From the NCBI RefSeq assembly GCF_009742705.1, contig NZ_WPCU01000007.1:51999-115998 (forward strand): DNA of 64,000 nucleotides, in the 5' to 3' direction. Made by a program: the position numbers and the translations under genes. The stretch's first letter is position 1; every line of letters starts with the position of its first letter. Under the pieces are notes generated by a model that saw only the letters and a program-made list of their open reading frames with translations, was not told where the DNA came from and did no database searches. Shown piece by piece: positions 1 to 64,000 of the stretch. This DNA is from Auraticoccus cholistanensis (GTDB taxonomy: Bacteria; Actinomycetota; Actinomycetes; Propionibacteriales; Propionibacteriaceae).

Positions 1-614
1 GCGGCTACATCGTCTACGCCGGCGCGCACCGGCTGCTGGACTCCGGCATCTCCGGACCCGAGCACGTCCGCGACATCAGCCGCAGCTCGGTGCTCGGCAT
101 CGTGGTCACCGGCGTGATGCGGGTGGTGCTCTTCCTGGCCATCCTCGGGGTGGTCTCGGGCGGGGCCGTGCTGGACCCCTCGCGCCAGGCCGCCTCGGCC
201 TTCGAGGCCGCGGCGGGCGAGGTGGGGCTGCGGGTGTTCGGCATCGTGCTGTGGGCCGCAGCCATCACCAGCGTGATCGGCGCCTCCTACACCACCGTCA
301 CCTTCCTGACGAAGAGCAGCGTCCGCCAGCGCACCCGCACCATCCTGGTGGTGGCCTTCATCGTCGTGACCACCACGGTGTACCTGCTGGTGGGTGCCGC
401 CCCCGCCACCCTGCTCGTCTTCGCCGGCGCGTTCAACGGGATCCTGCTGCCGGTCGGCATCGGCGTCCTGCTGTGGGTGGGGTGGCGGCGTCGCGACCTG
501 CTCAACGGGTACCGCTACCCGGTGTGGCTGCTGGTGGTCGGATCGGTGGCGTGGCTGCTGACCCTCTACCTGGCGATCAACTCCGTCCGCCCGGCCATCG
601 CCCTCTTCTCCTGA
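1..614 (+). CDS. NRAMP-family metal ion transporter, C-terminal part (5' end outside window)
   Basis: Open from the first base (frame starting at position 3), so only the last 203 residues are visible. They form about five or six hydrophobic helices with short charged loops (for example a [10 protein letters not shown] loop), the pattern of the C-terminal half of NRAMP/LeuT-fold divalent-metal symporters. The identification leans on context: in Bacillus the NRAMP-like gene ycsG sits directly before ycsF-kipI-kipA, and here the pxpABC genes follow after a 58 bp gap. The metal-binding DPGN helix would lie upstream, so the substrate cannot be judged. A role in importing a pxp substrate or metal is inference. 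Confidence 0.7.
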
Positions 615-672
615 CCGCCTCCCACCGACCTGCCTCCCCGACCACCACCCGCCGCTGACGAAGGAGCGACCG

Positions 673-1434
673 ATGACGACCGTGGACCTCAACTCCGACC
701 TCGGCGAGGGGTTCGGGCACTGGACGCTGGGCGACGACGACGCGCTGCTGGGCATCGTCACCAGCGCCAACGTGGCCTGCGGCTTCCACGCCGGCGACCC
801 GCTGACCATGTCGCGGGTCTGCGAGCAGGCGGTCCGCGAGGACGTCGCCATCGGGGCCCAGGTGGGCTACCGCGACCTGCCCGGCTTCGGCCGCCGGTTC
901 ATCGACATCGAGCCCGAGGCGCTGCGTGCCGACGTGCTGTTCCAGCTCGGCGCCCTCGACGGGTTCGCCCGGGTGGCCGGCTCGCGGGTCCGCTACGTCA
1001 AGCCGCACGGCGCGCTGTACAACACGATCGTCCACCACGAGGAGCAGGCCGCGGCCGTGGTGCGGGCCGTCGCCGACTACGACGCGACCCTGCCGGTGCT
1101 CGGCCTGCCGGGCTCGGCCTGGCTGCGGCTGGCCGCCGAGGCGGGGCTGACGGTGGTGCACGAGGCCTTCGCCGACCGGGCCTACACCCCCGAGGGGACG
1201 CTCGTCTCGCGCCGGCTGCCCGGGTCGGTGCTGCACGACCGCGACGAGATCGCCGAGCGCTGCGTGGCGATGGCCACCGGAGGGGCCATCAAGGACGTCG
1301 AGGGCGGTGACCTGGTGCTCGAGCCGGGGTCCATCTGCGTCCACGGAGACACCCCCGGTGCGGTGGAGATCGCCCGTGCGGTGCGCGAGCGGCTGACGGC
1401 CGCGGGTGTCGAGCTCGCGCCCTTCGCGCCGTGA
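673..1434 (+). CDS. pxpA: 5-oxoprolinase subunit A (LamB/YcsF family)
   Basis: A 253-residue LamB/YcsF protein, full length for the family. It begins with the hallmark NSDLGEGFG segment and carries [10 protein letters not shown] near residue 35 and KPHGALYN near residue 110, the acidic/His pocket of the family. PxpA with PxpB and PxpC forms the ATP-dependent prokaryotic 5-oxoprolinase, which opens 5-oxo-L-proline, a spontaneous damage product of glutamine, to glutamate in the cytosol. An AAGGAGCG ribosome site precedes the ATG. The gene ends in a GTGA overlap with pxpB, so the three subunits are translationally coupled. Confidence 0.95.
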
Positions 1435-2045
1435 GGGTGCTGCCCAGCGGCAGCACCGCGCTGCTGGTCGAGCTCGACGGGCTGGGCGAGGTGCTCGCGC
1501 TCTACGCGGCCCTCGACGAGGAGCGCGCCCCCGGGGTGGTCGACCTGGTGCCGGCCGGGCGCACCGTGCTGGTCGTCACCGACCCCGGGCAGACGACGCT
1601 CGCCGCCGTGGAGGCCTGGGTGCGGGGCACCACCCCGCGCCCCGGCGCCCGTGACGCCGGTGAGCGGGTCGAGATCCCGGTGGTCTACGACGGCGAGGAC
1701 CTGCCCGACGTCGCCCGGCTGCTCGGCTGCGACGAGGACGAGGTGGTGCGCCGCCACACCGGCACGGAGTGGACGGTCGCCTTCTGCGGGTTCGCACCCG
1801 GCTTCGGCTACCTCACCGCCGACGACGGCGACTGGCAGATCGCCCGCCGCTCCTCCCCGCGCACCCGGGTGCCGGCCGGGTCGGTCGCCCTGGCGGGGGA
1901 GTACAGCGGCGTCTACCCGCGGCAGAGCCCCGGCGGCTGGCAGCTGATCGGGCGCACGGAGCTGGCCGTGTTCGACCTGCACCGCGACCCGCCGGCGCTG
2001 CTCACCCCCGGCACCCGGGTCCGCTTCACGGCGGTGACGGCGTGA
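1431..2045 (+). CDS. pxpB: 5-oxoprolinase subunit B (KipI-like)
   Basis: A 204-residue KipI/PxpB protein (allophanate hydrolase subunit 1 fold). It shows the family motif GFAPGFGYL at about residue 120 and the [14 protein letters not shown] stretch near the C-terminus. It partners PxpC in the carboxylating/ATP-using half of 5-oxoprolinase. The GTG start is inside the pxpA stop (GTGA), and its own stop overlaps the pxpC start the same way, which argues for a stoichiometric complex. Bacillus KipI also inhibits the sporulation kinase KinA; nothing here suggests that role. Confidence 0.94.
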
Positions 2046-2890
2046 ACCGGGAGCTCACCGTGGTCGAGCCCGGTCCGCTGACCACGGTGCAGGACGCGGG
2101 CCGTCCCGGGCAGGGGGCGCTGGGCATCGGCCGCTCCGGCGCCTGCGACCGGGCCGCGCACCGGCTGGCCAACCGGCTGGTGGGCAACCCGGAGGACGCC
2201 GCCGTCCTGGAGGTCACCTTCGGCGGGCTGGTGCTGCGGGCCGGGACCGACGTGCTGGTCGCCCTCACCGGTGCCCGCTGCCCGGGCACCCCGCACCTGG
2301 CCCCCACCTGGTTGCCCGCCGGGGCGGAGCTGCGGCTCGCCCCGCCGACGAGCGGGCTGCGGACCTACCTGGCGGTGCGCGGCGGCGTCGACGTCGAGCC
2401 GGTGCTGGGCTCCCGGTCCACCGACGTGATGTCGGGTCTGGGCCCGCCCGCGCTGCGTGCCGGTGACCGGCTCCCGGTGGGGGAGCCGACGCTGCCGCTG
2501 CCCGGCGTCGACCTGGCCCCGGTGGCCGAGCCACCGGCCGGCACCGTGCAGGTGCGGGTGCTGCCCGGACCGCGCCGGGACTGGTTCGACGACAGCGCCT
2601 GGGAGCTGCTGCTCGGCCAGGAGTACCGGGTCAGCAGCGACAGCAACCGGGTCGGCGTCCGCCTCGAGGGCGAGCCGCTGCAGCGGGGGCGCCAGGGCGA
2701 GCTGCCCAGCGAGGGCATGGTCCGCGGCGCCCTGCAGATCCCGCCGTCGGGGGTGCCGGTGCTGTTCCTCGCCGACCACCCGGTCACCGGCGGCTACCCG
2801 GTGGTCGGCTACGTGGCCGACCCCGACGTGGACCGCTGCGCGCAGCTGCGCCCCGGCCAGGGGCTGCGGTTCTCGTCCCGGCTCAGCTGA
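2042..2890 (+). CDS. pxpC: 5-oxoprolinase subunit C (KipA-like, biotin-dependent carboxyltransferase family)
   Basis: A 282-residue allophanate-hydrolase-subunit-2-like protein. It carries the family signatures GRSGACDRAAHRLAN near the N-terminus, DSNRVGVRL and PSEGMVRGALQIPPSG. It starts with GTG inside the pxpB stop codon. It is the third 5-oxoprolinase subunit. The end runs 8 bp into the convergent oxidoreductase gene. There is no room for a terminator between the two, so transcripts from both sides probably overlap. Confidence 0.94.
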   Translation: MNRELTVVEPGPLTTVQDAGRPGQGALGIGRSGACDRAAHRLANRLVGNPEDAAVLEVTFGGLVLRAGTDVLVALTGARCPGTPHLAPTWLPAGAELRLAPPTSGLRTYLAVRGGVDVEPVLGSRSTDVMSGLGPPALRAGDRLPVGEPTLPLPGVDLAPVAEPPAGTVQVRVLPGPRRDWFDDSAWELLLGQEYRVSSDSNRVGVRLEGEPLQRGRQGELPSEGMVRGALQIPPSGVPVLFLADHPVTGGYPVVGYVADPDVDRCAQLRPGQGLRFSSRLS

Positions 2891-3896
2891 GCTGCACCAC
2901 GTCGCCGGTGCGGGCCGACTCCTGCGCGGCGGCCACCACCTGCAGCGAGCGGAGCCCGGCGGCGCCGTCGGGCTGCGGGGTGCGGCCGGTGCGGATGGCG
3001 TCGACGAACTCCGCGACCAGGGGGGCGTCGGCGTCGGAGCCGTAGGGCTGCCAGACGGCGGTGCGCCGGGTCTCGGACCAGCCGTCGACCCGCTGGGCGA
3101 AGGCGTCCATGTGGGCGACGCCGGCGGTGGCCACCAGCTCCAGGGTCAGCCCGCCCCAGGTCGGGTAGCTGTCGGGCTTGGACCAGCTGCAGTCGATGGT
3201 GGCCACGACCGGGCCCGGGTACTCCACGCAGACCAGACCGGCGGTCTCGGTCGGGGCCTGCTCGGGGTGGATGAGGCTGTTGCTCTGGGCGTAGACGCTG
3301 CGGGGCGGGACGCCGTCGAGCAGCGCGTCCAGCAGGTCGGCGACGTGCACGGTGTGGTCCACCATCGCGCCGCCGCCGGCGAGCTCGGGGTCGGTGAACC
3401 AGGCCCGGCTGCCGGTCGGGAGCCGGCCGTTGTTGGTGCCGGTCACCGAGCAGACCCGCCCCAGCGAGCCCGAGGCGACCGCCTCGCGCAGGGCGGCGAA
3501 GGCGGTGCTGAACCGCACCGGGTAGGCCACCATCAGGTGCACCCCGGCCCGGGCGCAGGCCTCGACCATGGCCTCGCCGTCGGCCAGCGTGGTGGCCAGC
3601 GGCTTCTCGCAGAGCACGTGGACGCCGGCGGCCGCGGCCTGCTCCACCAGCGGGCGGTGGCGGGCGTTCTCCGAGCACACCACCACCCCGTCGACGCCGC
3701 TGGCCAGCAGCGTGGCGTAGTCCTCGAGGTAGGTCACGCCGAGCTCGGCGGCCAGCTCGGGGCCGCCGACCTCGCCGGCCGGGCGGGTGGCGTGCTCGGG
3801 GTCGGTGGCCACCACCTCGACGCCGTCGAGGGCCTGCAGCGCCCGTACGTAGGACACCGCGTGCAGGTGGGCGAAGGACATCACGCCGATCTTCAT
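2883..3896 (-). CDS. Gfo/Idh/MocA family oxidoreductase
   Basis: A 337-residue NAD(P)-dependent dehydrogenase. The Rossmann start is MKIGVMSFAHLHAVSY rather than a textbook GxGxxG, as in a subgroup of the family. The catalytic CEKPLA motif is near residue 96. Its ATG lies in an ATGA overlap with the stop of the next dehydrogenase upstream (minus strand), so it is the last gene of the sugar-transport operon. Such enzymes oxidise cyclitols, aldoses or their derivatives. The exact substrate cannot be read from sequence. Confidence 0.88.
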   Translation of the reverse strand: MKIGVMSFAHLHAVSYVRALQALDGVEVVATDPEHATRPAGEVGGPELAAELGVTYLEDYATLLASGVDGVVVCSENARHRPLVEQAAAAGVHVLCEKPLATTLADGEAMVEACARAGVHLMVAYPVRFSTAFAALREAVASGSLGRVCSVTGTNNGRLPTGSRAWFTDPELAGGGAMVDHTVHVADLLDALLDGVPPRSVYAQSNSLIHPEQAPTETAGLVCVEYPGPVVATIDCSWSKPDSYPTWGGLTLELVATAGVAHMDAFAQRVDGWSETRRTAVWQPYGSDADAPLVAEFVDAIRTGRTPQPDGAAGLRSLQVVAAAQESARTGDVVQLS

Positions 3897-4891
3897 GCGG
3901 CGACCTCCTCGAGGGTCTCGACCAGGACGGGGCGGCCGGTGCGCAGCGACTCGTTGGCCGCCGCGGCCAGCTGGACGGCCGCGACGCCGTCCTCCGCGCT
4001 CACCCGCGGCGGCGGTCCGCCGGCGAAGGCGGCCGCGATCTCGCGGATCTGCGTCAGGTAGGGGCTCTCCACGAAGGAGGTGGCCGGCAGCAGCCCGGTG
4101 CCGTCGCCGGAGCCGCCGCCGCTGACCCGCAGCGGCGGGTGCTCGGCGGAGTCGTGGCGCAGCAGCCCGTCCGGGCCGGCCACCTCGAAGCTGGTGTGGA
4201 ACGGCGTGCCGGCCGGGGCCCAGCTGCCCATCACGTGGCTCAGCGCACCGGAGCGGTGGGTGAGCACCACGTGGGCGCTGACCACGCCGCGCCGCTCGGC
4301 GGTGTCGGGGGTGCTCACCTGGCGGGCGAAGACCCGCTCCACCTCCCCGGCGTTCCAGCGGGCGAAGTCCAGGTCGTGCACCATCTGGTCGAGCACGATG
4401 CCGCCGCTCAGCGCGGGGTCGGCGAACCACGGCTGGACCGGTCGGGACCCGGTGCGGGTGAAGCGCTGCACGGCGACCGGGCCGACCTCGCCGGCGGCCA
4501 CGGCGGTGTGCATGGCGGCGTACTCGGGGAAGAAGCGGACGACGTGACCGGGGTAGAGCTGCACGCCGGCCGCACGGCAGGTGGCCACCATCTGCTGCGC
4601 CTCGGCCACCCCGAGCGCCAGCGGCTTCTCGCACAGCACGTCGACGCCGGCCGCCGCGGCGGCGGCCACCATCTCCGGGTGCGTGGGCGTGGGGGTGCAG
4701 ACGTCGGCGACGTCGGCCCCGTCCAGGGCCGCCTCGACCGAGCCGACCACCGTCCCGCCGTTGCACCGCTCCACCAGCTCCTGGGCGCCCTTCAGCGAGA
4801 ACACCCTCACCTCGGCCCCGAGCTCCAGCCAGGCCGTCAGGTGCACGGTGGCGATGCCGCCGGCCCCGATCAGCGCCACGATCTGCCTCAC
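3893..4891 (-). CDS. Gfo/Idh/MocA family oxidoreductase
   Basis: A 332-residue dehydrogenase with a clean nucleotide-binding start (VALIGAGGIATVH) and the catalytic CEKPLAL motif near residue 93. I chose the GTG at 4889-4891 because GGAAGGAC sits just upstream and the Rossmann strand begins a few residues in. It lies 32 bp after the permease gene and overlaps the following dehydrogenase. Two paralogous dehydrogenases behind one transporter suggest sequential oxidation or epimerisation of the imported polyol or sugar, as in inositol-type pathways. That is inference. Confidence 0.88.
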   Translation of the reverse strand: MRQIVALIGAGGIATVHLTAWLELGAEVRVFSLKGAQELVERCNGGTVVGSVEAALDGADVADVCTPTPTHPEMVAAAAAAGVDVLCEKPLALGVAEAQQMVATCRAAGVQLYPGHVVRFFPEYAAMHTAVAAGEVGPVAVQRFTRTGSRPVQPWFADPALSGGIVLDQMVHDLDFARWNAGEVERVFARQVSTPDTAERRGVVSAHVVLTHRSGALSHVMGSWAPAGTPFHTSFEVAGPDGLLRHDSAEHPPLRVSGGGSGDGTGLLPATSFVESPYLTQIREIAAAFAGGPPPRVSAEDGVAAVQLAAAANESLRTGRPVLVETLEEVAA

Positions 4892-4923
4892 GTCGTCCTT
4901 CCTCGTTCCTCGTCCGGGAGCGG

Positions 4924-5787
4924 TCAGCCCTTGCTGCCGCTGAGTGCGATGCCCTGCACGAACTGCCGCTGCAGCACCAGGTAGACCACGATCATCGGGA
5001 TGCTGGCCAGCAGCGAGCCTGCCATCAGCACCGGGTAGTTCGTCGAGTACTGGCCCTGCAGCGTGGTGAGCCCGGCGCTGATCGGCAGCACCGACGGGTC
5101 GGTGTTGACCACCAGCGGCCACAGCAGGTCGTTCCAGGCGTTCATCAGGGTGATCACCGCCAGCGCCGCCAGCGCCGGCTTCACCATGGGCAGCATCACG
5201 CTCCAGAAGATCCGCAGCCGGCCGGCGCCGTCGAGCAGGGCGGCCTCCTCGATCTCGTCGGGGATGGTCAGGAAGAACTGGCGCAGCAGGAAGGTGCCGA
5301 AGGCGGAGAACAGGCCGGGCAGCACCAGCGCCGGCAGCGTGTTCAGCAGCCCGAGGGAGACGATGATCTCGTACTGGGGCAGGATCAGCAGCTGGCTGGG
5401 CACCATCAGCACCGACAGGAACAGCGCGAAGAGCAGGTTGCGTCCGGGGAAGCGCAGCCGGGCGAAGGCGTAGGCCGCCAGCGAGCACAGCACCAGCTGG
5501 CCGACCGTCCGCACCCCGGCCATCACCGCCGAGTTCGCCAGCTGCTGCAGGAACGGCAGCGCGCTGTCCACCTCGGCGTAGTTGGACCACAGCCAGCGCT
5601 GCGGCAGCAGGGTGGGCGGTGCGGTGATCGCCTCGGTCTGGGTCTTCAACGAGGTCAGCAGCTGCCAGACGAAGGGGCCCACCATGGCCACCGCACCCAG
5701 CACCAGCACCACGTGGGTGGCGACGGACCCGGCCAGCGACCCGCGTGGGCCGCGGCGTCCGCGGAGGGCGGCGACGGACTCAGACAT
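4924..5787 (-). CDS. Carbohydrate ABC transporter permease (MalG/CUT1 type)
   Basis: A 287-residue inner-membrane permease with six predicted helices. The cytoplasmic EAA loop (EEAALLDGAGRLRIF) at about residue 185 docks the ATPase. The first residues overlap the end of the MalF-type gene by 8 bp. It ends in GIALSGSKG, typical of MalG-like proteins. The operon encodes no ATP-binding subunit, so an MsiK-type shared ATPase elsewhere in the genome is expected. Confidence 0.92.
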   Translation of the reverse strand: MSESVAALRGRRGPRGSLAGSVATHVVLVLGAVAMVGPFVWQLLTSLKTQTEAITAPPTLLPQRWLWSNYAEVDSALPFLQQLANSAVMAGVRTVGQLVLCSLAAYAFARLRFPGRNLLFALFLSVLMVPSQLLILPQYEIIVSLGLLNTLPALVLPGLFSAFGTFLLRQFFLTIPDEIEEAALLDGAGRLRIFWSVMLPMVKPALAALAVITLMNAWNDLLWPLVVNTDPSVLPISAGLTTLQGQYSTNYPVLMAGSLLASIPMIVVYLVLQRQFVQGIALSGSKG

Positions 5788-6727
5788 AGGACACCCACTT
5801 CCGCTGCAGCCAGAACTGGATCGCGGTCAGCGCCGCGATGAGCACCATCAGCACGAACGCGACGGCGGTCGCGGTGCCCTTGGTGTTCTCCACGAAGGCC
5901 ATCTGGTAGAAGAGCGTCACCACCGACTGGGTGGCGTTGAAGGCCGGGTTCGCCGTCGAGCTCTGCGCCATCACGTAGATCAGGTCGAAGATCTGCAGGG
6001 TGTTGATGACGCTGATCACCGTGCAGAAGAAGATGCTCGGGCTCAGCAGCGGCAGCGTGATGCTGAACAGCCGGCGCAGCGGCCCGGCGCCGTCCAGCTC
6101 GGCGGCCTCGAGGTAGTCGCGGGGGATGGCCTTGATGCCGGCGATGAAGATGATCAGGTAGTAGCCGACCTGCGACCACACCTGCACCACGCCGATGGCC
6201 AGCAGCGCGGTGCCGGGGTTGGCCACCCAGTAGGTGCCGGGGATGCCGAACACCGACAGGAAGGCGTTGATCAGGCCGTAGTCGCCGTTGTACAGCCACT
6301 TCCAGACCATGCCGCTGGCCACCGGCAGGGTGACGAAGGGGATGAAGTACAGCGCCCGGTAGACCGCGACGCCGCGCAGCCCCTCCCGGTTGAGCAGCAC
6401 CGCGATGGCGATGGCCACCGGGACCACCGCCAGCCCGATCAGCATGTACAGCACCGTGTTGCCCAGCGCCGTCCAGAACGTGTCGAGGGCGAAGACGGTG
6501 GTGTAGTTGCTCAGGCCGGTGAAGGTGTTGCCGCCGAAAGGTCCCCACTCGGTGAAGCTGAGCACGAACGTGGCCACGGCCGGGTACAGGTAGAAGACCA
6601 GCAGGCCGAGGCCGACGGGGGCCACGAACAGGTAGGCGGTCAGCCGGCTGCGTCCGCTGTCGAGCCAGTGGCGGCGTGGCCGGTGGTCGACGGCGGCGGT
6701 GCGGGTGGCGTCTTCGACGGTGGTCAT
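5780..6727 (-). CDS. Carbohydrate ABC transporter permease (MalF/UgpA type)
   Basis: A 315-residue permease of the CUT1 family with a short polar N-terminus, a first helix (YLFVAPVGLGLLVFYL) and the EAA loop LEAAELDGAGPLRRLF near residue 220. The start ATG sits in an ATGA overlap with the binding-protein stop. Together with the MalG-type partner it forms the membrane channel of a sugar importer. Confidence 0.92.
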   Translation of the reverse strand: MTTVEDATRTAAVDHRPRRHWLDSGRSRLTAYLFVAPVGLGLLVFYLYPAVATFVLSFTEWGPFGGNTFTGLSNYTTVFALDTFWTALGNTVLYMLIGLAVVPVAIAIAVLLNREGLRGVAVYRALYFIPFVTLPVASGMVWKWLYNGDYGLINAFLSVFGIPGTYWVANPGTALLAIGVVQVWSQVGYYLIIFIAGIKAIPRDYLEAAELDGAGPLRRLFSITLPLLSPSIFFCTVISVINTLQIFDLIYVMAQSSTANPAFNATQSVVTLFYQMAFVENTKGTATAVAFVLMVLIAALTAIQFWLQRKWVSYV

Positions 6728-7989
6728 CGCGGCTCCTCGGCCAGCACGGTGTCCATCTCCTGCGCGAGCCGCCGGCAGGCCTCGGCGACCGAGAGGCCGC
6801 CGGCGCCGATCCAGGCCTCGCCGAGGATCTGGTACTGCAGGTTCTCCCAGGTGTTGGTGTTGAGCGAGACCGGGTAGGCGGTGGCGTCGTCGACCTGGTC
6901 GATGAACGACTGCAGCCGGAACTCGGGCTTGGAGGCCAGGTACTCCGACTCGGTGCCCCGGTAGCTGGGCAGCGCGGAGCCGCTGGCTCCCTGGATCTCC
7001 CCGACCCGGCGCCCGGCCATGAACCGGACCAGCTCGAAGGCGGCGTCGGGATGGGGGGTCCGGGCGTTGACCACGTTGGCCAGCCCGTGGATGACGTTGC
7101 CGCGGACCCGTCCCCGCGGCAGCACGGTGATCCCCGTCCGCTCCCGGACCGCCGGCTCCTCGTAGGCGGCCGCGGCGTCGTTGGGCAGCCCGTGGTACAT
7201 GGCGACGTTGCCGCCCAGGAACAGCGAGCGGCCGTCGGTGTCGGCGGTGGCCATCGCGTTGGGGGCCAGGTCGGCCTCGATCAGCTCCGTCCAGTACTCC
7301 AGCCCGCCGATGGTGGCGGGGTCGGCGAACCCGGAGCGGCCGTCCCGGACGACCCAGCCCTCGTTCTGGAAGATCGTCGGGTACAGGTTGCGCTGCCGGT
7401 CGATCGCCGAGCTGATCCCGTACTGGTTCCGCTCCCGGTTGCGCAGCTCCGGCAGCGCCTGCCGCACCGTGTCCCACGTCCAGGTCTCGTCGGGGTAGGG
7501 CACGCCGGCGGCGTCGAAGAGCTCCTTGTTGTAGTACAGGCTGATGCAGTCGTAGTCCTTGGGGACGCCGTACTGCTCACCCTGGTAGCGGTAGAGCTCC
7601 ACCAGGTCGGGCGGGTGGGCGGCGAGGTCCTCGCCGGCGGCGGCCAGCCTCTCCCCGAGCGGGAGCAGCGTGCCGTAGGCGGCGAACTTGCGGATGTTGG
7701 GCCCGTTCATCCAGAACACGTCCGGCGCGCCGCCGCCGGTGATCGAGGTCTGCAGCCGCGTCCAGTAGGTGGCGAACGGGGTGACCTGGATGTCGACCTC
7801 GATCTCGGGGTGCTCGGCGGTGAACTCCTCGACCACCGTCCGCATCGCCGGCACCTGCAGCTGGTCCCACACGCCGTAGGAGATCCGGGCCCGCCCGCCG
7901 CTGCCGCGGTCCGGCTCCGAGGACGTGCAGCCGAGGGTGGCGGCCACGGGGGTGAGGGCGCAGGCGGAGAGGAAGGAACGACGACGCAA
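6724..7989 (-). CDS. Extracellular sugar-binding lipoprotein of the ABC transporter
   Basis: A 421-residue solute-binding protein (SBP_bac_1 type). The N-terminus MRRRSFLSACALTPVAATLG runs into the lipobox Cys at residue 21 (LGC), so it should be lipid-anchored outside the membrane. The RRRS start may also suit the Tat route. The start is a TTG at 7987-7989, supported by AGGAGG at 7995-8000, 5 nt away. It is the first gene of the minus-strand operon with two permeases and two dehydrogenases. Confidence 0.9.
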   Translation of the reverse strand: MRRRSFLSACALTPVAATLGCTSSEPDRGSGGRARISYGVWDQLQVPAMRTVVEEFTAEHPEIEVDIQVTPFATYWTRLQTSITGGGAPDVFWMNGPNIRKFAAYGTLLPLGERLAAAGEDLAAHPPDLVELYRYQGEQYGVPKDYDCISLYYNKELFDAAGVPYPDETWTWDTVRQALPELRNRERNQYGISSAIDRQRNLYPTIFQNEGWVVRDGRSGFADPATIGGLEYWTELIEADLAPNAMATADTDGRSLFLGGNVAMYHGLPNDAAAAYEEPAVRERTGITVLPRGRVRGNVIHGLANVVNARTPHPDAAFELVRFMAGRRVGEIQGASGSALPSYRGTESEYLASKPEFRLQSFIDQVDDATAYPVSLNTNTWENLQYQILGEAWIGAGGLSVAEACRRLAQEMDTVLAEEPR

Positions 7990-8029
7990 CAGGTCCTCCT
8001 GGTCACGGGCGGTCGGGGGGGTCCGATCG

Positions 8030-8070
8030 GCCCGGCCAGCGGCCGGGCGGTGAGCAGGTCACCGACCCTA
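8030..8070 (-). promoter_or_regulatory. Promoter and 5' hairpin of the sugar ABC operon
   Basis: On the minus strand a TAGGGT -10 box lies at 8065-8070. Downstream, in the roughly 70 nt leader, a perfect 8-bp hairpin sits at 8030-8048 (GCCCGGCC, AGC, GGCCGGGC) before the AGGAGG site. No convincing -35 was seen. The rest of the 301 bp gap to 8291 holds the plus-strand promoter described separately and nothing else that I recognise. Confidence 0.45.
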
Positions 8071-8131
8071 GCGGATCTGACCCCGGCTGCCCGGTGACGG
8101 GCCCGGCGCCGCCCGGACGCGCGCCCGCCCC

Positions 8132-8160
8132 TTGCCGGCGGTCGGCGTCCCGCCTAGCAT
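8132..8160 (+). promoter_or_regulatory. Sigma-70-type promoter for the ABC/two-component operon
   Basis: TTGCCG at 8132-8137 and TAGCAT at 8155-8160 are separated by exactly 17 nt. Transcription should begin near 8167. An AGGAGG at 8187-8192 then stands 5 nt before an in-frame GTG at 8198, which is a possible alternative start for the next gene. Confidence 0.55.
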
Positions 8161-8290
8161 CTCGTACAGGCCTGTTCAGCTTGGGGAGGAGGTTCGGGTG
8201 GACGCACCGGCGTCTCCCACCGGGGGTGGAACCGAGGTTCTGCCCCGCGGCAGACGCGTGGACGGGCGGCGTCCCGGTTCGCTGGGGGAC

Positions 8291-9264
8291 ATGACCGAGA
8301 CGACGCCCCTGCCGGCCGACGAGCCCCAGCCCGTGGTCAGCGTGCGGGGCCTGTGCAAGTCCTACGGCGGCCGGCGCGTGGTGGACCAGCTCGACCTCGA
8401 GGTCCACCCCGGCGAGGTCGTCGGCCTGATCGGTGCGAACGGCGCGGGCAAGACCACCGCGGTGGAGTGCCTGCAGGGGCTGCGGCGCCCCGACGCCGGG
8501 CACCTCCGGGTGCTGGGTCTGGACCCCGTCCGCGACGCGGACCGGCTGCGCCCGCAGATCGGCAGCCAGCTGCAGAGCGCCGGGCTGCCGGATCGGCTGC
8601 GGGTCTCGGAGGCGGTCTCGCTGTTCGCCCGGACCACCTCCGCCCGCCACGAGCTGCTGCTGGAGCGGTTCGGGCTCGCGCACCGCCGTCGGACGCCGTT
8701 CGGCGGGCTGAGCGGCGGCGAGCGCCAGCGGCTGTTCCTCGCGCTCGCCCTGCTCGAGGACCCCCGGCTGGTCGTCCTGGACGAGCTGACGCAGGGGCTG
8801 GACCCGGCGGCCCGGCGCGAGGTCTGGGCGGCGGTGGACCAGCTGCGCGGCACCGGCACCACGGTGCTGCTGGTGACCCACGAGCTGGCCGATGCCCAGG
8901 CGCTGTGCAGCCGCGTGGTCGCGATGCGCGCGGGCCGGGTGCTGGACCAGGGCACACCGGCGGAGCTGGTGGCCCGCCACGCAGGGGAGGCGACGGTGCG
9001 GTTCGCCCTCCCCGCCGCCGACGACGGCACCACCGCGAGCGCCCTGCAGCAGCTCAACTGCCCGGGGTGCAGTCGGTCACCCGGAGCCGGGAGCGCGTGG
9101 TCGTCCGCGGCAGCCGCGCGGTGGTCGCCCACGTCGGCGCCTGGCTGGTGGCCCGGGCCGAGCCGGTCCCGCCCGACCTCGAGGTGGACCTCCCCGACCT
9201 GGAGGCCGCCCTGCTCACCCTGCTCGAACAGCCCGACGACGCCCTGGCCGGAGCCGCCTCGTGA
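8291..9264 (+). CDS. ABC transporter ATP-binding protein (ABC-2 exporter type), apparent -1 frameshift near the 3' end
   Basis: The nucleotide-binding domain is complete: Walker A GANGAGKTT, signature LSGGERQRLFLAL, Walker B VVLDELTQGLDP and the switch His in VTHE. After about residue 255 the frame breaks at roughly 9054-9060. The C-terminal tail (LPGVQSVTRSRERVVV onward) continues in the -1 frame and stops at 9264 in a GTGA overlap with the permease gene. One missing C in CTCAACTGCCC would restore the frame, so a base-call error is likely; a real mutation is possible. The ATG at 8291 gives a normal N-terminus. An in-frame GTG at 8198 with AGGAGG would add 31 low-complexity residues. Confidence 0.85.
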
Positions 9265-10061
9265 CCACCCCGCCCGCCGGCACCACGCCAGCCGCACCCC
9301 CGTCCTCCCGGAGCGCGCCGATCGGCACCCGTTCGGTGCTGCGGCGGCTGCTGCGCTCGGAGCTGCGCCTGGTCGCCCGGGACCCGTTCACGCTGACCTT
9401 CACCCTCGCCTTCCCGATCCTGTGCATGGTCGTGGTGGGCAGCGCCTTCGGCAGCGAACCGGCGCACGGGTTCCCGATCAACCCCTCGCACTGGTACATC
9501 GCCTCCTACTTCACCGTGATGATCGGGGCGACCGGGCTGACCATGCTGCCGGTCCACATCGCCTCCTACCGCGAGCGCGGCGTGCTGCGCCGCTTCGCCG
9601 CCGCCGGCTTCCCGCGGTGGTCCTTCGCGCTGGCCGAGCTGGCCCTCGGGCTGCTGGCCGTGGCCGTCGCCGGCGTCGCGCTGCTGCTGGTCGCCGCACC
9701 GGTCCACGGCATCCCCCCGGTCCAGGACCCGGTGCGGGTGGCCGCGGGGGTGCTGGTCGCGGCGGTGGCCTTCGTCAGCACCGGCGTGCTGCTCGGCACC
9801 CTGCTGCCGTCGGCGCGGGCGGCCCAGGCCGTGGGGCTGCTGCTGTACTTCCCCTCGCTGCTGCTCGGCGTCGGCGGCCCGCCGACGTTCGTCATGCCAC
9901 CGGGGCTCCGCACGGTCGCGGAGCACCTGCCGCTGGCGCTGGCCAACCAGGCCATCCGCGACCCGTGGCTGGGACTGGGCACCGGCACCGTGCCGCTGCT
10001 GCTGGTCACGGCGATGGCCGTCGTGGCCACCCTGCTCGCCGCCCGCCGGAGCGCGCTGTGA
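9261..10061 (+). CDS. ABC-2 type transporter permease
   Basis: A 266-residue membrane protein with about six helices and the ABC-2 layout: a cytoplasmic N-terminus, an RRLLRSELRLVARDPFT amphipathic entry helix, then LTFTLAFPILCMVVVG. A second cytoplasmic loop holds YRERGVLRRFAAAGF, the usual coupling-helix region. It starts with GTG inside the ATPase stop and ends inside the kinase start. It is the presumed export channel partnering the preceding ATPase. The substrate is unknown, but linkage to a DesK/LiaS-like kinase points to drug or envelope-stress efflux. Confidence 0.88.
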   Translation: MTTPPAGTTPAAPPSSRSAPIGTRSVLRRLLRSELRLVARDPFTLTFTLAFPILCMVVVGSAFGSEPAHGFPINPSHWYIASYFTVMIGATGLTMLPVHIASYRERGVLRRFAAAGFPRWSFALAELALGLLAVAVAGVALLLVAAPVHGIPPVQDPVRVAAGVLVAAVAFVSTGVLLGTLLPSARAAQAVGLLLYFPSLLLGVGGPPTFVMPPGLRTVAEHLPLALANQAIRDPWLGLGTGTVPLLLVTAMAVVATLLAARRSAL

Positions 10062-11164
10062 CGACCGGGTCGGCCGCCGGCACCGCGCCGGCCCGCTGGG
10101 CCGCCCCGGTCGCGCTGACCGTCCTCACGGCCGTGGGCGCGCTCGGCAGCGAGCAGCCCGGGGTCCTGGCGCCGGCCGCCGTCGGGCTGGTCTGCCTGGT
10201 GGCCACGGCGGCCGCCTGGCGCCGGCTGACCGGCCCGCGGCTGCTCGCTGCGCTCGCGGTGGTGGCGCCCGGCGTGGTCGCCGTCTGCTGGGGGGACCCG
10301 CGCGACGTCGGCTGGTTCGGCTGCTGCGTGGTGGCCGGCTGGGCGGCGCTGGCCTCCTCACCGCGGCTGGCGGTCGCCGCCGGAGCCGCGCTGGCGGCGG
10401 TCTTCGCCGCCCAGCTGGTGCTGCTCGGCCCGGAGCCGGGGTGGGTGACGTGGACGGCCGGGATCGCCTTCACCACCAGCGCCTGCGTCTTCGCCCGCCG
10501 CCAGCGCGTGGTCGTCGAGCAGCTGCACGCGGCGCAGTCGGAGCTGGCCGAGCGCACCCGGCTCGACGAGCGCCACCGGATCGCCGGTGAGATGCACGAC
10601 GTGGTCGGGCACGCGCTGACGGTGACGCTGCTGCACCTCGGCAGCGCCCGGCTCTCCCTCGACGACGACCTCGACCGCGTCCGCAGCTCGCTGGCCGAGG
10701 CCGAGCGGGCGGCCCGCGCCAGCCTGGACGACGTCCGGGCGGCGGTCGCCCTGCTGCGCGCCCCCGCCCCGCCGGGGGCGGCGTCCGCGCCGCCGACCCC
10801 GACCGCGGCCGACATCACCGGCCTGGTCGAGTCCTTCCGGCGGACCGGGACGCCGGTGGAGGTGCAGGTCCGCGGGGACCTGGCGGCGCTGGGCGCCAAC
10901 CGGGGGCTGGCCGCCTACCGGATCGTGCAGGAGTCGCTGACCAACGCCGCCCGGCACGGGGACGGCTCGCCGATCACCGTGCGGCTGGACACCGCCGCCG
11001 ACCGCACCACGATCACGGTCCGCAGCGGTGCCGCCGCGCCCTCCCCGCAGCCGGCCGGGACCGGGCTCACCGCGATGCGGGAACGCGCCGAGGCGCTCGG
11101 CGGGCAGCTCGTCGCCGGTCCCGCCACCGGCGGCTGGCGGGTCGAGGCGGTGCTGCCCGCGTGA
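10058..11164 (+). CDS. Sensor histidine kinase (DesK/NarL-pair type, HisKA_3)
   Basis: A 368-residue kinase. About five membrane helices occupy residues 15-145 with little extracellular material, followed by a dimerisation/phosphoacceptor helix with RIAGEMHDVVGHAL (His180). The ATP-binding domain contains AAYRIVQESLTNAARHG (N-box) and GTGLTAMRERAEALGG (G-box). It overlaps the permease stop (GTGA) and the response-regulator start (GTGA). An intramembrane-sensing kinase encoded with an ABC exporter usually senses a membrane-active compound or the transporter itself. Confidence 0.9.
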   Translation: MTTGSAAGTAPARWAAPVALTVLTAVGALGSEQPGVLAPAAVGLVCLVATAAAWRRLTGPRLLAALAVVAPGVVAVCWGDPRDVGWFGCCVVAGWAALASSPRLAVAAGAALAAVFAAQLVLLGPEPGWVTWTAGIAFTTSACVFARRQRVVVEQLHAAQSELAERTRLDERHRIAGEMHDVVGHALTVTLLHLGSARLSLDDDLDRVRSSLAEAERAARASLDDVRAAVALLRAPAPPGAASAPPTPTAADITGLVESFRRTGTPVEVQVRGDLAALGANRGLAAYRIVQESLTNAARHGDGSPITVRLDTAADRTTITVRSGAAAPSPQPAGTGLTAMRERAEALGGQLVAGPATGGWRVEAVLPA

Positions 11165-11835
11165 GCCGCGGCGACCTCGTCGAGGTGGTGGTGGTCGACG
11201 ACCAGGAGCTGGTCCGCGCGGGGCTGCGGGGCATCCTGCGCGAGCGGTACGGCTTCAGCGTGGTGGCCGAGCTGGGCGACGGCACCGACGTCGTGGCCAC
11301 CGTGGGCCGGCTCGCGCCCGCCGTGGTGGTGATGGACGTCCGGATGCCCCACGTCGACGGGGTGGCGGCCACCCGGGCGCTGCGTGCGGTGGCCGACGCG
11401 CCGCCCGTGCTGGTGCTGACCACCTTCGACGACGAGGCGGTGCTGGCCGGGGCGCTGCGTGCCGGGGCGGCGGGCTTCCTGCTCAAGGGCGCCCCGGCGG
11501 AGGACCTGCAGCGGGCGGTCCGCACCGTGGCCGCGGGCGGTGCCTGGCTGGACCCCGCGGTCACCGCCCGGGTGCTGGCGACCTACCGCGACGGCTCGGC
11601 GCCGGTGCGCCCGGGCGCGCAGGTGGACCTGCTCACCCCCCGGGAGCGGGAGGTGCTGGCGCTCGCCGGGGCCGGGCTGTCCAACGCCGAGATCGCCGCC
11701 GAGCTGGTTCTGGGCGAGGGCACGGTGAAGACGCACATCAGCCACGTCTTCACCAAGCTCGGGCTGCGCGACCGCGCCGCCGCGGTGGTCTTCGCCTTCG
11801 ACCACGGGCTGGTCCGCCCGGGGGAGCCCCGCTGA
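11161..11835 (+). CDS. Response regulator, LuxR/NarL family
   Basis: A 224-residue regulator. The receiver domain has acidic residues VVVVDDQE, the phospho-acceptor Asp59 in VVVMDVRMP, and Lys in FLLKGAP. A LuxR helix-turn-helix follows (LTPREREVLALAGAGLSNAEIA ... GTVKTHISHVFTKLGLRDR). It is the last gene of the four-gene run beginning at 8291. It most likely controls that operon itself. No direct-repeat site was obvious upstream of 8132. Confidence 0.92.
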   Translation: MSRGDLVEVVVVDDQELVRAGLRGILRERYGFSVVAELGDGTDVVATVGRLAPAVVVMDVRMPHVDGVAATRALRAVADAPPVLVLTTFDDEAVLAGALRAGAAGFLLKGAPAEDLQRAVRTVAAGGAWLDPAVTARVLATYRDGSAPVRPGAQVDLLTPREREVLALAGAGLSNAEIAAELVLGEGTVKTHISHVFTKLGLRDRAAAVVFAFDHGLVRPGEPR

Positions 11836-11881
11836 CGGTGTCCCCGGACTGGGACGTGCGCGTCCGGGTCGGTGGTGCCGC

Positions 11882-11895
11882 TAGATTTCGCGCCA
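11882..11895 (+). promoter_or_regulatory. Leaderless promoter of pyruvate carboxylase
   Basis: TAGATT at 11882-11887 is followed by exactly 7 nt and then the ATG at 11895, so the transcript should begin at the start codon. No Shine-Dalgarno sequence is present, consistent with leaderless translation. Confidence 0.55.
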
Positions 11896-14800
11896 TGTTC
11901 GCCAAGGTGCTCGTCGCTAACCGTGGAGAGATCGCCGTCCGCGCCTTCCGTGCCGCCTACGAGCTGGGCGCCCGCACCGTGGCGGTCTTCGCCCACGAGG
12001 ACCGCAACGCCGTGCACCGGATCAAGGCCGACGAGGCCTACCAGATCGGGCAGGAGGGCCACCCGGTCCGGGCCTACCTCGACATCGACGAGATCATCCG
12101 GGCGGCGAAGCGCAGCGGCGCCGACGCGATCTACCCCGGCTACGGCTTCCTGTCGGAGAACCCCGGCCTGGCCGAGGCCTGCGCGGCCAACGGGCTGACC
12201 TTCATCGGCCCGCCGGCCGAGGTGCTGCGGCTCGCCGGCAACAAGGTGCGTGCGCTGGGCGCGGCCCGCGCCGCGGGGATCCCCACGCTGAGGTCCTGCG
12301 AGCCCTCCGACGACGTGGACACCCTGGTGGCTGCCGCGGAGGACATCGGCTTCCCGGTCTTCGTCAAGGCCGTCGCCGGCGGCGGTGGCCGCGGCATGCG
12401 CCGGGTGGACGCCCCCGAGCAGCTGCGCGAGGCGCTGCAGGCGGCGATGCGCGAGGCCGAGAGCGCCTTCGGCGACCCCACCTGCTTCATCGAGCAGGCG
12501 GTGGGACGCCCCCGCCACATCGAGGTGCAGATCCTGGCCGACGGCCAGGGCGAGGTGATGCACCTGTTCGAGCGCGACTGCTCGATCCAGCGCCGCCACC
12601 AGAAGGTCATCGAGATCGCACCGGCCCCGCACATCTCGCCCGAGCTGCGCGAGGCGCTGTGCCGCGACGCGGTCACCTTCGCCCGCTCGATCGGCTACTC
12701 CTGCGCCGGCACGGTGGAGTTCCTCGTCGAGACCGAGGGCGAGCGCGCCGGCCAGCACGTGTTCATCGAGATGAACCCGCGGATCCAGGTCGAGCACACC
12801 GTCACCGAGGAGATCACCGACGTCGACCTCGTGCAGTCCCAGATGCGGATCGCGGCGGGGGAGACCCTCGCCGACCTGGGTCTGGACCAGGCCTCGGTGC
12901 GGATCAACGGGGCCGCGCTGCAGTGCCGCATCACCACCGAGGACCCCGCCAACGGGTTCCGCCCCGACACCGGCACCATCACCGCCTACCGCTCCGCCGG
13001 CGGTGCGGGCGTCCGGCTCGACGGCGGCACCGCCGACACCGGCGCCGAGATCAGCGCCCACTTCGACTCCATGCTGGTCAAGCTGACCTGCCGCGGCCGC
13101 ACCTTCGAGACCGCGGTGGCGCGGGCGCGACGGGCGCTGGCGGAGTTCCGCATCCGCGGCGTCAGCACCAACATCCCCTTCCTGCAGGCCGTGCTCGACG
13201 ACCCCGACTTCATCGCCGGCGACGTCTCCACCGCCTTCATCGAGCAGCGTCCCGGGCTGCTGACCACGAACGTCCCCGCCGACCGCGGCACCAAGCTGCT
13301 GCGCTGGCTGGCCGAGGTCACGGTCAACCAGCCGCACGGCCAGCCCGCGACCTGGCTCGACCCGCGCGAGAAGCGCCCTGCCGGGGTCGACCTCAGCCAC
13401 CCCTCGCCGGCCGGCTCCCGGCAGCGGCTGCTCGAGCTGGGCCCGGAGGGGTTCGCCGCCGACCTGCGCAACCGCACCTCGCTGGAGGTCACCGACACCA
13501 CCTTCCGCGACGCCCACCAGTCGCTGCTGGCGACCCGGGTGCGGACCAAGGACCTGCTGCGGATCGCCCCCTACGTGGGCCGGATGACGCCGGAGCTGCT
13601 GTCGGTGGAGTGCTGGGGCGGGGCGACCTACGACGTCGCGCTGCGCTTCCTCAACGAGGACCCCTGGGAGCGGCTGGCCACGCTGCGGCACAACATGCCG
13701 GGGCTGGCCCTGCAGATGCTGCTGCGGGGACGCAACACCGTGGGCTACACCCCCTACCCGACCAAGGTCACCACCTCCTTCGTCGACGAGGCGGCCCGCA
13801 CCGGCATCGACATCTTCCGGATCTTCGACGCCCTCAACGACGTCGAGCAGATGCGTCCGGCGATCGAGGCGGTGCGGGAGACGGGCACCACGGTGGCCGA
13901 GGTCGCGCTGTGCTACTCCGGCGACCTGAGCAACCCCGGCGAGGACCTCTACACCCTCGACTACTACCTGCGGCTGGCCGAGCAGTGCGTCGAGGCCGGG
14001 GCCCACGTGCTCGCGATCAAGGACATGGCCGGGCTGCTGCGCCCGCCGGCGGCCCGGACGCTGGTCACGGCGCTGCGGCAGAACTTCGACCTGCCGGTGC
14101 ACCTGCACACCCACGACACCGCCGGCGGCCAGCTGGCCACCCTGCTCGCCGCGGCGGAGGCCGGCGTGGACGCGGTGGACGTGGCCAGCGCCCCGATGTC
14201 GTCCACCACCAGCCAGCCGCCGGCCTCCGCGCTGGTGGCGGCGATGCAGCACACCGAGCGGGCCACCAACCTCGACCTGCGCGCGGTGATGGACCTCGAG
14301 CCCTACTGGGAGGCCGTCCGCCGGCTCTACGCGCCCTTCGAGTCCGGGCTGCCCAGCCCGACCGGGCGCGTCTACGACCACGAGATCCCGGGCGGGCAGC
14401 TGTCGAACCTGCGACAGCAGGCCATCGCGCTGGGGCTGGCGGACAAGTTCGAGCAGATCGAGGCGATGTACGCCGCGGCCAACACGCTGCTCGGCCGGCC
14501 CACCAAGGTGACGCCCTCGTCGAAGGTGGTGGGCGACCTGGCCCTGCACCTGGTGGCGGTGGGTGCCGACCCGCAGGAGTTCGCCGAGAACCCGCAGAAC
14601 TACGACGTCCCCGACTCCGTGGTCGGCTTCCTCTCCGGCGAGCTGGGCGACCCGCCCGGCGGCTGGCCCGAGCCCTTCCGCAGCCGGGCGCTGCAGGGCC
14701 GCACCGTCAAGGTGCGCACCGAGGAGCTCGCCGAGGAGGACTCCGCGGCCCTCGACGTCCCCGGACGGGAGCGGCAGTCGACGCTCAACCGGCTGCTCTT

Positions 14801-15302
14801 CCCCGGTCCCACCAAGGACTTCACGCAGGCCCGCGAGACCTACGGCGACGTCGGCCGGCTCGACACCCTGGACTACCTGTTCGGGCTGCGCCCGGAGACC
14901 GAGACCACGGTCCCGCTGGGCAAGGGCGTGCACCTGATCCTCGGCCTGGAGGCCATCAGCGCCGCGGACGAGAAGGGCATGCGGACGGTGATGTGCACCA
15001 TCAACGGCCAGCTCCGCCCGGTCCGGGTGCGCGACCACTCGGTGAAGGTCGAGGCCAAGGCCGCCGAGCGCGCCGACTCCGGCAACCCCGGCCACGTCGC
15101 CGCCCCGTTCGCGGGCGTGGTGACGGTCACCGTCGAGGAGGGTGCGCGGGTCGAGGCCGGCGGGTCGGTCGCCACCATCGAGGCGATGAAGATGGAGGCC
15201 GCCATCACCTCGCCGGTGGCGGGCACCGTGGAGCGGATCGCGCTGCACGGCGTCCAGTCGGTCGAGGGTGGCGACCTGGTGCTGGTGGTCCGGCCCGGCT
15301 GA
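11895..15302 (+). CDS. pyc: Pyruvate carboxylase
   Basis: A 1135-residue single-chain pyruvate carboxylase of normal length. Domains in order: biotin carboxylase (residues 1 to about 450, with VLVANRGEIAVRAFR, the ATP-grasp GGGGRGMR loop and EMNPRIQVEH); carboxyltransferase TIM barrel (about 530-790, DTTFRDAHQSLLATR and metal-site HLHTHDT); a conserved PYC/OADA region; and a C-terminal biotinyl domain with EAMKMEA, biotin on Lys1099. It carboxylates pyruvate to oxaloacetate, the anaplerotic step. It is leaderless and monocistronic, with udgX 17 bp downstream. Confidence 0.97.
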   Translation: MFAKVLVANRGEIAVRAFRAAYELGARTVAVFAHEDRNAVHRIKADEAYQIGQEGHPVRAYLDIDEIIRAAKRSGADAIYPGYGFLSENPGLAEACAANGLTFIGPPAEVLRLAGNKVRALGAARAAGIPTLRSCEPSDDVDTLVAAAEDIGFPVFVKAVAGGGGRGMRRVDAPEQLREALQAAMREAESAFGDPTCFIEQAVGRPRHIEVQILADGQGEVMHLFERDCSIQRRHQKVIEIAPAPHISPELREALCRDAVTFARSIGYSCAGTVEFLVETEGERAGQHVFIEMNPRIQVEHTVTEEITDVDLVQSQMRIAAGETLADLGLDQASVRINGAALQCRITTEDPANGFRPDTGTITAYRSAGGAGVRLDGGTADTGAEISAHFDSMLVKLTCRGRTFETAVARARRALAEFRIRGVSTNIPFLQAVLDDPDFIAGDVSTAFIEQRPGLLTTNVPADRGTKLLRWLAEVTVNQPHGQPATWLDPREKRPAGVDLSHPSPAGSRQRLLELGPEGFAADLRNRTSLEVTDTTFRDAHQSLLATRVRTKDLLRIAPYVGRMTPELLSVECWGGATYDVALRFLNEDPWERLATLRHNMPGLALQMLLRGRNTVGYTPYPTKVTTSFVDEAARTGIDIFRIFDALNDVEQMRPAIEAVRETGTTVAEVALCYSGDLSNPGEDLYTLDYYLRLAEQCVEAGAHVLAIKDMAGLLRPPAARTLVTALRQNFDLPVHLHTHDTAGGQLATLLAAAEAGVDAVDVASAPMSSTTSQPPASALVAAMQHTERATNLDLRAVMDLEPYWEAVRRLYAPFESGLPSPTGRVYDHEIPGGQLSNLRQQAIALGLADKFEQIEAMYAAANTLLGRPTKVTPSSKVVGDLALHLVAVGADPQEFAENPQNYDVPDSVVGFLSGELGDPPGGWPEPFRSRALQGRTVKVRTEELAEEDSAALDVPGRERQSTLNRLLFPGPTKDFTQARETYGDVGRLDTLDYLFGLRPETETTVPLGKGVHLILGLEAISAADEKGMRTVMCTINGQLRPVRVRDHSVKVEAKAAERADSGNPGHVAAPFAGVVTVTVEEGARVEAGGSVATIEAMKMEAAITSPVAGTVERIALHGVQSVEGGDLVLVVRPG

Positions 15303-15319
15303 CCGGGTAGGCAGCAGGC

Positions 15320-15929
15320 ATGAGCGACGCCTCCGCCTGGGTGCCCGACCGTCCGACCGTGCCGCGGCTGCGGCAGGCCGCCCACGGCTGCCGCGGCTGC
15401 GAGCTGTGGGAGGACGCCACCGACGTGGTGTTCTCCGTCGGCGACCCCGAGGCGGCGATGCTGCTGGTGGGGGAGCAGCCCGGCGACCAGGAGGACCGGG
15501 CCCAGACGCCCTTCGTCGGACCGGCCGGACGGGTGCTCGACCAGGCGCTGGAGGCCGCCTCCGTGCGTCGCGAGGACGTCTACCTGACCAACGCGGTGAA
15601 GCACTTCCGGCACACCCAGCGGGGCAAGCGGCGGATCCACCAGAAGCCCGAGCTGCGGCACCTGGTGGCCTGCCACCCCTGGCTCGAGGCCGAGCTGGAG
15701 GTCGTCGCGCCCGAGGTGGTGGTCTGCCGCGGGACGGGCGGTGCTGGGCCGCACGGTCCGCATCGGGGCCGAACGGGGCCGTCCGGTCACCGACCGCGAC
15801 GGTCCGCCGGTGGTCATCACCAGCCACCCGTCCGCCCTGCTGCGGCTCCGGGGCCGCGGCGGCTACGACGAGGCCTTCGAGGCGCTCGTGGCCGACCTGC
15901 GCACCGCCGCGGGCCTCGTCTCCGCCTGA
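15320..15929 (+). pseudogene. udgX: UdgX-type uracil-DNA glycosylase, frame broken by a small deletion
   Basis: The first 136 residues match family-4-like UdgX: GEQPGDQED (Fe-S/uracil pocket motif), TPFVGPAGRVLDQAL, TNAVKHF, and above all the KRRIH loop at residues 103-107. The loop His covalently traps uracil in the characterised mycobacterial enzyme. After EVVVC (15727) the reading frame is lost, and the remainder (VLGRTVRIGAERGRPV, then HPSALLRLRG) continues in another frame from about 15738 to the stop at 15929. Only about 13 nt lie where some 24 are expected for the usual LGATAARA segment. This suggests an 11-nt deletion, either real or an assembly collapse. Confidence 0.82.
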
Positions 15930-15945
15930 CGGGCGTCCGGCCCGC

Positions 15946-16920
15946 TCAGCCGGACGGCTGCTGCTGGGCCCGGCGGACGGCCTCGGCCTCCTTGGCCAGC
16001 GCCTGGCGCAGCCGGCGCTCGGCCTCCCGGCGGGCCTGCACCGCCTCGCGGACCCGCTTGTCGCGGCGCACGGACTCATCGACCAGCGGCGTCGGCTCCG
16101 TCCCGGCCGGCGGCGGCTGCGAGGCGCCGCGCCGTTCCAGGTAGCGCTCGACCCCGTCGAGCATCAGACCGAGGCCGAACTCGAAGTCCGAGCCGTCCTC
16201 GGAGACCGCCGACATGGCCTCACCCAGGTACACCCCCGACTGCACCAGCGGGGCCAGGTCGGGGAAGCGCTCGGGCGTCACCAGCTCGCGGTACAGGGCC
16301 GCGACCTCGGGTGCGAACCAGGCGGGGCCCTCGCCTCCCGGCCCGCCCTCCCCGGGCTCGTCGCCGGCCAGGTCGTGCTCGAGCAGGGCGTAGGCGCGCA
16401 CCAGCGCGGTCAGCGCCAGCAGCACCCCCAGCTTCTCCTCCTGCGACAGCTCCAGCGGTCGCATCGCCCGCATGGCGAGGTCCACCACGTGCAGGTTGTT
16501 CGGCGTCATCAGCAGGGTCGGGCTGACCCTCAGCTCGACCATCCAGGGGTGGTCGCGGTAGGCGCCGAGCACCAGCAGGGCCCACTCCCGCAGCGCGCTG
16601 CGCCAGTCCTGGTCGGGCCGCTCGGCCGGCACCGGGACCGCGGCGGTGGCGTCCTGCATCAGCTGCAGCAGCTCCTCCTTGCTGGTCACGTAGCGGTAGA
16701 GCGACATGGTGGTGAAGCCCAGCGACGAGGCCACCCGGCTCATGGTGACCGCGGAGAGGCCCTCGGTGTCGGCCAGGGCGACGGCCGCCTCGACGATCCG
16801 TTCGTGGCTCAGCTCCCGCTTCGGCCCCCGCAGGGGCGAGGCGGCCATCCCCCAGGTGATGGCGACCGCGCGCGGCAGCGTGGCCTCGGGCTCGGCGTCA
16901 CGGGGACCGGTCGGCGGCAT
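15946..16920 (-). CDS. TetR family transcriptional regulator (TetR_C_1 type)
   Basis: A 324-residue repressor. The N-terminal helix-turn-helix (ELSHERIVEAAVALADTEG ... LYRYVTSKEELLQLM) is followed by a TetR/ActR-type ligand domain and an unusual charged, Arg/Glu-rich tail of about 60 residues. I place the start at ATG 16920 because TACGAT at 16928-16933 (minus) then stands 7 nt upstream, a leaderless arrangement; ATG 16929 is the alternative. It is divergent from a DrrAB-like exporter, with several palindromes between them, so it very likely represses that exporter. Confidence 0.88.
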   Translation of the reverse strand: MPPTGPRDAEPEATLPRAVAITWGMAASPLRGPKRELSHERIVEAAVALADTEGLSAVTMSRVASSLGFTTMSLYRYVTSKEELLQLMQDATAAVPVPAERPDQDWRSALREWALLVLGAYRDHPWMVELRVSPTLLMTPNNLHVVDLAMRAMRPLELSQEEKLGVLLALTALVRAYALLEHDLAGDEPGEGGPGGEGPAWFAPEVAALYRELVTPERFPDLAPLVQSGVYLGEAMSAVSEDGSDFEFGLGLMLDGVERYLERRGASQPPPAGTEPTPLVDESVRRDKRVREAVQARREAERRLRQALAKEAEAVRRAQQQPSG

Positions 16921-16949
16921 GGGGCTCATCGTAGGGCCGAGCCGCAGAA

Positions 16950-16982
16950 CTGCGTAGCGCAGAAACTGTTTAGGGCGTACGC
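16950..16982. promoter_or_regulatory. Candidate TetR operator cluster between tetR and drrAB-like genes
   Basis: Three short perfect palindromes lie in a row: CTGCGTAGCGCAG at 16950-16962, AAACTGTTT at 16963-16971 and GCGTACGC at 16975-16982. They occupy the presumed -35/-10 area of the rightward exporter transcript and lie just upstream of the leftward tetR promoter. Binding by the adjacent TetR is inference. Confidence 0.45.
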
Positions 16983-17017
16983 TGTGTGTCACGTACACAA
17001 CCCTGTCAGGAGGCACC

Positions 17018-17926
17018 ATGTCCGAACCCGCGGTGGAGATCCGCGACCTCCGCAAGTCCTACGGCCGCCAGAGCGTGCTCGACGGTGTCGAGCTCACCGT
17101 CCCGACCGGCGCACTGGTCGCCCTGCTGGGCCCCAACGGAGCCGGCAAGACGACCCTGGTCGGCATCGCCACCACGCTGGTGCGCCCCGACGCCGGATCG
17201 GTCCGGGTGGCCGGCTTCGACGTCGTGCGCCAGGCCGAGCAGGTGCGGCGCCGCATCAGCGTCACCGGTCAGTACGCCGCCGTGGACGAGGTGCTCACCG
17301 GCGTGGAGAACCTGCGCCTGATGGGCCGGCTCTCCGGCCTCGGCGCCCGGGACGCGAGGGCCCGGGCGCAGGAGCTGCTCGCCGCCTTCGACCTCGAGGA
17401 CGCCGCCGGCCGGCGCGTCGGCACCTACTCCGGCGGCATGCGCCGCCGGCTCGACCTCGCGGTCAGCGTGCTGGTCCCGCCCGCGGTGCTCTTCCTCGAC
17501 GAGCCGACGACCGGTCTGGACACCCGCAGCCGGCTGGCGCTGTGGCAGGTGATCGGACGGCTGGCGGCGGAGGGCACGACCATCCTGCTCACCACCCAGT
17601 ACCTGGAGGAGGCCGACCAGCTCGCCGACCGGGTCACCGTGCTCGACCACGGCCGGGTGGTCGCCGAGGGCAGCCCGGCCGAGCTGAAGTCCCGGGTGGG
17701 CGGGGAGGTGGTGGAGCTGCGCGACGACCTCGACCGGGTCCTGCGGGAGGTGCCGACCGACGGCACCCTCGCCGGTCTGCGCCGGGTGGTCGACGGGCTG
17801 GACGAGGCGGCGGGCCCGGGCACCCGGGTCGGCCTGCGGCGTCCCTCCCTGGACGACGTCTTCCTGCAGCTGACAGGCCGTCCGGCCGGTGCGGCGGCCC
17901 CGGCCCGCGAGGAGGTGCTGCGATGA
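17018..17926 (+). CDS. Daunorubicin-resistance-type ABC ATP-binding protein (DrrA-like)
   Basis: A 302-residue ATPase: Walker A LLGPNGAGKTT, signature YSGGMRRRLDLAVSVL, Walker B VLFLDEPTTGLD, and the DrrA-type C-terminal domain after residue 220. AGGAGG at 17008-17013 stands 4 nt before the ATG. It is coupled to the permease gene by an ATGA overlap and lies divergent from a TetR gene. It probably powers drug or lipid export. Confidence 0.92.
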   Translation: MSEPAVEIRDLRKSYGRQSVLDGVELTVPTGALVALLGPNGAGKTTLVGIATTLVRPDAGSVRVAGFDVVRQAEQVRRRISVTGQYAAVDEVLTGVENLRLMGRLSGLGARDARARAQELLAAFDLEDAAGRRVGTYSGGMRRRLDLAVSVLVPPAVLFLDEPTTGLDTRSRLALWQVIGRLAAEGTTILLTTQYLEEADQLADRVTVLDHGRVVAEGSPAELKSRVGGEVVELRDDLDRVLREVPTDGTLAGLRRVVDGLDEAAGPGTRVGLRRPSLDDVFLQLTGRPAGAAAPAREEVLR

Positions 17927-18723
17927 GCACCGCCGTCCCCGTCGTCGGCGCGCCCCCGGCGCGGCAGCACGTCAGCGCCCTCACGGCCCACCTCGTCCTG
18001 GTCGGGCGGAGCCTGCGCCGCAGCCTGCGCGACGTGGAGGCGCTGCTGATGGCGGTGGTCCTGCCGGTGGCGCTGATGCTGGTGTTCACCTACGTCTTCG
18101 GCGGCGCGCTGGACCCGGGCGGCGGCTACGTGGACTACGTCGTGCCGGGGATCGTCCTCACCTGCGCCGGTTTCGGGGCCTCCAGCACGGCCGTGGCGGT
18201 GTCGGTGGACATGACCTCCGGCGTCATCGACCGGTTCCGCACCATGCCGATCCCGGGCGCGGCCGTGCTGACCGGGCACGCGGTGGCCAGCCTGGCGCGC
18301 AACCTCGTCGCCACCGTGGTGGTCGTGGCCGTGGCGGTGGCCGTCGGCTTCCGACCCACCGCCGGCCCCGGCGGCTGGCTGGCGGCGGCCGGCCTGACGG
18401 CGCTCTACATCCTGGCCATCACCTGGCTGTTCACGGTGATCGGGCTGCTGGCCGACGGGCCCGAGGCGGCCAACGGCTACGGCTTCGCCCTGCTGTTCCT
18501 GCCCTACCTGTCGAGCGCCTACGTGCCGGTGGACACCATGCCCGGGTGGTTGCGGCCGCTGGCGGAGCACCAGCCGCTCACCCCGGTGGTGGACACGCTG
18601 CGCGCCCTGCTGCTGGGCGACGGCACGGGGGAGCCGCTGCTGGCCACGCTGTGGTGCCTGCTGGTCCTGGTGCTGTCCTACGCCGCCGCGGCCTGGCTCT
18701 TCCCGCGGCGCCGGCGCCGCTGA
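17923..18723 (+). CDS. DrrB-like ABC-2 transporter permease
   Basis: A 266-residue permease with six helices. The ABC-2 region includes RDVEALLMAVVLPVALMLVF, the central GVIDRFRTMPIPGAAVL loop typical of DrrB proteins, and a C-terminal helix ending in RRRRR. It pairs with the preceding ATPase through an ATGA overlap. Its stop is 1 bp from the end of the convergent gene. Confidence 0.9.
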   Translation: MSTAVPVVGAPPARQHVSALTAHLVLVGRSLRRSLRDVEALLMAVVLPVALMLVFTYVFGGALDPGGGYVDYVVPGIVLTCAGFGASSTAVAVSVDMTSGVIDRFRTMPIPGAAVLTGHAVASLARNLVATVVVVAVAVAVGFRPTAGPGGWLAAAGLTALYILAITWLFTVIGLLADGPEAANGYGFALLFLPYLSSAYVPVDTMPGWLRPLAEHQPLTPVVDTLRALLLGDGTGEPLLATLWCLLVLVLSYAAAAWLFPRRRRR

Positions 18724-18724
18724 C

Positions 18725-19393
18725 TCAGCGGGAGGCGAAGGCCACCAGGTCGGGCAGCGGCCGGCCCTGCTCGGCGGCGACCCGGCCCCACTGGGGGAAG
18801 CCGTCGAGCCAGTGGGAGATCGCGGTCATCGCCCCCCGGTGCGGGGACTGCCGGACCGGCGGGGAGTCCTCGGCGAGCGCCCGCCCCCAGGCCTCGGCCA
18901 TGGCCAGGGCGAAGGAGTGGGGGCGGGCGCAGGCCATCTCGCCGGGCGGCGGCATCACGCCGATCATGGCGTCGTGGCTGAGCAGCCGGCCCAGCCCGAC
19001 CTCGCTGGACAGCCCGGCGCGGGCCAGGTCGAAGTCGAGGGTGTCGCGCTCGCCGCGGTCCAGGTCGACGGCCAGGCTGCTCCAGGCGATGCCCTCCACC
19101 AGCCGCTCCACCAGCCGCCAGGTGGGCAGCGACCGCTCCGGGCGGACGTAGTGGCCCGAGAGCAGCGTCTCCAGGTCCTGCGGGGTGGGGTCCTCGGGAG
19201 CCAGCACCACCGCCTGCGGCGAGCGGCGGAAGATCGGGCCCAGCCTGCCGAGCAGCCCGGGGGCACCGGGTGAGCCGGCCGGGGCGAAGGCCGTGCGGGC
19301 GATCTCGCGCAGCCGCGCGGCGAACGGCGCGTCCGCTCCGACGATGTCGCGGACGTCGTCGATCGCCACCGCGTGGAGCCGCAACGCGCCCAT
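18725..19393 (-). CDS. Conserved-looking protein of unknown function
   Basis: I do not recognise this 222-residue protein. It is soluble, without signal peptide or membrane helix. The Arg/Leu-rich N-terminal half contains VDDVRDIVG-like and REIARTAF segments. The middle has DLDRGERDTLDFD and the end DGFPQWGRVAAEQGRPLPDL, which reads like a small helical enzyme-associated or DUF protein. The start ATG at 19391-19393 is preceded by TACGGT (minus, 19401-19406) with 7 nt spacing, a leaderless start. It is divergent from the small ORF at 19443. Confidence 0.7.
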   Translation of the reverse strand: MGALRLHAVAIDDVRDIVGADAPFAARLREIARTAFAPAGSPGAPGLLGRLGPIFRRSPQAVVLAPEDPTPQDLETLLSGHYVRPERSLPTWRLVERLVEGIAWSSLAVDLDRGERDTLDFDLARAGLSSEVGLGRLLSHDAMIGVMPPPGEMACARPHSFALAMAEAWGRALAEDSPPVRQSPHRGAMTAISHWLDGFPQWGRVAAEQGRPLPDLVAFASR

Positions 19394-19430
19394 GGGGGTC
19401 ACCGTAACGGCGACACCCGCCGCCGCACCA

Positions 19431-19445
19431 TAGGCTGGGCCGGTG
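19431..19445 (+). promoter_or_regulatory. Leaderless promoter for a 29-residue membrane peptide
   Basis: TAGGCT at 19431-19436, then 6 nt, then GTG at 19443. This is the same geometry as at least a dozen other genes in the window and is the main reason to believe the tiny ORF. Confidence 0.5.
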
Positions 19446-19532
19446 ACACCTCGAACCCGACAGCTGGTCGTGACCGGGGTGCTCGTGAGCCTGATCGGCA
19501 TCGTCGTCGTGGCCGCCCTGCTCGGGCGCTGA
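19443..19532 (+). CDS. Small single-pass membrane peptide (29 residues)
   Basis: GTG to TGA encodes 29 residues: a basic N-terminus (MTPRTRQLVV), one hydrophobic stretch of about 18 residues (LVSLIGIVVVAALLG) and a final Arg. The size and charge pattern fit a small membrane protein with its N-terminus inside. Support comes from the TAGGCT box exactly 6 nt upstream and from lack of any other feature in this gap. It lies between two divergent and tandem genes of unknown function. No function can be assigned. It is too short for most gene callers. Confidence 0.5.
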   Translation: MTPRTRQLVVTGVLVSLIGIVVVAALLGR

Positions 19533-19553
19533 GACGACGGGCCCCGAGTCGAC

Positions 19554-21008
19554 GTGGAGCGTGAGACGAGCGTGGTGCTGGCTGGAGGTGCACGCCGCGC
19601 CGCCGCCGTCCTCGCGGCCGGTGCGGTGCTGACCGCGGCAGGCGCCGTCCTGCCGGCCGCCGCCGAGGAGGTCGAGTTCACCATCGACGACCCGGAGGTG
19701 ACCGAGTCCTCCGGGCTGGCCCGTGACACCGTCTCCGGCTGGTACTGGACGGTCGACGACTCCGGGGGCGACCCGCGCGTCTTCGCCGTCGACGAGTCCG
19801 GCCGCACCCGCGGCACGGTGTCCTTCCGGGCCGAGGTCAGCGACGTCGAGGCGGTCGCCCGCACCCCCGACGGCCTCTACGTGGCCGACATCGGCGACAA
19901 CGAGCGCCGGCGCGAGCTCGTGACGGTCTACCGGCTCACCTCCCCGCAGCTGGGCACCACCAGCGTCTACAACGCCTGGGACCTGCGGTACGCCGACGGC
20001 GAGGCCCACGACGCGGAGGCGATGGTGGTGACTGCCGACGGGCAGCTGCTCGTCTTCACCAAGGAGGAGCAGGGCGGGATCTGGGCGACCGGGGGCACGC
20101 CCACCGGCTCCCAGCTCAACACCCTGCAGCGGGTCGGTGACGCCCCCGCCTGGATCACCGACGCCACCGTGCTGGACGACGGCCGGATCGCCGTCCGCAG
20201 CTACACCTCGGTCAGCGTCCTCGACCCCGACGGCTACCAGGTGGTGGCCAGCGCCCCGCTGCCGCTGCAGCCGCAGGGGGAGTCGATCACCCAGTCCCTG
20301 GACGGCGAGGCCCTGCTGGTCGGCTCGGAGGGGCGGGGGTCGCAGGTGCTGCGGGTGCCGGTCCCCGAGGCGGTGGCCGAGAACCTGCCCGAGGGCAGCA
20401 GCGTGCCGCCCACCGACGACCCGTCCGCCGAGGAGGAGCCGGCTCCGTCCGCGTCGGCGGAGGCGCCGGGCGAGGGCCAGCCCGCCGAGACCCCGGCCGG
20501 GGACGCGGGCGAGGAGCCCGCCGAGGACGCCGGCGCGGCCGGCGCCCGCACCGGCACGCTGGTCGCCGTGCTGCTGGCCGCCGTGCTCGCCCTCGCCGCG
20601 GGCGCCGTGGCCTTCCTGGTCGGCCGTGGCCGGGAGGACGCCCCGGCCGGCGCGACCGAGGAGGCGGAGGCCCAGGTCGACGAGACGGGGGCCGAGGGGA
20701 CCGGGGCAGGCCAGACAGGGGCCGACGTCACCACCGAGGTCACCCCGGCGGCCAGCGCGGCCACGGCGCCCGAGCCGCCGGCCGCACCCGAGCCGGAGTC
20801 CGAGCTCCCACCTGGACCCGCTCCCGAGGCCGAGCCGGAGGACGGTCCCCGCTACGAGCTGCTCGAGGAACGCCCGGGCCGGGTGACCTGGTCCGAGCCG
20901 GCCGACGTCACCGACGGCGGCCCGGCCGGACGCGACGGCGGCGAGCCGGCCCGCCCGCACGACGTCGAGGCTGACCTGCGCTGGCTCTACGAGCAGCGGG
21001 GCCGCTGA
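19554..21008 (+). CDS. Exported beta-propeller-like protein with C-terminal membrane anchor
   Basis: A 484-residue protein. A signal peptide (about residues 14-37, AAAVLAAGAVLTAAGAVLPA) is followed by a domain of about 230 residues with repeating strand/turn units (SSGLARD, YVADIGDNE, AHDAEAMVV, DATVLDDG, ESITQS) like SdiA-regulated/esterase-like propellers. Then come an acidic Pro/Glu/Ala linker, one membrane helix (LVAVLLAAVLALAAGAVAFL, about residue 340) and a long acidic, disordered cytoplasmic tail. It probably displays the propeller outside the cell. Ligand unknown. GTG 19572 is an alternative start. Confidence 0.8.
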   Translation: MERETSVVLAGGARRAAAVLAAGAVLTAAGAVLPAAAEEVEFTIDDPEVTESSGLARDTVSGWYWTVDDSGGDPRVFAVDESGRTRGTVSFRAEVSDVEAVARTPDGLYVADIGDNERRRELVTVYRLTSPQLGTTSVYNAWDLRYADGEAHDAEAMVVTADGQLLVFTKEEQGGIWATGGTPTGSQLNTLQRVGDAPAWITDATVLDDGRIAVRSYTSVSVLDPDGYQVVASAPLPLQPQGESITQSLDGEALLVGSEGRGSQVLRVPVPEAVAENLPEGSSVPPTDDPSAEEEPAPSASAEAPGEGQPAETPAGDAGEEPAEDAGAAGARTGTLVAVLLAAVLALAAGAVAFLVGRGREDAPAGATEEAEAQVDETGAEGTGAGQTGADVTTEVTPAASAATAPEPPAAPEPESELPPGPAPEAEPEDGPRYELLEERPGRVTWSEPADVTDGGPAGRDGGEPARPHDVEADLRWLYEQRGR

Positions 21009-21020
21009 GCCCGACGCCGC

Positions 21021-22139
21021 TCAGGCGGTGAGCTGCTCCAGCACCCAGTCGATGCACCCGGTGAGGGCGCGGACGTCCTCGGGGTCGATGGTGGGGAACA
21101 TCGCGATCCGCAGCTGGTTGCGTCCCAGCTTGCGGTAGGGCTCGGTGTCGACGATCCCGCTGGCGCGCAGCGTGGCGGCGACCTGCTTGGCGTCGACCGA
21201 GGGGTCGAGGTCGAGGGTGCCCACCACCGGCGAGCGGAACTCCGGCGCCACCATCGGCGTCACCAGCGGGTGCGCGTCGGCCCACCCGTAGAGGATCTCC
21301 GCCGAGCGCCGGCTGCGCCCGACGGCGAACTCCAGCCCGCCGTTCGCGGCCATCCAGTCCAGCTGGTCGGCCAGCAGCCACAGGGTGGCGACGGCCGGCG
21401 TGTTGAGGGTCTGGTCGGCCCGGGAGTTGGTCACCGCCACCGACAGGTCCAGGCTCTCCGGGACCCAGCGGGAGGCGGCCAGCCGCTCGGCCCGCTCCAC
21501 CGCGGCGGGGGAGAGGAAGGCCAGCCACAGCCCGCCGTCGGAGCCGAGGCTCTTCTGCGGGGCGAAGTAGTAGGCGTCGGTCTGGTCCACCTGCAGCGCC
21601 ATGCCGCCGGCGGCGGAGGTGCCGTCCACCAGCACCAGCGCGCCGGGGTCCGCGCCCGCCACCCGGCGGACCGGGGCGCAGGCGCCGGTCGAGGTCTCGT
21701 TGTGGGCCCAGGCGTAGGCGTCGACGCCCTCCACCGCCGTCGGCACGGCGGCCGAGCCCGGCGCCACCTCCGTCAGCACCGGGTCCTCCAGGTGCGGCGC
21801 CCGGCGGGCCGCGCGGGCGAACTTGGCCGAGAACTCCCCGAACGCGGCGTGGGCGCTGCGGCGCTCGACCAGGCAGAAGGTGGCCACGTCCCAGAACTGG
21901 GTGGAGCCGCCGTTGGCCAGCACCACCTCCCAGCCCTCGGGCAGGGAGTAGAGCTCGGCCAGCCCGCGGCGGACGCGGCCGACCAGGCCCCGGACCGGTG
22001 CCTGCCGGTGGGAGGTGCCCATCAGCTGCGCGCCCGGGCCGGCCAGCGAGGCCAGCGCCTCCGGTCGCACCTTGGCCGGGCCGCTGCCGAAGCGCCCGTC
22101 GGCAGGACGCAGGTGGGCGGGGACGACGGGTGTGCTCAC
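21021..22139 (-). CDS. serC: Phosphoserine aminotransferase
   Basis: A 372-residue class-V aminotransferase, the actinobacterial form of SerC. Motifs are GSGPAKVRPEAL at the N-terminus, NGGSTQFWD, and the PLP Lys in FAPQKSLGSDGG. It converts 3-phosphohydroxypyruvate and glutamate to phosphoserine in serine biosynthesis. I chose GTG 22139, which a CAGAAT box precedes by 7 nt (leaderless). ATG 22148 would add three residues. It is divergent from pdxH; the enzyme needs PLP, the product of PdxH. Confidence 0.94.
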   Translation of the reverse strand: MSTPVVPAHLRPADGRFGSGPAKVRPEALASLAGPGAQLMGTSHRQAPVRGLVGRVRRGLAELYSLPEGWEVVLANGGSTQFWDVATFCLVERRSAHAAFGEFSAKFARAARRAPHLEDPVLTEVAPGSAAVPTAVEGVDAYAWAHNETSTGACAPVRRVAGADPGALVLVDGTSAAGGMALQVDQTDAYYFAPQKSLGSDGGLWLAFLSPAAVERAERLAASRWVPESLDLSVAVTNSRADQTLNTPAVATLWLLADQLDWMAANGGLEFAVGRSRRSAEILYGWADAHPLVTPMVAPEFRSPVVGTLDLDPSVDAKQVAATLRASGIVDTEPYRKLGRNQLRIAMFPTIDPEDVRALTGCIDWVLEQLTA

Positions 22140-22184
22140 CCGAGCCATTCTGGCCGACGCGGACGGCTGGGGCATGCTGTGCCC

Positions 22185-22874
22185 ATGGCCGACTCCTCCG
22201 TCCCGCACCCGGCACCGGCCGACCTGGCGGGCGAGCGCGTGGACTACACCGCGACGCACCTGTCCCGCCGCACCGCTCCCGCCGATCCGCTGGAGCTCTT
22301 CGGGCAGTGGCTCGCCGCGGCCCTCGCGGCCAAGGCCGACGGCACCATCGGCGAGCCGACCGCGATGCAGGTGGCGACCGCCGAGGTCGACGGCGGACGG
22401 ATCCGGCCGTCGGTGCGCACCGTGCTGCTCAAGGGCTTCGACGCCGACGGCTTCACCTTCTTCACCAACCAGCAGTCGCGCAAGGGCCGGGCCATCGCGG
22501 CGAACCCCGACGTCGCCCTGCAGGTGCACTGGCAGCCGTTCTACCGGGCGGTGCGCGTGGAGGGGGTGGCTGCTCCGGTGTCCCGGGCCGAGAGCGAGGC
22601 CTACTTCGCCACCCGGCCGCGCGGCTCCCAGCTCGGGGCGTGGGCGTCCCCGCAGTCCAGCGAGCTGGCCAGCAGCGAGGACCTGCGCCGGACCTGGGCG
22701 GAGCTGGAGGAGCGCTACGCCGGCGTGGAGGTGCCGTGCCCGCCGTTCTGGGGCGGGTACCGGGTGGTGCCGGAGCGCATCGAGTTCTGGCAGGGACAGC
22801 CCAGCCGGCTGCACGACCGGCTGCTGTACACCCGCACCGACGGTGGGTGGCGGATCAGCCGCCTGGCCCCCTGA
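22185..22874 (+). CDS. pdxH: Pyridoxamine 5'-phosphate oxidase
   Basis: A 229-residue flavoprotein of normal length. FMN/substrate motifs include PSVRTVLLKGFDADGF, FFTNQQSRKGR, RPRGSQLGAWASPQSS and the C-terminal RLHDRLLYTR. It oxidises PMP/PNP to PLP in the salvage route. The ATG at 22185 is preceded by CATGCT at 22173-22178 with 6 nt spacing, so it is probably leaderless. It shares a 45 bp divergent promoter gap with serC. Confidence 0.95.
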   Translation: MADSSVPHPAPADLAGERVDYTATHLSRRTAPADPLELFGQWLAAALAAKADGTIGEPTAMQVATAEVDGGRIRPSVRTVLLKGFDADGFTFFTNQQSRKGRAIAANPDVALQVHWQPFYRAVRVEGVAAPVSRAESEAYFATRPRGSQLGAWASPQSSELASSEDLRRTWAELEERYAGVEVPCPPFWGGYRVVPERIEFWQGQPSRLHDRLLYTRTDGGWRISRLAP

Positions 22875-22878
22875 GCGC

Positions 22879-23514
22879 TCAGGCGAGCTCGTTCAGCGTG
22901 ACCGCCACCGAGGTGGGGTCGAGCTCCTGCAGCACCACCAGCCGGGGGTCGGGGGTGGGCCGGACGTCGGGTTCGCGCGGGACCCCCGACAGCGGCTCGA
23001 GCCGCGGGTCGGCGAGCACGTCCTCGACCACCCGCCGGTCGCCGCCCAGCACCAGGTGCTGCAGCCGGTCGGCCCACGGCAGCAGCACGCGGGCCGCGTC
23101 CTCGACCGCCTCCGCCCCGGCCCTGGCGGCCTGGTTGGCGCGTCGGCGGGCGTAGCGCTGCTGGGACCAGCCGCCGGCCTTGGTCCTGCCCTGCACGTAG
23201 CCCGAGCCGACCTTGGAGGCGAGCAGCTGCTCGCCGGTCACCACGCCGGCGGCGTGCCCGCCGCGCCGGGCCAGCACCACCCCCAGCGTCCGGTCGACGG
23301 CGACGTGGCGCAGCAGGGCGGGCAGCGGGTCGGGCGCGGGCGTCCAGGGCAGGAACGGCACCCGGATGCCGGCCTCGGCGCCGTCGGGGGAGCGGAGCAG
23401 CACGGCGTCCTCGGTGGCGCGGACCTCGGGGTCGCCGTGCCGGGCGGCGAAGCGGTCGAGCCAGCCGGCGAGGCGGGAGCGGGGCACCCGGACGGTCCGC
23501 GAGGAGGAGCTCAA
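22879..23514 (-). CDS. acVLRF1 family peptidyl-tRNA hydrolase / release factor
   Basis: A 211-residue member of the actinobacterial Vms1-like release-factor family. The key region is GRTKAGGWSQQRYARRRANQA near residue 113, where the conserved Gln corresponds to the GGQ-like catalytic Gln of Vms1/ANKZF1. The family is thought to free nascent chains from peptidyl-tRNA on stalled large subunits. The frame opens at a TTG (23512-23514) without an obvious ribosome site; a GTG a few codons in is an alternative. Upstream on the same strand are a promoter, a 12-codon ORF and a large branched hairpin, described separately. Confidence 0.88.
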   Translation of the reverse strand: MSSSSRTVRVPRSRLAGWLDRFAARHGDPEVRATEDAVLLRSPDGAEAGIRVPFLPWTPAPDPLPALLRHVAVDRTLGVVLARRGGHAAGVVTGEQLLASKVGSGYVQGRTKAGGWSQQRYARRRANQAARAGAEAVEDAARVLLPWADRLQHLVLGGDRRVVEDVLADPRLEPLSGVPREPDVRPTPDPRLVVLQELDPTSVAVTLNELA

Positions 23515-23540
23515 CTCAGCGGACCAGGAGGAGGAAAGGA

Positions 23541-23609
23541 CAGACCCGCGAGCGGGTCACGTCCTGCTGGGCAGGAGGCGGCCGGTGGACTCCGGCGCTC
23601 GCGGGTCTG
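23541..23609 (-). terminator. Branched hairpin with pyrimidine tract upstream of acVLRF1 (possible attenuator)
   Basis: Perfect 14-bp arms at 23541-23554 and 23596-23609 (CAGACCCGCGAGCG and its complement) enclose two further hairpins: CCTGC-TGG-GCAGG at 23563-23575 and CCGG-TGGACT-CCGG at 23582-23595. On the minus strand the outer stem is followed by TCCTTTCCTCCTCC, a T/C-rich tract that suits termination. It lies between the short ORF at 23656-23694 and acVLRF1, so it could attenuate acVLRF1 or simply end the leader transcript. Confidence 0.55.
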
Positions 23610-23655
23610 GGTGACGACAGTGGATTGGCCGACTCCGAGCCGGCTCGGGCCGGAA

Positions 23656-23694
23656 TCAGCCGGCCGCCACCTCACATGTCCGACAGTCACTCAT
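23656..23694 (-). CDS. 12-residue leader peptide upstream of acVLRF1
   Basis: ATG to TGA encodes MSDCRTCEVAAG, with a CxxC pair. It has everything a translated ORF needs: a purine-rich site GGAGGTGG 8 nt before the ATG (minus strand 23703-23710) and a promoter beginning about 30 nt upstream. It is followed by a branched hairpin with terminator features and then acVLRF1. Translation is inferred from the signals only. Confidence 0.5.
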   Translation of the reverse strand: MSDCRTCEVAAG

Positions 23695-23725
23695 GAATCG
23701 AACCACCTCCCTTCCGTGTACGGCC

Positions 23726-23754
23726 ACGGTAGGCACGAGCACGCCCCGAATCAA
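23726..23754 (-). promoter_or_regulatory. Promoter for the acVLRF1 leader transcript
   Basis: On the minus strand TTGATT (23749-23754) and TACCGT (23726-23731) are separated by exactly 17 nt. The start would fall near 23719, giving a leader of about 25 nt before the 12-codon ORF. Confidence 0.55.
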
Positions 23755-23804
23755 TGGGTTAAGCCGGCGATTCCACCCAGGGCGGAATGCCGGCGCCGCG
23801 GCAC

Positions 23805-23820
23805 TAGGGTGTGGCCCGTG
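23805..23820 (+). promoter_or_regulatory. Leaderless promoter upstream of nagA
   Basis: TAGGGT at 23805-23810, 7 nt, then GTG at 23818. The spacing predicts a transcript that begins at the GTG of a short upstream ORF rather than at nagA itself. Confidence 0.5.
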
Positions 23821-23871
23821 ACCGGTGAGCCGCTGACCCGACCCTGCGACGCCGCGGGAGCCACCCGATGA
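23818..23871 (+). CDS. 17-residue leaderless upstream ORF overlapping nagA
   Basis: GTG to TGA encodes MTGEPLTRPCDAAGATR and ends in an ATGA overlap with the nagA ATG (23868). The frame differs from nagA, so it is not an N-terminal extension. A GGGAG site (23856-23860) for nagA is inside it. The layout would couple nagA translation to translation of the leaderless ORF. The peptide itself has no recognisable feature. Confidence 0.45.
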   Translation: MTGEPLTRPCDAAGATR

Positions 23872-25004
23872 CCGTGCTGCGGGCCGACCGGGTGCTGCTG
23901 CCCTCGGGCTGGCAGGACGACGTGGCGCTGGAGGTGTCGCAGGGCCGGCTGGCCTCGGTCACGCCGGCGGCCGGGGTGCGGGCCGACGAGCACCTCGAGG
24001 GGCTGGTGGTCCCCGGCTACGTCGACACCCACGTCCACGGCGGCGGCGGGGCGAGCTTCTCCACCACCGACCCCGACGAGGTCCGCACGGTGCTGGACAC
24101 CCACGCCCGCGGAGGCACCACCACCCTGGTGGCCAGCCTGGTCACCGCCAGCCTGGAGACCCTGCTCGAGCAGGTGAGGGCGCTGGTCCCGCTGGTCCGC
24201 GCCGGGGAGCTGGCCGGCATCCACCTCGAGGGGCCCTTCCTCAACCCCGACCGCCGCGGCGCCCACGACGCCGAGCTGCTGGTCGACCCGACGCCGGAGC
24301 GGGTCGAGGCGCTGCTGGCGGCAGCCGACGGGACGCTGGCCATGGTGACCCTGGCCCCGGAGCGGGAGGGCGGGATGGCCGCGGTCGAGCGGTTCGCCGC
24401 CGCCGGGGTGCGGGTGGCCATCGGGCACACCGAGGCCGACGCCGCCACCACCGCGCGGGCGGTCGCCGCCGGCGTCGGCGTCGCCACCCACCTGTTCAAC
24501 GCCATGCCCTCCATCCACCACCGCGAGCCCGGACCGGTCCCCGGGCTGCTGACCGAGCCCGGCGTCGTGGTGGAGCTCATCGCCGACGGCACCCACCTGG
24601 CCGACGAGGTGCTGGCCATGGCCGTGGCCGCCGCCGGACCGGAGCGGGTCGCCCTGGTCACCGACGCCATGGCGGCCACCGGCTGCCCCGACGGGCGCTA
24701 CGAGATCGGCCAGCTCAGCGTGCAGGTGCTGGACCGGGTGGCCCGGCTGGTCACCGAGGACGGCAGCGAGGGCTCGATCGCCGGCTCCACCCTGCTGATG
24801 GGCGAGGCCGTGCAACGGGTCGCCGGGCTGCCCGGGGTGGACCTCGCGGCGGCGGTCACCATGGCCGGACGGACCCCGGCCCGCGCCCACCGGCTCGGGC
24901 AGGCCGGCACGCTGGTGCCCGGCGGCCCCGCCGACCTCGTCCAGCTCGACGCCGACGCCGGCGTCCGGGCGGTGCTGCGACGGGGCGCGTGGGTGGTCCG
25001 CTGA
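23868..25004 (+). CDS. nagA: N-acetylglucosamine-6-phosphate deacetylase
   Basis: A 378-residue amidohydrolase. Metal and catalytic motifs in order: DTHVHGGGG, HLEGPFLNPDRRG, AIGHTEADA, ATHLFNAM and LVTDAMAATG (catalytic Asp). It removes acetate from GlcNAc-6-P, feeding amino-sugar catabolism and cell-wall recycling. The nagB partner is not adjacent. The ATG at 23868 has a GGGAG site 7 nt upstream and overlaps the stop of the short upstream ORF. Confidence 0.95.
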   Translation: MTVLRADRVLLPSGWQDDVALEVSQGRLASVTPAAGVRADEHLEGLVVPGYVDTHVHGGGGASFSTTDPDEVRTVLDTHARGGTTTLVASLVTASLETLLEQVRALVPLVRAGELAGIHLEGPFLNPDRRGAHDAELLVDPTPERVEALLAAADGTLAMVTLAPEREGGMAAVERFAAAGVRVAIGHTEADAATTARAVAAGVGVATHLFNAMPSIHHREPGPVPGLLTEPGVVVELIADGTHLADEVLAMAVAAAGPERVALVTDAMAATGCPDGRYEIGQLSVQVLDRVARLVTEDGSEGSIAGSTLLMGEAVQRVAGLPGVDLAAAVTMAGRTPARAHRLGQAGTLVPGGPADLVQLDADAGVRAVLRRGAWVVR

Positions 25005-25093
25005 CCCTCCCCGGCCCCGGCTGGACCGGGGGTGCGACCGGCCCGATGGCCTAGGCTGTGCTGCGCCGCCAGCAAAGTCAGGAGAGCCTTGTC

Positions 25094-25792
25094 GTGAGCG
25101 ATCTGATCGACACCACCGAGATGTACCTGCGCACCGTGTACGAGCTCGAGGAGGAGGGCATCACCCCGCTCCGGGCCCGGATCGCCGAGCGGCTCCACCA
25201 CAGCGGCCCCACCGTGTCGCAGACCGTCGCCCGGATGGAGCGCGACGGCCTGCTCCGCGTGCACGGCGACCGCCACCTCGAGCTGACCCCCCGCGGCCAG
25301 GAGCTGGCCATGCGGGTGATGCGCAAGCACCGGCTGGCCGAGCGGCTGCTCACCGACGTGATCGGGCTGGACTGGCAGCTCGTGCACGACGAGGCCTGCC
25401 GGTGGGAGCACGTCATCTCCGAGCACGTCGAGCGGCGCCTGGTGGACCTGCTGGCCGCCCCGAGCGAGTCCCCGTACGGCAACCCGATCCCCGGCCTCAA
25501 CGAGCTGGGCGTCGAGCGTCCCGAGCCCGACTTCCGGGCCGGCACCGAGATGCTGTCGGACGTGGTCCGCGACCTGGCCGGCGGCGAGACCACCGTGGTG
25601 ATCCGGCGGATGAGCGAGAACGTGCAGTCCGACGTCGACTTCCTGGCCACCCTCAACGCCGCGGGCGTGCTGCCCGGGGTGGAGGTGGCGGTCTCCGCCG
25701 GCGGTCTGGGCGTGCGGGTGCTGCCCGCCGGTCAGCCGGGCTGCGAGCTCGACCTGGAGACCGCCTCCCACCTGTTCGTCGCGAGGCAGTGA
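25094..25792 (+). CDS. ideR: Iron-dependent repressor, DtxR family
   Basis: A 232-residue IdeR/DtxR protein. The start [22 protein letters not shown] matches the family N-terminus, which fixes GTG 25094 over upstream starts. The winged helix ([22 protein letters not shown]), the metal/dimer domain with [11 protein letters not shown] and [13 protein letters not shown], and a C-terminal SH3-like domain are all present. It binds TTAGGTTAGCCTAACCTAA-like boxes when Fe(II)-loaded. TAGGCT at 25052-25057 and an AGGAGA site precede it. A matching iron box lies at 42510. Confidence 0.93.
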
Positions 25793-26835
25793 CCGGACGC
25801 GACCCCGCCGGGACGCGTGCCCTGGTCCGGTCGCTGCTGGACCGGCACTGGTACGACGCCGTGGCGAGCCTGCTGGCCGGCTCCCGGACCGGCCCGGAGG
25901 CCCGTGCCGCGGCGCTGGCGCGGGTGGCGCGGCGCGTGCTCGACCTCGACGCGGAGGACTTCGGCGCCGTCGCGGCCCAGTACGACCGTCCCTGGGCGGA
26001 CCGGCTGACCGACTCCGCGTTCCCGATCGAGCCGCGTGACGAGCGCCGGGGGGCGCTGGGCTCGCTGGTGCCGCTGTACGAGCTGATGCTGGAGGTGCTC
26101 GACCTCCGCGCCGCCCGCGGCGAGCCGCTGCAGGTCGTGGTGACCGCCCACCTGATCGGGGAGTTCCTGGCGCAGCTGGCCTGGGAGACGCGGCTGGGCC
26201 ACGCCGGGGACCCGATGCGGATGGCCGCCGACGTGGGCGGGCGGTGGGGGAGCGAGGACCGGCGCTGCCCGCACTCCTCCGCGCAGCGGGCCACCGCCCG
26301 CCGCGCGCTCAACGCCTGCGACGGCGACCGGGTCGGCTACACCGCCTACCTCGACCGCTTCCACTCCCGGCTGGGTGACGCGCTCGCCGTCTGCGCCATG
26401 AACCACCGCACCGTGGCGGCCGGGGAGCGTCCCGAGGTGGCCCAGACCTGCCCCAACCCGTGCGGCTTCGCCCTCGAGGGCGACCTGGCCGCCCGCCGCG
26501 ACCTGGACGCCCGGGTCCGGCTGGCACTGCTGTACGTGGAGTCGCCGCTCGTCGCGCTGCGCCACCACGCGCCCGTCGGGCACTTCTTCGGCGTGCCGTC
26601 GACCGCGGAGATCTCCCGCGCCTGGGTGCAGACCTGGGAGCGGCTCAGCCAGCCGTGGGCCGACGGCTGCAACCCGCTGCTGCTGGACGGCCCGCCCGGG
26701 CGACCCGAGCCCGAGGAGGCGCTGCCCGGCATGTCGGCCCTGGTCTCGGCGGTGGCCGGGAGGACGATCGGACCCGGACGGGTGCTGCGCGAGCTGGGCG
26801 CCGACATCCGCGCCGCACTGGACGAGGAGCTCTGA
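25789..26835 (+). CDS. Unknown protein translationally coupled to ideR
   Basis: A 348-residue soluble protein I do not recognise. It begins with a GTG inside the ideR stop codon (GTGA). There is no signal peptide or transmembrane segment. Potential metal ligands are clustered in the middle: [17 protein letters not shown] and CPNPCGF, with [10 protein letters not shown] further on. The coupling to an iron regulator and the Cys/His spacing make a metal- or Fe-S-binding role possible. This is inference. A methyltransferase gene follows 6 bp later. Confidence 0.75.
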
Positions 26836-26841
26836 GCGACG

Positions 26842-27609
26842 ATGGCCGCGACCGACTGGCGCCGATACCTGGCCGACTTCCACCGCGACAACCCCGGCGC
26901 GGTGCAGGAGGTCCTGGAACGGGCCCGCTCGGGGGACCACAACCCCTACGACTGGCTGGCCCGCGCGGTGCCGCCCTCCGCGCACCGGGTGCTCGACCTG
27001 GCCTGCGGTGGCGGGGCGATGGTGCGGCGGCTGGCCAGCCCGGGCCGGACCGTGGTGGGGCTCGACCTCTCCGCGGAGGAGCTCGACGTCGCCCGGCGGC
27101 GCGCGCCGGGGTCCTACGTCCGCGCCGACGGGGTGCGGCTGCCGTTCGCCGACGGCTCCCTGGACGCGGTGACGAGCGTGCTCGGGCTGCTGGTGGTGCA
27201 GCCGCTGGACGAGGCGGTCCGCGAGATCACCCGGGTGCTGCGCCCCGGCGGTGCGCTGGCGGTGATCGCGCCCTCGATCTGGCTGATGTCGCCGAAGGAG
27301 CTGGCCGACGTCACCCGGCTCACCCGCGTGCTGCGGACCCGCCCGCAGTTCCCCAACCCGGTCGAGCGGACGGGGGTCAAGGCGCTGCTGGCGCTGCTGC
27401 GGCTGCACCGGGTGGAGGACAAGCGGGAGGTGTACTTCTACACCGTCGACGACCGCGAGGACGCCGAGCGGCTGGTCCGCGCGCTGTACCTGCCGCGCTC
27501 GCCGGCGGAGCGCCGCGAGATCGCGGTCGAGCACCTGGTGCACCGGGTCGCCAAGCAGGGGCAGGTGCGGATCGCGGTCGGCATGCGCCGCGTCGTGGCC
27601 ATGAAGTGA
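26842..27609 (+). CDS. Class I SAM-dependent methyltransferase
   Basis: A 255-residue methyltransferase. Motif I is VLDLACGGGAMVRRL, followed by VVGLDLSAEELDVARRR (acidic residue for the SAM ribose), and VRLPFADGSLDAVTSVLGL is the Methyltransf_11 acidic-loop region. The substrate is unknown. It is the third gene of the ideR operon by spacing (6 bp). Confidence 0.88.
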   Translation: MAATDWRRYLADFHRDNPGAVQEVLERARSGDHNPYDWLARAVPPSAHRVLDLACGGGAMVRRLASPGRTVVGLDLSAEELDVARRRAPGSYVRADGVRLPFADGSLDAVTSVLGLLVVQPLDEAVREITRVLRPGGALAVIAPSIWLMSPKELADVTRLTRVLRTRPQFPNPVERTGVKALLALLRLHRVEDKREVYFYTVDDREDAERLVRALYLPRSPAERREIAVEHLVHRVAKQGQVRIAVGMRRVVAMK

Positions 27610-27728
27610 GGTGGCGGTGACGTGAGGTGCGCGTCGGGCCCAGCCGGAATAGCCGGACGCCGCTCCCGGTTGTGCCACCGAGACCCCCGGTGCGCAGCGC
27701 CGGGAACGCCGATTCGAGAGGACGCCAC

Positions 27729-28109
27729 ATGGCCACCACCGAGCTGACCGCCGAGAACTTCACCTCGACCATCACCGAGAACGACATCGTGCTGGTCGAC
27801 TTCTGGGCCGACTGGTGCCAGCCCTGCAAGCGCTTCGGGCCGGTGTACGAGAAGGCCTCCAACGCCAACCCCGACATCACCTTCGCCAAGCTCGACACCG
27901 AGGCGAACCAGGACGTGGCTGCCGGTCTGGGGATCACCAGCATCCCCACCGTGATGGCCTTCCGCGAGGGCGTGCTGGTCTTCAACCAGGCCGGCGCGCT
28001 CAACGGCGCCCAGCTCGACCAGGTCATCACCGCGGTCAAGGAGCTCGACATGGAGGCCGTCCACGCCGAGGTGAAGGCCGCCCGCCAGCAGGAGTCCGCG
28101 GCTGAGTGA
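27729..28109 (+). CDS. trxA: Thioredoxin
   Basis: A 126-residue thioredoxin. The active site is WADWCQPCKRF, with Gln in place of the common Gly in WCGPC, and the cis-Pro is in SIPTVMAF. A Glu/Ala-rich tail of about 20 residues extends the usual 105-residue fold. A GAGAGGA site precedes the ATG. Its stop overlaps the predicted CTG start of the next small gene. It reduces disulfides in the cytosol. The variant active site may shift redox potential. Confidence 0.9.
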   Translation: MATTELTAENFTSTITENDIVLVDFWADWCQPCKRFGPVYEKASNANPDITFAKLDTEANQDVAAGLGITSIPTVMAFREGVLVFNQAGALNGAQLDQVITAVKELDMEAVHAEVKAARQQESAAE

Positions 28110-28289
28110 CGCACCGGCCCCGGGTCCGGGCGACCCGGGGCTCTGCGCCGGCTGCGCGCACGCCCGGCTGAACCGGACCCGCCGCGGCCCGGTGTACCTG
28201 CGCTGCGACGCCGCCCGCACCGACGACCGGCTGCCGAAGTACCCCGGCTGCCGGTCGTCGTGTGCCCGGCCCACGCGCCGGTCGTTTGA
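28102..28289 (+). pseudogene. Small Cys-rich protein, one-base frameshift near its end
   Basis: The frame reads LCAGCAHARLNRTRRGPVYL, then RCDAARTDDRLPKYP, a pattern I know from short actinobacterial proteins with C-x2-C-x-H ... C ... KYPxLPV ... C. After KYP the frame should give RLPVVVCPAHAPVV and stop at 28287-28289, but it is one base out. One C lost from the CCCC run at about 28241 explains it. The only start is a CTG at 28102 behind AGGAG, overlapping trxA. It is probably a small zinc-binding protein. Function unknown. Confidence 0.55.
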
Positions 28290-28316
28290 CCACCTGCCCG
28301 CGGAGGCTGACACAAT
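28286..28316 (+). promoter_or_regulatory. Likely promoter of tRNA-Arg
   Basis: TTGACC at 28286-28291 and CACAAT at 28311-28316 (19 nt apart) precede the tRNA by 10 nt. The -35 overlaps the stop codon of the small Cys-rich gene. Confidence 0.4.
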
Positions 28317-28326
28317 GCTGGCGCCG

Positions 28327-28399
28327 GCCCTCGTAGCTCAGGGGATAGAGCAACCGCCTCCTAAGCGGTTGGTCCCAGGTTCGAATCCTGGCGAGGGCG
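28327..28399 (+). tRNA. tRNA-Arg (anticodon CCT)
   Basis: A 73-nt cloverleaf: acceptor GCCCTCG/CGAGGGC, D stem GCTC/GAGC, anticodon stem ACCGC/GCGGT with loop CTCCTAA (CCT, reading AGG), T stem CCAGG/CCTGG with loop TTCGAAT, discriminator G. CCA is not encoded. AGG is a rare codon in such GC-rich genomes. Confidence 0.96.
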
Positions 28400-28478
28400 C
28401 CGTGTTCGATTCCCACCGCCTCCGGGGGCCCGCAATCGGACGCCATGTCACGGCCAGGTGACGGTGCGACACGCCGAC

Positions 28479-28506
28479 TTGACGGAGGCGGCCACAGGCG
28501 TATCCT
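28479..28506 (+). promoter_or_regulatory. Strong promoter for a candidate small RNA
   Basis: TTGACG at 28479-28484 and TATCCT at 28501-28506 with a 16-nt spacer. The start would be near 28513. No ORF with a ribosome site follows; the next gene has its own leaderless promoter at 28666. Confidence 0.55.
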
Positions 28507-28512
28507 TCTAGT

Positions 28513-28631
28513 CGAGACGGGCGCCGATGGAATGTCTCCTGGGGGTGGGTAGACAGGTGCTTTGAGCCCGACATCGGCGCCCTCTCCTCACGTGAACCGC
28601 AGCCCTCGTCCTCCGGGACGGGGGCTGCGGT
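28513..28631 (+). ncRNA. Candidate structured small RNA (about 120 nt)
   Basis: Two stable structures follow the promoter. First, 11-bp arms GGGCGCCGATG (28519-28529) and CATCGGCGCCC (28572-28582) enclose a G-rich hairpin (TGTCT 28533-28537, AGACA 28551-28555, loop containing GGGGGTGGGT). Then a terminator-like stem: ACCGCAGCCC (28596-28605) with GGGCTGCGGT (28622-28631), continued by CGTCC/GGACG. There is no T-run. I cannot match it to SRP RNA, 6S, tmRNA or a known riboswitch. The rest of the 28400-28678 gap shows nothing else. Confidence 0.45.
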
Positions 28632-28678
28632 GCGTCCCGGGCCGGTCCCCGGCCGACCGATCTCCTACGATCAGCCCC

Positions 28679-30055
28679 ATGAGTGCAGAAGGTCTCCGCC
28701 TAGCCCAGACCAAGATGTCGCAGGCCGGTGTGCCGCAGGCCGCCATCGACGTCTTCAGCCACTACTACGCCCAGCTGGAGGAGGGGGCCACCGGACTGAT
28801 CAGCGAGGACTCCATCACCCCGCTGACGGAGGTGGACCACCTCGACGACACCGAGGTCGACCCCGAGGCCGCCCGCCAGGCGCTGTCCCAGACGGTGCTC
28901 ATCAAGCTCAACGGCGGCCTGGGCACGTCGATGGGCATGGACCGGGCGAAGTCGCTGCTGACCGTGCGCGACGGCAAGACCTTCCTCGACCTCATCGTCG
29001 ACCAGGTGCGCCGGGCCCGCGCCCAGCACCAGGTGCGGCTCCCGCTGCTGCTGATGAACAGCTTCCGCACCGTCGACGACACCCGCGCCGCGCTCGCCGC
29101 CCACGAGGACCTGGCCGTGGACGGGCTGCCGCTGGACTTCCTGCAGAACCTCGAGCCGAGGCTGCGGGCCGACGACCTCACCCCGGTGGAGTGGCCCGAC
29201 GACCCCAGCCTGGAGTGGTGCCCGCCCGGCCACGGCGACGTGTACACCGCGCTGGAGGCGTCCGGCATCCTCACCACCCTGCTGGAGCAGGGCTACCGCT
29301 ACGCCGCGGTGTCGAACTCCGACAACCTGGGCGCGGCCCCGGACGCCACGCTCGCCGGCTGGTTCGCCGCCTCCGGTGCGCCCTACGCCGCCGAGCTCTG
29401 CCGGCGCACCGCGGCCGACCGCAAGGGCGGGCACCTGGCCGTGCGGGTCAGCGACGGCCAGCTCATCCTGCGCGACACCGCCCAGACCGCGCCGGAGGAG
29501 ATGCACCACTTCACCGACGAGCACCGCCACCCCTACTTCCACACCAACAACCTGTGGTGGGACCTGGAGCAGCTGGCGGCCACCCTCGCCGAGCGGGACG
29601 CGGTGCTGGGGCTGCCGCTCATCCGCAACACCAAGAACGTCGACCCCGCAGACCCCTCCTCCCCGGAGGTGATCCAGATCGAGTCCGCCATGGGAGCGGC
29701 GATCGAGGTGTTCCCCGGGGCGACCGCCGTGGTGGTGGGCCGGGAGCGGTTCCTGCCGGTGAAGACCACCAACGACCTGCTGCTGCTGCGCTCCGACGTC
29801 TACGAGGTGGGGGAGCAGGGCACCGTCGACCGGACCGTGGAGCGGGCGCCGCTGGTCGACCTCGACAGCTCCTACTACAAGCGGATCCGCGACTTCGAGG
29901 CCCGCTTCCCCGCCGGAGCGCCGAGCCTGCGCGAGGCCACCGCGCTGACCGTGCACGGCGACTGGACCTTCGGTGCGGACGTGGTGGTCCGCGGCGAGGT
30001 CACCCTGGAGGACCGGGGCCCGCAGACCGTGCCGGACGGGACCGTCCTGTCGTGA
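28679..30055 (+). CDS. UTP--glucose-1-phosphate uridylyltransferase (UDPGP/UGP2 type)
   Basis: A 458-residue enzyme of the eukaryote-like UDP-glucose pyrophosphorylase family rather than bacterial GalU. Motifs: VLIKLNGGLGTSMGMDRAKS (UTP loop), LMNSFRTVDDT, PPGHGDVYTAL, VSNSDNLGA and NTKNVDP. It makes UDP-glucose for glycans and trehalose. The ATG at 28679 is 7 nt after TACGAT (28666-28671), a leaderless start. It is coupled by GTGA to a small gene. Confidence 0.93.
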   Translation: MSAEGLRLAQTKMSQAGVPQAAIDVFSHYYAQLEEGATGLISEDSITPLTEVDHLDDTEVDPEAARQALSQTVLIKLNGGLGTSMGMDRAKSLLTVRDGKTFLDLIVDQVRRARAQHQVRLPLLLMNSFRTVDDTRAALAAHEDLAVDGLPLDFLQNLEPRLRADDLTPVEWPDDPSLEWCPPGHGDVYTALEASGILTTLLEQGYRYAAVSNSDNLGAAPDATLAGWFAASGAPYAAELCRRTAADRKGGHLAVRVSDGQLILRDTAQTAPEEMHHFTDEHRHPYFHTNNLWWDLEQLAATLAERDAVLGLPLIRNTKNVDPADPSSPEVIQIESAMGAAIEVFPGATAVVVGRERFLPVKTTNDLLLLRSDVYEVGEQGTVDRTVERAPLVDLDSSYYKRIRDFEARFPAGAPSLREATALTVHGDWTFGADVVVRGEVTLEDRGPQTVPDGTVLS

Positions 30056-30408
30056 CCCCGTCGCCGGCCCAGTGCCTGGCCTGGGCGCTCACCGGAGAGC
30101 TGCTGGAGACCGCCGCCGGCGGCCCCGGGAGCGGGGTGGTCGCCCGGGCCCGGGCCCTGCTGGCCGCGCACGGCTGGGACCAGGCGGCCGTCCGCGAGCA
30201 CGCCGCGGCCCGGCAGGCGGCCGAGCAGCCCTGGCCGCACCCGCTGCCGGAGGGCTGGGTGGGACCCGGGGGGCACGCCCAGCTGCAGGCGGGTCTGCAG
30301 CAGCTGCTCGACGAGCTGGGGGCGCGGGCCGTCCGGCCGCCCGGGCCGTCCGCGCCGCTGTCGGCCCGCGACCGTCAGCTGATCGCGGACCGCCCGCCGC
30401 ACTGGTGA
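30052..30408 (+). CDS. Hypothetical protein coupled to UDP-glucose pyrophosphorylase
   Basis: A 118-residue soluble protein I do not recognise, starting with GTG in the stop of the preceding gene. It is Ala/Gln-rich and mostly helical, with HAQLQAGLQQLLDEL in the middle and SARDRQLIADRPPHW at the end. The coupling suggests an accessory role for the uridylyltransferase. That is inference only. Confidence 0.65.
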   Translation: MTPSPAQCLAWALTGELLETAAGGPGSGVVARARALLAAHGWDQAAVREHAAARQAAEQPWPHPLPEGWVGPGGHAQLQAGLQQLLDELGARAVRPPGPSAPLSARDRQLIADRPPHW

Positions 30409-30412
30409 GCGC

Positions 30413-30775
30413 TCAGCGGCCCCGCAGCAGGTCCCGGATCTCGACCAGCAGCTGCTCGCTGGTGGTGAACTGGGCCTCCTCCTGCTCGACCGGCTTCGAC
30501 GTGCGCGCCTTGATCTTGTTGTAGGGCAGCACCACCACGAAGTAGAGCGCGGCGGCGACGATGAAGAAGTTGAGCACCGCGTTGATGAACGCACCCACGT
30601 TGATGCCGGCCACCGCGGTGCCGCTGAAGTCGGGCTGGCCGGCGATCAGGCCGAGCAGGTCGGTCAGGATGGCGGTGAAGGTCGACACCACGGTCGCGAA
30701 CGCGGTGCCCAGGATGAACGCCACGGCCAGCTCGATCAGGTTCCCGCGCAGCAGGAAGGCCTTGAATCCCTTCAC
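30413..30775 (-). CDS. mscL: Large-conductance mechanosensitive channel
   Basis: A 120-residue MscL. The N-terminal amphipathic helix MKGFKAFLLRGNLIELAVAF leads into the pore-lining first membrane helix, followed by a short periplasmic loop (GQPDFSGTAVAG), the second helix (FFIVAAALYFVVVLPYNK) and a cytoplasmic helix ending in LVEIRDLLRGR. It opens under membrane tension to release solutes in hypo-osmotic shock. It converges with the gene ending at 30408. Confidence 0.96.
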   Translation of the reverse strand: MKGFKAFLLRGNLIELAVAFILGTAFATVVSTFTAILTDLLGLIAGQPDFSGTAVAGINVGAFINAVLNFFIVAAALYFVVVLPYNKIKARTSKPVEQEEAQFTTSEQLLVEIRDLLRGR

Positions 30776-30892
30776 GGGACGCTCCTCTCGGGGTCGGTGC
30801 GGCGCCCCGGGTCGTCGGGCGGCCGCTGCTGCTCGACGCTAGCAGCGCCGCCCGGCGGGATCGCGGTCCTCGACGGCGTGGCCCGCCGCCGC

Positions 30893-31522
30893 TCAGCCGA
30901 GCACCAGCGACACCGGCCCGGCCGCCGACGCCCCGGCCAGCCGCAGCGCCGTCGCCGGCGGCACCTCCACCAGCAGCAGCGCCCCTCCGCCGGAGGAGCC
31001 CGGGGAGAACAGCCCGCCCTCGGCCGGGGCCGTCGGCACGGAGGCCACCCGCGCGTCCGGGGCGAGGACCACCACCTCGCCGGTGCCCGGGTCGGCGCCC
31101 AGCACGTCCACCCGGTCGCCGACACGCAGCAGCGCGGCCACCTCGGGGTCGGAGACGCGGACGGGGGCCAGCACGCCGCCGTCGGTCTGCTCGCCGCGGG
31201 GAGCCACCACGTCGGCCTCGGTCAGCATCGTGCCGGCCGTCACCGGGGCGGTGAGCGTCCGCCCCACCAGGGCGGCCGGGTCGGTCAGGGCCGCGTCGGG
31301 CAGCGCGGCGGCGTCGACCCGTCGCACCTCCAGGTCGGTCCCGCTCAGCCGGGTGCCGCCGGGCAGCGGCCCTCCGGCGACCACCACCGGCGAGGCCTCG
31401 GGGGCCTCGGGGGAGACGGCGGCCACGGTGGCCAGCACGGCCAGCACCGCGCAGCCCGCGGCGAGGGTGCGCCGGTGCCAGGACACGGCCCGGCGCAGGC
31501 CGGAGAGGGTGAGAGCAGCCAT
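30893..31522 (-). CDS. SAF-domain protein (CpaB/RcpC-like)
   Basis: A 209-residue protein: one N-terminal membrane helix (TLAAGCAVLAVLATVAAV), then a SAF domain of about residues 40-110 (GGPLPGGTRLSGTDLEVRRV ... VGRTLTAPVTAGTMLTEADV) and a C-terminal beta-rich part (VGDRVDVLGADP). CpaB proteins assemble Flp/Tad pili, but no Tad genes are present here. The orphan form next to mscL and fmdB genes is common in Actinobacteria. Its role is unclear. Confidence 0.78.
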   Translation of the reverse strand: MAALTLSGLRRAVSWHRRTLAAGCAVLAVLATVAAVSPEAPEASPVVVAGGPLPGGTRLSGTDLEVRRVDAAALPDAALTDPAALVGRTLTAPVTAGTMLTEADVVAPRGEQTDGGVLAPVRVSDPEVAALLRVGDRVDVLGADPGTGEVVVLAPDARVASVPTAPAEGGLFSPGSSGGGALLLVEVPPATALRLAGASAAGPVSLVLG

Positions 31523-31610
31523 GCCCCCACCATGGGCGGGCTGCCCGGCCGCCGACCGTCCGTCCACAGCCCCGCCGGGCGCCGCCGGCGGTTGTGGACG
31601 GCTCGCCGGC

Positions 31611-31958
31611 TCAGCTGGCCGGCGTCGCGGCCTTCGAGGAGGCGGTGGAGGAGCTGGCGGAGCCGGAGGAGCTGGAGGAGCCGGCGGAGGACGAGGAGCC
31701 GTTCGACCCGTTGGAGCCCGAGCTGCTGGCGGAGTCGGTCTTCGTCGAGCCGTTGGAGGAGGAGTCGGACGAGGAGCCGGCCGCGCGGCTGTCGGTCTTG
31801 TAGAAGCCGGAGCCCTTGAACACCACGCCCACGGCGTTGTAGATCTTGCGCAGCGAGCCCTGGCAGCTGGGGCAGACGGTGAGTGCGGAGTCGCTGAACT
31901 TCTGCACGACCTCGAGCTCGTGGTCGCACTGGGTGCAGCGGTACTGGTAGGTGGGCAT
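31611..31958 (-). CDS. FmdB-family zinc-ribbon protein with Ser-rich tail
   Basis: A 115-residue protein. The first 60 residues are an FmdB/CxxC_CxxC_SSSS domain: MPTYQYRCTQCDHELEVVQ, then VCPSCQG, four Cys for one zinc, and VGVVFKGSGFYKTD. The last 50 residues are almost only Ser, Gly, Asn and Ala and should be disordered. The start is fixed by the family sequence MPTYxYxC. The mycobacterial homologue near mscL has been linked to chaperone-like function. Confidence 0.88.
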   Translation of the reverse strand: MPTYQYRCTQCDHELEVVQKFSDSALTVCPSCQGSLRKIYNAVGVVFKGSGFYKTDSRAAGSSSDSSSNGSTKTDSASSSGSNGSNGSSSSAGSSSSSGSASSSTASSKAATPAS

Positions 31959-32058
31959 TCGGCCTCGCTTCGTCCGTCGGTGCGGCAAACGAGGCGATGA
32001 TACCCCCGCCGGGCAGCCCCTCCGGCCGCTGCCGGGCGCCGTCGGGACAGGCGTCCTC

Positions 32059-32074
32059 TAGGGTGTCGGGCGTG
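32059..32074 (+). promoter_or_regulatory. Leaderless promoter of the penicillin acylase gene
   Basis: TAGGGT at 32059-32064, 7 nt, then GTG at 32072. No ribosome-binding site is present. Confidence 0.5.
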
Positions 32075-34663
32075 TCCCGAGCCCTCCGCATCGCCCTGTT
32101 CGGCGTCTTCGTCGGCGTGCTCCTGCTGGCTGCGCTGTCCAGCTTCGCCGCGGTCCGGATCCGCGCCCCGTTCCCGCAGACCGAGGGCCGCCTCGACCTG
32201 CCGGGGCTGGGCGCGGAGGTCGAGGTGGTGCGGGACGCGGCCGGGGTCCCGCACCTGTATGGGGACACCGTGGAGGACCTCTACACCGCCCAGGGCTACG
32301 TGCAGGCGCAGGACCGCTTCTTCGAGATGGACGTGCGCCGCCACATCACCGCCGGACGGCTGTCGGAGCTGTTCGGGGAGTCCCAGCTGGCCACCGACGC
32401 CGCGGTCCGGACCCTGGGCTGGCGGCGGGTGGCCGAGCAGGAGCTGGGGATGCTGTCGGCCGGCACCCGGCGCGCGCTGCAGGCCCACGCCGCCGGGGTG
32501 AACGCCTACCTCGCCTCCCGCAGCCCCGAGGAGCTGTCGCTGGAGTACACCGTCCTCGGGCTGCAGGGCCCGCTGCCGGCCCCGGAGCCGTGGACGCCGG
32601 CGGACTCGGTGAGCTGGCTCAAGGCGATGGCCTGGGACCTGAGCGACGCCCGCACCCAGGAGCTGGAGCGGGCCCGGCTGGTGGAGCTCGTCGGGGCCGA
32701 GCGGGCCGCCGAGCTGTACCCCCGCCCGGACCTGGACGAGCTGCGTCCGGTGCTGCCCGCAGGTGGCGTGCGCGACGGCCGCTTCGACGACGCCGCCACC
32801 GCGGGGGACGCCCGCAGCGCCGCCGCGCTGCCGCAGCTCCCCGCCGGTGCCCTCGACGTCCTCGGCCAGGCCGCGGCGGCCGAGGCGGCCGTCCCGCAGC
32901 TGCTCGGCGACGCCGACCTGGCCGGCACCGGCTCCAACGCCTGGGTGCTGTCGGGGGAGCACACCGACTCCGGGGCGCCGCTGCTGTCGAACGACCCGCA
33001 CCTGGCCATCGGCATCCCCTCGGTCTTCACCCAGGTGGGGCTGCACTGCCGCCAGGTCGGGCCGGGCTGCCCGCTCGACGTGTCCGGCTTCTCCTTCGCC
33101 GGGGTCCCCGGGGTCGTCATCGGGCACAACCAGTCCATCGCCTGGGGGTTCACCACCCCCTACCTCGACACCGAGGACTACGTGCTCGAACGCGTCCGCG
33201 CCGACGGCACGGTGTACCGCGAGGGCGGCTGGCAGCCGCTGCAGACCCGCACCGAGCTGATCCGGGTGCGGGGGGAGTCCGAGCCGCGGCAGATCACCGT
33301 CCGCTCCACCCGGCTCGGCCCCGTGGTCTCCGACGTCGACGAGCAGGTGGCGGCGATGGCGGCGCAGGCCGGCCCGGCGTCGGGGGAGCCGACGCCCGGG
33401 GCCGAGCAGCAGCCCGAGCAGTGGGCGGCGGTGCTGCAGTCCACCGCGCTCACCCCGGGGCCGTCGATGGACGCCCTGCTCGCGATCAACCGGGCGCAGG
33501 ACTTCGAGCAGTTCCGCGAGGCCACCCGCGACCTGGTCGCCCCCTCCCAGAACATCGTCTACGCCGACACGGCCGGCACCATCGGCTACCAGCTCCCGGG
33601 CGCCGTCCCGCTCCGCGACGGCCGCGACGGCCGCACCCCGGCCCTCGGCTGGCGCGACGACGCCGCCTGGACCGGGACCATCCCGTTCGAGCAGCTGCCC
33701 TGGAGCCAGGACCCGGCCGAGGGGTTCGTGGTCAGCGCCAACCAGGCGGTCGTGGACGAGGAGGACTACCCCCACCGGCTGCACACCGACCCCTCGCAGG
33801 GGTGGCGCAGCCAGCAGCTGCGGGACCGGCTGGCCGAGCTGACCGCCGACGGCGGCACGGTCAGCACCGACGAGGCCGAGGAGCTGTTCTACGACACCCG
33901 GGTCCGCTACGCCGACGCCCTGGTGCCAGCCATGGTCGAGGCGCCCGTGCTGGAGCCGTGGGTGGCCGACGGCCAGCGCGTGCTGGCGGAGTGGGACCTG
34001 CGCGCCGACCCCGGCTCCGCGGGTGCCGCGTGGTTCTCCGTCGCGGTCCGCGAGGTGCTGCGGCTGACCTTCTCCGACGAGCTGCCCGAGGAGCTGTGGC
34101 CCGGCGGCGGCGACCGCTGGATGGCGGTGCTGGCCGAGCTGGTGGCCGACCCCGACAACCCGTGGTGGGACGACGTGACCACCCCCGACGTGGTCGAGCA
34201 GCGCGACGACGTGCTGGCCGAGGCCAACCTCGCCGCCCGCAAGCAGATCACCGCCCTGATCAGCCGCGACCCGGCCGGCTGGGAGTGGGGCAAGCTCCAC
34301 CGGCTCGAGCTGACCCACCAGACGCTCGGCACCAGCGGCGTCGGCGTCGTGGAGCGGCTGTTCAACCGCGAGGGGCCGGGTCTGGGAGGCACCACCGGCA
34401 CGGTCGAGGCCACCTCCTGGGACGCCCGCGAGCGCGACTTCACCCCGCTCAACGGTCCCGCGATGCGGATGCTGGTCGACCTCGGCCAGCTCGACGCCTC
34501 GCGCTGGGTGAACCAGACCGGCGTCTCCGGGCACGCCTTCGCCGAGCACTACGAGGACCAGAGCCGGCTGTGGGCCCGCGATGAGATGATGCCCTTCGTG
34601 CACGGCGCCGAGGCCGTGCACGCCGCCGGGGTGGACACCCTCGTGCTGGCCCCGGTGCAGTAG
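32072..34663 (+). CDS. Penicillin acylase family protein (Ntn-hydrolase)
   Basis: An 863-residue S45 peptidase. An N-terminal membrane helix/signal (ALFGVFVGVLLLAALSSFAA) is followed by the alpha domain, a linker, and the beta chain whose new N-terminus is the catalytic Ser288 in TGSNAWVLSG. SNDPHL and VIGHNQSIAWGFT are conserved substrate-pocket elements. The precursor self-cleaves outside the membrane. Such enzymes cleave amide-linked acyl groups such as acyl-homoserine lactones or beta-lactam side chains. The substrate here is unknown. An Rrf2 gene follows 11 bp later. Confidence 0.93.
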   Translation: MSRALRIALFGVFVGVLLLAALSSFAAVRIRAPFPQTEGRLDLPGLGAEVEVVRDAAGVPHLYGDTVEDLYTAQGYVQAQDRFFEMDVRRHITAGRLSELFGESQLATDAAVRTLGWRRVAEQELGMLSAGTRRALQAHAAGVNAYLASRSPEELSLEYTVLGLQGPLPAPEPWTPADSVSWLKAMAWDLSDARTQELERARLVELVGAERAAELYPRPDLDELRPVLPAGGVRDGRFDDAATAGDARSAAALPQLPAGALDVLGQAAAAEAAVPQLLGDADLAGTGSNAWVLSGEHTDSGAPLLSNDPHLAIGIPSVFTQVGLHCRQVGPGCPLDVSGFSFAGVPGVVIGHNQSIAWGFTTPYLDTEDYVLERVRADGTVYREGGWQPLQTRTELIRVRGESEPRQITVRSTRLGPVVSDVDEQVAAMAAQAGPASGEPTPGAEQQPEQWAAVLQSTALTPGPSMDALLAINRAQDFEQFREATRDLVAPSQNIVYADTAGTIGYQLPGAVPLRDGRDGRTPALGWRDDAAWTGTIPFEQLPWSQDPAEGFVVSANQAVVDEEDYPHRLHTDPSQGWRSQQLRDRLAELTADGGTVSTDEAEELFYDTRVRYADALVPAMVEAPVLEPWVADGQRVLAEWDLRADPGSAGAAWFSVAVREVLRLTFSDELPEELWPGGGDRWMAVLAELVADPDNPWWDDVTTPDVVEQRDDVLAEANLAARKQITALISRDPAGWEWGKLHRLELTHQTLGTSGVGVVERLFNREGPGLGGTTGTVEATSWDARERDFTPLNGPAMRMLVDLGQLDASRWVNQTGVSGHAFAEHYEDQSRLWARDEMMPFVHGAEAVHAAGVDTLVLAPVQ

Positions 34664-34674
34664 GGAGGACGTGG

Positions 34675-35154
34675 ATGAAGCTCTCGGCCCGGGTGGACTA
34701 CGCCCTGCGGGCGGCCTGCGAGCTCGCCGCCGCCGACGGCCCCCGCAACGTGGAGCAGCTCTCCACCGCCCAGCAGATCCCGGCCAAGTACCTGGAGAGC
34801 ATCCTGGGCGAGCTGCGGCGCGGGCAGGTGCTGCGCAGCCAGCGCGGGCCGGTGGGCGGCTTCCGGCTGGCCCGCCCCGCCGAGCAGATCTCGATCGCCG
34901 ACATCATCCGGGCCCTCGAGGGGGAGCTGGCCAACGTCCGCGGCAACCGTCCCGAGGAGCTGGAGTACACCGGTGCCGCCGCACCGCTGCAGCAGGTGTG
35001 GATCGCGCTGCGGGCCTCCGAGCGGGCGATCCTGGAGCTGGTCACCTTGCGTGACGTGGCGACCGGCGACATGCCCGAGCTGGTCCGCACGCTGGTGGCC
35101 AACCCCGCGGCCTGGGCGCGGCCCACCCGGGACCACCCCACGTCCGCAGGCTGA
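34675..35154 (+). CDS. Rrf2 family transcriptional regulator lacking Cys ligands
   Basis: A 159-residue Rrf2 protein. The winged helix starts MKLSARVDYALRAACELA and recognition elements are STAQQIPAKYLESILGELRR and RGPVGGFRLARP. The region that carries three Cys in the Fe-S members IscR/NsrR reads RPEELEYTGAAAPLQQVW, with no Cys, so it resembles CymR/HypR-like, cluster-free regulators. A GGAGGAC site precedes ATG. The next gene, a TauE-type exporter, has a palindrome at its promoter. Confidence 0.9.
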   Translation: MKLSARVDYALRAACELAAADGPRNVEQLSTAQQIPAKYLESILGELRRGQVLRSQRGPVGGFRLARPAEQISIADIIRALEGELANVRGNRPEELEYTGAAAPLQQVWIALRASERAILELVTLRDVATGDMPELVRTLVANPAAWARPTRDHPTSAG

Positions 35155-35202
35155 GACCGCGGACTTGCCCCCCGGCGCCGGGCGTCTACGCTCGTCCCGA
35201 TT

Positions 35203-35229
35203 CCCTATCAAGTCGGTGGGGTAATAGGG
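35203..35229. promoter_or_regulatory. Candidate Rrf2 operator upstream of the TauE/SafE gene
   Basis: CCCTAT (35203-35208) and ATAGGG (35224-35229) form an inverted repeat around an AAGTCGGTGGGGT core, extended by TT on the left and AA on the right. It lies between rrf2 and tauE and would cover the start region of the tauE transcript. Control by the adjacent Cys-less Rrf2 protein is inference. Confidence 0.5.
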
Positions 35230-35245
35230 GAAGTGAGAGACGCCC

Positions 35246-36148
35246 GTGCGCAAGCTCATCGTGCTCGCCCTGGTCGGGCTGCTGGCCCAGCTGGTCGACG
35301 GCAGCCTCGGCATGGGATACGGGGTGACCTCCTCGACCCTGCTGGTGGCGCTGGCGGGTCTCACCCCCGCCGCCGCCTCGGCCTCGGTGCACATCAGCGA
35401 GATCGTCACCAACGCCGCCTCGGGGGTGAGCCACTGGAGGCTGCGCAACGTCGACTGGGGCGTGGTCGCCCGGATCGCCGGGCCGGGGGCGCTGGGCGCC
35501 TTCCTCGGTGCGACAGTGCTGAGCTCGATCTCCACCGAGGCCGCCGAGCCGGTGATGTCGGGCATCCTGCTGGCCCTCGGCGTCTACATCATCGCCCGGT
35601 TCGTGGCCGGGGTGCGGCCGCGGATCCGCCGCCCGCTTGGGGTCCGCACGCTCGCCCCGCTCGGGCTGTTCGCCGGGTTCGTCGACGCCACCGGCGGCGG
35701 CGGCTGGGGCCCGGTCGGCACCCCGGCGCTGCTGGCCGACGGCCGGCTGCAGCCGCGCAAGGTGGTCGGCTCCATCGACACCGCCGAGCTCGCGGTCAGC
35801 GTCTCGGCCAGCGTCGGGTTCCTGGTGGGGCTGGGGGCCGCCGGGATCAACTGGGGCTTCGCCCTGGCCCTGATGGCCGGTGGGCTGGTCGCGGCCCCGC
35901 TGGCCGCCATGCTGGTCCGCCACCTGCCCGCGCACCTGCTGGGCGTCCTGGTGGGCGGCATCATCGTGCTGACCAACTCCCGCACGCTGATGCGCGCCGG
36001 CGAGGTGGGCGAGGGTGCGCGCTGGTCGGTGTACGCGCTGGTCGTGGTCGTCGTCGCGGTCGGGCTCACGCTGGCCGTCCGGCGGGCCCGCCGGCAGCGT
36101 GCCGCCGCGGCCGAGACCTCCGAGGTCGAGGGCGTCCCCGTCGGCTGA
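35246..36148 (+). CDS. Sulfite exporter TauE/SafE family protein
   Basis: A 300-residue membrane protein with seven to nine helices and two related halves (LAQLVDGSLGMGYGVTSSTLL and GLFAGFVDATGGGGWGPVGT), the duplicated glycine-rich signature of the family. Members export sulfite, sulfoacetate or other organosulfur anions. The GTG at 35246 follows a GAGAGA-like stretch. An adjacent Cys-less Rrf2 regulator and palindrome fit control by sulfur or cysteine status, as with CymR, but this is inferred. Confidence 0.88.
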   Translation: MRKLIVLALVGLLAQLVDGSLGMGYGVTSSTLLVALAGLTPAAASASVHISEIVTNAASGVSHWRLRNVDWGVVARIAGPGALGAFLGATVLSSISTEAAEPVMSGILLALGVYIIARFVAGVRPRIRRPLGVRTLAPLGLFAGFVDATGGGGWGPVGTPALLADGRLQPRKVVGSIDTAELAVSVSASVGFLVGLGAAGINWGFALALMAGGLVAAPLAAMLVRHLPAHLLGVLVGGIIVLTNSRTLMRAGEVGEGARWSVYALVVVVVAVGLTLAVRRARRQRAAAAETSEVEGVPVG

Positions 36149-36166
36149 GCGGGGTAACGCGGCGGC

Positions 36167-37228
36167 ATGACACCACCTACCAGCCGCCCCGTGGTCGGCA
36201 TCGCCCTGTCAGGACGCATCCGCGAGGACTACCTCGGTGCGGCGGACCTGGAACGGCTGGGCCGGCTCGCCGAGGTGCGGGTGGAGGAGTTCGAGGTGCC
36301 GTCGGGGTGGGGGCCGGTCGAGGCCGACGAGGACTCCCGACGACGGCTGGCCGGGTTCGCCGCCGGCTGCGACCTGCTGGTGGTCTGCCACGGGTCCCCG
36401 CCGGTGGACGAGGACGTGCTGGCCGCCGCGCCGCGGCTGCGCTTCGTGGGGGAGCTGGAGGGGGACCGGTTCGCCGGGCGGATCGACGTCGAGGCCGCCC
36501 GCGAGCACGACGTGGTGGCGGTGGACACCACCCACTCCTCCTCGTGGCCGGTCGCGGAGTGGGCGCTCGCGCTGGCCCTGCTCGGGCTGCGCCAGCACGG
36601 CCTGTTCCGGCGCGTGATGGCCGACGAGGAGCTGCGCAAGGACCGCGACGAGGTGCCGCCGGTGCGCGAGCTCAGCGGGCGCCCGGTGGGGATGATCGGC
36701 TTCGGCCACATCGGCTGGCGGCTGCGCGAGCTGCTGCGCCCCTTCGGCGGTCCGGTGCTGGTGCACGACCCCTTCGCCCCCCGCGAGCTCGCCGACGCCC
36801 TCGACGTCGACTTCGCCCCGCTCGAGCGCGTGATGGGCTGCGACGTGGTGGTCTGCCTGGTGCCGGCCACCCCGAGCACGGAGGGGATGATCGGCGCCGA
36901 CGAGCTGGAGCGGCTGCAGCCCGGCGCCGTCTTCGTCAACGTCTCCCGCGGTGCCGTCGTCGACACCGACGCGCTGGTGCGCCGGGCCGCGCGCGGCGAC
37001 GCCTGGTTCGGCCTCGACGTCCACGACCCCGAGCCGGTCCCGGTCGGGGCGCCGCTGCGGCACCTGCCCAACGTGCTGCTCTCCCCGCACATCGCCGGGG
37101 TCACCGAGGAGGCGCGGCCCCGCTTCTTCACCGTCATGGTGGACGAGATCGAGCGGTTCCTGACCGGTCGCGAGCCCCGCGCCCAGCTCACCGACGCCGT
37201 GATGGCCGGCCGGGGGCGCCCGGGCTGA
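36167..37228 (+). CDS. D-isomer-specific 2-hydroxyacid dehydrogenase family protein
   Basis: A 353-residue NAD-dependent dehydrogenase. The nucleotide fold is at GMIGFGHIGWRLREL (about residue 177). The catalytic set is VNVSRGAVVDTDALV (Arg), DPEPVP (Glu) and LLSPHIAGV (His). It reduces or oxidises a 2-keto/2-hydroxy acid. The substrate is unknown. The start ATG is preceded by a weak TAACGC box rather than a ribosome site. It lies 19 bp after the TauE gene. Confidence 0.9.
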   Translation: MTPPTSRPVVGIALSGRIREDYLGAADLERLGRLAEVRVEEFEVPSGWGPVEADEDSRRRLAGFAAGCDLLVVCHGSPPVDEDVLAAAPRLRFVGELEGDRFAGRIDVEAAREHDVVAVDTTHSSSWPVAEWALALALLGLRQHGLFRRVMADEELRKDRDEVPPVRELSGRPVGMIGFGHIGWRLRELLRPFGGPVLVHDPFAPRELADALDVDFAPLERVMGCDVVVCLVPATPSTEGMIGADELERLQPGAVFVNVSRGAVVDTDALVRRAARGDAWFGLDVHDPEPVPVGAPLRHLPNVLLSPHIAGVTEEARPRFFTVMVDEIERFLTGREPRAQLTDAVMAGRGRPG

Positions 37229-37246
37229 GCCGCCGGTCGAGGGGTC

Positions 37247-37879
37247 TCAGCGCTCCTCGAGGGTGCTGAGCAGCCGGGTCGGGGTGGCCAGCACGTCCAC
37301 CCGGCGGTCCCAGGCCTGGACGGGCAGGGTGGGCATCACCTCGTCGTCGTTGAGCAGGGCGACCGTGACCGCACCGTCGCCCGCGTGCTCCAGCGCCCGG
37401 TCGTACCAGCCGCCGCCGGTGCCCAGCCGGTCACCCCGCGGGGTGGCGGCCAGCGCGGCCACCACCACCACCGAGGCCCGGGCCAGCGCCGCGGGGCCGA
37501 GCCCGTCGGCGTCCGGCTCGGGGATGCCGCGGGGCCCGCGACGCAGCCGGGACGGTCCCCGGTACAGGTCCCAGTCCGGTCCAGCGCGCCGGCTGCCGTC
37601 GGCCCGCCGCCCCAGCACCGGCAGCAGCACCCGGACGTCCTGGGCGGCCAGCCACGCCACCAGCCGGGTCGTGGAGGGCTCGCTGCCGGTGCTGAGGTAG
37701 CAGGCCACCGTCGTCCCGCCGTCGGGGTGGCCGAACAGCTCCTGCAGCCCACGGAGGCGGGCCAGGTCGTCGGCGGCCCGCTGCTCGGCCGGCCGGGCGT
37801 CGCGGCGGCGGCGGACGGCGTCGCGCAGGACGTCCTTGGCGCCCGCCAGGGCGCGGTCGTCCGACTGGCTGGGAGGCAT
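37247..37879 (-). CDS. 5-formyltetrahydrofolate cyclo-ligase
   Basis: A 210-residue MTHFS-family enzyme: basic N-terminal helix (LRDAVRRRRDARPAEQR), YLSTGSEPSTTRL, and the C-terminal ATP/substrate loop RGDRLGTGGGWYDRALE. It converts 5-formyl-THF to 5,10-methenyl-THF with ATP. The ATG at 37879 lies 7 nt from a TAGCCT box read on this strand. That box is the same DNA as the TAGGCT of the divergent glp gene. Confidence 0.92.
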   Translation of the reverse strand: MPPSQSDDRALAGAKDVLRDAVRRRRDARPAEQRAADDLARLRGLQELFGHPDGGTTVACYLSTGSEPSTTRLVAWLAAQDVRVLLPVLGRRADGSRRAGPDWDLYRGPSRLRRGPRGIPEPDADGLGPAALARASVVVVAALAATPRGDRLGTGGGWYDRALEHAGDGAVTVALLNDDEVMPTLPVQAWDRRVDVLATPTRLLSTLEER

Positions 37880-37885
37880 GAGCCC

Positions 37886-37892
37886 TAGGCTA
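37886..37892. promoter_or_regulatory. Shared, symmetrical -10 element for two divergent leaderless genes
   Basis: TAGGCTA reads TAGGCT rightward (37886-37891), 7 nt before ATG 37899, and TAGCCT leftward (37892-37887), 7 nt before the ATG at 37879. Only 19 bp separate the two start codons. Both transcripts would therefore begin on their start codons from one overlapping -10 box. Confidence 0.6.
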
Positions 37893-37898
37893 AGGGCC

Positions 37899-39224
37899 AT
37901 GGCACTGTTCGGCCGGAGGAAGAAGAAGGACGAGGCGCCCGTCGAGGAGCCGCCGGCACCCACGCTGCCGCCCGCCCCGCCGGTCGACGCCGCGGGCCTG
38001 CGCTCGATGGAGGACCACCGCGCCTACCTGCTCGAGCAGGTCGAGCAGCTGCCCGCCTTCGGCCAGCTCCTGCTCGACGCCCTCGACCTGAGCATCTGCG
38101 AGGACATCGAGTCCGACGTCGACCTGCCCGGTTTCGACAACGCCGCCATGGACGGCTACGCCGTGCACGCCGAGGACACCGCCGGCGCAGCCGAGGACAG
38201 CCCCACCACCCTCGCGGTGGTGGGCGAGATCGCCGCCGGGGACTGGAGCGAGGAGCCGCTGCCCCCGGGCACGGCGGTGAAGATCATGACCGGCGCCCCG
38301 GTGCCGCCGGGGGCCGACGCGGTCGTCCCCTACGAGCAGACCGACCGCGGCAGCGAGGACGTGGTGATCACGGCCGCCGTCCGACCCGGCCAGCACATCC
38401 GCCGCCGCGGCGAGGACGTCTCCGAGGGCGACCTGATGATGCGCACCGGCGAGCGGATCGGTCCCCGTCACATCGGCCTGCTGGCCGCGATCGGCGTGGA
38501 CAAGGTGATGGTGCGGCCCCGGCCGCGGGTGGTGGTGCTGGCCACCGGCTCCGAGCTGGCCGAGCCCGGCCTGCCGCTGCGCAACCCCGCCCAGCTCTAC
38601 GACTCCAACTCCTACCTGCTGGCCGCCGCCGCCCGGGCCGAGGGCGCCCAGGTGTTCCGGGTCGGCTCGGTGGGCGACGACGCCGAGGCGATCAGGCAGA
38701 CCATCTCCGACCAGCTGGTGCGCGCCGACCTGATCATCACCACCGGCGGGGTGAGCCAGGGCGACTACGACCTGGTGAAGTCGGTGATGCCCGAGCTGGG
38801 CCTCACCGACTTCTGCCAGGTGGCGATGCAGCCGGGCAAGCCGCAGGGCTTCGGGCTGATCGGGGAGGACCGGGTCCCGATGATCATGCTGCCGGGCAAC
38901 CCCGTCAGCGCCTACGTCTCCTTCGAGGCCTTCGTCCGCCCGGTGATCCGCAAGCTGATGGGTCTGGAGCCGCTGTTCCGCCCACCGGTCCGCGCCATCG
39001 CCACCCACCTCATCCGCTCCACCCCCGGGCGCAAGCAGTTCGCCCGCGGGCTGGTCACCACCGACCCGGGCGGACGCCGCAGCGTCACCGCGGTCGGCGG
39101 CCACGGGTCGCACCTGGTGAGCAACATGGCCCGGTCCAACGCCCTGATCGTGCTCGACCCCGACGTGGACGTCGTCCCCGCCGGGTCGCCGGTCGAGGTC
39201 TGGCTGCTCGACGAGCCCAGCTGA
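37899..39224 (+). CDS. glp: MoeA/gephyrin-like protein (Glp type)
   Basis: A 441-residue MoeA-fold protein. A basic-then-proline/glutamate N-terminal extension of about 35 residues (MALFGRRKKKDEAPVEEPPA) precedes the MoeA domains: DNAAMDGYAVHAED, KIMTGAPVPPGADAVVPYEQ, TTGGVSQGDYDLVK and MLPGNPVSAYVSFE. In corynebacteria a MoeA paralogue, Glp, binds FtsZ and a membrane receptor encoded in the same cluster. The gene order here (cyclo-ligase divergent, rimJ-like and GlpR-like downstream) matches that cluster. The downstream moaC and mog genes also allow a true molybdotransferase role. Confidence 0.85.
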   Translation: MALFGRRKKKDEAPVEEPPAPTLPPAPPVDAAGLRSMEDHRAYLLEQVEQLPAFGQLLLDALDLSICEDIESDVDLPGFDNAAMDGYAVHAEDTAGAAEDSPTTLAVVGEIAAGDWSEEPLPPGTAVKIMTGAPVPPGADAVVPYEQTDRGSEDVVITAAVRPGQHIRRRGEDVSEGDLMMRTGERIGPRHIGLLAAIGVDKVMVRPRPRVVVLATGSELAEPGLPLRNPAQLYDSNSYLLAAAARAEGAQVFRVGSVGDDAEAIRQTISDQLVRADLIITTGGVSQGDYDLVKSVMPELGLTDFCQVAMQPGKPQGFGLIGEDRVPMIMLPGNPVSAYVSFEAFVRPVIRKLMGLEPLFRPPVRAIATHLIRSTPGRKQFARGLVTTDPGGRRSVTAVGGHGSHLVSNMARSNALIVLDPDVDVVPAGSPVEVWLLDEPS

Positions 39225-39237
39225 GCGGAGGACCACG

Positions 39238-39723
39238 ATGAGCGAGCAGACGTCCTTCCCGCACCTGGACGGCCGCGGCCGGGCCCTGATGGTGGACGTG
39301 TCCGACAAGGACGTCACCACCCGGACGGCCACCGCCGCCGGCACGGTGCTGCTGAGCCCCGCGTGCGTGGCCGCGCTCCGCGACGACGCCGTGCCCAAGG
39401 GCGACGCGCTGGCGGTCGCGCGGATCGCCGGCATCCAGGGCGCGAAGCGGACCCCGGAGCTGGTGCCGCTGTGCCACCCGCTGCCGATCAGCGGGGTCAG
39501 CGTCGAGCTCGAGGTCGCCGACCACGGCGTGGACATCGAGGCCACCGTGCGCACCACCGGCCGCACGGGCGTGGAGATGGAGGCGCTGACCGCCGTCAGC
39601 GTGGCGGCCCTGGCCCTGGTGGACATGGTCAAGGCCGTCGACCGCGAGGCCCGGGTGACCGACATCCGGGTGCTGGCCAAGGCCGGGGGCCGCAGCGGGG
39701 ACTGGACCCGTGCCGGGTCCTGA
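39238..39723 (+). CDS. moaC: Cyclic pyranopterin monophosphate synthase
   Basis: A 161-residue MoaC. Motifs: MVDVSDKDVTTRTA, the LVPLCHPLPISGV active-site segment and GVEMEALTAVSVAALALVDM with the catalytic Lys in DMVKAVDR. It forms cPMP in the first stage of molybdenum-cofactor synthesis. A GGAGGACC site precedes the ATG, 13 bp after glp. It overlaps the next gene by 14 bp. Confidence 0.95.
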   Translation: MSEQTSFPHLDGRGRALMVDVSDKDVTTRTATAAGTVLLSPACVAALRDDAVPKGDALAVARIAGIQGAKRTPELVPLCHPLPISGVSVELEVADHGVDIEATVRTTGRTGVEMEALTAVSVAALALVDMVKAVDREARVTDIRVLAKAGGRSGDWTRAGS

Positions 39724-40222
39724 GACGAGCGCGGTCCCGGCCGGTGCGCGGGCCGCGGTGCTGACCGTCTCCACCCGGGCCGCCGCCGGCCGCTACGAGG
39801 ACCGCACCGGCCCGGTGCTGGTCGACGCCCTGCGGGGCTGGGGGTTCGAGGTCGCCGACCCCGTGGTGGTGCCCGACGGCGAGGCCGTGGGCCGTGAGCT
39901 GGTCCGCTGCCTGGCCGAGGAGCCGGACGTCGTGCTCACCACCGGGGGCACCGGGCTGAGCCCGTCGGACCGCACCCCGGAGCAGACCGCGCCGCTGCTC
40001 GAGCGCGAGCTGCCGCACCTGGCCGCCGAGATCGCCCGGCGGGGGGTCGAGAACGGCGTGCCCACCGCCGTGCTGAGCCGCGGGCTGGCCGGCGTGGCCG
40101 GACGGACGCTGGTGGTCAACCTGGCCGGGTCCCGCGGTGCGGTCGCCGACGCCCTGGCGGTGCTCGCGCCCGTGCTGGGGCACGCCGTGGCGCAGCTGCG
40201 CGGCGGCGGAGGCCACGGGTGA
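39710..40222 (+). CDS. MogA/MoaB family molybdopterin adenylyltransferase
   Basis: A 170-residue MogA/MoaB protein with AAVLTVSTRAAAGRYEDRTG at the N-terminus, the nucleotide loop VLTTGGTGLSPSDRTPE, and NLAGSRGAVADALAVL. It adenylates molybdopterin for metal insertion by MoeA. I list GTG 39710, which overlaps moaC. GTG 39744 would remove 11 residues that are not part of the fold. Confidence 0.9.
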   Translation: MPGPETSAVPAGARAAVLTVSTRAAAGRYEDRTGPVLVDALRGWGFEVADPVVVPDGEAVGRELVRCLAEEPDVVLTTGGTGLSPSDRTPEQTAPLLERELPHLAAEIARRGVENGVPTAVLSRGLAGVAGRTLVVNLAGSRGAVADALAVLAPVLGHAVAQLRGGGGHG

Positions 40223-40229
40223 GCGCGCG

Positions 40230-40862
40230 ATGAGGGAGCTGCGCTGGCCGGTCTCGGTGACCCACGCCCTGCCCGACGGCTCCCAGCTCAGCCTGCAGCC
40301 GATCCGCCGTCGCGACCGCGGCGCGTGGACCGAGGTCCGCAGCCGCAACAGCGACTGGCTGCGGCCCTGGGAGGCCACCCTGCCCCCGAACTCGCCGCCG
40401 GGGCCGGCCAGCTACGCCGCGCTGGTGCGCCTGCTGACCAGCCAGGCGCGCAGCGGCCGGGCCCTGCCCTGGCTGATCCACCTCTCCGAGGGGCCCGAGC
40501 AGGACTTCCGGATGGTGGGCCAGCTCACCGTCTCCGGCATCGTCGGCGGGTCCGCGGCGTGGGGCCAGATCGGCTACTGGGTCGACCAGCGCGTCGCCGG
40601 CCGCGGGATCGTCCCCACCGCGGTCGCGATGGCGGTCGACCACTGCTTCGCCACCATCGGGATGCACCGGATCGAGATCGCGATCCGGCCCGAGAACGCG
40701 GCCAGCCTGCGGGTGGTGGCCAAGCTCGGCTTCCGGCCCGAGGGGCTGCGTCCGCGCTACCTGCACATCGACGGCGACTGGCGCGACCACCTGGTCTTCG
40801 CCCTCAACTCCGAGGAGGTCGGCGAGGGCCTGCTGCGCCGCTGGGAGCGGCTGCGCACCTGA
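40230..40862 (+). CDS. GNAT acetyltransferase (RimJ/RimL-like)
   Basis: A 210-residue N-acetyltransferase. The acetyl-CoA loop region is GYWVDQRVAGRGIVPTAVAM, followed by FATIGMHRIEIAIRPENAAS and VVAKLGFRPEGLRPRYLHIDG, the classic RimJ-like ending. The mycobacterial neighbour Rv0995 (rimJ) occupies the same place between moeA1 and a membrane protein. The substrate may be a protein N-terminus; not determined. Confidence 0.9.
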   Translation: MRELRWPVSVTHALPDGSQLSLQPIRRRDRGAWTEVRSRNSDWLRPWEATLPPNSPPGPASYAALVRLLTSQARSGRALPWLIHLSEGPEQDFRMVGQLTVSGIVGGSAAWGQIGYWVDQRVAGRGIVPTAVAMAVDHCFATIGMHRIEIAIRPENAASLRVVAKLGFRPEGLRPRYLHIDGDWRDHLVFALNSEEVGEGLLRRWERLRT

Positions 40863-40932
40863 TCCGCACCCTTGTACCCGGTGGCCGGCCGACACTCCGA
40901 CGCAGGTCGGGGACCGGACCGGGTCCGGCTCC

Positions 40933-40948
40933 TATGCTCGCAGGCGTG
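40933..40948 (+). promoter_or_regulatory. Leaderless promoter of the GlpR/SepX-like gene
   Basis: TATGCT at 40933-40938, 7 nt, then GTG at 40946. An ATG inside the -10 box is in frame but less likely as start. Confidence 0.5.
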
Positions 40949-41683
40949 GGTACCGGACTGATCTTCGCAGCCATCGTCGTCGCCTGGCTCGCCTACCTGG
41001 TGCCCCTCTACCTGCGCCGTCAGCAGGTCGACGAGGCCGACTCCGACCCGCGCGAGAGCTTCCCGACCAGCGCCCGGATCATCGCCACCGGGGCCGCGCC
41101 GCTGCTGGACCAGGACGGGGCCGCCATCGGCGACGTCGAGGTGTCGACGCCGATGACCCGCCGGTCGGCGATCCGGCGGATCCGGCAGGCCGAGCGTGAG
41201 GCCGCGGCCCGGCGACGTCGCGTGCTGCTGGTGCTGCTGACCGCGGTGGCCGTCTGCCTCGGGCTGGCCACCGCCGGCCTGGTGCCCTGGTGGAGCCTCG
41301 CGGTCCCCGGAGGGCTGGTGGTGCTGTTCCTCGGCGTCGCCCGCTTCACCGTCGCCGCGATGATCCGCAGCCACGACGAGCAGGTGGCCGCGATCCGGCA
41401 GGGCTCCGACGACGAGGCGACCGTGGTGATCCGGGTCGCCAGGTCGCGCGGCGAGCAGGAGGCGTCCCCGGCGACCCGTCCCGTCGCCGGGCTCTGGGAC
41501 CCCATCCCGGTGACCACGCCGACCTACGTGTCGAAGCCGCTGGCCCCCCGGACCGTCCGCACCATCGACCTGTCCGCCCCGGACGTGACCTCCTCGGGCC
41601 GGCGCGACGAGCCCGTGCTGGCCGAGACGGCGCCGGTCGTCGTCGACGCCCCTGCCGAGCGTCCCCGCGCGGTCGGGGAGTAG
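40946..41683 (+). CDS. GlpR/SepX-like division-associated membrane protein
   Basis: A 245-residue protein. One N-terminal helix (LIFAAIVVAWLAYLVPLYL) followed directly by basic residues, a polar segment, an R/A-rich coiled stretch (RRIRQAEREAAARRRR), then a pair of helices (VLLVLLTAVAVCLGLATAG, SLAVPGGLVVLFLGVARF) and a disordered cytoplasmic tail. This topology and the position after glp and rimJ match the Glp receptor of corynebacteria and, as I recall, SepX of Streptomyces. It would tether the MoeA-like Glp protein at the septum. This is assigned by context and topology. Confidence 0.72.
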   Translation: MGTGLIFAAIVVAWLAYLVPLYLRRQQVDEADSDPRESFPTSARIIATGAAPLLDQDGAAIGDVEVSTPMTRRSAIRRIRQAEREAAARRRRVLLVLLTAVAVCLGLATAGLVPWWSLAVPGGLVVLFLGVARFTVAAMIRSHDEQVAAIRQGSDDEATVVIRVARSRGEQEASPATRPVAGLWDPIPVTTPTYVSKPLAPRTVRTIDLSAPDVTSSGRRDEPVLAETAPVVVDAPAERPRAVGE

Positions 41684-41696
41684 CTCCGCCCCCAGG

Positions 41697-42485
41697 TCAC
41701 TCCGGCGGCAGGATCTGCCCGACCGGCTCGCGCTTCTCGGCCTGGAAGCGGTCCTCGGTGCGGCCGTAGGCCCAGTAGCCCGACAGGCTCACGCTGGAAC
41801 GGGGCAGCCCGCGCTCGGCGAAGAAGACGTCCCGCAGCTGCTTCATGGCCTCCCGCTCGCCGTGGGCGAAGACGTCGACCTCACCGCTCTCGGGCCAGTC
41901 CAGGGCGCGCACCGCGGCCGGCAGCAGGCTGGTCGCGCCGGGCTCGGCGCCCAGGCGGTGCAGCCAGGTGATGCGCACGCCCGGCGGTGGCGTCGGGGCC
42001 ACCTCGTCGGCGGGGGTGTCCACCTCGACCACCACCTCGCCGCGGGCGTGGGCGGGCAGCACCTCGATGGCGGAGCTGATCGCGGGCAGCGCCGTGTCGT
42101 CACCCACCAGCAGGTACCAGGAGGCGTCGGCCGCCGGGGACCAGGCGCCGCCGGCGCCGGACATGCTGAGGGTGTCGCCGGGTCGGGCCCGCAGCGCCCA
42201 GGGAGCCGCCACCCCGCTGTCGCCGTGGGTGATGAAGTCCAGGGTCAGCGTCTGCGCGGCGGTGTCCCAGGAGCGCACGGTGTAGGTGCGCCGGATCGGC
42301 GGGGCGCCGTCGGCGGGGGTGAAGAGCAGCTTGACGTAGCGGTCCCGGTAGTTGTTGTGGCGCAGCAGGGAGATCTCCTCCCCGCCCAGCACCACCCGCA
42401 CCAGGTGGGGTGCCAGCCGCTCGGTGGAGCGGACCGTCAACGTGGCGACCGGGCGCTGGGGGCGTGCGGGAGGGGCGTCGCTCAT
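41697..42485 (-). CDS. Siderophore-interacting protein (FAD ferric-siderophore reductase)
   Basis: A 262-residue ViuB/SIP protein. The FAD-binding segment NNYRDRYVKLLF leads to RRTYTVRSWD, then a GDSGVAAPWALRARPGD loop and a SIP C-domain with HGEREAMKQLRDVFFAERGL and a final SGYWAYGRTEDRFQAEK. It releases iron by reducing ferric siderophores in the cytosol. The ATG has a TACAGT box 8 nt upstream (minus), and an IdeR-like iron box covers the promoter, so it should be iron-repressed. Confidence 0.92.
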   Translation of the reverse strand: MSDAPPARPQRPVATLTVRSTERLAPHLVRVVLGGEEISLLRHNNYRDRYVKLLFTPADGAPPIRRTYTVRSWDTAAQTLTLDFITHGDSGVAAPWALRARPGDTLSMSGAGGAWSPAADASWYLLVGDDTALPAISSAIEVLPAHARGEVVVEVDTPADEVAPTPPPGVRITWLHRLGAEPGATSLLPAAVRALDWPESGEVDVFAHGEREAMKQLRDVFFAERGLPRSSVSLSGYWAYGRTEDRFQAEKREPVGQILPPE

Positions 42486-42493
42486 GGTTCCCG

Positions 42494-42527
42494 ACTGTAC
42501 ACAGCCAGGTGAGGCAAGCCTTACCCG
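42494..42527 (-). promoter_or_regulatory. Iron box and promoter of the siderophore-interacting protein
   Basis: TGAGGCAAGCCTTACCCG at 42510-42527 agrees at about 15 positions with the DtxR/IdeR consensus TTAGGTTAGCCTAACCTAA. It overlaps the -35 region of a minus-strand promoter whose -10 is TACAGT (42494-42499). The likely regulator is the IdeR gene at 25094. Confidence 0.6.
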
Positions 42528-42540
42528 TGAGACTCACGGG

Positions 42541-43401
42541 TCAGCCGGCGGCGGCCGCCCTCCGGACGACCTCGGCGAGCGGGGTGGCGGGGTGGCCCGT
42601 GAGCCGCGGCACGTCCTCGGTGACCCCGGCCAGCTCGCCCGCGGCGATCGCGGTGTAGGTGGAGACCCAGGCCTCGACCTGCCACGGCGGGGCCTGGTAC
42701 CGGGCGCGGGAGGCGACCGCCTCCGCCACGGTCTCGTCGTGGTAGCGGACCGGGCGGCCCAGCACGCTGGTGAGCACCGCCGCCACCTCGGCCAGGGTGA
42801 GGGACTCCGGGCCGGTGAGGCTGTAGGTGGCGCCGTCGGAGGGCAGCGGGTCCAGCAGCACGGCGGTGGCGGCGTCGGCGACGTCGTCCTGGGCCACCGG
42901 CGCCACCCGCCCGTCGCCGGCGGGGCCGCGGATGACGTCGTCGTCGCCGAGCAGGGCGGGGACGAAGTCGGCGTAGAGGTTGTCGCGCAGGAAGGTGTGC
43001 CGCAGCCCGGTGGCCGCGATGTGGCGCTCGGTGATGAAGTGGTCGCGCGCCAGGGTGAACGTGGCGTCGGGCGCCGCGCCGTAGAAGGAGACGTAGACGA
43101 GGTGCTGCACCCCGGCCGCCACCGCGGCGTCCACGAACTCGGTGTGCTGGTGCACCCGGTCCGGGCTCTCCGACGCCGAGACCATCAGCACCGTGGGGAC
43201 GTCGGCCAGGGCCCGGCGGACAGCCGTCGGCTCGTCGTAGGCCGCCCGCACCACCGACGCCCCCCGCAGCTCCGGCGCCCGTGAGGGGTCGCGGACCACG
43301 AGACGCTGGCTCACCCCGTTCGCCGCCAGCCGGCGGGCCACCCGCCCGCCCAGCCGCCCGGTGGCGCCGGTGACCGCGACAGCAGGGACGGCACTGGTCA
43401 T
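42541..43401 (-). CDS. NmrA-like NAD(P)-binding reductase
   Basis: A 286-residue atypical SDR. It begins with the NADP motif AVTGATGRLGGRVARRL and contains VYVSFYGAAPDATF and HTFLRDNLYADFV, as in quinone-oxidoreductase-2/NmrA proteins. The catalytic YxxxK pair of classical SDRs is not evident. It may sense NAD(P) or reduce a quinone. It lies upstream of the siderophore gene on the same strand, with the iron box in the gap, so the two are not one simple operon. Confidence 0.85.
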   Translation of the reverse strand: MTSAVPAVAVTGATGRLGGRVARRLAANGVSQRLVVRDPSRAPELRGASVVRAAYDEPTAVRRALADVPTVLMVSASESPDRVHQHTEFVDAAVAAGVQHLVYVSFYGAAPDATFTLARDHFITERHIAATGLRHTFLRDNLYADFVPALLGDDDVIRGPAGDGRVAPVAQDDVADAATAVLLDPLPSDGATYSLTGPESLTLAEVAAVLTSVLGRPVRYHDETVAEAVASRARYQAPPWQVEAWVSTYTAIAAGELAGVTEDVPRLTGHPATPLAEVVRRAAAAG

Positions 43402-43554
43402 GGACGGTCCTCACGTCGGCCGGGCGGACGGCGCCGTCCGGCGCCGCCACTCCCAGTGTCGCCCGGCAGCTGCGCCAGATCCATCCCCGAGCCGGGTCTC
43501 CCGCCGGCGGGCGGGTAGGGGAGGAGGAGAGCGGCGAGCAGGAGGAGGGTCGAG

Positions 43555-43836
43555 ATGACGGCGGTGGCAGCCAGCGACACCTGGCGGGATCCCGACGGGG
43601 TGCGCCGGCCCGCCGGCAGCGTGCATGCCTGGCAGCCGGGGACCAACCAGACGCTGTGCGGGCTGGCGCTCAGCCGGTCGCGGCTGCAGCGCTTCGCGGG
43701 CACGGACTGGAAGGACGTGCAGCCGGCCACCGGCGGGCACGCCGACGCGGTGCAGGAGGTGTGCCGGCGCTGCGCCGCGGCCACCGGCACCCGTCGCGGC
43801 GAGAAGCGCTGGCAGCGCACCAACCCACGGCCCTGA
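43555..43836 (+). CDS. Small Cys/His protein of unknown function
   Basis: A 93-residue protein: SVHAWQPGTNQTLCGLALSR near the N-terminus and VCRRCAAATG near residue 70. The H ... C ... CxxC spacing resembles short actinobacterial zinc-binding proteins. It has a good GGAGGAGG site before the ATG. There are no partners in the same direction. The 150 bp before it contain only its ribosome site and the start region of the divergent NmrA gene. Confidence 0.7.
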   Translation: MTAVAASDTWRDPDGVRRPAGSVHAWQPGTNQTLCGLALSRSRLQRFAGTDWKDVQPATGGHADAVQEVCRRCAAATGTRRGEKRWQRTNPRP

Positions 43837-43854
43837 CCCCGCGGGTCGGGACCC

Positions 43855-44763
43855 TCAGGCGGGTGCCGGTGGGGGCCAGGCCGCCACCGCCCGCTGCAGG
43901 ACCTCGCGTCCGCTCGCGGTCACCTCGCAGTGGGGAGGCCGGACCGGGCCGGCCTCGACCCCGTGCATCCGCAGCAGCTCCTTCAGCACGGCCACGTTGT
44001 ACTTGCCCCGCCCGGTCGAGCGCAGCGCCTCCACCGGGGCCAGCAGACCCACCTGGCGCTCGAGCGCCTCGCGGTCGCCCGCCCGCAGCGCCGCGTGCAC
44101 GGCGAGGGCGAGGTCGGGGCGGACGTCGGCCACCCCGGAGGTGAACCCGGTCAGCCCGAGCGCCAGGAACTGCGGTGCCCGGCTCTCGGCGGCCCCGTTG
44201 ACCCAGGTGCAGCCGGCGGCCGCACCGCCCTCGAGGAGGACCGACAGCGTCCCCAGGTCGGCGCGGGCGAACTTGACCCCCACGACCGCCTCGGCCGCGA
44301 CGACCCTCCGCAGCCCGTCGACGTCGAGGCGGTCGGAGCGGACGTAGAGCACCAGCGGCAGCGCCGAGTGCCGGCTGATCTCGGCGTAGTAGCGGACGAA
44401 CCCCTCGCTGTCGCCGAACGGGTCCGCGGGCTCGTGCACCATCGCGGCGGAGTAGCCCAGCGAGGCGGCGGTCTCGATCTCGGCCAGCACCGAGGCCGCG
44501 GCGCCGGAGACGCCCGCCAGCAGCACGGCGCTCGCGCTGGCCCTGGCCACGGCGCTGAGGTGGGCCGTGCGCTCGGCCGGGGTCAGCTGGAAGACCTCGG
44601 CGGTGTTGCCCAACGACGTCAGCACGTGGACCCCGGCTTGCTCGGTGCGGGCGGCGAGGTCCTCGAGCGTGCCCTCGTCCAGCCGGTCCTGCCGGTACGG
44701 GGTCACCAGCACCGCCGTGACGCCCGTCAGGGCGGTCCGTACGTCGACTCCTGCTGCTGCCAC
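43855..44763 (-). CDS. Dihydrodipicolinate synthase family aldolase/dehydratase
   Basis: A 302-residue DHDPS/NAL-fold class I lyase. Motifs: TAVLVTPYRQD near the N-terminus, SLGNTAEVFQL in place of the usual GTTGE loop, the catalytic Tyr in LVLYVRSD, and the Schiff-base Lys in VVGVKFARADL. Members act on 2-keto-3-deoxy sugar acids or on dihydrodipicolinate. It is the last gene of the carbohydrate operon, so cleavage or dehydration of a keto-deoxy sugar acid is the best guess. Confidence 0.88.
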   Translation of the reverse strand: MAAAGVDVRTALTGVTAVLVTPYRQDRLDEGTLEDLAARTEQAGVHVLTSLGNTAEVFQLTPAERTAHLSAVARASASAVLLAGVSGAAASVLAEIETAASLGYSAAMVHEPADPFGDSEGFVRYYAEISRHSALPLVLYVRSDRLDVDGLRRVVAAEAVVGVKFARADLGTLSVLLEGGAAAGCTWVNGAAESRAPQFLALGLTGFTSGVADVRPDLALAVHAALRAGDREALERQVGLLAPVEALRSTGRGKYNVAVLKELLRMHGVEAGPVRPPHCEVTASGREVLQRAVAAWPPPAPA

Positions 44764-44802
44764 CTCGCACCCTCCTCGTGGGACCCGGCCCTGCTGCGGC
44801 GG

Positions 44803-45864
44803 TCAGGCCATCCGGTCCAGCTCGGCCTCCCGCACCTGACGCTGCAGCGGGCGGCCCGCGACCACGCGGGCCAGCTCGTCCAGCGCCCCGTCGGTCATCC
44901 GCCGGGTCTCCTCGTCCAGCGACCCGGCGATGTGGGGGGTGATGACCACGTTCGGCAGGTCGTACAGCGGTGAGTCCGACGGCAGCGGCTCGGGGTCGGT
45001 GACGTCGAGCACGGCGTGCAGCCGACCCCGCACGCACTCCTGCTCCAGCGCCGCGGTGTCGACGAGCGAGCCGCGGGCGGTGTTGATCAGGCAGGCGTGG
45101 TCGGGCAGGGCGGCCAGCTGGGCGGCGCCGATCATCCGGTACGTGGCCGGCAGCTGCGGGGCGTGGATGGACAGCACGTCGAGCCGGGGGAGCATCTCCT
45201 CCAGGGTGACCAGCCGGGCGCCGACCGCCGCCACCTCCGCCGGGTCGGCGAAGGGGTCGCTGACCAGGCAGGTGACGTCCGGCAGCCGCTCCACCAGCAT
45301 CCGCGCGACCCGGCGCCCGATCCGGGAGAAGCCCACCAGACCGACGGTGAGCCCGGTGGTGCTGCGGGTGCCGCGCCGCTCCCGGTAGGACCAGTCCTCA
45401 CGGTGACGACGGGCGTCGGCGGCCAGGAAGGGTGCCTTCTTGGCCGCCATCACGACGGCGGCGCAGGTGAACTCGGCGACCGGTTCGGCGTTGATGTCGG
45501 CGCTGCTGGACACCGCGATCCCGCGCCGCCACAGCTCGGGGCTGACCACCGGGCGCACGCTGCCCGCGCAGTGCAGCACGGTGTGCAGGCGGGGGAGCCG
45601 CGCCAGCCTCCCGGCGTCCAGCCGGGGCGTCCCCCACCCGGTCAGCAGCACCTCCACCCGGGCCAGCCGCTCGCCCAGCCCGGCCCCGTCCAGGTCGGGC
45701 ACCCGCAGCGGGGCGTCCTCGACGCTGAGGCTGCGCAGCCGCTCGATCCGCGGCTGGTCGAACTGCAGCTCCCAGACGCGGTCGTCCAGGGCGACCAGCG
45801 TGTTGGGCGTGGTGGCGCGCCCGACGGCCGGCGGGTCCGCCGGCTGGGTGTCGTAGGTGGTCAC
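44803..45864 (-). CDS. D-isomer-specific 2-hydroxyacid dehydrogenase
   Basis: A 353-residue dehydrogenase. The NAD fold is GLVGFSRIGRRVARML, and the catalytic residues are in LINTARGSLVDTAAL (Arg), VTDPEPLPSDSPL (Glu) and ITPHIAGSLDEE (His). It starts with GTG overlapping the stop of the acyltransferase-toroid gene and is followed 39 bp later by the aldolase gene. It is probably a step in sugar-acid catabolism. Confidence 0.9.
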   Translation of the reverse strand: MTTYDTQPADPPAVGRATTPNTLVALDDRVWELQFDQPRIERLRSLSVEDAPLRVPDLDGAGLGERLARVEVLLTGWGTPRLDAGRLARLPRLHTVLHCAGSVRPVVSPELWRRGIAVSSSADINAEPVAEFTCAAVVMAAKKAPFLAADARRHREDWSYRERRGTRSTTGLTVGLVGFSRIGRRVARMLVERLPDVTCLVSDPFADPAEVAAVGARLVTLEEMLPRLDVLSIHAPQLPATYRMIGAAQLAALPDHACLINTARGSLVDTAALEQECVRGRLHAVLDVTDPEPLPSDSPLYDLPNVVITPHIAGSLDEETRRMTDGALDELARVVAGRPLQRQVREAELDRMA

Positions 45865-47615
45865 GCCTGGTCTCCGTTCGTCGGGGCGGGCTCGGGGCGG
45901 TGGATGCCTCTGGGACGGTAGCCCAGGGCCGGGGCCACGCCCGCGAGGTCGGCCAGCAGCCAGACCAGCGCCAGCCACATCTCGGTGCCCTGGAGCCCCG
46001 GCCGGGTGGGCTCCAGCGAGCGGGTGCTCGGGTGCGGCGCCTGGAAGCCGAAGCCCTGGCCGTCGGTCCAGTGCCCGAGCGCGTCGCGCAGCAGCCGCCG
46101 GGCGACGTCGCGGACCTCCTCGGCGCGGTAGCCGGTGGAGCGGGTCAGCCACAGCGGGTGGGCCACGTCGAGGACGTTGCAGGCGTTCTGCCGTCCGGGG
46201 GCGAACAGCTGCGGGTCGCGGACGTGCTGCAGCACCGTGTCGACCACCCGTTCCGGGCGGGGGAGGGGCACGCCGAACTGGGCGTAGGTGCCCCGGGTGG
46301 TGCGGTAGAACCCGTTGACCACCTGCAGCAGGGAGCCGTCGGGGTCGCGTCCTCCCCACATGCCGGTGGCGGGGTCGGCGTTGAGCCCCAGCCAGCCGAA
46401 CACCGCCTCGACCGCTCCCGGGCGTCCGGGGACGCCGGCGCGCTGGTTCCAGTGCAGGGCGGTGCCCAGGGTGTCCACGTAGTTGCCGGCGGTCCAGGCG
46501 CGGTGCTGCCACGGCTGCCGCCGCAGGTAGGCCACCACGTCGGAGGCCTCCATGTCGGCCACCACCGCGACCGGGTGGGGGAAGCCGCTGCCGAGCAGCT
46601 CCAGGGCGTAGCCGACGCAGAGCACGTGGTAGCTGACGTCGCCGTCCTCCAGCTGCGTGCCGGCGGGGCGCCGTGGGCTGCCGGAGTCGTCGAGCTGGCC
46701 GACCAGGCCGGTGCGGGCGTCCTGCCAGGACCGCAGCCGCTCCCGCTGCTCCTCGCCGTCGAGCTGCGGCGGGGGGCCGCCGAGGAGCAGCGCGGCGACC
46801 TCGACGGCGTCGCACTGGGCCCGCACGGTCGGCGGTGCTCCCGGCCGGTCGGCGAACAGCCCCCGTGCGGGGTCGTAGCAGCGGTCGAGGACCTCGCCGG
46901 CCTGCTCCCGGGCGCGCCGGGAGAGGTCGGCCACCGCCGCCGCCAGGTCGCCCGTGCCGTTCTCGCCCGTGCCGCTCCCGGTGGAGGCGGTCGAGGCGGG
47001 GGCGGGGGCGGCGTCGGGCACCCGCCAGCGGAGCACCCGGGCGGGGTTGCCGCCGACGACGGCCCCGGCGGGCACGTCCTTGGTGACGACGGCGCCGGCG
47101 GCGAGCACCGAGCGGCTGCCGACGGTGACACCGTCGAGCACCACCACGTGGGAGCCGATCCACACGTCGTCGCCCACGGTGATGCCCTTGGGGGTCACGG
47201 GCTGGCGGAACACCTCCACGTCGGGGTCGGTCATGGTGTGGTTGAAGGCCAGCAGCGACGTGTGGGCGCCGATGCGCACCGCGTCGCCCAGCCTCACCTC
47301 GCCCCGCACCACCGTGTAGGGGTTGAGGGTGCAGTTCCGCCCCGTCCGCAGCGACCCGCTGAGGTAGGCACCCGCCGCCACGTAGCTGCTCGGCCCCAGC
47401 TCCAGCACCTCGTTCTGCACCGAGGCCAGCCGCGAGACGAAGCAGCGCGGCCCGAAGCGGTACCCGGGTGGTCCTGCGGTCAGCTGTCGCTGCAGGGCCT
47501 CCTGGTCGGCACGGGCCTCCTCGTCGGCGGAGGACCAGAAGGACCAGGGCGAGAAGTCGAAGGCCTGGCGCCGGAACGGCTCCCGCGCGTCGTCCGCGCT
47601 CCCGCCGGGGTTCAC
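45861..47615 (-). CDS. Fusion: LbH acetyltransferase-like domain plus alpha/alpha-toroid domain
   Basis: A 584-residue two-domain protein. Residues 1 to about 200 form a left-handed beta helix with hexapeptide repeats (VRIGAHTSLLAFNHTMTDP with the presumed catalytic His, ITVGDDVWIGSHVVVLDGV, SVLAAGAVVTKDVPAGAVVGG), as in maltose/galactoside O-acetyltransferases. Residues from about 220 on form an (alpha/alpha) toroid of the glycosidase/prenyltransferase-like type (CDAVEVAALLLGG, NYVDTLGTALHWN, NVLDVAHPLWLT). GTG starts link it to both neighbours. I know of no standard name for this pairing. Confidence 0.75.
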   Translation of the reverse strand: MNPGGSADDAREPFRRQAFDFSPWSFWSSADEEARADQEALQRQLTAGPPGYRFGPRCFVSRLASVQNEVLELGPSSYVAAGAYLSGSLRTGRNCTLNPYTVVRGEVRLGDAVRIGAHTSLLAFNHTMTDPDVEVFRQPVTPKGITVGDDVWIGSHVVVLDGVTVGSRSVLAAGAVVTKDVPAGAVVGGNPARVLRWRVPDAAPAPASTASTGSGTGENGTGDLAAAVADLSRRAREQAGEVLDRCYDPARGLFADRPGAPPTVRAQCDAVEVAALLLGGPPPQLDGEEQRERLRSWQDARTGLVGQLDDSGSPRRPAGTQLEDGDVSYHVLCVGYALELLGSGFPHPVAVVADMEASDVVAYLRRQPWQHRAWTAGNYVDTLGTALHWNQRAGVPGRPGAVEAVFGWLGLNADPATGMWGGRDPDGSLLQVVNGFYRTTRGTYAQFGVPLPRPERVVDTVLQHVRDPQLFAPGRQNACNVLDVAHPLWLTRSTGYRAEEVRDVARRLLRDALGHWTDGQGFGFQAPHPSTRSLEPTRPGLQGTEMWLALVWLLADLAGVAPALGYRPRGIHRPEPAPTNGDQA

Positions 47616-50335
47616 CGCCGGCCCCCCTCGTCGTCGCCGCAGAAGAGCCAGTCCAGGTCGTCCGGGCCGTCCCCGTGGGTGTCGCGCCCGCTGAACCGCT
47701 GGTCGGCGCGGACCGCTCCCAGCACCACGTACGCGCCACGGCCCAGGGCGAGGGTGTGGCGGCCGGCCCCGAGGCGGTGGGCGTGCACGTCCACGGAGGG
47801 CAGGCCCTCGGCCTCGACGGCGTGACGCAGCACCGGTTCCAGGCCGCCACGGGCGTCGGCGTGGGTGTCGACCTCGAGGTCGGGCACCTGCAGCCACTGC
47901 GGGGACGGGTCGCGGAAGTAGCCGACCAGCAGGTGCCCCGGCTCGGCCAGCTCCACCTCGAGCAGCACCTGCTGGGCGGCGGCCCCGGCGTGGCTGATCC
48001 GGTGGGCGGTGGAGCCCTCCAGCTCGGGGGCCAGGCGGGTGACGACGTGCGGCAGGTCGCGCAGCAGGCGCTCGCCCGGGGTGAGCACGAACTCCTCGGC
48101 GGGCTCGCCCAGGACCCGGTAGGGCACCCAGCGGAACGGCTGCTCCTCCTCCGCTGCGGCGGGACGACGGCCCGAGCCGGTGAGCCGGGCCACGTTGCGT
48201 CGCAGGTGGGTCAGCTCCTCCTCGTAGCGGGGCAGGCACTGCGTCCAGTGGCCGTACTCGTGCCCGTCGCGGAAGGGGACCTTGCGCTGCGGGGTGCGCA
48301 TGCTGTTGGCGTGGGAGTAGGTCCGGGCGGTGAGCTCGGCCAGCTCGCGGTAGCGCTCGACGCTCTCGGCGACGAGTTCCACCGCCCGCCGCAGCCGCGC
48401 CGGCCCGTCGCCGGCCGCCGGGGCCTCCCGGTAGGACAGGACCTCGACGGCGGCGAGGATCCGCAGCGCGTAGAACTCCGCGACGTGCGCCAGCGCGACG
48501 GCGTCCGTGCGGAGGCGCTCGTACTCGTCGCGGTGGCGGTGCACGGAGCCGCTGCCCCGCTCCACGGCGCTCACCGCGAGGCGCGAGAAGTGGCGCACCT
48601 CGTCCACCACGTCCAGCGGCGTCTCGCCGACGTGCCCGGCGCCCGCCAGCTCCCGGCGGACGTAGCTGTCGAGGCGTTCCCCGAACGGGGCGTGGGAGTT
48701 CCACAGGTCCGGCCACGGACGGTGCCGGTGCGGGTTGACCAGCTGGCTCATCGTCATCCCGAGGCTCAGGGTCTGCCGGTTGCCCTCGGTGATGCCGACG
48801 CGGCGGACCAGCCGGGGTGCCACCTGGCCCATGGCCTCGTAGGCCGCCAGCGCCGACCGCCCGGCCGGCTCGCTGCCGAACCGCTCCGCGAGCACCCGCG
48901 TCCAGTGGCTCTCCTCGGCGTCGGGGTCGCGGTCGGCCTTCCAGGCGTAGCGCAGCCACGCCGCGTACCAGAGCCAGTCGCGGTCGAGCTGGCGCAGCCG
49001 GGGCTCGGCCCGGTCCGGCGACCAGGGCCAGTCCCAGTAGAAGAGCGGGTACAGGTGGAGGCCCTGCACGTGGAGCCGGTGCTTCATGGCCTGGACGCTG
49101 CGGCGGATGAAGCTGACGGCCCCGTAGCGGAAGGGCTCGAGGTTGGCGAGGATGTGGACGTTGGCGATGTGGGTGCTGCCCAGCGAGGCCAGGTACTGGT
49201 GCTGGCGCTGCCAGTCGCCGCGCGGGTTCCAGGTGGTGAGCGACTCGCCGTTGTACTTGGCCTCGGTGTACAGCCGGGGGTGCAGCGCGCGGGCGGCGTC
49301 GACGATCGGCTGCGGGTCGATGGCGTGGCCGCGCAGGATCAGCGGCGGCCAGTCCGTCCCGCCGGCGGCCCGCACCCCCTCCCGCACCGCGGGCAGGATC
49401 GTCTCGAGGAACCACTCCTGGCCGTGCAGGTCGCCCTGCAGGGCCTCGCCGAGGCACACGTAGAGCCCGACGTCGGGGTACTCGGTGACGAAGGCGGCGA
49501 CGGCGGCCCGGGTGTAGGCGGCCGTCAACGGGGTCGGCCGGGGCTGGTGCAGCGGGATCTGGTGGTGCTCGGCGAAGGGCAGCGGGATGTGGATGTTGTA
49601 GAAGTGCAGCACCACCCAGATGCCGCGCCGTGCCGCCTCCTCGGTCAGCCAGCTGAGGGTCTCGCGGTTGAGCCGCAGCTCCTCGTCGGTGACCTCCTGC
49701 GCCTCCGGGTAGCCGGCGAGCCGGACGAAGGAGGAGAACGGGTGCCCGCTCCACAGGTAGACCACGTTGGCCCGCTGCTCGAAGAGCTCGTCGAGGACGT
49801 CGGTCCACAGCGCCCGGTCGTAGAACCAGGGGAACCGGTCCGGGGTGACGGGGTACTCGTAGGTCTGGCGCCGGGGCTCCACCGTCGTCTTCTGCAGCCC
49901 GACGGCCGGGCCGCGCAGCACCAGGTCGGGGGTCTCGCCGTGGTCGAGGTCCCGCGGCACGCCGCCGGTGCGGCGGACCAGCCGCGCGAGCTCCTGGCAG
50001 CCGTACAGCACGCCGACCTCGTCGCCGCCGGTGACCACGCACACCCCGCCGGGCAGCATCGCCAGGTAGAAGCCGTTCGGTCCCGGCGCGCCGGTGGTGT
50101 ACAGCAGCACCTCCTGGCGCTCGAGCTCCTGCACGGCCGCCTCGGAGCGGACGCCGACGAGCAGCCGGAACCCGCCGGCGGCCGGCAGCTCCGCGCCCGG
50201 CGGGTGCACCGTCGCCCCGGTGTCGCCGAGGGCGGCCGTCACCAGGGCCAGGCCGTGGTCGAGGCGGGGGGTCGTGGTGCCACCGGCGACCGTGACCACC
50301 CAGGTGGGGGGAGCAGCGAGCAGGGTGGGGCTCAT
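47612..50335 (-). CDS. Large putative glycoside hydrolase with alpha-glucuronidase-like N-domain
   Basis: A 907-residue protein without signal peptide. The N-terminal domain (GPNGFYLAMLPGGVCVVTGG, then DEVGVLYGCQELARLV) is the GH20/GH67-type non-catalytic fold. A TIM-barrel region follows, with LFEQRANVVYLWSGHPFS, GIWVVLHFYNIHIPLPF, the acid-containing YVCLGEALQGD and LYTEAKYNGESLTTWN, then a helical region and a beta C-domain. Candidate catalytic Glu lie in CLGEAL and TEAKYNGE. It is the first gene of the operon and probably acts on an internalised uronic-acid or other oligosaccharide. Confidence 0.72.
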   Translation of the reverse strand: MSPTLLAAPPTWVVTVAGGTTTPRLDHGLALVTAALGDTGATVHPPGAELPAAGGFRLLVGVRSEAAVQELERQEVLLYTTGAPGPNGFYLAMLPGGVCVVTGGDEVGVLYGCQELARLVRRTGGVPRDLDHGETPDLVLRGPAVGLQKTTVEPRRQTYEYPVTPDRFPWFYDRALWTDVLDELFEQRANVVYLWSGHPFSSFVRLAGYPEAQEVTDEELRLNRETLSWLTEEAARRGIWVVLHFYNIHIPLPFAEHHQIPLHQPRPTPLTAAYTRAAVAAFVTEYPDVGLYVCLGEALQGDLHGQEWFLETILPAVREGVRAAGGTDWPPLILRGHAIDPQPIVDAARALHPRLYTEAKYNGESLTTWNPRGDWQRQHQYLASLGSTHIANVHILANLEPFRYGAVSFIRRSVQAMKHRLHVQGLHLYPLFYWDWPWSPDRAEPRLRQLDRDWLWYAAWLRYAWKADRDPDAEESHWTRVLAERFGSEPAGRSALAAYEAMGQVAPRLVRRVGITEGNRQTLSLGMTMSQLVNPHRHRPWPDLWNSHAPFGERLDSYVRRELAGAGHVGETPLDVVDEVRHFSRLAVSAVERGSGSVHRHRDEYERLRTDAVALAHVAEFYALRILAAVEVLSYREAPAAGDGPARLRRAVELVAESVERYRELAELTARTYSHANSMRTPQRKVPFRDGHEYGHWTQCLPRYEEELTHLRRNVARLTGSGRRPAAAEEEQPFRWVPYRVLGEPAEEFVLTPGERLLRDLPHVVTRLAPELEGSTAHRISHAGAAAQQVLLEVELAEPGHLLVGYFRDPSPQWLQVPDLEVDTHADARGGLEPVLRHAVEAEGLPSVDVHAHRLGAGRHTLALGRGAYVVLGAVRADQRFSGRDTHGDGPDDLDWLFCGDDEGGRR

Positions 50336-50423
50336 CGGTCAGGGGCTTCCTTCGGGGGTGGGCCGGGGCAGTCCGTTCTGCGAGGATGAGTGAAACGGAC
50401 CGGATCTCACATGGCAACCAGTC

Positions 50424-50435
50424 CGAACACGTTCG
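50424..50435. promoter_or_regulatory. Perfect palindrome between the carbohydrate operon and its regulator
   Basis: CGAACACGTTCG, a perfect 12-bp palindrome, lies 15 bp before the regulator ATG and about 90 bp from the divergent operon start. It is a plausible operator for the DeoR/LacI-type protein. Confidence 0.45.
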
Positions 50436-50449
50436 CACAAGGAGCCGCG

Positions 50450-51556
50450 ATGAGCAGCGACCGTCGGGGCGCCGGGCTGGCGCAGCAGCGCCAGGAGCGC
50501 CTGCTGCAGCTGCTGCGGGCGCACGGCTCGGTCCTGGTCAGCGCCGCCGCGGTCGAGCTCGGCGTCTCCGAGATGACCGTCCGGCGCGACATCGACGCGC
50601 TGGCGGCGCGGCGGCTGGCCGTCCGGGTGCACGGCGGCGCGGTGCTGCCCGGGGCCTCGCCGTCCGGGGCGGTGCCCTCGGACGGACCGGTGCGGGTGCG
50701 CTGGACCGTCGGCATGGTCGTCCCGCAGCTGGACTACTACTTCCCCAGCGTGATCGCCGGTGCCCGGACGGCCGCGGTGGAGGCCGGTGTGCGGCTGCTG
50801 CTGCGGACCTCCTCCTACGACATCCGCGACGACAAGCAGCAGATCCGCAGCCTGGCCCAGACGCCGGGGCTGGACGGCATGATCCTGGCCCCCGACGTCG
50901 ACAGCCCGGAGTCGCCGGCGCTGGTGCACTGGCTGGACCGGCAGCCGCTCCCGGTCGTGCTGGCGGAGCGGCGACCGCCCGACGGGCTGCCGGTGAGCCG
51001 GCTGGAGTGGGTCGGGTCCGACCACGCCGACGGGACGGCGACGGCCGTCCGCCACCTGCTGCAGCAGGGCCACCGCCGGCTCGGCCTGCTCAGCGCCGAG
51101 CACAGCCCGACCAGCAAGCACCTGCGACGCGGCTGGGTGGAGGCGCTCACCGCGGCCGGTCTCGACCCCGCCGAGCAGCTGGTCGGGCACTCCGACGGCT
51201 TGGCCGGAGCCGGCCGGCGGGCGCTGGTGGAGCAGCTGCTGCAGCGGTGCCGGGCCCGGCAGGTCACCGCCCTGGTCGTCCACCCCGACCCCTGCGCGGT
51301 GGCCCTCGTGCAGCACTGCGTGGACACCGGGACGTCCGTGCCGGGGGACCTGGCGATCGTGGCCTACGACGACGAGTTCGCCGCGCTCAGCCAGCCGCCG
51401 CTGACGGCGGTGATGCCGCCGAAGGCCCACGTCGGCCGGGTCGCCGTCGAGCTGATGGTCGCCCGGCTCGCCGAGGGCGACCGGCGCCCGCCCCACCGCG
51501 TCACCGTGAGCCCGCGGCTCAACGTCCGCGAGTCCAGCCGCCGTCCCGCGGCCTGA
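50450..51556 (+). CDS. Hybrid regulator: DeoR-type HTH with LacI-type sugar-binding domain
   Basis: A 368-residue regulator. The N-terminus is a DeoR winged helix (QQRQERLLQLLRAHGSVLVS, then AAAVELGVSEMTVRRDIDAL). From about residue 85 the protein is a LacI/periplasmic-binding fold (TVGMVVPQLDYYFPSVIAGA ... GWVEALTAAGLDP ... AIVAYDDEFAALSQPPLTAV). ATG 50450 is chosen for its AAGGAGCC site; ATG 50411 is possible. It is divergent from the carbohydrate operon, which it should control in response to a sugar. Confidence 0.9.
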   Translation: MSSDRRGAGLAQQRQERLLQLLRAHGSVLVSAAAVELGVSEMTVRRDIDALAARRLAVRVHGGAVLPGASPSGAVPSDGPVRVRWTVGMVVPQLDYYFPSVIAGARTAAVEAGVRLLLRTSSYDIRDDKQQIRSLAQTPGLDGMILAPDVDSPESPALVHWLDRQPLPVVLAERRPPDGLPVSRLEWVGSDHADGTATAVRHLLQQGHRRLGLLSAEHSPTSKHLRRGWVEALTAAGLDPAEQLVGHSDGLAGAGRRALVEQLLQRCRARQVTALVVHPDPCAVALVQHCVDTGTSVPGDLAIVAYDDEFAALSQPPLTAVMPPKAHVGRVAVELMVARLAEGDRRPPHRVTVSPRLNVRESSRRPAA

Positions 51557-51570
51557 GGGCCGAGGACCGG

Positions 51571-51585
51571 TACGGTGTGCCGGTG
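51571..51585 (+). promoter_or_regulatory. Leaderless promoter of the alpha/beta hydrolase gene
   Basis: TACGGT at 51571-51576, 6 nt, then GTG at 51583, 27 bp after the regulator stop. Confidence 0.45.
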
Positions 51586-52395
51586 CCCGCCCCCCGACCC
51601 GCCCGACACCTGCCGCGGTGGGCGCGTGAGCCCGACCACGGGCTGAGCCAGACCTGGACGGAGGTGGACGGCCGCCCGGTCCGCTCGCTGAGCACCGGCA
51701 CGGTCCGGGAGCTGCCCGAGGTGGTCCTGCTGCCGGGGCTCGGCGCCCCCTTCTACCTGCTGCCGTGGGTGCGGGAGCTCGCCCGCTGGACGCGGGTGAC
51801 CGTCCTGGACCTGCCGGGCTTCACCGGTGGCCGGGCGGCGTCCTCGCCGTCGACGGTGGAGGGGGTGGCCGGGGTCGCGGCCCGCTGGCTGGAGGAGACC
51901 GGCCGGTCGGGCGTCGTCCTCGCCGGGCACTCCTCCGGGGCCCAGTCCGCCCTGCGGACCGCGGTGCTGGTCCCCGCACGGATCAGCGGGGTCGTGCTGG
52001 GCGGGCCGACGGTCGAGCCGCGGGCCCGGCGTCCGCTGCGGCTGCTCGTCCGCCTGGTGCGGACGCTGAGCGGGGAGGTGCTGCCCGAGCTGCGGGCGGT
52101 GGCCCCCTCCTACCTCGGCAGCGGCGGCCTCGCGCTGCTGCGGCTGATCTGGTCGACCCTGCGGGACCGTCCCGAGGACGTCGCCCCCCGCGTCGCCCAC
52201 CCCGTGCTCGTGGTCACCGGTGAGGCGGACCGGCTGGCGTCCCCGGAGTGGTCGCAGCACCTGGCCGCGCTGGCCGGCGGGCGGTGCGTACCGGTCCCCG
52301 GGGCGCACAACGCCTGCTTCACCTTCCCGCGCGAGCTGGACGCCGTCGTGCACCGCACCGTGCAGGCGTGGCACGCCGAGCACCGCAGCGCCTGA
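51583..52395 (+). CDS. Alpha/beta hydrolase
   Basis: A 270-residue hydrolase: oxyanion region VVLLPGLGAPFYLLP, nucleophile elbow VLAGHSSGAQSAL (Ser), an acid in VTGEADRL, and the His in VPGAHNACF near the end. No signal peptide. The substrate is unknown. The leaderless GTG start is preferred to longer frames because the family fold begins only about 40 residues later. Confidence 0.88.
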   Translation: MPAPRPARHLPRWAREPDHGLSQTWTEVDGRPVRSLSTGTVRELPEVVLLPGLGAPFYLLPWVRELARWTRVTVLDLPGFTGGRAASSPSTVEGVAGVAARWLEETGRSGVVLAGHSSGAQSALRTAVLVPARISGVVLGGPTVEPRARRPLRLLVRLVRTLSGEVLPELRAVAPSYLGSGGLALLRLIWSTLRDRPEDVAPRVAHPVLVVTGEADRLASPEWSQHLAALAGGRCVPVPGAHNACFTFPRELDAVVHRTVQAWHAEHRSA

Positions 52396-52415
52396 CGCCC
52401 GGCCGGCCGCCTCGC

Positions 52416-53537
52416 TCAGCGACGTGCCGGGTCGGCGGGCAGCCGCACGCTCACCCGGAGCCCGCCCCCGCTGCGCGGGCTGAGGGCGAGCGTGCCGTCG
52501 TGGGCCCGCGCGATGCTGGCGACGATGGCCAGGCCGAGCCCGACGCCGGCGTGGTCGTCGCGGACCCGCGCGGTGCCGCGCTGGAACGGCTCGACCAGCG
52601 TGGCGACCCGGTGCGGCGGGAGCGGCTCCCCGGTGTTCTCCACCGTGAGCTCCACGGTGGTGGGGGAGGCGCTGGTGGTCACCCGCACCGCCCCGTCGCC
52701 GGTGCGGTTGTGGACGATCCCGTTGTGCACGAGGTTGGTCACCAGCTGCAGCAGCAGCGGCGGGGAGCCGAGGGTCGGGGCGACGTCCCCGGACGTCTCG
52801 AGGGCGACCCCGCGCCGCTCGGCGAGCGGCAGCAGGGTCTCGGTGGCCTCCTCGGCGAGGAGGGAGAGGTCCACCTGCTCGCGCGGGAACGAGCGCTGGT
52901 CCGCCCGGCTGAGCAGCAGCAGCGCCTCGGTCATCTCGATGGCGCGGGCGTTGACGGCGTGCAGCACGTCGAGCAGGGCGGCGGTGTCGCGGTCGGGGTC
53001 CTTGCTGGCGACCTCCAGCAGGGTCTGCGTGATCGTCAGCGGGGTGCGGAGCTCGTGGGAGGCGTTGGCCGCGAACCGCTGCTGCTCGGCCACGTGGGCC
53101 TCGAGCCGGGCCAGCATGGCGTCGAAGGCGTCGGCGAGCTCGCGGAGCTCGTCGCGCCGGCCCGGCAGCCGGATCCGGTGCGACAGCGACCCGCTGCCGG
53201 CCTCGCGGGTGGCCTCGGTGATCCGGTTCAGCGGGGCCAGCATCCGGCCGGCGAGGAACCACCCGCCCACCAGACCGAGCACGAGCAGCAGGGCCAGCAT
53301 GAGCCCGGCCTTGGGGGCGAACGCCTCCCACAGGTCGGAGCGGCCGGGGACGAAGAGACCGCCCGGACGCCGGCCGCCGTCGCCGGGGTCCAGGGGCACC
53401 ACAACCGCCCGGTCGGGCACGTAGCGCAGCAGGAACACCCACACCACCGCGACCAGCCCGACCCCGGCGACCACCAGGAAGGCGGCGTAGCTGAGGGCCA
53501 GCTTCAGCCGGACGCTCGGCCCGGGCGGCCTATCCAC
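52416..53537 (-). CDS. Sensor histidine kinase (HAMP, VanS/CutS-like)
   Basis: A 373-residue kinase. Two membrane helices (residues about 14-38 and 77-97) flank a short extracellular loop of about 38 residues, followed by HAMP, the H-box AANASHELRTPLTITQ (His161), the N-box LVTNLVHNGIVHN, and GVGLGLAIVASIARAHDG. The start overlaps the response-regulator end by 8 bp. Pairing with an OmpR-type regulator and a divergent VanY-like enzyme suggests sensing of a cell-wall-targeting compound. Confidence 0.92.
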   Translation of the reverse strand: MDRPPGPSVRLKLALSYAAFLVVAGVGLVAVVWVFLLRYVPDRAVVVPLDPGDGGRRPGGLFVPGRSDLWEAFAPKAGLMLALLLVLGLVGGWFLAGRMLAPLNRITEATREAGSGSLSHRIRLPGRRDELRELADAFDAMLARLEAHVAEQQRFAANASHELRTPLTITQTLLEVASKDPDRDTAALLDVLHAVNARAIEMTEALLLLSRADQRSFPREQVDLSLLAEEATETLLPLAERRGVALETSGDVAPTLGSPPLLLQLVTNLVHNGIVHNRTGDGAVRVTTSASPTTVELTVENTGEPLPPHRVATLVEPFQRGTARVRDDHAGVGLGLAIVASIARAHDGTLALSPRSGGGLRVSVRLPADPARR

Positions 53538-54210
53538 CCGCCCGCCCTGCGCCGGTGTCGATCCGGTACCCCACGCCGGGCACTGTCGCGATCAGCCAGG
53601 GCTCGCCCAGCCGCTTGCGCAGCGCGGAGACCGTGATGCGGACGGCGTTGGTGAACGGGTCGGCGTTCTCGTCCCAGGCCCGCTCGAGCAGCTCCTCGGC
53701 GCTGACCACCCCGCCCTCCGCGCCGACGAGGACCTCCAGCACGGCGAACTGCTTGCGGGTGAGCGGCACGTAGCGACCGTCGCGGTGCACCTCCCGGCGG
53801 AACGGGTCCAGCCGCAGACCGGCGACCTCCCGCACCGGCGGGCGGTGGTGGGCGCGCCTGCGGTCCAGCGCCCGCAGCCGCAGCACCAGCTCGCGCAGCG
53901 CGAAGGGCTTGGTCAGGTAGTCGTCGGCCCCCAGCTCGAACCCGGACGCCTTGTCGTCGAGCCGGTCGGCGGCGGTCAGCATCAGGATCGGGATGCGGCT
54001 GCCGGACGCCACGATGTGGCGGGCGATCTCGTCACCGGAGGGTCCGGGGACGTCGCGGTCCAGCACGGCGATGTCGTAGTCGTGGACGGCCAGCAGCTCC
54101 AGCGCGGTGCCGCCGTCGCCGGCGGTGTCGGCCGCGATCGCCTCCAGCCGCAGCCCGTCGCGGATGGCCTGGGCCAGGTAGGGCTCGTCCTCGACGACCA
54201 GCACGCGCAT
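53530..54210 (-). CDS. Response regulator, OmpR family (VanR-like)
   Basis: A 226-residue regulator. The receiver has VVEDEPYLAQAI, the phospho-acceptor in IAVLDRDVPGPSGDE, and Lys in YLTKPFAL. The winged helix contains VPLTRKQFAVLEVLV and NAVRITVSALRKRLGEP. TAGCAT (minus, 54218-54223) sits 7 nt before the ATG, a leaderless start. Direct repeats in the divergent promoter region are its likely binding sites. Confidence 0.93.
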   Translation of the reverse strand: MRVLVVEDEPYLAQAIRDGLRLEAIAADTAGDGGTALELLAVHDYDIAVLDRDVPGPSGDEIARHIVASGSRIPILMLTAADRLDDKASGFELGADDYLTKPFALRELVLRLRALDRRRAHHRPPVREVAGLRLDPFRREVHRDGRYVPLTRKQFAVLEVLVGAEGGVVSAEELLERAWDENADPFTNAVRITVSALRKRLGEPWLIATVPGVGYRIDTGAGRAGG

Positions 54211-54231
54211 GGTGCCGATGCTAGGAGCCCG

Positions 54232-54262
54232 GGCATATCGTCGGCATACCGAGAACCGCATA
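54232..54262. promoter_or_regulatory. Direct repeats, likely response-regulator binding sites
   Basis: GGCATA at 54232, GGCATA at 54243 and CGCATA at 54257 are direct repeats with start-to-start spacing of 11 and 14 bp. They lie between the vanR-like and vanY-like genes. An OmpR-family dimer binds repeats about one helical turn apart. Confidence 0.5.
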
Positions 54263-54297
54263 CGGCCTCGCAACACGGGGCCGCGTGAACTGCCGGC

Positions 54298-54927
54298 ATG
54301 AGCTCCTCCGCAGCAGCAGGCACCGTGTCGTCCCGGGCCCTCAGGGCCAGCCTCCTCGGTCTGGTGGCCGTCGTGCTGGCGGTCCTCGTCGCCGTCGTCC
54401 AGCTGTGGTCGGCGCCCTCCCTCGACGGCGGGCCGTGGGAGGACCACGGTGGTACGGGCGGCGCGGACGGCGCCGTCACGGCCGCGGACGGCGTCCTGCC
54501 CGACGGGGCGAGCGTCTTCGACGACCGCTACCCGGGCGTGGCCAACCTCGACCCGGACCTGCTGGCGGCGCTCCGGGAGGCGGCCGAGGACGCCGCCGAC
54601 CGCGGCGTCGAGCTGGTGGTCAACAGCGGCTGGCGCTCCGCGGAGTACCAGGACCAGCTGCTGCGCGAGGCCGTCACCCGGTACGGCTCGGCGGAGGAGG
54701 CCGCCCGGTGGGTCGCCACCGCCGAGACCTCACCCCACGTGTCCGGCGACGCGGTCGACATCGGTCCCTGGCAGGCCACGGCGTGGCTCGCCCGGCGGGG
54801 GGCCGCCTACGGGCTGTGCCAGGTCTACGGCAACGAGCCCTGGCACTACGAGCTGCGCCCGGAGGCGGCCGGGCAGGGCTGCCCGGCCCTGTACGCCGAC
54901 CCCACCCAGGACCCCCGGATGAGCTGA
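54298..54927 (+). CDS. M15-family D-alanyl-D-alanine carboxypeptidase (VanY-like)
   Basis: A 209-residue exported peptidase. An N-terminal membrane anchor (SLLGLVAVVLAVLVAVVQL) is followed by the catalytic domain with VNSGWRSAEYQDQLL, the zinc motif SPHVSGDAVDIG (SxHxxGxAxD) and the third ligand/catalytic pair in GNEPWHYEL. It removes the terminal D-Ala of peptidoglycan precursors outside the membrane. Divergence from the VanRS-like pair implies inducible wall remodelling or glycopeptide tolerance. Confidence 0.92.
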   Translation: MSSSAAAGTVSSRALRASLLGLVAVVLAVLVAVVQLWSAPSLDGGPWEDHGGTGGADGAVTAADGVLPDGASVFDDRYPGVANLDPDLLAALREAAEDAADRGVELVVNSGWRSAEYQDQLLREAVTRYGSAEEAARWVATAETSPHVSGDAVDIGPWQATAWLARRGAAYGLCQVYGNEPWHYELRPEAAGQGCPALYADPTQDPRMS

Positions 54928-54951
54928 CCGGCGAGGAGTTCCGGTGGCTGT

Positions 54952-54973
54952 ACCTACTGGTAGGTGTTAGGGT
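54952..54973 (+). promoter_or_regulatory. Operator palindrome and leaderless promoter of the tetR-gapdh operon
   Basis: ACCTAC-TG-GTAGGT (54952-54965) is a perfect 14-bp palindrome. It ends 2 bp before the TAGGGT -10 box at 54968-54973, which is 6 nt from the ATG at 54980. A repressor bound here would block RNA polymerase, so autoregulation by the encoded TetR is likely. Confidence 0.6.
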
Positions 54974-54979
54974 GTGGCC

Positions 54980-55573
54980 ATGGACTCCCGGGAGCTGCTG
55001 GTGGAGACGATGAGCGAGCTGCTGTGGGAGCGCGGCTACGCCGACACGAGCCCGCGCGCCGTCCGCGAACGGTCGGGGGTGGGGCAGGGGAGCCTGTACC
55101 ACCACTTCCCGACCAAGCGGGACCTGGCGCTGGCCGCGCTCGAGCGCAACGTCGCGGCACTGCTGCCGGCGGTGTCCGACCTGGACGGCCCGGGGGACCC
55201 GATGGCCCGGATCGAGGCCTACCTGATGCGCCCGCGGGACGCCCTCAAGGGCTGCAAGGTCGGCCGGATGACCCAGGACCCGCAGGTCCGCGAGGACCCG
55301 GTGCTGCTCGCCCCGGTGGGTCGCGCGTTCGCCCAGGCGCACGTCAGCTGGGTGAAGGTGCTCCGCGAGGCGGTGGCGGCGGGGGAGCTGCGCGACGACC
55401 TCGACCCCGAGCGGCTGGCCCACACGCTGATGGCCGTGCTGCAGGGCGGCTACGTGCTCGCGATCGCCCAGCAGGACCCGGGCCCCTTCCAGGACGCCTG
55501 CACCGGCGCCCTCGACCTGCTCCGGGCGGCCGCGCCGGCCGTCCCGGACGACACCCACCACACCGAGGAGTGA
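54980..55573 (+). CDS. TetR family regulator with a Cys-Lys motif
   Basis: A 197-residue TetR protein. The HTH is YADTSPRAVRERSGVGQGSLYHHFPTKRDLALA. The ligand domain contains ALKGCKVGRMTQD, placing Cys92 where electrophile-sensing relatives such as NemR carry reactive Cys. The start ATG has a leaderless TAGGGT box; the longer GTG 54974 frame overlaps that box. It is followed 1 bp later by a GAPDH gene, so it probably represses itself and that enzyme. Confidence 0.88.
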   Translation: MDSRELLVETMSELLWERGYADTSPRAVRERSGVGQGSLYHHFPTKRDLALAALERNVAALLPAVSDLDGPGDPMARIEAYLMRPRDALKGCKVGRMTQDPQVREDPVLLAPVGRAFAQAHVSWVKVLREAVAAGELRDDLDPERLAHTLMAVLQGGYVLAIAQQDPGPFQDACTGALDLLRAAAPAVPDDTHHTEE

Positions 55574-55574
55574 C

Positions 55575-56597
55575 ATGACGGTACGGATCGGCATCAACGG
55601 TTTCGGGCGGATCGGGCGCAGCTACCTGCGCGCCGCGCTGGCCAACGGCGCGGACGTCGAGGTGGTGGCGGTCAACGACCTCACCGACGCCCGCACGCTG
55701 GCGACGCTGCTGGAGTGGGACTCGGTCTCCGGGCACCTGGACGGCGTCGCGGTCGAGGACGACGCGATCCTGCTCGGCGACCGGCGCATCCGCGTCTTCG
55801 CCCAGCCCGACCCGGCGCAGATCCCCTGGGGCGAGGTGGGTGCCGACGTGGTGGTCGAGTCCACCGGGCGCTACACCGACGGCCGGGCCGCAGCCGCCCA
55901 CCTCGCCGGCGGTGCCCGCAAGGTCGTCGTGTCCGCGCCCGCCAAGGGCGACGTGCCCACCTTCGTGCTCGGCGTCAACGACGACCGGCTCGACCCCGAC
56001 GCCGCCGACGTCTTCTCCAACGGCTCCTGCACGACGAACTCGCTCGCCCCGCTGGCCAAGGTGCTGCACGAGGCGTTCGGGATCGAGTCCGGGCTGATGA
56101 CGACGATCCACGCCTACACCGGCGACCAGCGGCTGCACGACGCCCCGCACTCCGACCTGCGCCGGGCCCGCGCGGCGGCGCTGTCGATCATCCCGACGTC
56201 CTCGGGTGCGGCGAGCACCATCGGCAAGATCATCCCCGAGCTCGACGGGCGGCTGACCGGGGCCTCGCTGCGGGTGCCGGTCCCGGTCGGCTCGATCACC
56301 GACCTCACGGTCGTGCTGCGCGAGGGCGTCGGCGTCGAGGAGGTGAACGCCGCGTTCCGCGAGGCCGCCACCTCCGGGCCGCTGAAGCACTACCTGCAGT
56401 ACTCCGAGGCGCCGCTCGTCTCGGCCGACATCGTCGGCAACCCCTTCTCCTCGGTGTTCGACGCACCGCTGACCGAGGCCGCGGGACGTCAGGTCAAGGT
56501 GCTGGCGTGGTACGACAACGAGTGGGGCTTCTCCAACCGGCTGGTCGAGTTCTCCGCCCGGATCGGTGCCGCCCTGGGGTCACGCAGCGGCGCCTGA
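55575..56597 (+). CDS. gap: Glyceraldehyde-3-phosphate dehydrogenase, type I
   Basis: A 340-residue GAPDH. The NAD fold is RIGINGFGRIGRSYLRA, the active site is NGSCTTNSLAPLAK (Cys152, with Gly-Ser in place of the usual Ala-Ser before Cys), the phosphate-site sequence is TIHAYTGDQ, and WYDNEWGFSNRLVEF is near the end. It interconverts G3P and 1,3-bisphosphoglycerate. The pairing with a TetR regulator, away from pgk/tpi, suggests an inducible second GAPDH for stress or inhibitor resistance. Confidence 0.94.
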   Translation: MTVRIGINGFGRIGRSYLRAALANGADVEVVAVNDLTDARTLATLLEWDSVSGHLDGVAVEDDAILLGDRRIRVFAQPDPAQIPWGEVGADVVVESTGRYTDGRAAAAHLAGGARKVVVSAPAKGDVPTFVLGVNDDRLDPDAADVFSNGSCTTNSLAPLAKVLHEAFGIESGLMTTIHAYTGDQRLHDAPHSDLRRARAAALSIIPTSSGAASTIGKIIPELDGRLTGASLRVPVPVGSITDLTVVLREGVGVEEVNAAFREAATSGPLKHYLQYSEAPLVSADIVGNPFSSVFDAPLTEAAGRQVKVLAWYDNEWGFSNRLVEFSARIGAALGSRSGA

Positions 56598-56603
56598 GGG
56601 TCG

Positions 56604-57218
56604 TCACCTCGCCGGGGCTGCCGGCTCACGGTCGTGGAGGACGGCGTCGCGCACCGTCCGCACCGCGCGAGCCACCTCCTCGGCCCGGGCGGCGGCGTCG
56701 TCCCGCTCGGACTCGTGGATGAAGACGGTGGCACCCCGGCGGCTGCCGCAGTAGTCGACGACGCCGTGCTCCAGCTGGGTCCGCAACGACCGCTCGTAGC
56801 CGTGACGGTCGTAGGCGCCGGCGTCGTCACCCGCGACGGGGACCAGGTGGGTGGTCAGCGCGCCCAGCCGCGGCCGCAGCCCCTGGCCGGGGTCGTGGTC
56901 GAAGGCCCAGCCGTTGACGAAGACCCGGTCGATCCATCCCTTCAGCAACGCGGGCACCGACCACCAGTACACCGGGAAGACCAGGACGAGGTCGGTGGCC
57001 CGGTCCAGCCTGCGGTGCTCGCGGAGCACGTCCGGCGGGAGGCTGCCGTCGGCCGAGTAGGCCCGGCGGTCGGCCAGGGTGAACCGGGGGTCGAACCCCT
57101 CCTCCGCCAGGTCGGCGACCTCGACGGAGCCGGGTGGCAGCGCGGCGGCCAGCTCCCGGGCGACGGCGTGGGTCAACGACCTCGGGTCCGGGTTGGCGAC
57201 GACGACGAGGGTGTGCAC
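56604..57218 (-). CDS. NAD(P)H dehydrogenase (quinone), flavodoxin-like (NQO1/KefF family)
   Basis: A 204-residue FMN/FAD reductase: VVVANPDPRSLTHAVAREL at the start (phosphate loop), LVFPVYWWSVPALLKGWIDRV (the family signature) and FVNGWAFDHDPGQGL. It performs two-electron reduction of quinones or other electrophiles. GTG 57218 follows GGAGGACCCC. A TetR gene lies just upstream and a palindrome covers the gap, so the gene should be inducible. Confidence 0.92.
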   Translation of the reverse strand: MHTLVVVANPDPRSLTHAVARELAAALPPGSVEVADLAEEGFDPRFTLADRRAYSADGSLPPDVLREHRRLDRATDLVLVFPVYWWSVPALLKGWIDRVFVNGWAFDHDPGQGLRPRLGALTTHLVPVAGDDAGAYDRHGYERSLRTQLEHGVVDYCGSRRGATVFIHESERDDAAARAEEVARAVRTVRDAVLHDREPAAPAR

Positions 57219-57240
57219 GGGGTCCTCCGCTCGCTCGGGG

Positions 57241-57263
57241 CTAACTTACCTTTCGTAGGTTAG
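57241..57263 (-). promoter_or_regulatory. Operator for the quinone reductase, overlapping the tetR stop codon
   Basis: CTAACTTAC (57241-57249) and GTAGGTTAG (57255-57263) form an inverted repeat with one mismatch and a 5-bp spacer. The right arm includes the stop codon (57260-57262) of the tetR gene. On the minus strand it lies just before the quinone reductase promoter/leader. Confidence 0.55.
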
Positions 57264-57862
57264 CGCGGCACGAGAGCCGTGATCACGCGGGCGAGCGTGC
57301 GGCGCGCCTCGTCCGGGTCGACACGGCCGGTGAGCGCCGACCGCGCCAGGGCGTCCGCGGCCCCGACGAGGGCCCGCAGCTGCGCCGTGCCGACCGGTCC
57401 GCCGGTCGCGAAGGGTGCCAGCGCCTCGCTGCAGCGGGTGAGGTAGGCGTCCTCGGCCTCCCGCCGCAACCGCTCGAGCGTCGGTGACCCAGCGAGGGCG
57501 GCGACGACGTCGGCGAGCTCCCTGCCCTCGGCCAGGGCGCAGTCGAGGTAGGCGGCGGCGACCACGTCCGCCACCGCGTCCAGCTCGTCGGCGGCGCCGT
57601 CGAGGGCCGCGTCGAGCGCGTGGTGCTGGCGGGCGTCGAGCTCGCGGTACAGGCCCTCGAGCACGCCGGCCCGGGTGCCGAAGTGGTCGTAGACGAGCGG
57701 TTTCGCCACCCCGGCGCGCTCGGCGAGCCGGCCCAGCGTGAGGGCGTCGGTGCCCTCGTCGCGGATGAGGTCCCGGGCGGCCGCCAGCAGCTGGGCACGG
57801 CGGTCCTGCTTGGAGAGGCGTCGCCGGGGACCCGCCGGAGCGCGGCGCGGGGTTTCGGTCAC
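57260..57862 (-). CDS. TetR family transcriptional regulator
   Basis: A 200-residue TetR repressor. A basic N-terminal arm (RRLSKQDRRAQLLAAARDLI) precedes the HTH (LTLGRLAERAGVAKPLVYDHF). The C-terminal ligand domain has no obvious motif apart from CALAEGRELADV. It is encoded upstream of the quinone reductase on the same strand, and the likely operator sits at its own 3' end. The signal may be a quinone or electrophile (inference). Confidence 0.88.
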   Translation of the reverse strand: MTETPRRAPAGPRRRLSKQDRRAQLLAAARDLIRDEGTDALTLGRLAERAGVAKPLVYDHFGTRAGVLEGLYRELDARQHHALDAALDGAADELDAVADVVAAAYLDCALAEGRELADVVAALAGSPTLERLRREAEDAYLTRCSEALAPFATGGPVGTAQLRALVGAADALARSALTGRVDPDEARRTLARVITALVPR

Positions 57863-57921
57863 GTCCCCTCCTCAGAGCTCGCAGGCACGGGCTTGGAGGG
57901 CTCGACGGCCGCCAGACAGGT

Positions 57922-57946
57922 CGTGCCCCGTCCGGGACGGGGCACG
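57922..57946 (-). terminator. Hairpin terminator after tRNA-Ala
   Basis: CGTGCCCCGT (57922-57931), loop CCGGG, ACGGGGCACG (57937-57946): a perfect 10-bp stem about 25 nt beyond the tRNA 3' end on the minus strand. No T-run follows. Confidence 0.55.
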
Positions 57947-57969
57947 TGCGGTCCTGCCTCGAGCTGTGG

Positions 57970-58042
57970 TGGAGCTAACGGGATTCGAACCCGTGACCTT
58001 CTCATTGCGAACGAGACGCGCTACCAACTGCGCCATAGCCCC
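57970..58042 (-). tRNA. tRNA-Ala (anticodon CGC)
   Basis: On the minus strand: acceptor GGGGCTA/TAGCTCC with the G3-U70 wobble pair that defines alanine tRNAs, D arm GCGC-AGTTGGTA-GCGC, anticodon loop TTCGCAA (CGC, reading GCG), T arm CGGGTTCGAATCCCG, discriminator A. CCA is not encoded. Confidence 0.95.
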
Positions 58043-58098
58043 TTGCGAGGAGTGATGCTAGCAGCCAGGTGCGGCAGGTCCCAACCCCGCGGACGCGG

Positions 58099-58134
58099 GA
58101 CGGCCCGGGAACCCCAGCGGGTTCCCGGGCCGTC
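58099..58134 (-). terminator. Strong symmetrical hairpin after the peptide-binding protein gene
   Basis: GACGGCCCGGGAACCC (58099-58114), tetraloop CAGC, GGGTTCCCGGGCCGTC (58119-58134): a perfect 16-bp stem 18 bp past the stop codon of the binding-protein gene. It ends the oligopeptide ABC operon and would insulate the tRNA-Ala gene. Confidence 0.75.
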
Positions 58135-58151
58135 GAGCGGTGCGGCGGAGG

Positions 58152-59840
58152 TCAGCCGGCCATGTAGCCGACGTTCTCCCACTCGATCACGGTCAGACCC
58201 GGCGCGCCGTAGTTGGCCAGGTTCGACTTGGTGGCCACGATCTGCGGGCGCTGGTACAGCGGCAGGGTGCCCACGTTCTCCCAGATCAGCGCGGCCGCCT
58301 GGTTGGCCAGCTCGGTGCGCTCGGCCACGTCGACGGTCACGTCGACCTGGTCGGCCAGCTGGTCGATCTCGGGGACGCTGAGGTTGCCGAAGTTGCTGTC
58401 GGAACCGGTGCCGTAGATCTGCTTGAACTGGTACGGGTACGGGGTCCCGATCCAGGAGAAGGCGAAGATCTCGAACTCGCTGGCGCTCAGCTTGTCGATC
58501 CAGTTCTCCTGGGTGGCGTCGGCGATCTTGACGTCGATGCCGACCTCCTTGAGCTGGCTCTGGGTCTGCACGGCCTCGTTCTCAGACACCGGCACGCCGG
58601 TGATCTGGGTGAAGGTGACGGTCAGCGGCTTGCCGTCCTTCTCGTAGATGCCGGTGGCGTCGTTCAGGGTCCAGCCGTCGGCCTCGAGGGTCTGGCGGGC
58701 CTTGGCCGGGTCGTAGTTGATCCCGGTCTGCTCGGCCACGTCGACGTAGGCCTCCTGGGTCTCCAGGAAGATGTTGTTGTTCAGCGGCTTGACCGGCCAG
58801 TCGATGCCGGCGAGGTCGGAGGAGCCGATGGACTGGCGGTCCAGACCCATCACGATGGCCTGGCGGACGGCCTTGCTCTTCAGGTTGCCGGCCTCGACGT
58901 TGAAGGTGAAGTGGCGGAAGTCCGGGCCACCGGCCTTGCGCACCGAGCCCTCGGCGTAGCCGCTGGCCTTGGCGAAGGCGTCGGGGTCGATGCCGACCTC
59001 GAAGGCGTCGAGCTCGCCGTTGACGAAGGCGTTGGCCTGGGCGTCGGCCGACACGGCCCGCCAGGAGATCTTGTCCAGCAGCGGGGCCTCGCCCCACCAC
59101 TTCTCGTTCGGGACCAGCGTCAGGACCTTCTGGGTCTCGTCGTAGGTGTCGACCTTGAACGGGCCGGACAGCCAGTCGCCGATCTCGGTGATGTCCTCCC
59201 AGCCGCTGTTGAAGGTCTCGGCGTCGGCCATCGAGTCGGCCTTGAAGAGGGTGGTGAAGGGCTGCGTCCAGTCGGGGTAGGCGCCCTTGAAGGTGATGAT
59301 GGCGTTCTGCTCGTCCACGCCCTGCTCGACCTTCTCGATCTGGTCGTAGCCCTGGGTGCTGGCGCACTGGAACTCGGCGTCGCCGGTGCCGCAGGCCTGC
59401 CACATCGCCTCGAAGTCGCGCCAGCTCAGCTTGGAGCCGTCGTTCCACACCGCGTTGGGGTTGAGCTTCCAGTCCACGACCGTCGGGTCCTCGGAGGTGA
59501 CCTCGGCCGAGACCACGTACTCGGGGTTGATCACCGGCGCGCCGGAGTCGTCCACGATGACCAGCTGGGGCAGGAAGGCCTCGACGATGTCGGCGTAGTC
59601 CGCCTCGTTGCCGTTGACGTTCAGCGGGTTCCAGTACACGAAGTCGGTGATCGCCAGCCGCAGCTCACCACCCTGCTGCAGCGCCTCGCGCGGCTGCGGG
59701 TTGATGTCCGAGGTGGGGACCGACGAGGTGTCCTCGGTCTGCTCCCCGCCACCGGGGGCCTGCGGTTCGGTACTGCCACACGCGCCGAGGAAGATCAGCG
59801 CGGAGATCAGTGGCAGCGCAAGAAGCTTGCGTGGCTTCAC
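58152..59840 (-). CDS. Peptide ABC transporter substrate-binding lipoprotein (SBP_bac_5)
   Basis: A 562-residue binding protein. The signal LLALPLISALIFLGAC gives a lipobox Cys at residue 21, followed by a Gly/Glu-rich linker. Family-5 features include the ADYADIVEAFLPQLV region, NPNAVWNDGSKLSWRDFEAMW and FNVEAGNLKSKAVRQAIVMGLDRQ (split here: FNVEAGNLKSKA, VRQAIVMGLDRQ). It delivers oligopeptides or similar ligands to the permeases. A GGAGGA site and TAGGGT box precede it, so it may have its own promoter in the 146 bp after the ATPase gene. A weak GCCCG hairpin (59962-59977) also lies there. Confidence 0.92.
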   Translation of the reverse strand: MKPRKLLALPLISALIFLGACGSTEPQAPGGGEQTEDTSSVPTSDINPQPREALQQGGELRLAITDFVYWNPLNVNGNEADYADIVEAFLPQLVIVDDSGAPVINPEYVVSAEVTSEDPTVVDWKLNPNAVWNDGSKLSWRDFEAMWQACGTGDAEFQCASTQGYDQIEKVEQGVDEQNAIITFKGAYPDWTQPFTTLFKADSMADAETFNSGWEDITEIGDWLSGPFKVDTYDETQKVLTLVPNEKWWGEAPLLDKISWRAVSADAQANAFVNGELDAFEVGIDPDAFAKASGYAEGSVRKAGGPDFRHFTFNVEAGNLKSKAVRQAIVMGLDRQSIGSSDLAGIDWPVKPLNNNIFLETQEAYVDVAEQTGINYDPAKARQTLEADGWTLNDATGIYEKDGKPLTVTFTQITGVPVSENEAVQTQSQLKEVGIDVKIADATQENWIDKLSASEFEIFAFSWIGTPYPYQFKQIYGTGSDSNFGNLSVPEIDQLADQVDVTVDVAERTELANQAAALIWENVGTLPLYQRPQIVATKSNLANYGAPGLTVIEWENVGYMAG

Positions 59841-59986
59841 ATTTCCTCCAGAGAAGTGACGTGCGCGACGGAACCCATCGCGTTTTGTCCGACCCTATGG
59901 CGCCGGGCGCCCCGGATGCGCGCGCAGACGGTTACAGGCTCACAACAATGCGGTCACGAAAGCCCGGACGGACGGGCCCGGAGACC

Positions 59987-62155
59987 TCAGGCGACGACGT
60001 CGACGTGGCGGTCGGTGTCGTTGAAGTGGCAGGCCGAGGTGTGGTCGGTCCCCACCGGCAGCAGCGGCGGCGGCTCGGTGACGCAGCGCTCCTGGTCCGA
60101 CTCCGGCAGCGCCAGCTTGCGCGGGCAGCGGGTGCGGAACTTGCAGCCCGAGGGCGGGTCCGCCGGGCTGGGCAGCTCGCCGCGCAGCAGGATCCGCTCC
60201 CGGGTCCGCTCGGTCTCGGGGTCGGGGATGGGGATCGCCGACAGCAGCGCCTGGGTGTAGGGGTGGCGCGGGTTGTCGTAGACCTGGTCCACGTCGCCGT
60301 GCTCGACGATCGAGCCCAGGTACATCACCGCCACCCGGTCGGCGATGTGGCGGATCACCGCCAGGTCGTGGGCCACGAACAGGTACGACAGCCCGAGCTC
60401 GGCCTTGAGCTGGTCGAGCAGGTTGATGACCCCGGCCTGGATCGACACGTCCAGGGCCGACACCGGCTCGTCCAGCACCAGCAGCTTCGGCTTCAGCGCG
60501 AGCGCCCGGGCGATCCCGATGCGCTGGCGCTGCCCGCCGGAGAACTGACCGGGGTAGCGGTTGACGTGGGAGGGGTCGAGACCCACCGTCGCCATCAGCT
60601 CCTCGACCCGCGCGGCCGTGTCGGCCTTGGACCACCCGTGGGCCTTGAGCGGCTCGGCGATGAGGTCGAACACCGTCATGCGGGGGTCCAGGGAGGCCAT
60701 CGGGTCCTGGAAGACGATCTGCAGGTCGCGGCGCAGCTCCTTGCGGGCGCGGCCGCGCAGCGCGGCCGGGTTCTTGCCCAGCACGGTGATGGTGCCGTCG
60801 GTCGGCGGCAGGAAGTTGAGGACCTCCATCAGGGTGGTGGACTTGCCGCAGCCGGACTCGCCCACCAGCCCGAGCGTCTCGCCCTCGCGCACCTCCAGGT
60901 CGATGCCGTCCACGGCGTACACGGTGCCGACGCGGCGACGCAGCACGGCGCCCTTCATCAGCGGGTAGTGCCGCTTGAGCCCGCTGATCTGCAGCACCGG
61001 CTGGCGCTGCTCCCGCGGCACCTGCTCCAGCGCGCTCCAGGCGTGCTCGGCGACCGGGAAGATGTCGGTGTAGCGCAGCCCGTCGCGGACCACGCGGTCG
61101 GCGAGGTGGCAGGCGGCGGCGTGGCCGGCCACCGTGGCCGCCTCGGAGTCCGGGCCGGCGGTGACGCGGCGGGCGAGGGACCCGCTGTGCTCGACCAGGG
61201 CCGGCTCGGTGGTCCAGCACTGCTCCTCCGCCAGCGGGCACCGCGGCGCGAAGGGGCAGCCGGGCGGCAGGTTGACCACCGACGGCGGGTTGCCCTCGAC
61301 GGTGGCCAGCGGCTGGCGCTCGGCGGCGTCGAGGCGCGGCACCGAGCCAAGCAGGCCGATCGTGTAGGGCATCTGCGGGCGGTAGTAGATGTCGTCGACG
61401 CTGCCCTGCTCGACCGGCCGGCCGGCGTACATCACGGTGACCCGGTCGGCCATCCCGGCGACGACGCCCAGGTCGTGGGTGATCATGATGACCGCGGCGC
61501 CGGTCTCGCGCTGGGCGCGCTTGAGCACCTCCAGCACCTGGGCCTGGATGGTGACGTCGAGGGCGGTGGTGGGCTCGTCGGCGATGATGACGTCGGGGTC
61601 GTTCGCGATCGCCATGGCGATCATCGCCCGCTGCCGCATGCCGCCGGAGAACTCGTGGGGGAAGGAGCGCACCCGCGCCTGCGGGTTGGGGATCCCCACC
61701 AGGTCCAGCAGCTCGACGGCCTCCTTCCAGGCCTGCGCGGCCGGCATCGGCCGGTGCAGCTGGATGGCCTCCACGATCTGGTCGCCGACGGTGTACACGG
61801 GCGTGAGCGCGGAGAGCGGGTCCTGGAAGACCATCGACATGGCTTTGCCGCGCAGCTTCGACATCGCGGCGTCGTCGCGGTCGAGGATCTCCTCGCCGTG
61901 CAGGCGCACCGAGCCGGTGATCTGGGCGCTGGCCGGGTGCAGACCCATCACGGCCAGCGAGGTGACCGACTTGCCGGAGCCGGACTCGCCGACGATGGCC
62001 ATGGTCTCCCCGGCCCGCAGGTCGAAGTCGAGCCCGCGGACGGCGCGGACGTCGCCGGCCTCGCTGGGGAAGGTGACGTGCAGGTCCCGGACCGAGAGGA
62101 CGACGTCCCCGGCTCCGGTGCGCCGGCGGCCGGCGGAGGTGGTGGCGGTGGTCAT
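59987..62155 (-). CDS. Oligopeptide ABC transporter, fused double ATP-binding protein (DppD-DppF type)
   Basis: A 722-residue protein with two complete ABC modules. First: Walker A GESGSGKS, signature FSGGMRQRAMIAMA, Walker B IIADEPTTALD, then a Cys-containing C-terminal extension (CPFAPRCPLAEEQC). Second: GESGCGKST, FSGGQRQRIGIARAL, VLDEPVSALD, with FRTRCPRKLALPE. The Cys-rich ends are typical of Dpp/Opp ATPases and may hold an Fe-S cluster. Both ATPase subunits are thus in one chain. The ATG overlaps the permease stop by one base. Confidence 0.94.
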   Translation of the reverse strand: MTTATTSAGRRRTGAGDVVLSVRDLHVTFPSEAGDVRAVRGLDFDLRAGETMAIVGESGSGKSVTSLAVMGLHPASAQITGSVRLHGEEILDRDDAAMSKLRGKAMSMVFQDPLSALTPVYTVGDQIVEAIQLHRPMPAAQAWKEAVELLDLVGIPNPQARVRSFPHEFSGGMRQRAMIAMAIANDPDVIIADEPTTALDVTIQAQVLEVLKRAQRETGAAVIMITHDLGVVAGMADRVTVMYAGRPVEQGSVDDIYYRPQMPYTIGLLGSVPRLDAAERQPLATVEGNPPSVVNLPPGCPFAPRCPLAEEQCWTTEPALVEHSGSLARRVTAGPDSEAATVAGHAAACHLADRVVRDGLRYTDIFPVAEHAWSALEQVPREQRQPVLQISGLKRHYPLMKGAVLRRRVGTVYAVDGIDLEVREGETLGLVGESGCGKSTTLMEVLNFLPPTDGTITVLGKNPAALRGRARKELRRDLQIVFQDPMASLDPRMTVFDLIAEPLKAHGWSKADTAARVEELMATVGLDPSHVNRYPGQFSGGQRQRIGIARALALKPKLLVLDEPVSALDVSIQAGVINLLDQLKAELGLSYLFVAHDLAVIRHIADRVAVMYLGSIVEHGDVDQVYDNPRHPYTQALLSAIPIPDPETERTRERILLRGELPSPADPPSGCKFRTRCPRKLALPESDQERCVTEPPPLLPVGTDHTSACHFNDTDRHVDVVA

Positions 62156-63132
62156 CAGACGCGGCCTCCTGAGCCGCTGGTGGGGTCGAGGGCGTCACGC
62201 AGGCCGTCGCCGACCGCGTTGACCGCGAGGATCAGCAGCACCACGGTCACGGCCGGCGGCACGAACAGCCAGGGGAAGGTGGTGGCCTGGCGGGCACCCA
62301 CGCCGAGCAGCACGCCCAGCGAGGTGTCGGGGGGCTTGACGCCGAAGCCGAAGAAGGACAGCGAGGTCTCGGCCAGGATCGCCGCCGCCACGTTGAGGGT
62401 GGCGTCGATGATCAGCAGCGAGGAGATGTTGGGCAGGATGTGGCGGACGATGATGACCGGCGCCGGGATGCCCATGAACCGGGCGGCCTGCACGTACTCG
62501 CGCTCCTTCACCGACAGGCTCAGCGAGCGCACCACGCGGGCGGCCAGCATCCAGCCGAAGAGGGCGAGCAGGACGACCAGCACGATCCACTGCGGGGCGG
62601 CGCTGACGAAGCGGTCGAAACCGGACTGGTTGGTGCCGCTGCGGTCGGCCGACATCATGATCGCGATGATGAGGAACGAGGGCACGACGAGCAGCAGGTC
62701 GATCACCCACAGCGCGATCCGCTCGAACCAGCCGCCGAAGTAGGCGGCGAAGGCCCCGACGACCGCGGCGATGCCGGTCGAGATCACCGCCACCGCGAGC
62801 CCGATCACCAGCGACTTGCTCAGCCCGCGCAGCGTCAGGGCGAACATGTCCACCCCGCTCTGGGTGGTGCCGAAGGGGTGGCGGGAGTCCGGCTCGGAGA
62901 GGAAGGCCGTGCGGTCCACGTCGCGGTAGTCCCAGGCCGAGATGAGGGGGCCGAAGACGGCCAGCAGGGCCATCACCACCAGCACCAGCAGACCGAGCAC
63001 GGCGGTCTTGTTGCGCAGGAACCGGCGCACGACCAGCTGGCGGCGGCTGAGCCGCTTCGACGTCGGCGCGTTGGCCCCGTGCGTCGGCGTGGGCATCTCG
63101 TCGATCAGCTCGAGGGGGTTGTTGGTGCTCAC
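62155..63132 (-). CDS. Peptide ABC transporter permease (DppC type)
   Basis: A 325-residue permease: a hydrophilic N-terminus of about 35 residues, first helix VLGLLVLVVMALLAVFGP, the DppC/OppC N-terminal loop with HPFGTTQSGVDMFA, and the EAA-like region REYVQAARFMGIPAPVIIVR. GTG 63132 is chosen from spacing to the upstream permease (11 bp). The TNQSGFDRFVSAAP insertion between helices is longer than in DppC of E. coli. Confidence 0.92.
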   Translation of the reverse strand: MSTNNPLELIDEMPTPTHGANAPTSKRLSRRQLVVRRFLRNKTAVLGLLVLVVMALLAVFGPLISAWDYRDVDRTAFLSEPDSRHPFGTTQSGVDMFALTLRGLSKSLVIGLAVAVISTGIAAVVGAFAAYFGGWFERIALWVIDLLLVVPSFLIIAIMMSADRSGTNQSGFDRFVSAAPQWIVLVVLLALFGWMLAARVVRSLSLSVKEREYVQAARFMGIPAPVIIVRHILPNISSLLIIDATLNVAAAILAETSLSFFGFGVKPPDTSLGVLLGVGARQATTFPWLFVPPAVTVVLLILAVNAVGDGLRDALDPTSGSGGRV

Positions 63133-63143
63133 CGTGGGCCTCC

Positions 63144-64000
63144 TCAGCTCACTCGGACGCGCGGGTCGAGGGCCGCGACCATGAAGTCGGACAGGGTCGC
63201 GCCGACCAGCACGCACACCCCGCCGAAGGCCGCGACGGCGACGGCGCCGTGGACGTCCTGGCCCTGGATGCTGGTGATGGCGTACTCGCCCATGCCGTGG
63301 AAGCTGAAGAGCACCTCCACGAAGGTGGACCCCAGGAACAGCGTCGCCACGCTGAAGGCGAAGTAGGTGCCGGTGGGGATCAGCGAGGTCCGCAGCGCGT
63401 GCTTCATCACCGCGCGCCGGCGGGGCAGGCCCTTGGCCCGGGCGGTGCGGACGAAGTCCGAGCCGAGGGCGTCCAGCATCAGGTTGCGCTGGATCCGGCT
63501 GAAGAACGCGGCGTTGGCCAGCACCAGCACGAGGGTGGGCAGCGCCAGGTGCTGGATGCGGTCGACCAGCACGGCGCCGGGGTAGTCGCCGACCGAGCCC
63601 GTCTCGCCGACGAACTCGAACAGCCGCCAGCCGGTGGCGTCGTTGAAGTTGGTGGCTAGCACCTGCACCACGCTGATGAGCACGAACACCGGCACCGAGA
63701 AGATCGCCAGCGCCAGGAAGGTGATGGTGCGGTCGGAGATCTTGTACTGCTTGGTGGCGGTCCAGGCGCCGACGAGCACCCCCAGCGCGATGCCGCCCAG
63801 CGAGCCGATGGTGATCAGCCGGATGCTGACCCCGATCCGCCGGGCGATCTCGGGCCCGACGTCGCCGGTGCGCGGCGCCTCGCCCCAGTCCCAGTGCAGC
63901 AGCACGCCGGTGAGCCACGTCCAGTACCGCTGCAGCAGCGGCACCTCGTCGCTGAGGTTCTTGCTGCGCAGGCTGCTCTCGATCGTCTCGGCCGGGATCG
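63144..64000 (-). CDS. Peptide ABC transporter permease (DppB type), 5' end outside window
   Basis: The frame is open to the window edge, so the N-terminus is missing; 284 residues are visible. It carries the DppB-like TM core (RLITIGSLGGIALGVLVGAW), the EAA motif DFVRTARAKGLPRRRAV near the middle, and the conserved ending with GATLSDFMVAALDPRVRVS. It is the first visible gene of the oligopeptide operon. Confidence 0.9.
   Translation of the reverse strand, partial: IPAETIESSLRSKNLSDEVPLLQRYWTWLTGVLLHWDWGEAPRTGDVGPEIARRIGVSIRLITIGSLGGIALGVLVGAWTATKQYKISDRTITFLALAIFSVPVFVLISVVQVLATNFNDATGWRLFEFVGETGSVGDYPGAVLVDRIQHLALPTLVLVLANAAFFSRIQRNLMLDALGSDFVRTARAKGLPRRRAVMKHALRTSLIPTGTYFAFSVATLFLGSTFVEVLFSFHGMGEYAITSIQGQDVHGAVAVAAFGGVCVLVGATLSDFMVAALDPRVRVS

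Follow-up and report, generated by a model that had tools for sequence, protein, structure and literature searches.

Ms_IGR-5 upstream of acVLRF1 in Auraticoccus cholistanensis: a conserved actinobacterial RNA whose short open reading frame shares its codons with a covarying fold

Introduction

Is the structured stretch in front of the acVLRF1 gene of Auraticoccus cholistanensis a leader of that gene, or a gene in its own right? In the 64,000 nucleotides of DNA analysed here (the window), acVLRF1 lies on the minus strand at 22879-23514 (PF18859, 138 bits, E 2e-40) and begins with a TTG codon at 23514. A preliminary description of the minus strand ahead of it listed a promoter, a Shine-Dalgarno (SD) sequence, a 12-codon open reading frame (ORF), a branched structure with a 14 bp stem and two inner hairpins, and a T/C tract leading to acVLRF1. 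From this layout it proposed a ribosome-responsive attenuator of acVLRF1, which might also respond to cysteine. Each of the elements is found at the position claimed. Missing from that list were the Rfam identity of the RNA, two helices named here P0 and P1, a pseudoknot, and the fact that the SD is unusually long.

Identity, distribution and expression of the RNA

The minus-strand segment 23536-23719 matches Rfam family RF02471 (Ms_IGR-5, "Actinobacteria sRNA") with 83.1 bits against a gathering cut-off of 45. The match is complete, covering model positions 1-184 (E 7e-17 within the window), and the TTG of acVLRF1 lies 21 nt past its end, with the T/C tract between the branched structure and the gene. 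The promoter of the RNA (23726-23754, minus strand) is predicted to consist of a -35 element TTGATT (23749-23754), a 17 nt spacer and a -10 element TACCGT (23726-23731). A scan for a strict promoter consensus found no site. Among homologs, 90 of 105 have a TANNNT ahead of the 5' CAC at a distance of 13-14 nt (expected 0.8 per position), and 63 of these 90 have a TTG -35 element at a spacing of 17-18.

Genomic searches with the RF02471 model gave matches in 250 of 395 genomes of the class, 57 of 296 genomes from across the phylum (Actinomycetota) and 26 of 97 genomes of the family, nearly always as one copy per genome; the 14 control genomes had none. A plasmid search with one of the RNAs (L011) as query returned no match. 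Phage records yielded one unverified scaffold, filed as 'Bacteriophage sp.' and derived from human faeces (L277, MT835602.1), with a copy at 2501-2676 scoring 76.9 bits; this copy is either phage-borne or part of a misfiled bacterial contig.

Published data from other Actinobacteria speak to the expression of the family. In S. avermitilis Ms_IGR-5 was mapped as a separate sRNA transcription unit which ends as its own unit (PMC8780764), and expression in S. lividans is supported by RNA-seq (PMC8079986). The M. smegmatis IGR-5 overlaps ncMSMEG15794c (PMC10454040). Ribosome-protected reads cover the RNA in M. abscessus and M. smegmatis, with the caution that footprints on sRNAs may reflect binding without elongation and not necessarily translation (PMC4974804). 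Literature searches on acVLRF1 and on the Rv0812 sRNA found nothing. As judged by homology and sequence, the minus strand at 23536-23719 is probably the gene of a free-standing structured sRNA with its own promoter.

An extended Shine-Dalgarno sequence and a short ORF

The SD at 23700-23715 (minus strand) is complementary to the 3' tail of 16S rRNA, and the segment is able to pair with the entire single-stranded tail. Its duplex with GGAUCACCUCCUUUCU has an energy of -26.6 kcal/mol, the strongest in the 64 kb window on either strand when sampled every 3 nt, and the median for homologs is -29.5 kcal/mol. The 16S tail that matches the SD (GGCTGGATCACCTCCTTTC) occurs once in the organism's own genome.

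Behind the SD lies the ORF MSDCRTCEVAAG followed by a stop (23656-23694, minus strand), with an ATG start and 12 codons. Its conservation, like that of the structure, was counted in an alignment of 106 diverse homologs (alignment A1). An in-frame ATG, GTG or TTG stands 7-15 nt past GGAGG in 95-96 of the 106, and the in-frame stop falls just past a conserved GAGGTG. The 96 ORFs start with ATG (50), TTG (36) or GTG (10), and they are 12 codons long in 74 cases, 13 in eight, 14 in twelve and 10 in two. From the start region to GAGGTG this frame is open in all 106 homologs; the other two frames are open in 41 and 9. The stop position is occupied by TAG (72), TGA (25) or TAA (5), as against a single TGG (p 6e-18). 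Two homologs (L190 and L193) have the frame out of step with the structure, and even there the start and the stop share one frame.

Around ten divergent homologs have no ATG, GTG or TTG at the start position, and several of these have CTG, ATT, ATC or ATA there. Such starts occur in some lineages outside the class of the window (L171, L172, L176, L182 and L183 among other divergent homologs), with the frame open.

Fold and covariation

The RNA of the window folds with a minimum free energy (MFE) of -97.5 kcal/mol (z -3.97), and none of 200 shuffled sequences was equally stable. This MFE fold, computed without the alignment, recovers five helices, P1 to P5, all on the minus strand. P1 joins GGTGGCGGC (23663-23671, codons 8-11 of the ORF) to GTCGTCACC (23610-23618), and encloses the variable hairpin P2 together with a linker, AATCC, which is conserved in alignment A1 (23619-23662). 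P3 is the outer stem of the 3' domain, a perfect 14 bp helix formed by 23596-23609 and 23541-23554. Inside it are P4 (23581-23596), whose loop reads AGUCCA, and P5 (23562-23576), variable in both sequence and length across the alignment.

Two further pairings were drawn from the comparison of homologs. P0 connects the very 5' end of the RNA to the ORF: CACG at 23715-23718 pairs with TGTG at 23673-23676, within codons 7-8, and in the family this takes the form of a 5' CAC(G/A) paired with (C/U)GUG of these two codons. The pseudoknot is formed by GGAC of codons 5-6 (23678-23681) and GTCC in the loop of P4 (23587-23590).

When all column pairs were ranked by an APC-corrected G-test, P0 came first (z 40, 38 and 19), followed by P1 (33, 33 and 16), the outer 3' stem (29 and 27) and P4 (17). 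In P0 97.8% of cells are paired and three of four pairs changed on both sides; the corresponding figures are 96.6% and five of nine pairs for P1, and 87.4% and all eleven pairs for the main run of P3. Since one set of sequences supplied both the structure and the alignment, these counts of paired cells lean towards the structure, a bias which slid and shuffled controls lessen and do not remove. Covariation of the whole structure was 0.303 versus 0.129 for shuffled and 0.05-0.08 for slid controls, and P0 and P1 alone reached 0.426 versus 0.154 shuffled. Both partners of the pseudoknot are present in 94 of the 106 homologs and neither in nine, leaving three discordant (103 of 106 concordant; Fisher p 1.6e-10). 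Most homologs that lack GGAC have a compensating loop, for example CGACC/GGTCG, GGAT/ATCC or CTCGACC/GGTCGAG. Because the Fisher and z values ignore the relatedness of the sequences, the argument is carried by the compensatory substitutions and by the slid controls. Overall, strong covariation among the aligned sequences supports three long-range pairings, namely P0, P1 and the pseudoknot.

Other pairings were considered and rejected. A hairpin around the start codon, between GUCC at the end of the SD and GGAC of codons 5-6, can pair in most of the sequences but does not covary, and it is the pseudoknot with the 3' loop that covaries instead. The helix between the SD and the ORF end in the Rfam model (RF02471 positions 14-19 with 55-60) has no pair changed on both sides in 106 homologs and conflicts with P1; the structure model of RF02471 should be revised. 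The covarying helices that were found can all exist together in one fold, and P1 and P3 do not overlap. Among the covarying pairs there was no sign of an antiterminator or of a different pairing able to open the 3' domain, although rare pairings could be missed, and no conserved terminator/antiterminator switch was found among the homologs.

A reading frame without a conserved peptide

The conserved start, stop, frame and usual length of the ORF would be as expected if the RNA were the mRNA of a functional 12-residue peptide. The codons themselves make this reading very improbable: codons 2-4 vary freely and residues 2-4 are unconserved, RNA pairing accounts for codons 5-11, and the identity of codon 7 (Cys, Arg, Ser or Gly) changes in step with the 5' end of the RNA. 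The residue preceding Glu-Val is Arg in 50 homologs, Cys in 24, Ser in nine and others in the rest. Comparison of the homologs indicates that selection is for translation of the ORF, and not for a peptide.

The same variation decides the fate of the cysteine hypothesis, which was founded on the two Cys codons in the ORF of the window. Only six of the 96 homologous ORFs have two Cys codons and 53 have none. Moreover, codon 4 shows no conservation, and at codon 7 the choice between Cys, Arg and Ser is set by pairing with the 5' end of the RNA in P0. A cysteine-responsive attenuator is refuted by this codon variation, and we give it next to no credence.

Relation to acVLRF1 and other neighbours

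Among the 97 family genomes, the RNA scored above the cut-off in 23 and acVLRF1 was present in 33. Both occur in 12 genomes, the RNA only in 11 and the protein only in 21. The two genes are adjacent in five of the 12 genomes that have both (5 of the 97); in the other seven they are apart or on different contigs, at distances such as ~490 kb (G382) and 69 kb (G331). A second sample comprised 110 acVLRF1 loci, 80 of them named and 30 from the family search, in which the RNA was located by profile search. It is present at 13 (one organism apparently twice), and the remaining 97 have no RNA within the fetched flank. Where present it is directly upstream on the same strand, except in L204, in which it is separated from the gene by ~1 kb, with other coding sequence in between. 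The named loci of this arrangement belong to Desertihabitans, Microlunatus, Friedmanniella and uncultured Propionibacteriaceae or relatives. In another member of the Propionibacteriaceae (L033) the RNA and pdxH point towards each other, and no acVLRF1 separates them.

Flanking genes of the RNA differ between lineages. At 85 loci the first downstream gene was called by a heuristic based on GC content by codon position. It runs in the same direction as the RNA at 48 loci and towards the RNA at 37. Among the co-directional genes 54 Pfam families are represented, none by more than five members, a diversity that holds whatever the precise start codons; the convergent ones include THAP4-like genes (9), pdxH (8) and ligA (3). 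A dedicated or general leader of acVLRF1, as the preliminary description had it, is rejected on this co-occurrence and synteny. By the same comparisons, the neighbourhood of RNA and acVLRF1 is a clade feature of about a dozen Propionibacteriaceae.

A narrower version would keep the RNA as a 5' leader of acVLRF1 in Propionibacteriaceae of the Desertihabitans, Microlunatus and Friedmanniella type, with ribosome occupancy of the ORF controlling read-through into the gene beyond the 3' domain. The two are neighbours on the same strand in about a dozen related species, with gaps of mostly ~15-110 nt, and no promoter or TANNNT was found between the RNA and the acVLRF1 TTG in the window. In addition, the 12 family genomes with both genes compare with ~8 expected from the margins. 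However, the RNA is conserved across the phylum without acVLRF1 and most acVLRF1 genes lack the RNA, the 3' domain has no alternative pairing found to open it, and the S. avermitilis RNA ends as a unit of its own, as described above. At two of the clade's loci (L201 and L260) the gap between the RNA and acVLRF1 holds TAGCCT-N6-ATG just before the gene. This leaderless-type promoter arrangement suggests that acVLRF1 would have its own transcription start there. On balance this clade-specific leader appears unlikely.

Proposed mechanism

The reading that we favour, and hold to be rather probable from the sequence comparisons, is that of a free-standing, translated and pseudoknotted sRNA that can be either translated or folded but not both at once, and that is not tied to acVLRF1. 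The two states would exclude each other because the same bases serve as codons and as parts of the fold. The strong SD, whose complementarity takes in all of the single-stranded 16S tail, would load a ribosome. Once it initiates, this ribosome would need to open the pseudoknot together with P0 and P1, and it would finish at the stop codon just past the P1 arm. When ribosomes are scarce or slow the fold would form, so that ribosome traffic would set the folded share of the RNA. The output might pass through stability, ribosome occupancy or pairing in trans. Given the variety of neighbouring genes, the RNA is more likely to act in trans or on itself than to control a single downstream gene. In one group within the Propionibacteriaceae acVLRF1 has ended up directly behind the RNA, where the gene may use read-through.

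Part of the original proposal is retained in this scheme. The comparison with relatives that had been suggested found the short ORF conserved and the 23541/23609 stem covarying, and since translation would melt the fold, the RNA can be considered ribosome-responsive in principle; the dedicated link to acVLRF1 is the part that did not stand. An extension to the whole phylum, in which Ms_IGR-5 is an Actinomycetota-wide ribosome sensor, with the folded share of the RNA reflecting the supply of ribosomes or their elongation and governing an action in trans, is offered only tentatively.

Alternatively, the RNA could be mainly a trans base-pairing sRNA to which the ORF is secondary, with unpaired segments such as the AATCC linker binding mRNAs and ribosome loading tuning its life span. 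It is a free-standing transcript with conserved unpaired segments, and it was first detected and named as an sRNA by Li et al. (2013), as cited in PMC10454040. However, its most conserved elements are those of ribosome binding and the ORF, with clear selection on frame and stop, and we regard a secondary role for the ORF as rather unlikely.

Comparison with known systems and implications

The Rfam entry RF02471 (M. smegmatis IGR-5/ncMSMEG15794c) has the same layout, in which the SD is followed by the ORF region, a hairpin and a branched 3' domain. It differs in being filed as an sRNA with the SD paired to the ORF end, and the ORF, P0, P1 and pseudoknot are absent from the printed model. In the dual-function sRNAs SgrS and RNAIII, the ORF encodes a functional peptide and is largely apart from the regulatory fold. 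Ms_IGR-5 is likewise a small RNA with a short ORF, here with translation deduced from sequence comparison, but in it conserved long-range pairings are made by the codons themselves, and the sequence of the peptide is not conserved; comparison of homologs finds selection on both ORF and fold. The leader-peptide attenuators of Actinobacteria (leuL, trpL and thrL) are similar in having a short translated ORF followed by strong hairpins (PMC8079986). Unlike these, Ms_IGR-5 has no conserved downstream gene or regulatory codons, no terminator/antiterminator was found, and its ORF has its own SD and is not leaderless.

The Ms_IGR-5 family is known. No description of its ORF, P0, P1 or pseudoknot was found in the literature reached, which excluded the original report of Li et al. 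(2013), and priority for these elements is not certain. The RNA is highly conserved in Streptomyces, mycobacteria and their relatives, and stands in Rfam as an sRNA without an assigned function. Its comparative anatomy, with an ORF, complementarity to the 16S tail and three covarying pairings made by codons, removes a tempting story about acVLRF1 and cysteine and would make of it a directly testable ribosome-linked RNA.
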